Shown here piece by piece: positions 1 through 26,156 of a stretch of DNA of 26,156 nt. The first letter of the stretch is position 1, and the number at the start of each line of letters is the position of its first letter. Source of the DNA: a virus; the IMG/VR virus record IMGVR_UViG_3300036715_001619, positions 1 through 26,156 of that record. One strand, 5' to 3'. The translations under genes were made by a program, and so were the position numbers. The notes beneath the pieces were generated by a model. That model did not search any database. It was not told where the DNA came from and saw only the letters and a program-made list of their open reading frames with translations.

Positions 1-2
1 GC

Positions 3-2261
3 GCTTTTATAACGGGCGGGCTAACTTGGGCTTTATCGGGTAGTTTAATATTGGGTTTAGTAATGGTTGGGCTAACCCTAATTTCTTCTATTTTTACCCC
101 TAAGCCAACAATGAATATGAAGCCCGCGAGTTTCGCTGATTTTCAGGTAACCCAAACAAATGAAGGGCAACCCGTGCCTCTGACTTATGGAATAGTAAAT
201 ATACCTGGAAATATTATCTTTTACGGCAACCTTTATACCGTCGAAGAGAAGCAAAAGGCGGGCGGTAAAGGTGGCGGGGGCGGTGATGTTGTAACGGGTT
301 ACAAGTATTATATGGACGTTTGGCAGGGCATAGCACAAGGCAAGGTTAATTTAATAACTATGTATGAAGATTCAGACACCACTAAAGGTGTCTCGAGCCT
401 TTATCAGAAGTTTAATGATGGCACCAATGGAGTTTACCCAACAACGGCTGACGCTCCACAGCTAAACTATGCTTCGTCTATACCTGGAGTGGCGCATATA
501 TTTTTTAAGAGGTTATATTGTGGCGAAAATAAAACATACGTTCCTACAATAAATTTTAAAATCCAAAAGGTTTTATCTACGGGCTTGAGAAATGAAAATA
601 TGTCTAATGGCTCTAACCCAGCAGGGGCGGTATATGACTTGCTTGTGAATATAGCGGGGTTGAACCCAAACGATGTGAATTACGATAATTTTAATCAGGC
701 CTCAGATTATTATTATAGCAAGGGTTGGGGCATTAATTATGTTATATCTTCTTCTACACAAGCTAAAGAGGGCGCGAATAAGATTTTAGAGTTTGTCGAT
801 AGCTATTTAGATTATGATTCTGACGGCAAGATTGTAATAAAGATATTTAGACCTGACGATGCACCAGTAGGAACCATACAAGACGATTGGATAAGTTTCT
901 CTTTAGCAAAGCCCAGTTGGAATACAATCTACAACCAATTTGTTGGCAATTATGTAGATAATGGAGTAACAAGAACACTAATTCTTGAGAACCCAGCAAC
1001 CCAATTGTTAGCGGGAATGAAGGTTCGCCAAGAGATAGATTTGACGGCTTTTATAGACCAAGCGACAGCGATGTCGAGATTGTCTGAATTTATGAAGCAA
1101 GGCAGTTACCCGAGAATGACTTTAAATTTAAAATTACCGATTAAATATGCGATGTACTCTATAGGCGATGTTTTAACGGTAATAAATTCTGATATTGGTT
1201 TAAATGGTAATTTTAGAATTCTTTCGATAAGCGAGCCAGCGATTGATAGCAATGAAATAACAATGCAACTTTTAGAACAGACCGAAGCGCAAATGGACAC
1301 CAACTTCTTAAATGTTGGCGGGACACAATGGGTGCAACCTACCTTTACGGCTACCCCTTTAACCCATATTAAGATTGTAGAATTAGACTATATAAGCGGA
1401 ATATCTAACCCAGCACTTTTAATTCTTGCTAATAAAGAAATGGGCTATGAAACTGGTTTTGCTGTATATGGAAGCACGGACGGCTCTAATTATGAGTTGC
1501 TAACCACTTGCAGTTCTTGGGCTACGGCTGGAGTTTTAGACGGGCCTTATAGCTCCAACACCTATGATATAGACCCCAATGGGTTATTGTTTACACCTTA
1601 TAAAGAGTTTTATACTTATGCGAGCACAGATAGCACGGGATTGTTTACTCAAAAAAGGGTTTTAGTAGTGGACGATGAGATAATGGCTTTTCAAAACCTT
1701 AACCCCTATGGGACCGCAGATTATAGCATTACAGGTATAATAAGGGGTCTTTTATGGACCACAAAAGCAGACCACAGTAGTGGAGCCCAAGCGTGGATTA
1801 ATAATATCGGAGACAATATTTTAAGCGTTCCGTATAATGTAAATACCTTTTATTTGAAAGTGGCCCCAATAGTTATGAACTCTGTTTTAGATTTATCACA
1901 GGTTACAGCTATACAAGTAAATTTGAGCAATAAGGCAAATATACCAATTGCTCCGCAGGCTATAATAGCCACAAGAAGCGGGGCAAATGTAAATATTGAT
2001 ATATTTGCAGTAACTAAAGCTAATTTAGATGGAGCGGGTTACCAAAACGCGGATACCTACACCGATACCTACCCATTTTTGGTTGAGGGAAGTTTCGAGG
2101 TTACCATCGGAAGTAATGTAACGGTTTATACCACACCAAATATAGTGGTTAATAATGCGGGAGCCTTCACGGTAAGCGTAAGGCATTATAACAATGGAAA
2201 GTATTCGCCGAGCAAGTCTCTATATGTTGGAGCATCTGACGGCGTATATTCTATAAATTAA
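3..2261 (+). CDS. tail hub/tip attachment protein (gpJ-like), 5' end cut by window
   Basis: The reading frame is open from base 3, so the gene continues upstream; the TTG at 51 is only the first possible start inside the window. Numbering from 51, residues 1-18 are the end of a hydrophobic segment followed by a proline/lysine turn. Residues 38-49 (EGQPVPLTYGIV) match the motif found after such a segment in lambda gpI/gpJ-type tail-tip proteins. A glycine-rich loop lies at 71-78. The middle (about 250-430) has the beta-rich pattern of the phage tail hub family (Pfam Phage-tail_3 type), including a GDVLTV-like strand. The rest is beta-rich and may contain fibronectin-like domains. Such proteins close the tail tube and carry the fibre; the next gene is a fibre. 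The tail-hub call is firm, the exact subfamily is not. Confidence 0.8.
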   Translation, partial: AFITGGLTWALSGSLILGLVMVGLTLISSIFTPKPTMNMKPASFADFQVTQTNEGQPVPLTYGIVNIPGNIIFYGNLYTVEEKQKAGGKGGGGGDVVTGYKYYMDVWQGIAQGKVNLITMYEDSDTTKGVSSLYQKFNDGTNGVYPTTADAPQLNYASSIPGVAHIFFKRLYCGENKTYVPTINFKIQKVLSTGLRNENMSNGSNPAGAVYDLLVNIAGLNPNDVNYDNFNQASDYYYSKGWGINYVISSSTQAKEGANKILEFVDSYLDYDSDGKIVIKIFRPDDAPVGTIQDDWISFSLAKPSWNTIYNQFVGNYVDNGVTRTLILENPATQLLAGMKVRQEIDLTAFIDQATAMSRLSEFMKQGSYPRMTLNLKLPIKYAMYSIGDVLTVINSDIGLNGNFRILSISEPAIDSNEITMQLLEQTEAQMDTNFLNVGGTQWVQPTFTATPLTHIKIVELDYISGISNPALLILANKEMGYETGFAVYGSTDGSNYELLTTCSSWATAGVLDGPYSSNTYDIDPNGLLFTPYKEFYTYASTDSTGLFTQKRVLVVDDEIMAFQNLNPYGTADYSITGIIRGLLWTTKADHSSGAQAWINNIGDNILSVPYNVNTFYLKVAPIVMNSVLDLSQVTAIQVNLSNKANIPIAPQAIIATRSGANVNIDIFAVTKANLDGAGYQNADTYTDTYPFLVEGSFEVTIGSNVTVYTTPNIVVNNAGAFTVSVRHYNNGKYSPSKSLYVGASDGVYSIN

Positions 2262-2270
2262 GGGGGCAAT

Positions 2271-3779
2271 ATGGCTACATTATCACCAACGGGGTTGCAA
2301 ACGGCAACCTACGGCACAACGGGCTGGAATAATATATATTCTACCAATTTTCAAACGATTAATAGTTTCTTTAATAGATTTAATTTATCTCTAAACCAAA
2401 TAACCTTTTCAAGTAATATTACGGTTGATTGGAGTGTAAGCGATTCGCAAATTGTAACTTTAACGGGAAACACAACGATAAATTTTAGCAATGGGCGAGC
2501 GGGCGGTAAATGTATCTTATTGATAAAGCAAGACTCCACGGGCGGACGAGTAATAACTTGGGGCAGTAGTGTCGTAAATGGTTTCCAACCCTCAACTACG
2601 GCAAATTCTCTGACCGCTATGATATTTGTCTACGATAGCGTAGATTCTAAATATGTAGGGGTTAGTAGCTCAACGGTTGCTAATAATATAATTACGGTTA
2701 ATGTAGGCATTATAAGTGCGAATACCACTTTAACCCAATCAAATAGTGGCTCTGTGATAGAATTAAACAACCCAAGCTCAAATGTAACGGTTACCTTGCC
2801 AGCAGTATCTACGGGTTTTTATGTAACTTTTATGGGTAATAATGGCACTAACTATTCTTATACATTGCAACCGCCTTCTGGAGTAAATATCTTTTGGAAC
2901 GGCGTCTGGAGTTCTTCGGTTGTATTAAGCGGGCCACTTAAGGGCGGAATGTATTATCTGTTTTGTGATGGCTATAATTATGTTTTGAGTTATTACCCAA
3001 ATTTTGTTAGTGCCCCGATAAATAACCCAACTTTTACGGGGACGGTTTCTATACCAAGCGGAAGTTTTTTGGCAATAAATGCCACATCACCCACTTTCCC
3101 TTTGCAAGTAAATGCAAATGTCCTTTTTGGAACACCGCCAGCAGGGACGTATTATTCTATAGCACCTTTAAATTTGTCTAATAACGGTGCGGGAATAAAA
3201 ACACAGTTAAATTTAATAAATGGCTATGGCGGGACTGGGACGGGCAGTGCGATAGATTTTTACACCTATACAGACCAATCCTCAAGCTCTGGCCCTGGTG
3301 CGAGAATAGCTGGAGTTGATGACGGAAAATTCTCAGGCAATATCCAATTTTTTACTAAAGACGGTGGAGTTGCGGGCGGAGCGATAACCCCTAAAATTAC
3401 GATAATAGGCGCAACGGGTTTTTCTGGTTTTGGAACGGCAACCCCAAGTGAGCGAATAGATGTAAATGGTAATATCCAAGCAAGTGGAGCGATAAAGTGT
3501 AATTTAGTAGCAACCCTCACGGGAACGACGGCGGGCAATATCCAATATTCACAGTATTTGCAAGGGCAGTTTAAGGCTTTGGGAATGCAAGCAAACGGTT
3601 ATGAGAATAACACCTCAACGGACCAAACCATAACTTTCCCTGTGGCTTTTACTAATACCCCTGTAATAGTAACCAATACCACTGGTCTAACTTTATCTGT
3701 GAGCACCACAGCTTTAACGATAACGGCTCCGAATAGCACGACCGTGTATAATGGCATTATCGAAATTAAAGGGTTTTAG
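2271..3779 (+). CDS. tail fibre / receptor-binding protein
   Basis: A 502-residue protein rich in Thr, Ser, Asn and Gly with almost no Cys, typical of a trimeric beta-rich fibre. The N-terminus has the look of fibre attachment domains. Around residues 385-405 is the GFGTATPSERIDVNGNI stretch, a common phage fibre repeat. The C-terminus (about 455-502) has a TITFPVAFTNTPVIV motif and ends in IIEIKGF, resembling the gp53-like C-terminal fibre domain. It starts 10 bases after the tail-tip gene behind an AGGGGGC ribosome site. The receptor cannot be predicted. The position between tail tip and lysis genes supports the call. Confidence 0.8.
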   Translation: MATLSPTGLQTATYGTTGWNNIYSTNFQTINSFFNRFNLSLNQITFSSNITVDWSVSDSQIVTLTGNTTINFSNGRAGGKCILLIKQDSTGGRVITWGSSVVNGFQPSTTANSLTAMIFVYDSVDSKYVGVSSSTVANNIITVNVGIISANTTLTQSNSGSVIELNNPSSNVTVTLPAVSTGFYVTFMGNNGTNYSYTLQPPSGVNIFWNGVWSSSVVLSGPLKGGMYYLFCDGYNYVLSYYPNFVSAPINNPTFTGTVSIPSGSFLAINATSPTFPLQVNANVLFGTPPAGTYYSIAPLNLSNNGAGIKTQLNLINGYGGTGTGSAIDFYTYTDQSSSSGPGARIAGVDDGKFSGNIQFFTKDGGVAGGAITPKITIIGATGFSGFGTATPSERIDVNGNIQASGAIKCNLVATLTGTTAGNIQYSQYLQGQFKALGMQANGYENNTSTDQTITFPVAFTNTPVIVTNTTGLTLSVSTTALTITAPNSTTVYNGIIEIKGF

Positions 3780-3787
3780 AGGTATAA

Positions 3788-4069
3788 ATGAAAAAAAGTC
3801 TAAAAGATTATTTAAAAGGTTTTGGGTTGCAAAACACAATTATTTTGATTGGTTTGTTTATTTTTGCAAGTGGAATTATTGGCTTATTTTATGCACCACT
3901 GCAGTTTGTGTTTAAGAAAGTTTTTTTAGTTTCTCTATGGTATTCTTTGGCTTATATTTTTAGAATTTTAAGGATTGGACATATTGAATGGGACGCAGAC
4001 GCAAGGCTTAAAGTGGCCTATTATTTAACTATCCTATTAAGTAGTTCTATAATTATTGCCTTTGGCTAA
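3788..4069 (+). CDS. putative holin, three membrane segments
   Basis: A 93-residue protein with predicted membrane segments at about 16-38, 44-61 and 73-92, a basic N-terminus (MKKSLKDYLKGF) and a short charged loop with HIEWDAD between segments 2 and 3. It lies directly before a secreted lytic transglycosylase and two spanin-like genes, the usual place for a holin. Size and topology fit a class I holin, which makes the inner-membrane hole that times lysis. No family signature was recognised, so the function comes from position and topology. The endolysin has its own signal peptide, so this protein could be a pinholin. Confidence 0.55.
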   Translation: MKKSLKDYLKGFGLQNTIILIGLFIFASGIIGLFYAPLQFVFKKVFLVSLWYSLAYIFRILRIGHIEWDADARLKVAYYLTILLSSSIIIAFG

Positions 4070-4173
4070 AAAAACATATTCGTAAAGGGGCCTACAAGCG
4101 TTGCAAACGATTTTTAGGTGTAATTGTAAGTCTGAAGGACTAAACAAGCGTGGCGGGCCATTAGCGTAGCGAT

Positions 4174-4758
4174 ATGAGGGTTTTATTAGTTTTTCTTTTG
4201 ATGTTTTCCATAGCACGGGCAGATTGCAGAGTTTTAATACCAAAAGTAAAAAATGCAAGCGAATTTGTGCTCGGAATTAGTTACCCTTACCAGTTTAATT
4301 TGGGACAAATTGAAGTCGAGACCAATTGTATTTGGCGAACAAGCTTAGATGGGATTGGTAGTCTTGGGTATGCACAAATTACTCCCGTTTTTTGGGATAA
4401 AGTTCTAAAAAAGTATTTCCATAATTGGAAGCAAAAAGATAATTTTGATTATTTTTTATCGCAAGCTTATATTATTAAGGACGCGCAAGAGCGGGCCAAG
4501 ATTAAAAAGCTTTGGGTTATATACCAGATATATAACCGCAGTGCTTATTATGTGAATCGTGAGGCAGTGGAAGGGCAAGGCAATTGGGAAAGGGCTCTCG
4601 ATGTATGCGTAGCGAAATATAACCAATCTATTTGTGTTTGGAGACAAGGCGGGGTTTGCAAACAATGGCGGGGCAGTTGTGATATTAATTACGAATATTC
4701 TCTAAAAGTGTATAAACAAGGTATTAAATACCAGGGGGTTGAATGCAGATATTGGTAA
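4174..4758 (+). CDS. phage endolysin, lytic transglycosylase type (secreted)
   Basis: Residues 1-16 (MRVLLVFLLMFSIARA) form a signal peptide, with likely cleavage before DC. The mature part has the SLT/lysozyme-fold signature: a glutamate in GQIEVETNC (E49 is the best catalytic candidate, in the place of the usual ES pair) and GYAQITP at 65-71, matching the GxxQI motif. It would cleave peptidoglycan glycan strands during lysis. The C-terminus is Cys- and Trp-rich (six Cys from 144 on), suggesting disulphides and periplasmic export. A 104-base gap separates it from the putative holin, and the ribosome site before ATG 4174 is weak. A TAG in frame just upstream and the clean signal peptide support this start. 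It overlaps the next gene by 16 bases. Confidence 0.75.
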   Translation: MRVLLVFLLMFSIARADCRVLIPKVKNASEFVLGISYPYQFNLGQIEVETNCIWRTSLDGIGSLGYAQITPVFWDKVLKKYFHNWKQKDNFDYFLSQAYIIKDAQERAKIKKLWVIYQIYNRSAYYVNREAVEGQGNWERALDVCVAKYNQSICVWRQGGVCKQWRGSCDINYEYSLKVYKQGIKYQGVECRYW

Positions 4759-5081
4759 GTCTTCTGAATCGTTATAAATGGTATATCGCGGGGTTTGTTT
4801 TTATTGTCCTTGCGTATATAGTCTATGTCGATATAACCAATTATAAAAGCGAGCAAAAGGTAATTAGAGACACGAATAAGTCTTTAGAAAAGTTAGTAAA
4901 AGAAAAAGATGACCAGATTAAGGGGTTGCAAGACCAATTAGATGTTTTAAAAAAAGAGCAAGAATTGAAAGAAAAAACAATCACTAAGTATGAATATAAG
5001 AGGCAAAAGATTACGGAGCCTAAAAGTGTAAAAGAACTAAAAGAAAGATTTAAGGGGTTGGGATATGCGCCGACTAATTAG
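4743..5081 (+). CDS. Rz-like inner-membrane spanin candidate
   Basis: A 112-residue protein with one N-terminal membrane helix (about 13-31), then a long charged coiled coil (about 40-85, rich in K, E, L, Q) and a C-terminal tail ending KERFKGLGYAPTN. This N-in/C-out layout is that of Rz-type i-spanins, which link inner and outer membrane in the last step of lysis of diderm hosts. The start overlaps the end of the endolysin gene and has a GGGGG ribosome site inside that gene. No lipoprotein with a clear lipobox was found nearby, so its outer-membrane partner is uncertain. Confidence 0.55.
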   Translation: MQILVSLLNRYKWYIAGFVFIVLAYIVYVDITNYKSEQKVIRDTNKSLEKLVKEKDDQIKGLQDQLDVLKKEQELKEKTITKYEYKRQKITEPKSVKELKERFKGLGYAPTN

Positions 5082-5439
5082 TGTTTTTTTAATAGCCTTT
5101 TTTTTGTTTGGAACAACAACAGTATTTGCCGAAGATAAGGTTTGCTTTAGTGTTTCTGACGCTTCCAATATGGTTGTTGAATTGGAGCAAAAAAGAGTTT
5201 TAGACCAAGAAATAAAAGAATATCAAGAGCTAACCCAGAACTTAAAAAACCAGAACGAGGCTTTAGTTAAACAAAATGGTCTTCTTAAAGAGCAAGTGGA
5301 GCTTCAGCAAACTATTGCAAACAATTATAAAAATGCTTACGACGAGTGTGTAAGCCACAAAAAACCCTCTATAGGCGATAAAGTTCAGTATTTTATAATG
5401 GGCGCGGGTCTCGGAATAGCCATATTGGTGCTGTTATAA
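5065..5439 (+). CDS. signal-peptide, coiled-coil, C-terminal-TM protein of the lysis cassette
   Basis: A 124-residue protein. Residues 1-22 are a signal peptide with likely cleavage after VFA. Residues 36-95 form a Glu/Gln/Lys-rich coiled coil, and 108-124 (IMGAGLGIAILVLL at the very end) is a C-terminal membrane segment. It overlaps the previous gene by 17 bases, and its stop overlaps the next start (TAATG). A signal at one end, membrane anchor at the other and a periplasmic coiled coil between is the plan of unimolecular spanins. However, those carry a lipobox, while here the first Cys (position 28) is not in one. It may instead act with the upstream Rz-like protein. The lysis role is inferred from topology and position. 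Confidence 0.5.
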   Translation: MRRLISVFLIAFFLFGTTTVFAEDKVCFSVSDASNMVVELEQKRVLDQEIKEYQELTQNLKNQNEALVKQNGLLKEQVELQQTIANNYKNAYDECVSHKKPSIGDKVQYFIMGAGLGIAILVLL

Positions 5440-6077
5440 TGGAAGTTTCAATTAAGCTTGAAGGCGTGGAGCAGATAAAAGAAAAATACAACCCTCAGCA
5501 AATTAATAAAGCGATTAAGTTTGCTTTAAAAAATTCTATTAGAAGCGGTAAGACAGAGGCAAGCTCCGACATTAGAGATAAATTGGGCTTTAATATAAAA
5601 AAATCCGATTTAGATAAAAAAATATCTACCAAATATAACGAAACAAAAGCCGAAATATCGGTAGTAGGCGAGCCTATTTTAATGTCCTATTTTAACCCAG
5701 TCCAAATAAGCGATAGAGTAAAAACTCAGATTAGAACTAAAAAGGGCAAATTTGAATTAACCACCAAAGGGACAAGAAAGCAAGCAACGGGCGGGGTGCA
5801 AGTGCAGATTATAAAAGGCCAGCAAACTATTATAAGTGGTGGCAATTGGCAGATTGGAAATATAGAGGGTGTTTTTATCGCAAGAGGGCAAGGCGGAACA
5901 CCATTAGTCTTTGGGCGTGAAGCAAGTGGCAAGTTAATTGCTCTTAAAGTTTATGGCCAAGAATTTATGTTTAAAAAGATTTTGGACTTAGTGGCCGATA
6001 AAGTAACAACCCAATGGCAAAAAGAATTCTCTAATCAAATAAAGCAATTAGAAGCGGGCACGGCAACTTGGATTTGA
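5439..6077 (+). CDS. minor tail protein Z-like (tail completion)
   Basis: A 212-residue protein. The N-terminal half has the pattern of the prophage minor tail protein Z family: an early helix, then KTEASSDIRDKLGFNIKKSDL, meaning helical ASxxIRxxxxIxxxxL sequences followed by beta strands. A basic glycine-rich strand region follows (RGQGGTPLVFGREASGKL) and the C-terminus is helical. In lambda, gpZ is needed for DNA to pass properly through the finished tail. It is joined to the gene before it by TAATG, suggesting translational coupling. Its place after the lysis cassette is unusual, since in lambda Z lies between the head-tail connector genes and tail genes. A near-consensus promoter overlaps its stop codon. 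Confidence 0.65.
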   Translation: MEVSIKLEGVEQIKEKYNPQQINKAIKFALKNSIRSGKTEASSDIRDKLGFNIKKSDLDKKISTKYNETKAEISVVGEPILMSYFNPVQISDRVKTQIRTKKGKFELTTKGTRKQATGGVQVQIIKGQQTIISGGNWQIGNIEGVFIARGQGGTPLVFGREASGKLIALKVYGQEFMFKKILDLVADKVTTQWQKEFSNQIKQLEAGTATWI

Positions 6078-6101
6078 CAAAATGGTTTAAATGTTTATAA
6101 T
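6074..6101 (+). promoter_or_regulatory. consensus sigma70-type promoter overlapping the gpZ stop
   Basis: A perfect TTGACA (6074-6079) and a perfect TATAAT (6096-6101) are separated by 16 bases. The gpZ stop codon TGA lies inside the -35 box. Transcription would start near 6108. No good coding frame follows before the hairpin at 6181, so it should make a short RNA or read through into the leader region. Confidence 0.65.
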
Positions 6102-6107
6102 GTATTT

Positions 6108-6210
6108 AGCCTAATGGTAAATTTTGCTGTATGCCACCTTATTGGGTGGCTCTAATAAGTGTTTCCTACTCAATAGTTAGACGCCCTTAGGGGCGTTTAT
6201 ACTTGATTTT
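6108..6210 (+). ncRNA. possible small RNA 1 (about 90-100 nt)
   Basis: The stretch lies between a perfect consensus promoter (6074-6101) and a hairpin plus T-rich end (6181-6210). It holds an internal perfect stem GCCACC/GGTGGC (6133-6138 with 6145-6150). The only ATG frame (6114-6155) would give 13 residues and has no ribosome site. I see no tRNA features: no T-arm and no acceptor pairing. The family is unknown. It could also be only the leader of a longer transcript, because the terminator's T-run is interrupted. Confidence 0.4.
6181..6210 (+). terminator. intrinsic terminator of small RNA 1 (modest)
   Basis: Perfect stem ACGCCC/GGGCGT with loop TTAG (6181-6196), followed by an interrupted T-rich stretch ending in a T-run at 6207-6212. 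The broken T-run makes it weaker than the terminators at 6284 and 7047. Confidence 0.5.
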
Positions 6211-6232
6211 TTATATATTTTATTGCTATAAT
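6203..6232 (+). promoter_or_regulatory. promoter for possible small RNA 2
   Basis: TTGATT (6203-6208), 18 bases, then a perfect TATAAT (6227-6232), which sits in the palindrome TTGCTATAATAGCAA. Transcription would start near 6239, just before the AAACCTCCG sequence. Confidence 0.45.
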
Positions 6233-6238
6233 AGCAAT

Positions 6239-6320
6239 AGAAACCTCCGTTAAGTTCACATCTCCTCTTTTTTTAGGCCAGCGCCCCAATAGTATTTTGC
6301 CAGCTATTGGGGTTCTTTTA
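6239..6320 (+). ncRNA. possible small RNA 2 with anti-Shine-Dalgarno sequence (about 80 nt)
   Basis: The stretch lies between a promoter (6203-6232) and a strong terminator (6284-6320) and has no usable reading frame. Its 5' part has little visible structure and contains GAAACCTCCG (6240-6249). The reverse complement of this covers the CGGAGGTT/GGAGGTTTC ribosome sites of the genes at 6701, 7242, 8262 and 9020 (8-9 matching bases each) and GAGGTTTC before 9228 (8 bases). A second pyrimidine run, TCTCCTC (6261-6267), follows. That is the layout of small RNAs that block ribosome sites. The alternative is a decayed inverted copy of a leader: the minus strand reads CCTAAAAAAAG and later CGGAGGTTT, as the leaders do. 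Confidence 0.4.
6284..6320 (+). terminator. strong intrinsic terminator
   Basis: Perfect 9-bp stem CCCCAATAG (6284-6292) / CTATTGGGG (6304-6312) with an 11-base loop, followed by TTCTTTTATT. It works only on the + strand, since no T-run follows on the other side. It insulates the late genes and small RNAs from the repeated early leaders. Confidence 0.75.
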
Positions 6321-6360
6321 TTGCAAAAAAATATAAAAAAAACAATAATTTTTTAATGCC

Positions 6361-6500
6361 TTTATTCTTATTATCTTAATGGCATAATCTAACTGAATAT
6401 TTTTAATAAAAACTTGACAAATAAATTTAATGTGATATAGTGTCCTAAAGTTTAATAAAAAACAATATAAATGACGGCGACGGTGCCCAAAATACTTTAA
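6361..6500 (+). promoter_or_regulatory. leader copy L1: orphan promoter without hairpin or gene
   Basis: First and most decayed of five related leaders. The downstream promoter is intact: TTGACA 6414-6419, 16 bases, TATAGT 6436-6441 with extended -10 TGA before it. The upstream one keeps CATAAT (6383-6388) but has a poor -35. After TATAGTGTC the sequence jumps straight to CTAAAGTTT, so the AGGATT hairpin and GGAGG site of the other copies are missing, as if deleted. The only frame that follows (ATG 6471 to TAA 6500, 9 residues) has no ribosome site. Transcription would run into leader L2. Confidence 0.6.
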
Positions 6501-6540
6501 TATAATTAGTGTTAATTTTAGAGATTTTTGATAAAAAATA

Positions 6541-6700
6541 ATAAAAAAAATAATAAAAAAAATATACGGTTTAATTATATTGTTATCTTAATATAATCTA
6601 AGGGTGTTTTTTTAATAAATACTTGACAAATAAAAAATATTTGATATAGTTAGTCTTAAGGATTGGTTAAAATCCTAAAAAATTTTTTCGGAGGTTCCAA
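6541..6700 (+). promoter_or_regulatory. leader copy L2: tandem promoters, 5' hairpin, strong RBS
   Basis: An A-tract stretch is followed by a first promoter, TTTAAT 6570-6575 / TATAAT 6592-6597 (16 apart). A second promoter follows, TTGACA 6623-6628 / TATAGT 6645-6650 (16 apart, extended -10 TGA). The predicted start is near 6657. The RNA would begin almost at once with a 6-bp hairpin AGGATT/AATCCT (6659-6664 with 6671-6676, loop GGTTAA). The ribosome site CGGAGG is at 6689-6694, 6 bases before ATG 6701. It drives the 108-residue gene. Confidence 0.75.
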
Positions 6701-7027
6701 ATGGATTACTTAGAAACTTTAAAAGAGTTTGAGAAACAGGTTGAGGCAGGCAGGTCTACGCTTGTTGTAAATGCTTCTGAATACCTGGTAAGCGAAAACC
6801 TTCTTGAGGCTATCGATGAGATAGTTGAAGAAAGAACAGGCTCTTATAGTGATAATGTCTTAGTCGAAGACGATGATTTGTTTTATATGAGCTCGAAGGG
6901 CTGGGTCTCGATAATAGTTACAATATGCCCAGCTGTAAATAATGAAAGCGACGAAAGCATAACTAATGAAATATACACAAGGCTTGAAAAGATAGTCGAA
7001 GCGTTAGATAAAAATAGAAAAAAATAA
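6701..7027 (+). CDS. small acidic protein of unknown function (early cassette 1)
   Basis: A 108-residue acidic protein; no family recognised. The pattern is an N-terminal helix, a strand (STLVVNASE, 19-27), an amphipathic helix (SENLLEAIDEIVEERTG, 31-47), two or three strands with KGWVSIIVTI (66-75), and a C-terminal helix. The order helix-TG-strands-helix is shared with the product at 8609 and, for the first half, with that at 8262, so the three may be paralogues. It stands alone between its own promoters (leader L2) and its own terminator (7047-7072), and so should be expressed strongly and early. By position it is a candidate for host takeover or anti-defence, but nothing in the sequence proves it. 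Confidence 0.7.
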   Translation: MDYLETLKEFEKQVEAGRSTLVVNASEYLVSENLLEAIDEIVEERTGSYSDNVLVEDDDLFYMSSKGWVSIIVTICPAVNNESDESITNEIYTRLEKIVEALDKNRKK

Positions 7028-7046
7028 AAAAGAAATAGAAAAAGAT

Positions 7047-7072
7047 AGAGGCCTTCGGGCCTCTTTTTTTTT
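7047..7072 (+). terminator. strong intrinsic terminator
   Basis: Perfect 7-bp stem AGAGGCC/GGCCTCT with a TTCG tetraloop (7047-7064), followed by a run of nine T. It ends the single-gene transcript of the 6701 gene. Confidence 0.85.
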
Positions 7073-7080
7073 GCCTAAAA

Positions 7081-7241
7081 TTTATAAAAAAATAATAAAA
7101 AAAATATACGGCTTGATTTTATTATTATCTTAGCATAATCTAACGGTAAAAAATAATAAAATACTTGACAAATAAAAAATATTTGATATAGTTAGATTTA
7201 AGGATTGGTTAAAATCCTAAAAAACTTTTGGAGGTTTCGAA
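7081..7241 (+). promoter_or_regulatory. leader copy L3: tandem promoters, 5' hairpin, strong RBS
   Basis: First promoter: TTGATT 7113-7118 / CATAAT 7134-7139 (15 apart). Second: TTGACA 7165-7170 / TATAGT 7187-7192 (16 apart, extended -10). The 5' hairpin is AGGATT/AATCCT (7201-7206 with 7213-7218, loop GGTTAA). The ribosome site GGAGG is at 7230-7234, before ATG 7242. It is nearly identical to L2 over the promoters and hairpin. Confidence 0.75.
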
Positions 7242-8036
7242 ATGAATGTTTATGACTTGGTAGTTGAAAAGATTTTAAAGGCAATGGAGCAAGGAATTGC
7301 TCCTTGGGTTAGTCCTTATGCAGGCAGAGCTAACAAAAATCTTGTATCGAAAAAAGAATATCGCGGAATTAATAGCCTGTTGCTAAATGCAGTAGCAACA
7401 GCAAACGGGTTTAAAAGTCCAAATTGGGCGACTTTTAAACAGGCCACAGAATTGGGATTAAAGGTAAAAAAAGGTTCCAAAGCAACAATGGTTGTGTTTT
7501 GGAAAGATTTAGAAACTGAAGACGAGGAAGAAAAAGCATCTAAAAGGTTTGTATTAAGATATTACAATGTATTTAATGCAAGCCAATTAGAGGGCTATGA
7601 AGAAGAAAAAATAGAGACTTGCAATAATGATATTTTAAACGATTATTGCAAGAGAGAGAATATAACAATTAAATTAGCCAATACGGTAGCGAGCTTTTAC
7701 GCTCCAAACAGTGATTCTATAGTATTGGCTCCTACAAAAAATGAATTTTATGATGCGAACTTCGCCCACGAATGTGTGCACTCTACAGGGCACCCCAAGA
7801 GATTGGGCAGGTTCGAACTTGGATTTATAGAGACACCAGAAAGGTCGCTCGAAGAATTGGTTGCAGAGATTGGAGCATCAATGTTATGCACGGTAATGGG
7901 CAAACCAGCCCATATTGAAAACACCGCAAGCTATGTTAGTAGTTGGGCGGATTTTTTAAGGGAAGATAAAAAATCTTCCATAATTAAAGCTTCTTCTATG
8001 GCCCAAAAAGCCGTAGATTATATATTAAATAAATAG
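7242..8036 (+). CDS. ArdC-like antirestriction protein with zincin-type peptidase domain
   Basis: A 264-residue protein in two parts. Residues 1-115 match the ArdC N-terminal ssDNA-binding domain: an early GIAPWVSPY, YRGINSLLLNAV at 40-51, and a LGLKVKKGSKATMVVFWK stretch. Residues 125-264 match the polyvalent metallopeptidase domain, with zinc motif HECVH (176-180, HExxH) and a downstream EELVAEIGA helix (204-212) that supplies the third ligand in the family. ArdC proteins are known from plasmids and phages and protect incoming DNA from restriction; the peptidase substrate is not established. It sits alone under leader L3 and ends in tandem terminator hairpins. The family is clear; activity in this phage is inferred. 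Confidence 0.85.
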   Translation: MNVYDLVVEKILKAMEQGIAPWVSPYAGRANKNLVSKKEYRGINSLLLNAVATANGFKSPNWATFKQATELGLKVKKGSKATMVVFWKDLETEDEEEKASKRFVLRYYNVFNASQLEGYEEEKIETCNNDILNDYCKRENITIKLANTVASFYAPNSDSIVLAPTKNEFYDANFAHECVHSTGHPKRLGRFELGFIETPERSLEELVAEIGASMLCTVMGKPAHIENTASYVSSWADFLREDKKSSIIKASSMAQKAVDYILNK

Positions 8037-8081
8037 GCCGAAAGGCCTATATTTAAGCGAGGCCGAAAGGCCTTTTTTTTT
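8035..8081 (+). terminator. tandem hairpins, the second an intrinsic terminator
   Basis: Two near-identical hairpins AGGCC-GAAA-GGCCT lie 25 bases apart: 8035-8048 (starting inside the ArdC stop codon) and 8060-8073. Only the second is followed by a T-run (8073-8081) and is a proper terminator. The first may protect the 3' end or be a duplicated copy. Confidence 0.8.
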
Positions 8082-8100
8082 GCCCAAAAATTATAAAATT

Positions 8101-8261
8101 TTTATAAAAAAATAATAAAAAAAATATACGGCTTGATTTTTATTATTATCTTAATATAATCTGACGGTATTTTTTTAATAAAAACTTGACAAATAAATTT
8201 TATATGATATAGTGTCTTTTAAGGATTGAGAAAGTCCTAAAAAAAGTTTCGGAGGTTTGAA
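8101..8261 (+). promoter_or_regulatory. leader copy L4: tandem promoters, 5' hairpin, strong RBS
   Basis: First promoter: TTGATT 8133-8138 / TATAAT 8155-8160 (16 apart). Second: TTGACA 8186-8191 / TATAGT 8208-8213 (16 apart, extended -10). Hairpin AGGATT/AGTCCT (8222-8227 with 8233-8238, loop GAGAA) keeps pairing through one U-G pair although its sequence differs from L2/L3. Ribosome site CGGAGG is at 8250-8255, before ATG 8262. Confidence 0.75.
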
Positions 8262-8612
8262 ATGAACGGAGCAAGCAACTCAAAGGTTTTAGAGGCTTTG
8301 GTAGAAAAGGCAGGACACGGTATTTTAGTGGCAGATGCAGAAGGAATGAGCTTGAACTTAATGTTAGAGCTCGCAAAAAGGTTCGAAGATTATCTCGGGA
8401 AAGAATTTGTATGCGACCACGAGGGCAAAAAGATTGTAATAAGATTAAAAAACACCCGTGATGTAAAAGCTCTTAAATGGAGCGACGGCATAGCTGTTGA
8501 GGCAACCGATTTAATAGTGTTTAATAGTATACCAAAAATAACTGCGGGCAATGAGTTAGATATGCAGGCAATAGTAGTAAGAACAGACTATGCTAAAAGG
8601 GGACAAAAATGA
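8262..8612 (+). CDS. small protein of unknown function (early cassette 3, first gene)
   Basis: A 116-residue protein; no family recognised. The order is helix (3-17), strand (HGILVADAE), amphipathic helix (SLNLMLELAKRFEDYLG, about 30-46), and strands around KKIVIRLKN. This matches the first half of the 6701 and 8609 products. The second half differs and ends in a basic tail (DYAKRGQK). It is translated from the strong L4 ribosome site, and its stop overlaps the next start by four bases (ATGA), so the two are probably made together. No signal peptide or membrane segment. Confidence 0.65.
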   Translation: MNGASNSKVLEALVEKAGHGILVADAEGMSLNLMLELAKRFEDYLGKEFVCDHEGKKIVIRLKNTRDVKALKWSDGIAVEATDLIVFNSIPKITAGNELDMQAIVVRTDYAKRGQK

Positions 8613-8905
8613 ACAATATAGAGATTATGGAACTCCAGTCCAAAAAGGGCTGGGGGTTTTTTGAAATCGAAAATGCGAGCCAAGAGTTTATAGAAACGGT
8701 GGCCGTAACTGTTGAGGCATTGACGGGCGAGCAAACAGCCACAGTAAGGGCAGGAAGAATGTATTTATATGTAAGGGCCCCAAAAAAGTGGGCCAATGGT
8801 TTGATTATGGTAATAACAAGAATGGGCGGGCCCGAGGCAATCTCTGAGGCTGATAGTGGAAGAATAAAAAAGGCCTTAGAGATATTAATAAAGAATAAGG
8901 CTTAA
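8609..8905 (+). CDS. small protein of unknown function (early cassette 3, second gene)
   Basis: A 98-residue protein; no family recognised. Strand (GWGFFEIENAS, 14-24), helix ending in a TG turn (ETVAVTVEALTG, 29-40), strands (RMYLYVRAPKKW, 49-60, then GLIMVITRM), and a C-terminal helix (ALEILIKNKA). The layout parallels the 6701 product over most of its length, including a KKW/KGW turn before a hydrophobic strand. It overlaps the preceding gene as ATGA and has AAAAGGGGAC before its start. No terminator follows; an inverted repeat and leader L5 do. Confidence 0.65.
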   Translation: MNNIEIMELQSKKGWGFFEIENASQEFIETVAVTVEALTGEQTATVRAGRMYLYVRAPKKWANGLIMVITRMGGPEAISEADSGRIKKALEILIKNKA

Positions 8906-8912
8906 AAAGGTT

Positions 8913-8954
8913 ATTTGTCAGGCGTAAAAAAAAATATAAAAACGCTTGACAAAT
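8913..8954. repeat. inverted repeat whose right arm contains the L5 -35 box
   Basis: ATTTGTCAGGCG (8913-8924) and CGCTTGACAAAT (8943-8954) are inverted copies with one mismatch, 18 bases apart. The right arm holds the TTGACA of the next leader. No T-run follows, so it is not a normal terminator. It may be an operator, or a hairpin in RNA reading through from 8905. Confidence 0.5.
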
Positions 8955-9019
8955 AAATTTAATTTGATAAGATGTCTTTAAAGGATTGAAAAATCCTAAA
9001 AACTTTTTGGAGGTTTCCA
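8943..9019 (+). promoter_or_regulatory. leader copy L5: single promoter, 5' hairpin, strong RBS
   Basis: Short form of the leader, lacking the upstream promoter. TTGACA 8946-8951, 16 bases, TAAGAT 8968-8973 (extended -10 TGA). Hairpin AGGATT-GAAA-AATCCT (8982-8997) has a GNRA-type loop. Ribosome site GGAGG is at 9009-9013, before ATG 9020. No terminator is seen until after 16205, so this promoter could drive the whole replication operon. Confidence 0.7.
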
Positions 9020-9235
9020 ATGGTAAAAGCAGTGTTACTGGGCGAATGGGATTTTGGTGGTTATAACCACAACCACCTGAATGTCTACGAGGGCGAGGGC
9101 AAATATTTTATTAACAATGTAACGGATAGCGAGGGCATATTCATTAGCGTTAATGGCGAGGCCATTAATGTGATAGAGTTGGGCGAGCACCTATGCCCAC
9201 CTAAAGTTATAAAATCAGAGGTTTCAAATGATTAG
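9020..9235 (+). CDS. small protein of unknown function, first gene of the replication operon
   Basis: A 71-residue protein, acidic, beta-rich by eye (KAVLLGEWDF, KYFINNVTD, GIFISVNGEAINVIEL); no family recognised. It follows leader L5 directly with a GGAGG site, so it is the first translated gene of the long operon that reaches the primase-helicase. It overlaps the next gene by 8 bases. No signal peptide or membrane segment. Its position fits an early host-takeover or regulatory role, but this is inference only. Confidence 0.6.
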   Translation: MVKAVLLGEWDFGGYNHNHLNVYEGEGKYFINNVTDSEGIFISVNGEAINVIELGEHLCPPKVIKSEVSND

Positions 9236-9464
9236 ATTATTAGCTTCAAGAAAGGGCTTTTTAAGTGCTTTAGACGCTTGTTCGGTTATGATAGTATACA
9301 AAGCAGATAAAGATACATACGTTGATATAAATGGCAAGAAATTTAAAGACAATGGCAATCCAAATATAGATGGAATCACGGTCTATGAATTGGATTACGA
9401 CGACGAGTTCGATAAAATTTATTTAGTGGAACACAATGTTGTTCCTATAGGCGGTGCTTTATGA
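9228..9464 (+). CDS. small acidic protein of unknown function
   Basis: A 78-residue protein, acidic in its second half (YELDYDDEFDKIYLVEH), with a basic/hydrophobic start (MIRLLASRKGFLSALDA); no family recognised. Its ribosome site, GAGGTTTC, lies inside the preceding gene and shares eight bases with the leader ribosome sites. It ends in ATGA overlap with the next gene, so it is translated as part of a coupled group of three. Confidence 0.6.
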   Translation: MIRLLASRKGFLSALDACSVMIVYKADKDTYVDINGKKFKDNGNPNIDGITVYELDYDDEFDKIYLVEHNVVPIGGAL

Positions 9465-9664
9465 GCACCGCCATTATTATTTTATTGGTTTATTTTATGC
9501 CAACCGTAATTGCTTTATTAAGTAAAAAGAAAAATAACCTTGCTATCCTAACCTTGAATTTGCTTCTTGGTTGGACTGTTTTGGGTTGGATTATAGCCTT
9601 AGTTTGGGCAGTTACTAAAGATAGCAATATGACCATAGTAATAAATAAGGACGCTGACGCCTGA
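9461..9664 (+). CDS. superinfection immunity protein (Imm-like membrane protein)
   Basis: A 67-residue protein with two membrane segments (about 3-20 and 28-50) joined by a short basic loop (SKKKNN). The pattern YFMPTVIALL then NLAILTLNLLLGWTVLGWIIALVWAV is the hallmark of the superinfection immunity protein family related to T4 Imm. T4 Imm acts at the inner membrane to stop DNA entry by further phages; homologues also occur widely in bacteria without a tested role. Here it is in an early operon next to SSB, as expected for a gene that closes the cell quickly after infection. The start overlaps the previous stop. Confidence 0.75.
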   Translation: MSTAIIILLVYFMPTVIALLSKKKNNLAILTLNLLLGWTVLGWIIALVWAVTKDSNMTIVINKDADA

Positions 9665-9704
9665 CCGTATGGCAGGATAAAGTAGGCGTTATGTCGGGGG
9701 GCTT

Positions 9705-10064
9705 ATGCCGAATTTGAATCGTGTTTTTTTGATTGGGCATCTCACAAGAGATGTCGAGCTGAAGTATACAGCCACTAATGTGGCGATTGGGTCTTTTGGC
9801 CTTGCTGTGAATACCAAAGGCAAGGACAAGGACGAAGTGCTTTTTTTGGATATTACGGCAATCGGGAAGCAGGCCGAAACAATATCTCAGTATTGCAAAA
9901 AGGGCTCCGCTATATTTATTGAAGGTCGGTTGAGGCTACAAAAGTGGCAGGATAAAGAGGGCAACAACAAACAAAGAATGGACGTTGTCCTTAGTGGTTT
10001 TCAATTTATAAATGGTTCTAAAGAGAAAGCCGAAGAAAGGTTCGAAGACGGCGAGCCGTTTTAA
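9705..10064 (+). CDS. ssb: single-stranded DNA-binding protein
   Basis: A 119-residue SSB of the bacterial OB-fold type: starts NLNRVFLIGHLTRDVELKY, has FLDITAIGKQAETISQYCKKG and FIEGRLRLQKW, and ends in an acidic tail DGEPF close to the usual DDIPF tip that binds partner proteins. It is shorter than host SSBs because the glycine-rich linker is almost absent. It coats ssDNA during phage replication and ERF-driven recombination; both partners lie downstream in the same operon. The start follows a GGGGGG ribosome site. A 6-bp inverted repeat (ACGCCT 9657-9662 / AGGCGT 9684-9689) lies just before it. Confidence 0.9.
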   Translation: MPNLNRVFLIGHLTRDVELKYTATNVAIGSFGLAVNTKGKDKDEVLFLDITAIGKQAETISQYCKKGSAIFIEGRLRLQKWQDKEGNNKQRMDVVLSGFQFINGSKEKAEERFEDGEPF

Positions 10065-10073
10065 GGGGGTTAT

Positions 10074-10205
10074 ATGATTGATTACAAAGATTATGGAAGT
10101 AATACCCGAAAGGGCATCACTTGGGTTTTTGGCATTATTGACCTAATATTAGTTTTATTGATTTTTCTTGAGTTAGCCAATGTTAATTGGGGGTTATTAT
10201 GGTAA
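10074..10205 (+). CDS. 43-residue single-pass membrane protein
   Basis: ATG at 10074 follows AAGGGGGTT, a good ribosome site. The frame gives 43 residues: a charged N-terminus (MIDYKDYGSNTRKG) then a hydrophobic segment (about 15-35, with FGIIDLILVLLIFLEL) and a short end with two Trp. It overlaps the start of the next gene by 7 bases and fills what would otherwise be a gap between ssb and the next gene. No family recognised. Confidence 0.55.
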   Translation: MIDYKDYGSNTRKGITWVFGIIDLILVLLIFLELANVNWGLLW

Positions 10206-10678
10206 ATTACAAGCCAAGATTCAAGTTCTCGGAAGAAATGTTATTGAGCGACTATATGCAAATTAAGAGGCTACCAGAGCCTCACAATTTAGCTATAGTC
10301 GAGAAATTTAAAAAGCACTCGCTAAAGTTTCTTGAAGTGGAGCTATTTGCATATATGCACCAAAAAAAGCCTTCCACGAGACAAGGGAAGCTAAACAGGT
10401 TTTATCGCATATGGGCTCTAATGTGGTATTTACAAACTAACCATATTACCTATGCGAGGGCGTTAAATGTATTCAACAGGCTAAAGGCGGAAGTTGAGGC
10501 AATAGCTAAGGACCAGCCTAAAGTGCCTAAGATGTGGTTTCCTAAACAAGGATTGTCCGAAGTGTATACTTGGGCTAAGTGTGTCCAATACTATTTGAAG
10601 TATAAAGAGGCGAAGGGACCACAAAAAAATATGTATAAAAAAATATTTCTAAAACTATACCAAGAGGTGGCAAAATGA
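10199..10678 (+). CDS. basic protein of unknown function in the replication operon
   Basis: A 159-residue, mainly helical, basic protein; no family recognised. The chosen start is ATG 10199 (MVNYKPRFKF) because GGGGG lies 5 bases upstream; a TTG at 10187 in frame has no better signal. It is rich in Trp and Tyr in the middle (YRIWALMWYLQTNHITYARAL). Net charge and location between ssb and the ERF recombinase suggest a nucleic-acid role, but no motif proves it. It overlaps the next gene as ATGA. Confidence 0.7.
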   Translation: MVNYKPRFKFSEEMLLSDYMQIKRLPEPHNLAIVEKFKKHSLKFLEVELFAYMHQKKPSTRQGKLNRFYRIWALMWYLQTNHITYARALNVFNRLKAEVEAIAKDQPKVPKMWFPKQGLSEVYTWAKCVQYYLKYKEAKGPQKNMYKKIFLKLYQEVAK

Positions 10679-11463
10679 GAGAGTTAATTTCTAAGGCAGT
10701 GGAGCTGAATAATATGGAGCTTTTAAAGCAATTGTTAGAGGCACAGGCAGAGGCAGAAAAAATGGCCTCTAAAAAGGTTTTCTATAAGTCTTTGTCCGAG
10801 TTCCAAAGTGAGTTACCAGCAATAAAAAAGACTAAGACGGTATATAATAGAGACGGCAAAACAGTCCGCTATAATTATGCAAGCTTCGACGATGTAGTTG
10901 AGGCAATAAAGCCACTGTTAAATAAGCACGGGTTGTCTTACCGTTTCGAGGCCGAATACCAAGATAAAACAACCATTACCGTGCGATGTTTTATAAGCCA
11001 CGAAGCGGGCCACCAAGAGATTACTGAATTCAAGGCAATAGTGCAATATTCGGAATTTATGCTACCTATCCAGTCTTTGGCTACGGCCTTAACTTATGCT
11101 AAGAGATATTCTATATCTTTGGCGTTGGGATTGGCAACCGAAGAAGACACTGACGCTAATGATTTAGAAGCTGACAAAGAAGCCATAAATACCAACATTA
11201 AGAAAGAAATTGAAAAGGCCAAAGAAGCACAAGTAAAAGCTCAAGAAAAAATGAAAGAGACAAAAGAGCAAAATGAGCCTTTTATCGATGAAAAGCAAGT
11301 TAAAAATATTCAACAGATAATAGAGCGAAAAGGCCTAAAAGAGGACGAAGCCATACAAGTTATAACTAAGATTATTGGGCGCTCAATAATATCCATTGAT
11401 AAAATAAGAAAGTCTGAGGCAAATAAGGTAATGATTGAATTGGTAAAGGCAGGTGTGGAATGA
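10675..11463 (+). CDS. erf: ERF-family single-strand annealing recombinase
   Basis: A 262-residue protein. Residues 35-165 match the ERF core: LPAIKKTKTV, then YNYASFDDVVEAIKPLLNKHGLSYR (GL motif), and the signature ATALTYAKRYSISLALGL followed by EEDTDAND. A Lys/Glu/Gln-rich linker (about 168-205) leads to a C-terminal helical domain (207-262) like the protein-interaction tails of RecT/ERF proteins. It anneals complementary ssDNA for phage recombination or genome circularisation. SSB is upstream and an Fe-S nuclease downstream, giving an exonuclease-annealase-SSB set. It is joined to both neighbours by ATGA overlaps. Confidence 0.85.
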   Translation: MRELISKAVELNNMELLKQLLEAQAEAEKMASKKVFYKSLSEFQSELPAIKKTKTVYNRDGKTVRYNYASFDDVVEAIKPLLNKHGLSYRFEAEYQDKTTITVRCFISHEAGHQEITEFKAIVQYSEFMLPIQSLATALTYAKRYSISLALGLATEEDTDANDLEADKEAINTNIKKEIEKAKEAQVKAQEKMKETKEQNEPFIDEKQVKNIQQIIERKGLKEDEAIQVITKIIGRSIISIDKIRKSEANKVMIELVKAGVE

Positions 11464-11690
11464 AAAAGAACTCGTTGGCCGATAAAATTTACGTTATACA
11501 AAATACATTGACAGACGAAATGCTAATACCCGAAACTAAGTTAGTGGTTATTTATGGAATTCTTGGGAACATTGATGGTAAGATTGAATTAGAAAAGTTT
11601 TCTAAAGAGTTATTTATTAGTAAATACAAGCTTAAAAAAGTCGAAAAGCAGTTAAAAGAGCTTGGCATAATAAAAATAAAAGATTTATAA
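11460..11690 (+). CDS. small helical protein, possible winged helix
   Basis: A 76-residue protein; family not recognised. The end ([30 protein letters not shown]) resembles a winged-helix unit in which a recognition helix precedes a beta hairpin, as in many replication-associated wHTH proteins. The start overlaps the ERF stop as ATGA. It may bind DNA, but key residues cannot be named. Confidence 0.6.
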
Positions 11691-11700
11691 GAGGTGCAAA

Positions 11701-12261
11701 ATGATTTTGAGCGATAAAGAAATTATTAAAAGGGCAATCAATGGAATGATAGAGCCGTTTGAGAGCAAACAGATTAAAGATATCGGGGGCGTTAAGATTA
11801 TATCTTATGGAGTTTCCAGTTATGGTTACGATATGCGCATTTCTGACGAGTTTAAAATATTTACCAATGTAAACAATGCAATAATTGACCCGAAAAACTT
11901 TTCCGAGAATAGCTATATTGATTATGAAGGCAGTTCTTGCATTATACCACCCAATAGTTTTGTTTTAGCAAGAAGCTTAGAATATTTTAGAATTCCGAGA
12001 GATATCCTAACCATATGCGTTGGCAAATCTACCTATGCAAGGTGCGGAATTATTGTAAATGTAACACCTTTCGAGCCCGAATGGGAAGGCTATGTTACTA
12101 TTGAAATATCCAACACCACGCCTTTACCAGCTAAAATATATGCTTTTGAAGGCATAGCCCAAGTTATTTTTCTAAAGGCTAATGAAGTGTGCGAAATAAG
12201 TTACAAAGATAAAGATGGTAAATACCAGAATCAAAAAAAGCTTACGACGGCGAAGGTGTAA
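11701..12261 (+). CDS. dcd: dCTP deaminase
   Basis: A 186-residue protein, full length for the family. It converts dCTP to dUTP, feeding dTMP synthesis. Seen: [15 protein letters not shown] near 33-47, the active-site segment GKSTYARCG (108-116, with Ser110 and Arg114), [10 protein letters not shown] (121-130) and the catalytic Glu in TIEISN (E135), then an EGIAQVIF strand. A dUTP-producing enzyme suits an AT-rich phage that needs much thymidine. It could also serve altered base synthesis, given the glycosyltransferase at 20556. The last codons (AAG GTG TAA) double as the ribosome site of the next gene. Confidence 0.9.
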
Positions 12262-12262
12262 A

Positions 12263-12520
12263 ATGAGACTAAAAGAGTTTAGAGACGCAGGCGAGGCAGA
12301 AAGGTTTTTTAATGAATTGGGCTATGCTACACCATATTTAAAAATTTTTGAAATAATAAAGATGGAGTGGAAGGACGGGGCCCCAGAAAAGACGGCCGAA
12401 AGGTTTCTCCATTATTGGAATGATAGATTAGCGGATACACCTTGCAGGCCGAGCTTTAAAGATTATACGGTTGGGTTTATTTTAGTAATGCATTTAATAA
12501 ATGAATTGCGAGAGGTATAA
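12263..12520 (+). CDS. small protein of unknown function
   Basis: An 85-residue helical protein; no family recognised. The start is ATG 12263, just after the dcd stop, with AAGGTG as its ribosome site. A longer frame from 12215 exists but would overlap dcd by 47 bases and add an arginine-rich head of no apparent meaning. It ends just before the nuclease gene in the same operon. Confidence 0.6.
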   Translation: MRLKEFRDAGEAERFFNELGYATPYLKIFEIIKMEWKDGAPEKTAERFLHYWNDRLADTPCRPSFKDYTVGFILVMHLINELREV

Positions 12521-12521
12521 T

Positions 12522-13436
12522 ATGGAGCATTGGAGCCATAGCAAGATAGAGGCGACTAAAGGCTGTAAATTGGCATTTGAAAAAAGATACATCGAGCAAG
12601 CACCAGCAGATACCGAAATACCAGAATTTGAGTCAGCAAAAGAAATTCACGAAAAAATCCAACAGGATTTTATGGACGGCAAAGCTAATTATGAGGCTTT
12701 AAATGAGTATTTAAAAGGCGCAGAGATAGAGACGGAAAAAGAATATAGGCTAACGATTGACGATTATGAATTTATTGGTTTTGCAGATTTAGTAATCGAA
12801 AGGCCAGATTTAAGAGTTATTATCGATATAAAGTGTCGATATTCGAGCGATATAAATGAAAAAGACGCTTTACAGTTGAATGCCTATGCGACTATGGCTA
12901 ATTTAGAGTCTCGCAAGCCTACATTGGTTGGTATATTGGCAACCTTTAATAACTACCAACCCATAAGCCTCGTTGAGGTATCTACCGATTTAGACATAAG
13001 GGCAGAGATAGAGAAAGCAAAAAAAAGAATAAAGAGAATGCAGGTAAAAACTTCTTCTTGTGATATGTGTGAATATCGCGGGGCTTGTGAAATGGGCCAA
13101 AAGTGTGTAAATGAATTAAATATCGATGAGATAGCCGAAAAGTATTTATACATTGAAGCATTATCTAAGAAATATGAAGCAATGCTAAAAAAGCATTTAG
13201 AACTAACGGGCGACCATATTGTAATTGGAGACAAAAAAATAGGCTTTTTCGAAAGGGTTAATTTAATAATTGACCCCGTAGAGTTTATTACTTTGTGCCA
13301 GCAAGAGGGCATCGATTATATAGAGGCGTTAAAGATTGACACGATAAAGGCTAAAAAGCTTGCAAAACAAAATGAAAAGATTTCGCAAGTGGTTGGACAA
13401 AAAATAAGTTTCTCTTTTGGAACAAAGAAGGTGTAA
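12522..13436 (+). CDS. Cas4/RecB-like PD-(D/E)XK nuclease with Fe-S cluster cysteines
   Basis: A 304-residue protein. Start ATG 12522 is chosen because AGAGG lies just upstream (an ATG at 12501 lacks this) and the product then opens as MEHWSHSKIEATKGC, as RecB-family nucleases do. The motifs are in order: His in EIHEKIQQD (H43), Asp in GFADLV (D89), DIK (D102, K104) and QLNAY (Q118). A first Cys (C15) and CDMCEYRGAC (C180, C183, C189) give the one-plus-three cysteine set that binds a 4Fe-4S cluster in Cas4 and AddB; one more Cys (C195) follows. It probably trims DNA ends for the ERF annealase encoded nearby. The C-terminal 110 residues are helical and of unknown role. Confidence 0.8.
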   Translation: MEHWSHSKIEATKGCKLAFEKRYIEQAPADTEIPEFESAKEIHEKIQQDFMDGKANYEALNEYLKGAEIETEKEYRLTIDDYEFIGFADLVIERPDLRVIIDIKCRYSSDINEKDALQLNAYATMANLESRKPTLVGILATFNNYQPISLVEVSTDLDIRAEIEKAKKRIKRMQVKTSSCDMCEYRGACEMGQKCVNELNIDEIAEKYLYIEALSKKYEAMLKKHLELTGDHIVIGDKKIGFFERVNLIIDPVEFITLCQQEGIDYIEALKIDTIKAKKLAKQNEKISQVVGQKISFSFGTKKV

Positions 13437-13437
13437 A

Positions 13438-13683
13438 ATGGCAATAAAAACATTGTTTGATTTGATAAAGCACAGTTTAGCAATAGACGAAGATATAATA
13501 AAAAAGATAAAGCGAGATTTAGACAGCCTATATTTTGAGGTTAAAGATGGCAATGTTAACCAATCTATAGCATATTTAAACAGGATTGAGGCAAGAATTG
13601 ACCTTTTAGACGATGATTTACAGAGCTTGGGCGTTATAATTGAAGCTATAGAAAAAGAAATGTCGGAGGCGAAAGATGTTTAA
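13438..13683 (+). CDS. small helical, probably coiled-coil protein
   Basis: An 81-residue protein, almost wholly helical with heptad-like spacing (IIKKIKRDLDSLYFEV, then LNRIEARIDLLDDDLQSLGVIIEAIEKEM). No family recognised. Start ATG 13438 follows AAGGTG in the nuclease's last codons, the same stop/ribosome-site overlap as at the dcd end; an in-frame ATG at 13417 is unlikely. It could be a dimeric partner of one of its replication neighbours, but this is a guess. Confidence 0.6.
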   Translation: MAIKTLFDLIKHSLAIDEDIIKKIKRDLDSLYFEVKDGNVNQSIAYLNRIEARIDLLDDDLQSLGVIIEAIEKEMSEAKDV

Positions 13684-14212
13684 AGAGGCTTACGAATTAA
13701 TTGTTGCTCTTGATGGTAAAGTTTATAAAAACAAAGATACCCAAATGTTATATGGAATTTATAAAAAAGACAACCCAGAACTATTCGAGCAAATAGATAG
13801 TTTTTACCAACAGGGTTATATACAGGACGCGGAAAGAATAGCACAAAAGCATTTTGAAGGTATTTACAAAGAGGTTGGGGCGAATTTATTTGACCCCTTC
13901 CTAAGCTTAGCCTTATTTGATACAGCCAATAAATTGGGCTCTTTGACGGCTTTAAGAATGTTTAGAAAGGTTTTAGTAAACTTTTTTGATGTAAAAATTG
14001 GAGCAAGTTTTGCTGTCGAAGATTTAGCATACTACTATTATGGCTTAGAAAAGGGATACGGCTTGATATTTAATGTAAATATGGCTAATGCCATTATGAT
14101 AGAAAGGATAAATTTCGACTTGAAGTCCGAAAGAAAAACAGATATAGTCAGAGCCGAGAGAATTATTGCTATTTTATGGGGGCGATATGATGGCACAATT
14201 ATCAGAGGCTGA
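13676..14212 (+). CDS. GH108-like (ZliS-type muramidase fold) protein with altered catalytic site
   Basis: A 178-residue protein with no signal peptide. The order resembles GH108 lysozymes: opening helix FKEAYELIVALDGKVY at the place of the family's EGGY motif, MLYGIY near 24-29 where the family has NYGIT, a mid helix, then DPFLSLALFDTANKLGSLTALRMFRKVL (73-100), close to the family's C-terminal binding part. The catalytic Glu of EGGY is Asp13 here, and neighbouring residues differ. It is encoded inside the replication operon, not with the lysis genes. It may be an inactive or repurposed muramidase fold. Ribosome site GGAGG precedes the start. The similarity was judged by eye. Confidence 0.55.
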   Translation: MFKEAYELIVALDGKVYKNKDTQMLYGIYKKDNPELFEQIDSFYQQGYIQDAERIAQKHFEGIYKEVGANLFDPFLSLALFDTANKLGSLTALRMFRKVLVNFFDVKIGASFAVEDLAYYYYGLEKGYGLIFNVNMANAIMIERINFDLKSERKTDIVRAERIIAILWGRYDGTIIRG

Positions 14213-16205
14213 CTCTATCTATGAATGGGCGGTTAAGTATGTATACACCTATGGCTTTAGTGTGTTTCCTGTTAGAAAGAATGATAAAAGACCAGCAATT
14301 AGCTCGTGGATTGAATATCAGAATAGATTACCAACCCACGAAGAGCTAAAAGAGTGGTTCGGAGACGGTAAGTATAATATTGCTATTGTAACGGGCAAAG
14401 TGAGCAATCTCACTGTGGTTGATGTAGATAATGAAACGGGCTACAAGTTCTTTAAAGAGCACCAGAAAGAGATATTACCCACCCCTATTGCATTAACGCG
14501 GGCGGATAATAACCACTTCCATTTGTTTTTTAGATATAAGGAAGGGATAAGAAATATACAAGCAAAGACCGACGAAAGCAAGTTCTTTGATGTAAGGTCT
14601 GAGGGTGGCTATGTCGTAGCTTCCCCCTCTATGTTTTATGAGTTGGTTTCTCAAGATGGCAATGTTGTTAAATTTACACCACCAAAAGTTTACAGATGGA
14701 GCGATAAATACCCGCTTGAGACTACTGAGATAGCAGAAATTCCTGAAGTGATTTTAAAAGCCTTAGAGATAAAAAAGAGCAAACACGATATTACTGAGCT
14801 TTACAAGGGTGCAGGGCAGGGCAGTCGTAATGAGACTTTAGCAAGGTTAGCGGGCTCGTGGATAAATGACGGGTTATCGTATGAAGACTGTCTCGAGAAT
14901 GCTATTACTTGGAACACCAAGAATAACCCACCATTGAATATAGGCGAGATAGAAAGAACCCTAAAATCTATTTATGAGAAGCACCGAAGGATTGATATAT
15001 TGCCTGATTTATTTGAAATGAGAGAAATACCCTTCGGATATGAGCTTTTCTATCCTAAGCTAAAAATGTATTTTACTGTAAAATCTGTCTTCCAAGACAA
15101 AGATGGTATAAAGTGCTATTTAAAAATTACGAGCGCGCACGAGCAGGTTTTAGTGCAGGATTTATATTCGGCTAATTATAATTTCCACTCTTCAACGGGA
15201 ACGCGGGTTTTGGTTAATGCTTTAAAATTAAATGTTAGTTTTATATCTGAATCGGTTTTATCGCAATTAGTCGAGAGCTTTAAAAAAGAGTTTCTAAAGC
15301 GTTATGTAATGGCAAGCTCTGAAAAAATAACCGACATAAAGGTTACCTCATACGAGCCCAAATTTTTAATTGAGCCGTTTATTTTGGAAGGTGCAATAAA
15401 TTTGATTTATGGAGCGGGCTCTACGGGAAAGTCTACCTACGCTTGTTATTTAGCAACCAGATTAGATAAATTGGGTTATAATGTCTTGTATTTAGACTAT
15501 GAGAACCCAAATACGGAAGCAATAGCAAGAACTATCCGAAAGATTACGGGCGACGCAAAAAATATCTATATAAGGGCTTGCCATACAAGATTAGGCAATG
15601 AAATAGAGCAGATTTATAATGAGGTTAAAGAGAAAAAGATTGACGTAATTATCGTTGATAGCGTTGTCAAGTCTATGGTGTCTGATGTTTTTAGCCCTGA
15701 GGCTGTTTCTTTGTATTCTCAGACTTTGTTAAAAATACCTACCACTTGGTTATTGTTATCGCACGTAGCTAAGAACTCAGATAACCCTGACCCTTATGGA
15801 AGTGTTTTCTTTTTTAACGATGCAAGAAATATTTGGTATGCTAAAAAAGTCTCAAATAAAGATGGCATTGTTTTGCAATTGGTTCATAAAAAAAGCAACT
15901 TTACCAGATTGTATGAGCCTGAGATATTTGAGATTAAAGAGACAGAGAATAAGCGTTTTAGTGTCGAAAAGAAAACTCTTGCAGATGTTGGGTCGACACT
16001 AAAAGAAATGATTCTTAGCATTTTAGAATATGGCGAAAAGCCGTTATCTGAAATCCAGCAACTCCTACCAGGGACCAATAATGGAGTTTTACGAAAGACT
16101 CTAAGCAAAATGAAGGCTAAGGGTTATGTCGAGAATGAAAGAGGTGTCTGGTTTGTAAGTGTAAACGATAAAGCTAAAGATTGGCTCGACGATAAGCCTT
16201 TTTAG
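14187..16205 (+). CDS. primase-polymerase / RepA-like helicase fusion protein
   Basis: A 672-residue replication protein. Domains: prim-pol (1-175) with VVDVD (D79, D81), HFH (H110, H112) and the RSEGGYVVASPS loop (137-148); PriCT-type helical domain (about 205-268, GSRNETLARLAGSWINDGLS); a linker domain; RecA-fold ATPase with Walker A GAGSTGKST (409-417) and Walker B IDVIIVDS (485-492); and a C-terminal winged helix (about 605-665). It should prime and unwind phage DNA. ATG 14187 is chosen because GGGGG lies upstream; the ATG at 14190 is nearly as good, and a TTG at 14166 is unlikely. It overlaps the previous gene by 26 bases. A putative origin follows directly. It has no polymerase partner in this window. 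Confidence 0.9.
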   Translation: MMAQLSEADSIYEWAVKYVYTYGFSVFPVRKNDKRPAISSWIEYQNRLPTHEELKEWFGDGKYNIAIVTGKVSNLTVVDVDNETGYKFFKEHQKEILPTPIALTRADNNHFHLFFRYKEGIRNIQAKTDESKFFDVRSEGGYVVASPSMFYELVSQDGNVVKFTPPKVYRWSDKYPLETTEIAEIPEVILKALEIKKSKHDITELYKGAGQGSRNETLARLAGSWINDGLSYEDCLENAITWNTKNNPPLNIGEIERTLKSIYEKHRRIDILPDLFEMREIPFGYELFYPKLKMYFTVKSVFQDKDGIKCYLKITSAHEQVLVQDLYSANYNFHSSTGTRVLVNALKLNVSFISESVLSQLVESFKKEFLKRYVMASSEKITDIKVTSYEPKFLIEPFILEGAINLIYGAGSTGKSTYACYLATRLDKLGYNVLYLDYENPNTEAIARTIRKITGDAKNIYIRACHTRLGNEIEQIYNEVKEKKIDVIIVDSVVKSMVSDVFSPEAVSLYSQTLLKIPTTWLLLSHVAKNSDNPDPYGSVFFFNDARNIWYAKKVSNKDGIVLQLVHKKSNFTRLYEPEIFEIKETENKRFSVEKKTLADVGSTLKEMILSILEYGEKPLSEIQQLLPGTNNGVLRKTLSKMKAKGYVENERGVWFVSVNDKAKDWLDDKPF

Positions 16206-16207
16206 CG

Positions 16208-16479
16208 CTGTTACCTGTTTGTCTCTACTTGTTACTTACTTGTTACCTGTTTGTTCCAATTTGTTACCAACCATTTTTTAGGGGGTTTACCCCCCTATAA
16301 TCATTTTTAAAAAAATAATAATAAATATATTAATAATATTATTATAATAGTATTTTATATATTTTTATTGGTAACAATGGTGGTAACAAACACTTAAAAA
16401 GTAGTAACAAAGTGGGAACATTGAGGGTAACAATTCAAGTAAAAAAGTAACAATTTAAGGCGTTTTAAGGCTTGTTACC
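16208..16479. repeat. putative replication origin: facing TTGTTAC iterons around an AT-only core
   Basis: The left array reads TTGTTAC on the + strand at 16208 (CTGTTACC), 16229, 16240, 16251 (TTGTTCC, imperfect) and 16261. The right array has the same word inverted (GTAACAA) at 16370, 16382, 16403, 16414 (imperfect), 16426 and 16446, and one more + copy at 16472. Most steps are 10-12 or 20-21 bases, so the copies lie on one face of the helix. Between the arrays is a hairpin (16279-16297) and about 60 bases of nearly pure A/T (16306-16369), a likely unwinding element. It comes straight after the primase-helicase gene. This explains most of the gene-free stretch 16206-16604. Confidence 0.7.
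16279..16305 (+). terminator. G/C hairpin inside the origin, possible operon terminator
   Basis: Perfect 7-bp stem TAGGGGG/CCCCCTA with loop TTTAC (16279-16297). The T-run comes late (16304-16308) and is short. It may end the long 9020-16205 transcript or be part of the origin. Confidence 0.4.
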
Positions 16480-16547
16480 AGTTTTATTAAAAATATATAT
16501 ATAGAGACACGAGCTAAAATTTTTAAGCAAATATAGTATCAAAATTA

Positions 16548-16576
16548 TTGACTTTTATAACTATGTGTGTGATAAT
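16548..16576 (+). promoter_or_regulatory. promoter for the HTH-methyltransferase operon
   Basis: TTGACT (16548-16553), 17 bases, GATAAT (16571-16576) with the extended -10 dinucleotide TG at 16568. Start would be near 16583, with AAGGGGG before ATG 16605. It begins 70 bases after the last iteron. Confidence 0.6.
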
Positions 16577-16604
16577 AGAATAATACTTTAAAGGGGGTTA
16601 GTTT

Positions 16605-16778
16605 ATGGAAGGCTTTCTGAATTTGAGAGAGGCATCGACGGTTTTGGGCTACAGCACGGATTGGACAAGGCGACTGATTAAAAAAGGCAGGATAAAAACT
16701 GAGAAATTGGGCAAGCAATATGTGATTACCAAGGCTGAGTTGGAGCGTTTTATAAAAGAAAGGGCCAAAGGTAAATGA
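16605..16778 (+). CDS. small excisionase/MerR-type HTH DNA-binding protein
   Basis: A 57-residue protein with the HTH_17 pattern: FLNLREASTVLGYSTDWTRRLIKKGRI then KLGKQYVITKAELERFI. That is a helix-turn-helix with a following wing of the kind used by excisionases and MerR-like regulators. It has a strong ribosome site (AAGGGGGTT) and its own promoter, and it overlaps the next gene as ATGA. No integrase is seen, so an Xis role is unlikely. Binding to the adjacent iterons or to its own promoter is more likely, but this is inferred from position. Confidence 0.75.
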   Translation: MEGFLNLREASTVLGYSTDWTRRLIKKGRIKTEKLGKQYVITKAELERFIKERAKGK

Positions 16779-17275
16779 TAGAGAAGCTACTCGAGCGAAT
16801 TTTCGAAGAGGACAAATATATCAATTATATCTTTATCGAAGATTTGCTCGAAGATATATATGAGTTGGTTGATGTTAGCAGAAATACGGCAAGAAGGTAT
16901 GTCAACTATATTGTTTATAAATACCCAAGCACAAGAATAGTGGCATACGATTGGTATATGGGCTACCTATATCAGATTAATATCTCTAAGTACGTAGCCA
17001 AGCTAATAAAAAGTGGTTTTAAAGTGCCACCAGGAAGGTTGGAGCGACCAGGTAGTTTTACCCAGTTATGGCATAAATTGATTGTCGACGAAAGGCAAAG
17101 AAGCAAGTATTATCTAAACAAGCTTTGGTTAAAAGAGCAGTATATAAAAAAGAGACGGACTATAAGGGATATCGCAATTGAGTGCAAATGCTCAGATATG
17201 ACGATTGTAACCTATACAAAAAAGTTTGGGCTAACTAAAAACAAAAGGGGCAATAATGAAAAAAAGAAAGATTAG
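16775..17275 (+). CDS. helix-turn-helix protein of unknown role
   Basis: A 166-residue protein. An N-terminal helical part includes LVDVSRNTARRYVNYIV (32-48), which looks like an HTH with a recognition helix. The C-terminal part (WLKEQYIKKRRTIRDIAIECKCSDMTIVTYTKKFGL, about 118-153) is a second, sigma-like HTH of the kind often seen next to HNH nucleases. The family is not recognised as a whole. It is very basic at the end. It overlaps its neighbours at both ends, and the HNH gene follows. Confidence 0.65.
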   Translation: MIEKLLERIFEEDKYINYIFIEDLLEDIYELVDVSRNTARRYVNYIVYKYPSTRIVAYDWYMGYLYQINISKYVAKLIKSGFKVPPGRLERPGSFTQLWHKLIVDERQRSKYYLNKLWLKEQYIKKRRTIRDIAIECKCSDMTIVTYTKKFGLTKNKRGNNEKKKD

Positions 17276-17627
17276 AAAGTCTGACTTACAAAGAAAGCTT
17301 TGGGCATTATTGTCCAAAAGGATAAGGCAAGAGAGGCCTATTTGTGAGATGTGCGGGAAGCGACCTTCTACCCAAGTGCACCATATATTTTCCAGAAGGT
17401 TTAAAGCAACAATGTTTGACGAAAGTAATCTAATGGCAATCTGTGGCGGTTGCCACATTAAGGCGCATACCGATTATGAATGGGCGAGAAATATATTTAT
17501 TGCTAAGTTGGGCCAACCTGAGTATGATAATTTATATATTAAAGCAAACACCCGTTTGTTAAATTGGAGCATACCAGATTATCTTGAAGCAATAAAAGCC
17601 GAAAGACAAAAGGCTAAAAAAATATAA
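17256..17627 (+). CDS. HNH endonuclease-like protein (possibly NinG-like)
   Basis: A 123-residue protein. Zinc-binding CEMC (C30, C33) and CGGCH (C63, C66) frame a beta-beta-alpha metal site with VHHIF (H42, H43), N58 and H67/H71 in HIKAHT, the order of an HNH nuclease. Size and the terminal helix recall lambda NinG-type recombination proteins, but homology to NinG was not proven. Phage HNH proteins also assist terminase cutting, yet this one lies 4 kb before the terminase. It overlaps the previous gene by 20 bases and has AAAAGGGGC before its start. Confidence 0.75.
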   Translation: MKKRKIRKSDLQRKLWALLSKRIRQERPICEMCGKRPSTQVHHIFSRRFKATMFDESNLMAICGGCHIKAHTDYEWARNIFIAKLGQPEYDNLYIKANTRLLNWSIPDYLEAIKAERQKAKKI

Positions 17628-17638
17628 GGGGGTAATTT

Positions 17639-18088
17639 ATGGCAAGAGGTAAAGGGTTAATTGATAATCAAGAAGAAAGGGCAATAAAAATACCTTTTGA
17701 CGATGATTTACTTGGTGGTGGTATAATTTTAATAGAGCACCCGCTAGGCCAAATGGAGCAAAGAATATTAAACTTTCTTTTATTGAAAGCCGAAGAGCAA
17801 AACTATCCTGAGTGGATTAGTTACACAGTCGAAGAGTATTTAGGATACAGGCCATTGTTTTTTAAATTAGAGAAAGAGAAAGACGATATACTTTCCTTAC
17901 ATAGGATTGGAATGAGTTTCCTTTTAATTGGGATAGCACGATTTAGATATAATGACGGCAAAACTGGAGGGGCTGTTTTTAAAGATTTTAAAAAGGGTGC
18001 GTTAATATATGGCAAATATTATGTAAAGTGCAACCCACGGTTTGTAAAGATTATTAAAGACAATATAGAGAAATACGATTTACAATAA
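17639..18088 (+). CDS. protein of unknown function, possible winged helix
   Basis: A 149-residue protein; family not recognised. It has an acidic N-terminal region, a helical centre (QMEQRILNFLLLKAEEQN) followed by ISYTVEEYLGYR, which could be a winged-helix unit of the replication-initiator kind, and a basic C-terminus. It has a strong AAGGGGGT ribosome site and lies between the HNH and methyltransferase genes. An initiator role would fit the nearby iterons, but the evidence is weak. Confidence 0.6.
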   Translation: MARGKGLIDNQEERAIKIPFDDDLLGGGIILIEHPLGQMEQRILNFLLLKAEEQNYPEWISYTVEEYLGYRPLFFKLEKEKDDILSLHRIGMSFLLIGIARFRYNDGKTGGAVFKDFKKGALIYGKYYVKCNPRFVKIIKDNIEKYDLQ

Positions 18089-18129
18089 AATGCGTATTTT
18101 TAAATTCGGATTATTTAGAGGCAATAAAA

Positions 18130-19233
18130 ATGGATAAAATAATACAAGGCGATTGCGTTGAGGTAATGAAAACTTTTCCTGATAACTATGTTACGACAAT
18201 AATAACCGACCCACCTTATGGTTTAGCTTTTATGGGTAAAGAATGGGACGATTTTGGAACTGATTTAAAAAAGTTCCAAGAATGGGCAAGAATTTGGGCT
18301 GTAGAAGCTTTTAGAGTAGCAAAACCAGGAGCAACCCTATTATGTTTTGGCGGAACAAGAACATTTCACAGGTTAGCTTGTGGATTGGAAGACGCAGGCT
18401 GGCAGATTAAAGATGTTTTAATGTGGCTTAGGGGCGGTGGTTTTCCTAAAAGTTTAGATATTTCTAAAGCGATAGATAAATTAAAGGGCGCCGAAAGAGA
18501 GATAATATGTAAACACCCACACCCCGCTGGTAGTAAAGGTAATACATTTCCATTGAATCAAGAATGCTACATAACAGCACCAGCAACCCAAGAAGCTAAA
18601 GAATGGGAAGGATATGGAACAGCACTAAAACCCGCATATGAACCAATCGTAATGGCTATAAAGCCAAACGATGGTAGTTATGCCAACAATGCTTTAAAAT
18701 GGGGCGTTGCGGGTTTAAATATAAATGGCTGTAGGATTGGTTTTGAGAATACACCGAATCCCGCTACTAACCCTAAATATAGATTAGTAAACGGATATAA
18801 ATTGCCAACAAGGGGACAAAAAAGTAATGGTGTCGTAGGTTTTGTAAGTAGTAAAAATGAAATTAATTTACAAGGGCGTTTTCCCGCTAATGTAATTTTA
18901 GACGAAGAGTCGGCGGAGTTGTTAGATAAACAAAGCGACAATGCTTCTCGTTTCTTTTATTGTGCTAAAGCAAGCAAAAGCGAGCGAACAGCTAACGGGC
19001 TAATAGAGAATAACCACCCAACCCTAAAGCCGTTAGAGTTAATTAAATACCTTGTAAAGTTGGCTACACCCCCTGATGGCTTAGTATTAGACCCTTTTGT
19101 TGGTAGCGGGACCACTTGCGTGGCTTGTAAGATTTTGGGCTATGATTGCATAGGCATAGAAAAAGAGCTAAACTATATAGAGATAGCTAACAAAAGATTA
19201 AAGGGAACAAAAGTAAATGATGTCCTTTTTTAG
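18130..19233 (+). CDS. DNA methyltransferase, beta class (N4-cytosine or N6-adenine)
   Basis: A 367-residue protein. Catalytic motif IV TDPPYG (26-31) comes first and the AdoMet-binding motif I LDPFVGSGTT (320-329) near the end, the beta-class order; HPTLKPLELIKYL before motif I and YDCIGIEKE after it are typical. DPPY is used by both N6-adenine and N4-cytosine enzymes, so the base is uncertain. No restriction partner is nearby, so it most likely protects phage DNA from host restriction, alongside ArdC. It is full length. AGAGG precedes the start. Confidence 0.85.
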   Translation: MDKIIQGDCVEVMKTFPDNYVTTIITDPPYGLAFMGKEWDDFGTDLKKFQEWARIWAVEAFRVAKPGATLLCFGGTRTFHRLACGLEDAGWQIKDVLMWLRGGGFPKSLDISKAIDKLKGAEREIICKHPHPAGSKGNTFPLNQECYITAPATQEAKEWEGYGTALKPAYEPIVMAIKPNDGSYANNALKWGVAGLNINGCRIGFENTPNPATNPKYRLVNGYKLPTRGQKSNGVVGFVSSKNEINLQGRFPANVILDEESAELLDKQSDNASRFFYCAKASKSERTANGLIENNHPTLKPLELIKYLVKLATPPDGLVLDPFVGSGTTCVACKILGYDCIGIEKELNYIEIANKRLKGTKVNDVLF

Positions 19234-19651
19234 AGTGGTTACAATATTTATATTCTTGTTTAAGATAGCCAATGCGAGCATATACCAAGATGTAAATAAT
19301 GCGAGCCGTAAGTATTCAATAAGCACTAAAATATTTTGGGCTATAATGAAAGTAGAGAGCGAATATAAAAAGAGAATACACAATAACCCTAATGGCTCGT
19401 TTGATGTTGGAGTTATGCAGATAAATAGTCTGTGGATTAAGAGCTTAGCAAATAAAGGTTTTAAGGTTGACCTTTTAAATGATAGCAATAATATTAATAT
19501 TGCTGGTTATATCCTAAAAGAGAATATGAACAAGGGTTATAGTTTATGGCAATCCGTGGGCTTATACCACTCGAGCGATAAAAGACTTCAGGCTGTCTAT
19601 ATAAAGAGGGTTAAAAGGGCTTTAAATGAGCAAAGATATTACCTTGATTAA
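19217..19651 (+). CDS. secreted lytic transglycosylase (SLT domain)
   Basis: A 144-residue protein. Signal peptide 1-20 (hydrophobic VVTIFIFLFKIANA) with cleavage before SIY. SLT signature: WAIMKVESEY with catalytic E47-S48, then DVGVMQINS (63-71), and LYHS later. It resembles small VirB1/IagB-type enzymes that open peptidoglycan locally. It is the second predicted exported muralytic enzyme here and is not in the lysis cassette. It could be a virion-associated or late-acting enzyme, or an acquired gene. It overlaps the methyltransferase end by 17 bases; ATG 19220 is an alternative start. Confidence 0.8.
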   Translation: MMSFFRVVTIFIFLFKIANASIYQDVNNASRKYSISTKIFWAIMKVESEYKKRIHNNPNGSFDVGVMQINSLWIKSLANKGFKVDLLNDSNNINIAGYILKENMNKGYSLWQSVGLYHSSDKRLQAVYIKRVKRALNEQRYYLD

Positions 19652-19673
19652 TAAAAGAGAATGGGCTGTCTAA

Positions 19674-19820
19674 ATGAACCCTAAAGGGCATATAAACATA
19701 CCTACAAGAGCTCTAATGATAGTGGTTAATATAAGTAGTTGTTTAAATGCGAAGACAAGCGCTACGTTAAAGCAAATGGCCTTCTTGGCCTTAAATAAAA
19801 GTAGTAGCGGGCGGGTTTAA
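19674..19820 (+). CDS. possible 48-residue protein (uncertain)
   Basis: ATG 19674 opens a 48-residue frame ending at TAA 19820 (starts MNPKGHINIPTRALMIVV). No ribosome site is visible and the 3' end runs into the GC-rich element. It may be chance; it is listed because the interval is otherwise empty. Confidence 0.2.
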   Translation: MNPKGHINIPTRALMIVVNISSCLNAKTSATLKQMAFLALNKSSSGRV

Positions 19821-19880
19821 AAAATGCGGGCGGGTCCTTGCCGAGGGGGTGGCGTTTGCGGTGGGCAAAGCCGTGGCTTT
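19807..19880. other. GC-rich element before the packaging genes (cos-site candidate)
   Basis: About 70 bases of very high GC in a very AT-rich genome. It holds two exact copies of GCGGGCGGGT (19807-19816 and 19826-19835, 19 apart), an inverted pair TTGCC/GGCAA (19838-19842 with 19864-19868) and the palindrome AAAGCCGTGGCTTT (19867-19880). It lies upstream of the ParB, glycosyltransferase and terminase genes. Lambda-type terminases cut at a GC-rich cos site close to their genes, so a packaging site is plausible. It could also be an acquired repeat element. Confidence 0.35.
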
Positions 19881-19885
19881 TCTTT
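19867..19885 (+). terminator. possible terminator after the methyltransferase operon
   Basis: AAAGC-CGTG-GCTTT hairpin followed by TTCTTT. Modest stem and T-run. It lies between the transglycosylase gene and the packaging operon. Confidence 0.35.
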
Positions 19886-19935
19886 AGTTACGCAAAATTT
19901 TTGTTACGGTTCAAAATATATAAAAAGGAGGCTCT

Positions 19936-20556
19936 ATGTCAGATTTGTTTTGGAAGACTGAAAAGCGGTTAGTGAAGGATTTGAAATTCTTTGAAAAAAA
20001 TCCGAGAAAAATGTCTAAAACTCAAGCGGAGCAATTATTGCAAAGCATTAAGAAATTTAACTTAGTCGAGATACCCGTAATCGACCAAAACAACCGAATA
20101 ATAGCGGGCAATATGCGAGTAACGGCTTTAAAGAAATTAGGCAGGGTTGACGAAGAAATCGAGGTTAGAGTGCCGAGCAGAGATTTAACGGAAGCAGAGG
20201 CAATGGAGTATCTCGTAAGGAGCAATAAGAATATTGGCGAATGGGAAACCAAACTACTTGCTGAATTCGACCAAGATTTGCTAAAAGAAACGGGCTTTTC
20301 TGATAAAGAGCTCGAGGGAATATTCTACGACAAAAAAGAAGAAGAGGCTAAAGAGTTAGAATTCGCTGAAGAATTGCTCGAAGAGCATAATTATGTAGTT
20401 TTGTATTTCGATAATGAGATAGATTGGCTTAATTTTTGTAGCTTAGTTGAGATTAAAAAAGTGCAGTCGTTTAGTAGCCACGAAGGTTGGCGACAGATAG
20501 GCATTGGGCGGGTTATGAAAGGCGCTGAAGTAGTAAACAAGTTGAGGCAGTCCTAA
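19936..20556 (+). CDS. ParB/Srx-fold nuclease-like protein
   Basis: A 206-residue protein. Residues 12-70 have the ParB core: NPRKMS (22-27) and IIAGNMRVTALKKLG (55-69), the place of the usual GxxR box (GNMR here). The second half is acidic (DKKEEEAKELEFAEELLEEHN), followed by a small alpha/beta region. Phage proteins of this kind often lie beside terminase, methylase or DNA-modification genes; this one overlaps the glycosyltransferase gene (TAATG). Its activity is unknown: it could bind DNA at the packaging start or use nucleotides. It has a strong AAAGGAGG ribosome site. Confidence 0.75.
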   Translation: MSDLFWKTEKRLVKDLKFFEKNPRKMSKTQAEQLLQSIKKFNLVEIPVIDQNNRIIAGNMRVTALKKLGRVDEEIEVRVPSRDLTEAEAMEYLVRSNKNIGEWETKLLAEFDQDLLKETGFSDKELEGIFYDKKEEEAKELEFAEELLEEHNYVVLYFDNEIDWLNFCSLVEIKKVQSFSSHEGWRQIGIGRVMKGAEVVNKLRQS

Positions 20557-21356
20557 TGTTTGGCAAGGATTTTTGGGTTCCTAAAAAAATATCGGTTTGC
20601 GTGCCTTCCTATAAGAGGCCCAGAGATGTAATAACTAAAAACATTTACCCCTTTATAAAGTTATTTGTCGACGAGTCCGAATATGATGACTATAAAAAAT
20701 ATAACCCCGAGCAAGAGATTGTTAAATTGCCCAAAGGTATACAAGGCAATATCGCAAGGGTGCGAAATTATATTCTTGATTACGAATTTAAAAATAAGAC
20801 TGACGCGGTTGTAATGATAGACGATGATAATAAAGGGTTGTTTAAATGGAAATACGGCAAAGCGGAGCTTGTCGATAAAGATAATTTCTTGATATTTGTT
20901 AGAAAGTATTCTATCTTAGCTTATGATTGGGGCGCTGTAATGTGGGGCGTAAGTATTAATAACGATAAACAAGTCTATTATGAATATGCACCATTTTCTA
21001 CCACCAGGTATGTTGGCGCGCCTTTTATGTGCTTTATTAAAGACGATGGCACGAGGTTTGATGAAAGAATACCACTAAAAGAAGATTATGACATATGTGT
21101 CCAATTGTTAAACAAACACAGAATTGTCTTGAGAGTAAATAGCTATTGTTATGTAACAAAGCAAAGCGAAAATAAGGGCGGTTGTGCTGTAATGCGAAAT
21201 ATTGACGAAGAAAAAAGGCAATTCGATATATTACAAAAAAAGTGGGGCTCTAAGATTATACATCAGGGAACGAGCAGTCAAAGCCATAGTTCTAAAAAGG
21301 TTAGAAAAATATTTGACTATAACCCAGTTATAGTAGTTCCAATAAGGGGGATTTAA
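20556..21356 (+). CDS. GT-A glycosyltransferase, TET-associated (TAGT)-like
   Basis: A 266-residue protein. Nucleotide-sugar fold: ISVCVPSYKRP (12-22) as first strand, GNIARVRNYIL (64-74), the metal-binding DxD in VVMIDDDN (86-92) and a late acidic motif LKEDYDI (174-180). The spacing with NxARxRN before the DDD strand is that of the phage glycosyltransferases that sugar-modify hydroxymethylated DNA bases (TAGT family). No TET oxygenase or hydroxymethylase is in the window, so the acceptor is unknown; protein or lipopolysaccharide targets remain possible. It sits between the ParB-like and terminase genes and is coupled to the first by TAATG. Confidence 0.65.
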   Translation: MFGKDFWVPKKISVCVPSYKRPRDVITKNIYPFIKLFVDESEYDDYKKYNPEQEIVKLPKGIQGNIARVRNYILDYEFKNKTDAVVMIDDDNKGLFKWKYGKAELVDKDNFLIFVRKYSILAYDWGAVMWGVSINNDKQVYYEYAPFSTTRYVGAPFMCFIKDDGTRFDERIPLKEDYDICVQLLNKHRIVLRVNSYCYVTKQSENKGGCAVMRNIDEEKRQFDILQKKWGSKIIHQGTSSQSHSSKKVRKIFDYNPVIVVPIRGI

Positions 21357-21357
21357 A

Positions 21358-21900
21358 ATGCCGTTAGTTGATATCGAAGAAGTGGCTCTACCAGTTTTTA
21401 AGATGTCCTCGAGGTGGTTTAGAAAGTTATCTAATGAGTTAAATGGACCACAGGTAGTAAAAAACAAGGTTGATTTTGTGCAGGCTTGCAAGTTTGTGAT
21501 TGATTATTATAAAAAGCGAGCTGATGGGCAGGGAAGTCTTAGTCTTACCGAAGAAAGAACGAGGCTAACTAATTATGAGGCAGAAATAAGAAAAATGGAG
21601 CTCAGAAGTTTACAGGGAAGTTTAATCGAGGCAAAATTAGTAAGACAAGCCTTGACCGATGTGTTTTATATGGTAAAATCTAAAATTGACGCTATACCTG
21701 TTAGAATAGCCTCAGAGGTAGCATATCTCTTAAAAGACCCTAAAGATATAAATATTGTAAAATTAAAAGCCCAGAGTATAACAAAAGATATAGAAAAGGA
21801 GCTCTCTGATGTCAAAACCTACCGCGATATCATTAGCTATCAGAAAGGCAACAAGAGTATTTCTACCGAAGCCGAATTTGACGACGAGCCAATGGGCTGA
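21358..21900 (+). CDS. terminase small subunit
   Basis: A 180-residue protein. Family pattern: LTEERTRLTNYEAEIRKMELRSLQGSLIEAKLVRQAL, a helical region found in lambda Nu1-type subunits, followed by IPVRIASEVAYLL, then an acidic tail (AEFDDEP). The N-terminal part (about 1-50) should hold the DNA-binding domain. It recognises the packaging site and hands DNA to the large subunit. Its last 92 bases overlap the large subunit gene in another frame. It has an AAGGGGGAT ribosome site. Confidence 0.8.
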   Translation: MPLVDIEEVALPVFKMSSRWFRKLSNELNGPQVVKNKVDFVQACKFVIDYYKKRADGQGSLSLTEERTRLTNYEAEIRKMELRSLQGSLIEAKLVRQALTDVFYMVKSKIDAIPVRIASEVAYLLKDPKDINIVKLKAQSITKDIEKELSDVKTYRDIISYQKGNKSISTEAEFDDEPMG

Positions 21901-23680
21901 TAGATTTAGAGTATTAAGCCCTGAGATATCGGCAGAGGCGGGGCGTTGGAATACATCGCGGGCAGAATACCAAAGGGGCATAATGGACTCGATAAGCGAC
22001 CCCGAAATAGAGCAAGTTGTAATTATGAGTAGTGCACAAGTTGGCAAGACCTCTATCCTTGAAAATATTCTCGGGTATTTTATGCAGTATGAGCCAAGTC
22101 CAACCCTGTTTATATTACCAACCTTAGATATGGCAAAGGCATTTTCGCAAGAGAGATTGACGGGAATGATTAGAGATACAAAAGCATTAAAAAAAATACT
22201 CCACCCAGTAAAGAGCCGTAACCCTGACGAAAAAACTTTATTTAAGAAATTCGAGGGCGGGTATTTGGCAATAGCGGGGGCTAACTCCCCAGCGAGTTTG
22301 TCCGCAAGGCCTGTAAGGGTGTTACTTGCAGATGAGGTTGATAGATACCCTATAAGCGCGGGGGCGGAAGGCGACCCATTGAGTTTGGCTATTAAAAGAA
22401 CAACAACCTTTTGGAATCGCAAAATAGTGGTATGCTCTACCCCTACCTTAAAAGGGTTATCGAGAATTGAGCTTGCATATAAGAACTCGGACCAAAGAAA
22501 GTATTTTGTAAAATGCCCTGTTTGCGGGGCGAAGCAAACTTTATCTTTTGACTATTTTAAATGGGACGATAACGATTATTCTACGGCTTATTATCAATGC
22601 CCACATTGCGGAGCGAGGCTGACCGATAATGATAAGCTTGAAATGGTAAAAGGGGGCGAGTGGATAGCCGAAGGGAAACAGGGCAAAGTGGCGGGGTTTT
22701 ATATGAATGAGCTTTATTCCCCGTGGGTTAGTTTTAAAGAGTTGGCCTCTAAAATGGACGAAGCAAAGCAAAATGTTGAAACTTGGAAGGTTTTTGTTAA
22801 TACCTCAATGGGCTTACCTTACGAGGAAGAAGATGTAAGCGGGTTGACAAATGAGTATTTTAAAAAGCGAATAGAGTTTTACACAGAAGTGCCTAAACAG
22901 GTTTTATTGTTGACCGCAAGCGTTGATGTCCAAGAGGATAGGCTCGAGGTTTTGGTTGTTGGTTGGGGCAAAGGCGAAGAAGCGTGGCATATAGAGCACA
23001 AAATAATTTACGGCTATTCTTATACCAATGTGCCGTGGGAAGGTATAGACAACTATTTAGTTAAAACATTTAAAAGGGAAGACGGTGCCCTGTTAAAAAT
23101 AACCACTTGTCTTATTGACTCTGGTTATATGACTAAGAAAGTCTATGAGTATGTAAAGCCAAGACAACCGCGAAGGGTTTACGCAATAAAAGGCGTTGGT
23201 GTTTTTGGAGCCCCGATTGTAAACAGAGCAAGACTTGTCGGCCGTGAAGGTGTAAAGATGTTTCCTATTGGAACATTTTCGGCTAAAGATGTATTATTCG
23301 GAAGGCTTAAAATAGAGACACCTGGCAACGGATTTATACACTTTAATAAGTCTTGCGACGATGAATATTTCGAGCAACTCTTAGCAGAAAGGCCTATTAT
23401 AAAACAAATAAAAGGTTTCTCTGTTAAAGAGTATGTAAAAATAAGAGATAGGAACGAAATTTTAGACCTTTGGTGCTATAATTTAGCAGCCATAACGGTT
23501 TTGCAACCCAATTTTGATAAAATTGAGCAGAATTTGTTAAAAGAAGCTGAAGAATCTAACAACCTCGAGAAATTAAAAGCAAAATTTGACGAAATACCCA
23601 ACCCTTTGCAAGGCGATTCAAATAATAAAAAGCCATTAAAACAAAAAGCGCGAAAAAGCTCTTGGCTTAATGGTTGGTAG
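21809..23680 (+). CDS. terminase large subunit, GpA family
   Basis: A 623-residue protein, full length. Motor: Walker A SAQVGKTS (75-82), Walker B VLLADE (171-176). Zinc finger CPVC (C236, C239) and CPHC (C264, C267), a trait of the GpA branch. The nuclease domain starts near LTASVDVQEDRLEV (368-381) with Asp373. It cuts and pumps DNA into the prohead. ATG 21809 with GGAG upstream means a long overlap (92 bases) with the small subunit. The family implies a lambda-like cohesive-end strategy, so a cos site should exist nearby. Confidence 0.95.
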   Translation: MSKPTAISLAIRKATRVFLPKPNLTTSQWADRFRVLSPEISAEAGRWNTSRAEYQRGIMDSISDPEIEQVVIMSSAQVGKTSILENILGYFMQYEPSPTLFILPTLDMAKAFSQERLTGMIRDTKALKKILHPVKSRNPDEKTLFKKFEGGYLAIAGANSPASLSARPVRVLLADEVDRYPISAGAEGDPLSLAIKRTTTFWNRKIVVCSTPTLKGLSRIELAYKNSDQRKYFVKCPVCGAKQTLSFDYFKWDDNDYSTAYYQCPHCGARLTDNDKLEMVKGGEWIAEGKQGKVAGFYMNELYSPWVSFKELASKMDEAKQNVETWKVFVNTSMGLPYEEEDVSGLTNEYFKKRIEFYTEVPKQVLLLTASVDVQEDRLEVLVVGWGKGEEAWHIEHKIIYGYSYTNVPWEGIDNYLVKTFKREDGALLKITTCLIDSGYMTKKVYEYVKPRQPRRVYAIKGVGVFGAPIVNRARLVGREGVKMFPIGTFSAKDVLFGRLKIETPGNGFIHFNKSCDDEYFEQLLAERPIIKQIKGFSVKEYVKIRDRNEILDLWCYNLAAITVLQPNFDKIEQNLLKEAEESNNLEKLKAKFDEIPNPLQGDSNNKKPLKQKARKSSWLNGW

Positions 23681-23709
23681 TGGATTTTTACTTTTTATTT
23701 TGATATAAT
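23681..23709 (+). promoter_or_regulatory. possible promoter of the head genes
   Basis: A perfect extended -10, TGATATAAT (23701-23709). The -35 region is poor (TGGATT at 17 bases). AGAGGGGGT precedes the ATG at 23735. Confidence 0.35.
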
Positions 23710-23734
23710 AACCCAAACCAAAGAGGGGGTAAAT

Positions 23735-24304
23735 ATGCTACCCTTGCAAGCCTATGCAGGCGACACAATCACTTTTGACATAACACAAATAGATACCAAT
23801 GGGCAATATAGTCCTTTAAATGGTTGGACGGCAATCGTAATTTTTTATAATTCTAAAGATACCTACCATTTTAGTGCCTCGATTATCGAAGATGTATACT
23901 ATTTTACGGCCTTAACAAATAGCTCTTGGGTGGCGGGTAAATACCAAGTTGTTTTGAGGTTTGCTAAAGGCACAGAAGTTAACACAGTATTTTTGGGCGA
24001 AATAAATATCTTACCAGACCCCTATGCCAACCCTGTCGATGACCGAAGCCACGTTAAAAAAGTTTTGGACGCGATAGAGGCAGTAATTGAAGGGCGAGCG
24101 TCGAGAAGCGAGAAAGAATATTCACTAGGCGATAAAAAGTTGGTTAGTATGACTCACGAAGAATTATTTAAGCAGTGGAATAGATACAAATTTCTTTATA
24201 AGCAAGAGTTGCAAGCGAAAGGGTTGGAGCCAGTAAGTAACCAAATTAAGGTAAGATTTGTCTCTGATGTTAATAATTGGTTTAATTTTAGAGGGTTTAA
24301 TTGA
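23735..24304 (+). CDS. gpW-like head-tail connector with N-terminal beta domain
   Basis: A 189-residue protein in two parts. Residues 1-95 are beta-rich and Ig-like by eye (AGDTITFDITQ, WTAIVIFY, GKYQVVLRF). Residues 100-165 follow the gpW pattern: DDRSHVKKVLDAIEAVIEGRAS, then EYSLGDKKLVSMTHEELFKQWNRY. Lambda gpW is only 68 residues and joins the filled head to the tail. It lies between terminase and portal as W does in lambda. The N-terminal domain may be a capsid decoration or connector ring part. Confidence 0.65.
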   Translation: MLPLQAYAGDTITFDITQIDTNGQYSPLNGWTAIVIFYNSKDTYHFSASIIEDVYYFTALTNSSWVAGKYQVVLRFAKGTEVNTVFLGEINILPDPYANPVDDRSHVKKVLDAIEAVIEGRASRSEKEYSLGDKKLVSMTHEELFKQWNRYKFLYKQELQAKGLEPVSNQIKVRFVSDVNNWFNFRGFN

Positions 24305-25827
24305 GCATATTAGATATCTTTAAAAAAAGTAGAGCGTTTGAAGAAACCCAAAAGATTGCAAAATCTAAAAGATATTATCAAGGGGCAATAGCTAATAGGC
24401 TTACCTCTGATTGGTTTACAACAAATCTATCCGCTGATAATATTTTAAGGTGGGCGTTATATAGATTAAGAGCGAGAACAAGAGACCTCGAGAGAAATAA
24501 TGACTATGCAAGAAAGTTTCTCAGAGAGGTTGAGCAAAATATAATAGGCCACAATGGAGTTAAACTCCAGTGCCAAGCTAAAACTAAATATAAGAATTTG
24601 CCTGACTCAGATAAAAATACCGAAGTCGAGCAAGCTTGGATACAATGGGGCAAGGTAGCGGGCGTTGACGGCTCTAATTTTAGAGATATTTGCAAGTTGG
24701 CAATGCGAAGGGTTGCCGTTGATGGCGAGGTTTTGATAAGAATAGTTAAGGGATACGATAACCCATTTAATTTTGGGCTACAGATTTTAGAGAGCGATTT
24801 GTTGGACGAAAAGCTCTACGAAGATTTGCCTAATGGGAATTCCATAGTAATGGGCGTTGAAAAAGATGGCTATGGAAAGCCTGTTGCCTATTGGCTGTTT
24901 AATAGATACCCGTATGATTTAAACACGCAAGGTGTTAAACATATAAGAATACCCGCAGAAGAAATGATACACCTTTTTATGCGAGAAAGACCTACCCAGA
25001 CCAGAGGGATACCGTGGTTTGTTTCGGCAATAATTAAGCTCCGAATGCTTGGAGCATACGAAGAGGCGGAGCTTGTAGGTGCAAGAATTGGCTCGGCAAA
25101 AATGGGCTTTTTTACCCAGAGTTTAGAGGGCGCGGAATATACAGGCGATAAAGAAGAAAATGGCGAAATAATATCAGAGGTTGAACCAGGAATATTAGAG
25201 AAATTACCACCAGGCGTTGATTTTAAGCCTTTTAACCCAAGTAGCCCGAATACCCAATTTGAGAATTTCAACAAAGCTTTATTGAGGGGTATTTCGTCGG
25301 GAATAGGCGGAGCATATAATACCATAGCTAATGACTATGAAAGTGTAAACTATTCTTCTTTAAGAGCCTCTGAGTTGGAAGTAAGGGAATTTTGGAAGGA
25401 CATACAAGAGTGGTTTATAAGTAATTTTTTAGATAGAGTTTATAATGAATGGTTGCCTTTTGCTATTTTATCTAACCAAGTAAGCATACCATATACAGAT
25501 ATTAAAAGGTTTACCAGTATAAAATGGCAGGCGAGGCGTTGGGGTTGGGTTGACCCTTTGAAAGACGCGCAAGGCAAGGTTTTAGAAATGGACAACGGGC
25601 TAACAACCAGAACCCAAATTTTGGCCGAGCAAGGAATAGATTTCGAAGATTTATTAATTCAAATGGCAGAAGAAAAGGCACTCGCCGAAAAATACGGCAT
25701 AGATTTGAGCCTTTTAACAAGTAAAAAAATAACACCACCGCCTATGAATCAAGAGGCGCAAGGGGGTATAAATGGCGAAGCAGGAACAGACCAAAGCCAA
25801 GAGCCAAACAATCAAAACGGAAATTGA
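24301..25827 (+). CDS. portal protein, lambda (gpB) family
   Basis: A 508-residue protein of the lambda portal family: RALYRLRARTRDLERNNDYARKFL near 50-72, GHNGVKLQCQAK, ESDLLDE, HLFMRERPTQTRGIPWF, and a C-terminal Gln/Asn/Glu-rich tail. Twelve copies form the ring through which DNA enters. The start is TTG 24301, overlapping the previous stop (TTGA), with AGAGGG upstream; no ATG gives a better N-terminus, and MSILDIFKK is a normal portal beginning. Its end overlaps the protease start by 56 bases. Confidence 0.9.
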   Translation: MSILDIFKKSRAFEETQKIAKSKRYYQGAIANRLTSDWFTTNLSADNILRWALYRLRARTRDLERNNDYARKFLREVEQNIIGHNGVKLQCQAKTKYKNLPDSDKNTEVEQAWIQWGKVAGVDGSNFRDICKLAMRRVAVDGEVLIRIVKGYDNPFNFGLQILESDLLDEKLYEDLPNGNSIVMGVEKDGYGKPVAYWLFNRYPYDLNTQGVKHIRIPAEEMIHLFMRERPTQTRGIPWFVSAIIKLRMLGAYEEAELVGARIGSAKMGFFTQSLEGAEYTGDKEENGEIISEVEPGILEKLPPGVDFKPFNPSSPNTQFENFNKALLRGISSGIGGAYNTIANDYESVNYSSLRASELEVREFWKDIQEWFISNFLDRVYNEWLPFAILSNQVSIPYTDIKRFTSIKWQARRWGWVDPLKDAQGKVLEMDNGLTTRTQILAEQGIDFEDLLIQMAEEKALAEKYGIDLSLLTSKKITPPPMNQEAQGGINGEAGTDQSQEPNNQNGN

Positions 25828-26156
25828 AAAAAGAAATTTCCAAATAAGGGCAGAGGATATAAACCAAGAGCAAAGAACAATTACCTTTCCTTTTAGCTCC
25901 GAAGAGCCTGTTGAAAGATGGTTCGGAATGGAGACTTTAGACCACAGTCCAGATTCAGTTGATTTGTCTCGAATGGACGGGGCACCACTATTACTTGACC
26001 ACGACCCAACAAAGCAAATTGGAGTTCTTGAAAAAACTTGGGTTGATGGCTCTGTAAAAAGAGGCTATACGACGGCACGATTTTCTAAAAATCCATTGGC
26101 ACAGGAGGTCTTGCAAGATGTAATTGATGGAATACGAAAAAATGTTAGCGTTGGCT
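25772..26156 (+). CDS. prohead serine protease (HK97/S78 type), 3' end cut by window
   Basis: The frame starts at ATG 25772 (AAGGGGGT upstream) inside the portal gene and is open to the window end, 128 residues seen. Family signature: MDGAPLLLDHDPTKQIGVLE (68-87) with the catalytic His in LLDHD (H77), RFSKNPLAQEVLQDVIDG, and NVSVG at the end with the catalytic Ser (S126). It cleaves scaffold and capsid N-termini during head maturation. The gene may continue into the major capsid protein as a fusion, common in this family, but this cannot be seen here. Confidence 0.85.
   Translation, partial: MAKQEQTKAKSQTIKTEIEKRNFQIRAEDINQEQRTITFPFSSEEPVERWFGMETLDHSPDSVDLSRMDGAPLLLDHDPTKQIGVLEKTWVDGSVKRGYTTARFSKNPLAQEVLQDVIDGIRKNVSVG

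Follow-up and report, generated by a model that had tools for sequence, protein, structure and literature searches.

The DNA between the structural genes and the early genes of this phage raises two linked questions: does a short stretch with its own promoter and terminator code for a regulatory RNA, and if so, to which messages is that RNA fitted? The sequence analysed, an IMG/VR phage contig of 26,156 bases, is referred to here as the window. Two short promoter-terminator units, with their terminators in tandem, separate its last structural gene (5439-6077), which codes for a neck or tail-completion protein (PHROG 27), from the first early cassette. The second unit, at 6203-6322 on the plus strand, is conserved and codes for a predicted RNA of about 84 nucleotides, here called RNA2, with the 5' end GAAACCUCCG. 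Its parts are:

6203-6232, plus strand: predicted promoter of RNA2; TTGATT, an 18-nucleotide spacer and TGcTATAAT, with an extended TG before the -10 box
6239-6322, plus strand: RNA2, predicted small RNA; unpaired 5' half, then the terminator hairpin
6281-6322, plus strand: intrinsic terminator of RNA2; GC-rich hairpin CCCCAATAG/CTATTGGGG, then the U-rich tail TTCTTTT

The promoter is sigma-70-like, agrees with the consensus at 10 of 12 positions and has its predicted start at about 6239-6240. Together with the hairpin and the U-rich tail it bears out, as a prediction, the preliminary description of a unit with its own promoter and a strong terminator, and the sequence GAAACCTCCG is present at 6240-6249 as described there. 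A short noncoding RNA flanked by its own promoter and an intrinsic terminator is what is generally expected of a trans-acting small RNA. The predicted fold has a single stable hairpin, the terminator, and leaves the motifs ACCUCCG and CUCCUC largely unpaired. An Rfam search with 6239-6322 against 4,227 families returned no match, even at E values up to 5.

The unit is present in only two further contigs, IMGVR_UViG_3300035180_002195 (L002) and IMGVR_UViG_3300035182_001706 (L003), and conservation was compared across these three closely related genomes; scans with the neck protein, the RNA2 motifs, the Erf protein, the 6701 protein and the terminator sequence identified no other carrier. A third relative proposed by a pattern scan (L005) was rejected as a chance match within an unrelated coding region, and a more distant relative (L015), whose neck protein is 56% identical, has neither the RNA2 unit nor the repeated leaders described below. 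The relatives of the terminase and of the tail protein are scattered and indicate no host. All three genomes retain the promoter, the terminator and the two CTCC motifs; the promoter has TACAAT in L002 and a 17-nucleotide spacer in L003. In all three, the 5' half of RNA2 is mostly unpaired in the predicted folds, with fold z scores of -2.3 (window), -2.5 (L002) and -3.0 (L003). RNA2 has 3 substitutions per 84 nucleotides in L002 and 3 per 83 in L003, and a few single-base insertions or deletions, all of them between the motifs. The adjacent noncoding DNA has 5 per 85 (L002) and 22 per 85 (L003), a contrast that in L003 may be inflated because its downstream stretch enters a different cassette and is perhaps partly non-homologous.

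Another reading of such a unit is that it codes for no regulatory RNA at all and marks a transcription boundary, made of a promoter relic and terminators, in which the CCTCC match is accidental. Its position, right at the junction of structural genes and early cassettes and with two terminators in a row, would suit a boundary well, and terminators are common in this region of the genome. However, a boundary would require conservation neither of the promoter nor of the 45 nucleotides that precede the terminator, and chance fails to yield the match to the leaders (see below); we regard a mere boundary as unlikely, and it is probable that a discrete RNA is made from the unit.

The first of the two units lies directly upstream:

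6074-6202, plus strand: RNA1, the neighbouring unit; TTGACA-16-TATAAT promoter agreeing with the consensus at 12 of 12 positions, short transcript, terminator at 6178-6199

The RNA1 promoter overlaps the end of the neck gene and is identical in all three genomes, and the fold of RNA1 has a z score of -3.4. At the RNA1 5' end, a 49-bp stretch with the hairpin GCCACC...GGGTGGC is present in the window and in L002 and absent from L003. RNA1 is a possible second small RNA; a search for its targets gave weak candidates that were inconsistent across the three genomes.

Downstream of RNA2, the genes starting at 6701, 7242, 8262 and 9020 each have their own promoter, TTGACA-16-TATAGT (or TAAGAT), with a score of 10-11 out of 12, and a common leader: a GGATT...AATCC hairpin, the stretch CCTAAAAAA and then GGAGGTTTC, GGAGGTTTG or GGAGGTTCC before the start codon. 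Judged by their position, their promoters and their kind, we take these to be early genes. The leaders and one further ribosome site are listed with their predicted pairing energies to RNA2:

6659-6700, plus strand: early leader 1; hairpin GGATT...AATCC, CCTAAAAAA, CGGAGGTT, start codon at 6701; -7.4 after accessibility correction
7200-7241, plus strand: early leader 2, before the ArdC-like gene 7242-8036; duplex -19.5, corrected -15.0, rank 3 of 36
8221-8261, plus strand: early leader 3, before 8262-8612; corrected -18.4, rank 1 of 36
8981-9019, plus strand: early leader 4, before 9020-9235; duplex -19.9, corrected -13.2, rank 6 of 36
9217-9225, plus strand: ribosome site of gene 9228, AGAGGTTTC, without a leader hairpin; 8-nucleotide match, corrected -10.1, rank 9 of 36

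The product of 7242-8036 is an ArdC-like antirestriction protein with ArdcN and zincin domains. The ribosome site of gene 9228 reads CGGAGGTTTC in L003 and is lost in L002; it is a possible, weaker target of RNA2. The number of leaders differs between the genomes (four in the window, five in L002 and one in L003), and thus cassettes come and go: whole units of promoter, leader and gene have been gained or lost among these close relatives (window 6701-9020, L002 11267-14134, L003 11012). The gene at 6701 has two copies in L002, the cassettes of 6701, 7242 and 8262 are absent from L003, and the one leader cassette that L003 retains is that of leader 4. At 6325-6480 the window also has an orphan cassette front: its early-type promoter (TTGACA-16-TATAGT, at 6414) is preceded by the usual block, yet neither leader nor gene follows until the next cassette promoter, at 6623. 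A conserved block, AAATAATAAAAAAAATATACGG...TTATCTTAATATAATCT, lies at 6544-6605, 7085-7146 and 8105-8165, upstream of each cassette promoter; it may be a second promoter in tandem or a place where cassettes are exchanged.

Elsewhere in the window, 20556-21356 codes for a protein similar to beta-glucosyl-HMC-alpha-glucosyltransferases (PHROG 842), 18130-19233 for a DNA methyltransferase and 11701-12261 for a dCTP deaminase. Together these three genes hint that the phage DNA may be modified.

The match between RNA2 and the leaders lies in two modules of its 5' half:

6240-6256, plus strand: module A, GAAACCTCCG-TT-AAGTT; pairs with the leader Shine-Dalgarno sequence, with the bases after it and with the near-upstream AACTT
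6259-6277, plus strand: module B, CATCTCCTCTTTTTTTAGG; pairs with the leader Shine-Dalgarno sequence and, far upstream of it, with the A-rich CCTAAAAAA stretch that follows the leader hairpin

All complementary runs quoted in the preliminary description are present: 8 nucleotides for 6701, 9 each for 7242, 8262 and 9020, and 8 for 9228. Module B had escaped that description and pairs on its own with the same leaders as module A: its duplexes range from -13.7 to -18.1 kcal/mol (mean -15.4), and 19 of 8,689 positions do as well on average. The A-rich/U-rich part of module B is of low complexity and deserves less weight. In L002 and L003 the module has CTCCTCC in place of the CTCCTCT of the window.

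Any CCTCC pairs with any GGAGG, as had been cautioned from the start, and therefore controls were built that keep the CCTCC; and because the leaders resemble one another, the four count as one target and not as four. When both strands of the window were scanned in 24-mers for the mean duplex energy with the four leaders, leaving aside sites antisense to the leaders or to the 9228 start, the best 24-mer of all was 6240-6263 on the plus strand, the predicted first bases of RNA2 (-17.1 kcal/mol, against a genome mean of -7.1 and a standard deviation of 2.3). The margin is small: the next site, on the minus strand, has -16.8 and the next unrelated site on the plus strand -16.4. The sequence AAACCTCC at 6241 is the sole plus-strand 8-mer of the window that is complementary to at least three of the four leader ribosome sites. 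A second control shuffled the first 42 bases of RNA2 with CCTCC held in place (n=200) and included the cost of opening both RNAs: the leaders have a mean of -13.5 with RNA2 and of -4.75 +/- 1.82 with the shuffles, and none of the 200 shuffles reaches the observed value in the window; in L002, one of 200 does. The leaders bind RNA2 better than other gene starts do (Mann-Whitney p = 0.011), just 165 of 58,905 sets of four genes (0.28%) pair as well as the four leaders, and scrambling the CCUCC seed in silico weakens binding to all four. The complementarity of RNA2 to the leaders is more than chance, and it goes beyond the match of CCTCC to GGAGG, exceeding every control that retained CCTCC.

The prediction against individual gene starts is less uniform. 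As a group the leaders outdo nearly all other sets, but gene 6701 falls near the median after accessibility correction and is a poor target, and the non-leader genes 17639, 11460 and 13676 rank among the best. Plain co-folding of full-length RNAs is less clear than accessibility-corrected pairing and does not place all leaders at the top. Nor are GGAGG sites exclusive to the leaders, as had been supposed when other genes were said to use different sites: 13676 (CGGAGGC) and 19936 (GGAGGC) have them too, as does the SSB gene of L002 and L003 (CGGAGGTTTT).

Observations of this type raise the alternative of a genuine phage small RNA with host mRNAs as its main targets, which would shut off or remodel translation of messages with GGAGG sites and match the phage leaders secondarily, since both fit the ribosome. 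CCUCC pairs with any strong Shine-Dalgarno sequence, a further CTCCTC is found in module B, good scores are also reached by some non-leader genes that have strong sites, and L003 keeps RNA2 despite its single leader. Against this, the complementarity to the leaders is above that of the CCTCC-keeping shuffles and the pairing includes bases that do not pair with the ribosome, namely TTTC after the Shine-Dalgarno sequence and AACTT and the CCTAAAAAA stretch before it. We consider a mainly host-directed RNA unlikely; that phage leaders are among the main targets of RNA2 is in our judgement an evenly balanced proposition.

The relatives agree with pairing to the leaders to different degrees. In L002, RNA2 is again the best plus-strand complement of the leaders. 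In L003, with its one leader and with a base inserted between the two arms of module A, RNA2 is not among the top sites. A predicted unpaired seed with complementarity to translation initiation regions beyond chance, as expected of a trans-acting small RNA, is present, more weakly in L003. Drift of the complementary bases under fixed leaders, which had been named as evidence against such an RNA, was not seen in the two relatives.

Two further readings concern the unit as a cis element or its other strand. RNA2 points towards the early genes, whose first cassette promoter follows about 90 bases downstream (6414). This would be compatible with a leader or attenuator: conditional read-through of the terminator would give cis expression of the early region, with the CCTCC motifs as antiterminator or protein sites. 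Yet the early cassettes have promoters of their own with 10-11 of 12 consensus positions, and the folds have no evident alternative antiterminator hairpin; we hold an attenuator to be improbable. The minus strand, in turn, reads CCTAAAAAAGGAGGAGAT, with a possible ATG, and has AACTT...GGAGG in the relatives, which could mean that the functional strand is the opposite one, as a decayed early leader or a very short open reading frame served by a GGAGGAG ribosome site. The resemblance to a decayed leader noted in the preliminary description is however at background level (102 of 2,086 genome windows align as well), no reading frame is conserved across the three genomes and on the minus strand no U-run follows the hairpin. 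A decayed-leader origin was rejected as the main explanation on these grounds, and a functional opposite strand is very improbable altogether.

Given a conserved unit, a set of repeated leaders and a complementarity that extends past the ribosome match, we lean by a little towards RNA2 being a trans-acting phage small RNA that blocks the ribosome sites of the repeated leaders, as read from the sequence. Its unpaired 5' half would present two anti-Shine-Dalgarno modules fitted to the leader that is reused before the early cassettes, and pairing would hide the ribosome site, so that several early genes, the ArdC-like antirestriction gene among them, would be translated less. We infer transcription of RNA2, repression and its timing, as well as the stability of the RNA, perhaps with Hfq. 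The most plausible use would be to damp early genes after their work is done, or to hold them low between infection rounds; the position of the RNA2 gene, after the structural genes and before the early array, says nothing certain about timing, and its promoter resembles a plain host sigma-70 promoter. Of the original proposal that one RNA shuts off all early cassettes together, the aim at the leader ribosome sites remains the best-supported reading, with a compact conserved unit, an unpaired 5' end and pairing above the controls; the joint shut-off is called into question by the weak target 6701 and by L003, which keeps the RNA with just one leader. That the leader serves as a common address of accessory early cassettes, so that a single two-module RNA lowers all of them together and coordinates the array, is a tentative idea that we rate below even. 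If it is true, any gene that lands in the cassette array would fall under the post-transcriptional control of one self-encoded RNA.

Phage RNAs that block phage ribosome sites, chromosomal small RNAs with several anti-Shine-Dalgarno motifs and repeated phage leaders are all known already. In phages P1 and P7, the c4 RNA blocks translation of the phage mRNA ant by pairing at its ribosome site (PMC12197685). Like RNA2 it is made by a phage and aimed at a phage ribosome site, but c4 is structured, carries its complement in loops and has one target, whereas RNA2 has unpaired 5' modules and a target leader common to several genes; RNA2 has no match among the curated Rfam families. P22 sar likewise blocks a phage ribosome site, and lambda OOP and PreS and VP882 VpdS are also phage-encoded base-pairing regulators of phage or host mRNAs (PMC12197685); none of these is described there as targeting a leader repeated across several phage genes, as RNA2 would. 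The alpha-r14 or 'cuckoo' RNAs, for example NfeR1 of Sinorhizobium, have several anti-Shine-Dalgarno motifs and silence ntrB by covering its ribosome site (PMC10746234). These are chromosomal, with CCUCCUCCC in the loops of three hairpins; RNA2 is a phage RNA that lacks these hairpins and has ACCUCCG and CUCCUC mostly unpaired. RoxS/RsaE and other C-rich small RNAs of Firmicutes pair with Shine-Dalgarno sequences through C-rich regions (PMC8216469), but are chromosomal with metabolic targets, and RNA2 has no match to their Rfam family.

On the target side, several phages place one repeated ribosome-site leader before many small genes. The SAS/ESAS elements of Cluster K mycobacteriophages are such leaders, partly with an inverted repeat and a promoter. 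Their discoverers raised the question of a binding partner, be it an RNA or a protein and of phage or host origin (PMC3203893), and the role of the SAS repeats was still called unknown in 2024 (PMC11373665). The architecture of repeated leader, inverted repeat, promoter and several small genes is found here too, with four leaders in the window and five in L002. The sequences are unrelated: the SAS consensus by start codons is GGGATAGGAGCCC and the window leaders have GGAGGTTTC; SAS/ESAS resembles the target side only.

In a side check, the single anti-SAS copy of phage Adephagia (JF704105, around 58661-58711; 38662-38712 in L031) was located in a noncoding gap, where it forms the loop of a strong hairpin, GCGCGG-CCTCCTATCC-CCGCGC; the fold z score of the region is -5.2. 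Cluster K1 phages carry this hairpin, which is also present in L032 and L033, and the 10 bases of its loop, CCTCCTATCC, are exactly complementary to the SAS core GGATAGGAG. By blastn the hairpin region occurs in 161 Mycobacterium phages, although several other lineages of the group have lost the complement in the loop. The K1 phages Validus and Niklas have the loop unchanged, Amgine, DarthP and Unicorn carry another run of pyrimidines in its place, and the loops of ShedlockHolmes, Pixie and Marshawn bear no relation to it. As an independent parallel the Cluster K hairpin is mixed, and we treat it as a lead and not as support.

None of the open-access papers compared describes this combination, a single phage RNA whose modules match a leader repeated across several genes of the same phage, which is no proof of its absence. 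If the leader is the landing site of a small RNA of the phage itself, the presence in repeated leaders of bases unused by the ribosome would be explained, and newly acquired early genes, an antirestriction gene included, would have a simple route to join a common control at once.

Follow-up and report, generated by a model that had tools for sequence, protein, structure and literature searches.

Repeated promoter, hairpin and ribosome-binding site leaders, and a candidate small RNA gene complementary to them, in a putative early region of a phage

The locus lies in a stretch of viral DNA of 26,156 nt (the window), where a preliminary description had noted five copies of one leader, composed of a promoter, a hairpin and a ribosome-binding site (RBS). 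The five copies (L1 to L5) were borne out: the -35 block, TTGACAAATAAA, occurs exactly five times in the 26-kb window, on the plus strand only (6414, 6623, 7165, 8186 and 8946), and TTGACAAATAAA-N7-TGATA, searched with up to three mismatches, gave five matches there, every one exact, against an expectation of 0.38; five such matches were reached in 0 of 100 shuffled windows. The repeat families extend past the promoter (146 nt in three copies, 110 nt in four and 63 nt in five). The leaders and their gene cassettes, the promoters being as read from the sequence, are as follows.

6361..6388, plus strand: distal promoter-like block of L1, TTTATT-16-CATAAT
6414..6441, plus strand: L1 promoter, TTGACA-16-TATAGT, extended -10
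6570..6597, plus strand: distal promoter-like block of L2, TTTAAT-16-TATAAT
6623..6650, plus strand: L2 promoter, TTGACA-16-TATAGT, extended -10
6658..6694, plus strand: L2 5' leader; predicted +1 at about 6658, hairpin AGGATT/AATCCT 6659-6676, Shine-Dalgarno (SD) GGAGG 6690-6694
6701..7027, plus strand: gene of a 108-aa protein, no family assigned; followed by a terminator, 7047-7064
7113..7139, plus strand: distal promoter-like block of L3, TTGATT-15-CATAAT
7165..7192, plus strand: L3 promoter, extended -10
7200..7234, plus strand: L3 5' leader; hairpin 7201-7218, SD GGAGG 7230-7234
7242..8036, plus strand: ArdC-like anti-restriction protein (ArdcN and zincin domains); followed by a terminator, 8059-8074
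8133..8160, plus strand: distal promoter of L4, TTGATT-16-TATAAT
8186..8213, plus strand: L4 promoter, extended -10
8221..8255, plus strand: L4 5' leader; hairpin 8222-8238, SD GGAGG 8251-8255
8262..8905, plus strand: two small overlapping genes (116 and 98 aa), no family assigned
8946..8973, plus strand: L5 promoter, TTGACA-16-TAAGAT, distal block absent
8981..9013, plus strand: L5 5' leader; hairpin 8982-8997, SD GGAGG 9009-9013
9020..9464, plus strand: genes of 71 and 78 aa, no family assigned

The 16-base promoter spacer described earlier holds in 5/5 leaders; the -10 element thought common to them is TATAGT in L1-L4 but TAAGAT in L5, and the distal promoter-like block about 50 bp upstream of the main promoter, previously counted in three leaders, is present in four (L1-L4) and missing from L5. 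L2-L5 do carry the 6-bp hairpin and the GGAGGTT shortly 5' of the ATG that had been claimed for them; both are absent from L1, and between L1 and L2 there is no gene of at least 40 aa. The idea of separate small transcripts fits the 108-aa gene and ardC, both with a terminator 3' of them, but not the L4 genes, between which and L5 there is none. That the cassette genes are "early" we infer from their position beside the genes for ssb, Erf and primase, and from sigma-70 promoters of the host type.

The leader recurs in two related viral contigs, A and B, so that the proposal is not refuted by a lack of conservation, one of the two outcomes that the preliminary description had named as refuting it; the window has five copies, contig A six and contig B one, and TTGACAAATAAA is exact in all 12 copies over the three contigs. 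In each of the three, the 71-aa gene is linked to a leader. Contig A encodes two paralogs of the 108-aa protein, 66% and 85% identical to it, each under its own leader. Upstream, the sole leader of contig B is closest to W1 and A1 (W, window; A, contig A; scores of 43-44 vs at most 33.5 for the others), and downstream to A2 and W5; by sequence the B leader thus looks like a chimera, L1-like upstream and L2/L5-like downstream, and together with the extra paralogous cassette of contig A this makes it seem that cassettes are gained and lost at the repeats. The varying copy number, the paralogous cassette and the chimera-like leader would also suit a recent duplication or recombination of cassettes (a moron-like accretion), in which the leaders resemble each other from copying and not from selection for shared control. 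We consider this quite improbable, given that orthologous leaders match up between the window and contig A (W2 with A3, W4 with A5) and that the -35 block, the distance to the -10, the stem and the SD are constant while spacers, loops and distal flanks vary. Common early expression from one promoter type and one RBS type is plausibly what the leaders provide.

In 10/10 hairpin leaders from the three contigs, AAGGATT lies exactly 7 nt 3' of the -10, a distance at which the predicted transcript would begin with the hairpin; in all ten folds, the hairpin starts on the first or second base of that transcript. The stem of 6-7 bp is preserved and the loops of 4-6 nt vary (GGUUAA, GAGAA, GAAA); minimum free energies of the leaders range from -7.7 to -10.1, vs shuffle means of -2.8 to -5.5. 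The RBS is CGGAGGTTTC-like, and some SD bases are paired inside the leader in the predicted fold. Covariation is powerless here because the region is present in three contigs only; a single stem pair varies, from U-A to U-G. The likeness among the repeats could, in part, be owed to duplication or conversion.

The inverted repeat AGGATT...AATCCT, at +2 to +18, could also be a DNA operator through which a phage or host repressor silences all leader promoters, the RNA hairpin being incidental; the invariant stem, variable loop and constant -10 distance in the ten leaders are also compatible with it, and the window encodes an HTH_17 DNA-binding protein (16605-16778). Still, this is unlikely: the spacing of the arms differs by up to 2 bp, which would rotate the half-sites, L1 is a promoter without the inverted repeat, and the PHROG matches of the HTH_17 protein include excisionases, as HTH_17 proteins frequently are. 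We hold it probable that each leader is a copy of a single early-expression unit, consisting of a host-type sigma-70 extended -10 promoter, in many cases with the distal promoter-like block behind it, a predicted 5'-terminal hairpin and a strong SD. What the sequences establish is that the unit is repeated, that two relatives conserve it, that its -10 and hairpin are a constant distance apart and that two cassettes are followed by a terminator. Of the control earlier supposed to be shared by all early cassettes, the promoter type and RBS conserved in the relatives are in evidence and the remainder is putative; as the best candidate for a common regulator we propose a conserved putative gene for a small RNA, complementary to the leaders, just upstream of them.

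6074..6205, plus strand: predicted sRNA1; promoter TTGACA-16-TATAAT 6074-6101, identical in contigs A and B, terminator stem 6178-6199
6203..6232, plus strand: sRNA2 promoter, TTGATT-18-TATAAT with TG extension (TGCTATAAT), conserved in A and B
6239..6320, plus strand: predicted sRNA2, about 80 nt, with AACCUCCG 6242-6249, AUCUCCUC 6260-6267 and UUUUUUAGG 6269-6277
6284-6292/6304-6312, plus strand: stem of the sRNA2 terminator, with T tract 6313-6319

Positions 6203-6320 look like an unannotated small RNA gene with an extended -10 promoter and a terminator; like a trans-acting sRNA, sRNA2 has a promoter and an intrinsic terminator of its own, both predicted, and no conserved ORF. Promoter, complementary motifs and terminator are preserved in all three contigs, as is, without a change, the sRNA1 core GTGTTTCCTACTCAATAG. 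Between the window and contig B the body of sRNA2 differs at 3/78 positions, a smaller share than in the next spacer (22/92, p 0.0002) or at third positions of the neck gene (26/211, p 0.045). A peptide encoded on the reverse strand of 6203-6320 was rejected; its frames shift among contigs by 1-nt indels, and no reverse promoter was seen by eye. Rfam covariance models gave nothing above gathering score for the phage RNA, and the sole match up to E 1 (cow-rumen-3, E 0.39) lies elsewhere, at 9449-9547.

The motifs AACCUCCG and UUUUUUAGG of sRNA2 complement CGGAGGUU and CCUAAAAAA of the leaders in antiparallel order. Among some 5,800 ranked segments of the window, sRNA2 is the top trans complement of the leaders, a rank that excludes antisense to the leaders themselves and to the adjacent RBS of gene 9228; the mean duplex energy is -25.1 kcal/mol, with 1/500 shuffles as good. 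Within the window, predicted pairing favours leaders over non-leader genes, the strongest partner being the L4 5' leader, and of the six longest exact matches to sRNA2 in 36 start regions compared, five fall to the leader genes and 9228. In contig A, sRNA2 is the second-best locus, the higher scorer being antisense of an RBS-like sequence; in contig B, which retains sRNA2 yet lacks the other cassettes, pairing is unremarkable (rank 160, z -1.7). An RNA containing CCUCC can fit any SD. The link between sRNA2 and the leaders is put forward as a testable proposal.

Two other readings bear on this proposal. sRNA2 may be real and target host mRNAs, or mimic the 16S anti-SD tail, so that the leader match is a by-product of strong SDs; two CU-rich motifs do resemble the 16S anti-SD (CCUCC), and sRNA2 is conserved in contig B despite one leader and weak predicted pairing, but complementarity runs beyond the SD core in either direction (CGGAGGUUU, CCUAAAAAA) and, within the window, is strongest for leader genes. 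This we regard as possible, if doubtful. Slightly more doubtful is a region 6074-6320 of promoters and terminators that merely insulates late from early transcription, with a coincidental anti-SD match: it has a neck/tail gene on one side and the early cassettes on the other, and holds two promoter-terminator pairs, and AACCTCCG is a mere 8 nt, but that motif occurs only once on the plus strand of the window, the part flanked by promoter and terminator is better conserved than the next spacer, and sRNA2 ranks first among the trans segments.

In the proposed mechanism, host RNA polymerase would fire every unit at the onset of infection, and the hairpin of 6-7 bp, about one base from +1 and followed by the strong SD, would slow 5'-end-dependent mRNA decay; recombination between leaders would add or remove cassettes. 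Since sRNA2 is complementary to a repeated RBS, one RNA might turn off several early genes jointly. We suggest, tentatively, that the RNA of 6203-6320 pairs with the A-run and SD of the leaders and blocks ribosome loading, the cassettes being shut down together while it builds up. Equally tentative is an RNA regulon of the phage's own, in which all early cassettes share the hairpin-SD leader and are silenced in trans by one sRNA (6239-6320) that has two segments complementary to it; if it exists, new genes would be recruited merely by recombination behind a leader.

Further occurrences were sought. Megablast of 5800-9600 against 50,697 phage records found no similar DNA, and blastn of 6074-6330 against 50,697 phage records found weak short matches only; TerL relatives (L013-L020) had neither leader nor sRNA motif, two distant ArdC relatives (L002, L003) no leader match, the 108-aa protein no further relatives in the last viral scan, and five records of the phage group no PF00589 (integrase) match. 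The AGGCCAGCNCCCCAATAG pattern had two extra matches in viral contigs (L010, L011), both located in coding frames of unrelated phages and thus ascribed to chance; the same applies to the sole match of the sRNA2 pattern in bacterial genomes (L012), inside a Ruminococcus MAG coding frame which we take to be prmC-like.

The components have counterparts elsewhere. The host-takeover module of SPO1 comprises many small early genes (PMC6873191). As here, they are clustered and mostly without assigned function, but the gene families are other ones. We know of no hairpin-RBS leader shared within that module. Stem-loops at the 5' terminus stabilise the mRNAs of ompA, papA and B. subtilis aprE (works listed in PMC3997798); these too have a hairpin at or near the 5' end (predicted in our case) and then a strong SD, but concern single genes with measured stability, whereas the unit described here is repeated and known from its sequence. 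P22 sar, which blocks initiation of ant translation, and lambda OOP are phage antisense RNAs (PMC12197685); like predicted sRNA2 they are short and complementary to phage mRNA, but each acts at one locus while sRNA2 would hit four or five leaders in trans. CU-rich anti-SD sRNAs of bacteria, such as S. aureus RsaE with its UCCC motif (PMC9266662), share the single-stranded C-rich motif and the proposed pairing at start regions that blocks ribosome binding; they are chromosomal regulators of metabolism, in contrast to a phage RNA without Rfam match.

A further parallel in arrangement is offered by SAS and ESAS of Cluster K phages, in which a conserved, RBS-containing repeat lies just 5' of several non-structural gene starts; 11-19 copies of the 13-bp SAS, GGGATAGGAGCCC, are present, roughly half of them having an inverted repeat upstream (ESAS, 17-bp imperfect repeats, for which the authors doubt an RNA hairpin), and neither the function nor an RNA or protein partner is established (PMC12699233). 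Common to both is an RBS-bearing repeat before multiple genes of one phage, but the sequences are unrelated, and a shared promoter has not been described as part of the SAS/ESAS unit; in the leaders a sigma-70 promoter opens the unit, the predicted transcript begins with the hairpin and a candidate partner RNA is encoded nearby. With their CGGAGGTTTC-like RBS the leaders do not contain the 13-bp SAS, and their short stem and loop are not a 17-bp imperfect inverted repeat; the leader is not an SAS, but may work in an SAS-like way. SAS and ESAS, repeated start-associated elements, have been on record since 2011, and as late as 2025 their role was termed unverified; the smaller, AT-rich system presented here combines a repeated leader with a nearby, conserved and complementary predicted RNA, a pair that makes it testable whether early genes plug in at an RNA-controlled site. 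Such a site, if true, would explain how accessory early genes come to be gained and placed under common control simultaneously.

The window is a linear virus record of 26,156 bases whose genes fall into tail, neck, early, replication and packaging groups, and the repeat represented by its five leaders (L1-L5) is real and conserved. Exact copies of TTGACAAATAAA lie at 6414, 6623, 7165, 8186 and 8946, and a search of the window for TTGACAAATAAA-N7-TGATA with up to three mismatches returned five matches, all exact, against 0.38 expected; the copies sit inside larger repeats of 146, 110 and 63 nt. The preliminary description of five promoter-hairpin-RBS leaders is correct apart from small corrections: the -10 it took as common does not extend to L5 (TAAGAT), a second promoter-like block upstream is present in four leaders rather than three, L1 has neither hairpin nor RBS nor gene, and separate transcripts for each leader do not hold for L4 and L5, as no terminator lies between the L4 genes and L5.

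The leader region also occurs in two related IMG/VR contigs, A (3300035180_002195; ArdC, Erf and neck proteins 92-97% identical) and B (3300035182_001706; Erf and neck proteins 80-95% identical), with six leaders (five with a hairpin) and one, respectively. The expected conservation in relatives was borne out, TTGACAAATAAA being exact in 12/12 copies on the three contigs. The L1 transcript (window 6443-6620) contains no gene of at least 40 aa; a nine-codon ORF (ATGACGGCGACGGTG...) not preceded by an SD recurs in contig A, where one residue differs.

A sigma-70 promoter would begin transcription 7 nt past the -10, and it is at this distance that AAGGATT starts in all ten hairpin copies; the leader RNA would therefore begin with AAGGAUU and carry the hairpin at its very 5′ end. 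Folding predicts this hairpin for 10/10 leaders; the loops differ (GGUUAA, GAGAA, GAAA) while the stem varies by a single pair, U-A to U-G, too little for covariation to weigh for or against the hairpin. The best supported reading is a plug-in, self-contained early-expression unit, which would combine a host sigma-70 promoter, a 5′-terminal hairpin and a strong SD. The strength of the promoters and the adjoining replication genes suggest that the leaders fire early in infection. According to works listed in PMC3997798, 5′-terminal stem-loops with a bound ribosome stabilise mRNA. Among known systems, the closest counterpart is SAS/ESAS in Cluster K mycobacteriophages: an RBS repeat, accompanied by inverted repeats, at numerous gene starts, with a partner that is not known (PMC3203893) and was still unverified in 2025 (PMC12699233); membership is ruled out because sequence and repeat length differ and because the promoter belongs to the leader unit, whereas none is described as part of SAS/ESAS.

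The cassettes appear in varying arrangements. Contig A has two paralogs of a 108-aa gene, each behind a separate leader, and the sole leader of B is placed between sRNA2 (a predicted small RNA gene) and a 71-aa gene. The upstream flank of the B leader is closest to L1 and its downstream part to the second leader of A and to L5, a pattern that recombination between L1-like and L5-like leaders would leave; or else B may retain the ancestral state preceding cassette addition.

Immediately upstream of L1, beyond the region first described, are two promoter-terminator pairs, the second being the candidate sRNA2 gene (6203-6320, + strand):

6203-6232 (+), sRNA2 promoter with extended -10, of the second promoter-terminator pair
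from 6239 (+), predicted sRNA2 RNA, about 80 nt
6242-6249 (+), motif AACCUCCG
6260-6267 (+), motif AUCUCCUC
6269-6277 (+), motif UUUUUUAGG

Both A and B preserve these motifs and the 9-bp terminator stem, and show a few substitutions and short indels in between; window and B differ at 3/78 positions in sRNA2 vs 22/92 in the diverging spacer to L1. A search for Rfam families gave no match. The opposite strand also has an SD-like sequence; it does not look coding, since its frames shift between contigs.

In correct antiparallel order, AACCUCCG complements CGGAGGUU and UUUUUUAGG complements CCUAAAAAA of the leaders. Averaged over the four leader start regions, the duplex energy of sRNA2 is -25.1 kcal/mol, vs -16.4 for shuffled sRNAs; energies as low were reached by 1/500 shuffles, and its bias towards leaders rather than other genes likewise recurred in 1/500. 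Among 36 starts, the four leader genes and 9228 account for five of the six longest exact matches to sRNA2. The complementary motif had been spotted by eye ahead of the pairing tests, and the least biased of these is the window-wide ranking of 45-nt pieces, in which sRNA2 is the top partner, excluding the antisense DNA of the leaders and of the neighbouring 9228 RBS; it is the second-best locus in A and ranks 160th in B.

The point of interest is a regulon of one sRNA, in which sRNA2 would control the leader cassettes, a tentative proposal from complementarity that we consider rather doubtful. sRNA2 would, less surely, block cassette translation in trans; since it has a host-type promoter of its own, its synthesis would begin at the outset and its level would rise with genome copies, and this might, speculatively, yield a pulse of early proteins. 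The phage antisense RNAs P22 sar and lambda OOP act on mRNAs of their own phages (PMC12197685), at one locus each, whereas sRNA2 would act on several leaders.

In A and B (L006 14708, L007 11558) the ssb RBS reads CGGAGGTTTT and is perfectly complementary over 10 bases to the sRNA2 of these contigs (AAAACCUCCG), so that ssb may be an additional target there; the window's ssb RBS differs. By eye, the ssb 5′ region (window 9648-9704) looks structured in all three contigs, with GACGCC...GGCGT around CCTGACC...GGCAGG; the outer stem in B reads GCGAC/GTCGC, which suggests a compensatory change.

A second small-RNA candidate (window 6074-6205) has a perfect TTGACA-16-TATAAT promoter, identical over 32 bases in A and B, that overlaps the neck gene end and, right before its terminator, a 20-base core identical in all three contigs; the window and A contain an additional stretch of about 50 bases, bearing a GCCACC/GGGTGGC hairpin, that is absent from B. 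A strong phage target of this RNA was looked for and none was found. At 9461-9664 the window encodes a superinfection-immunity protein (PF14373), at whose position A and B have only a short hairpin-like stretch. The product of 20556-21356 matches beta-glucosyl-HMC-alpha-glucosyltransferase (phrog_842); together with a nearby DNA methyltransferase (18130) and ParB-like protein (19936), this may point to DNA modification.
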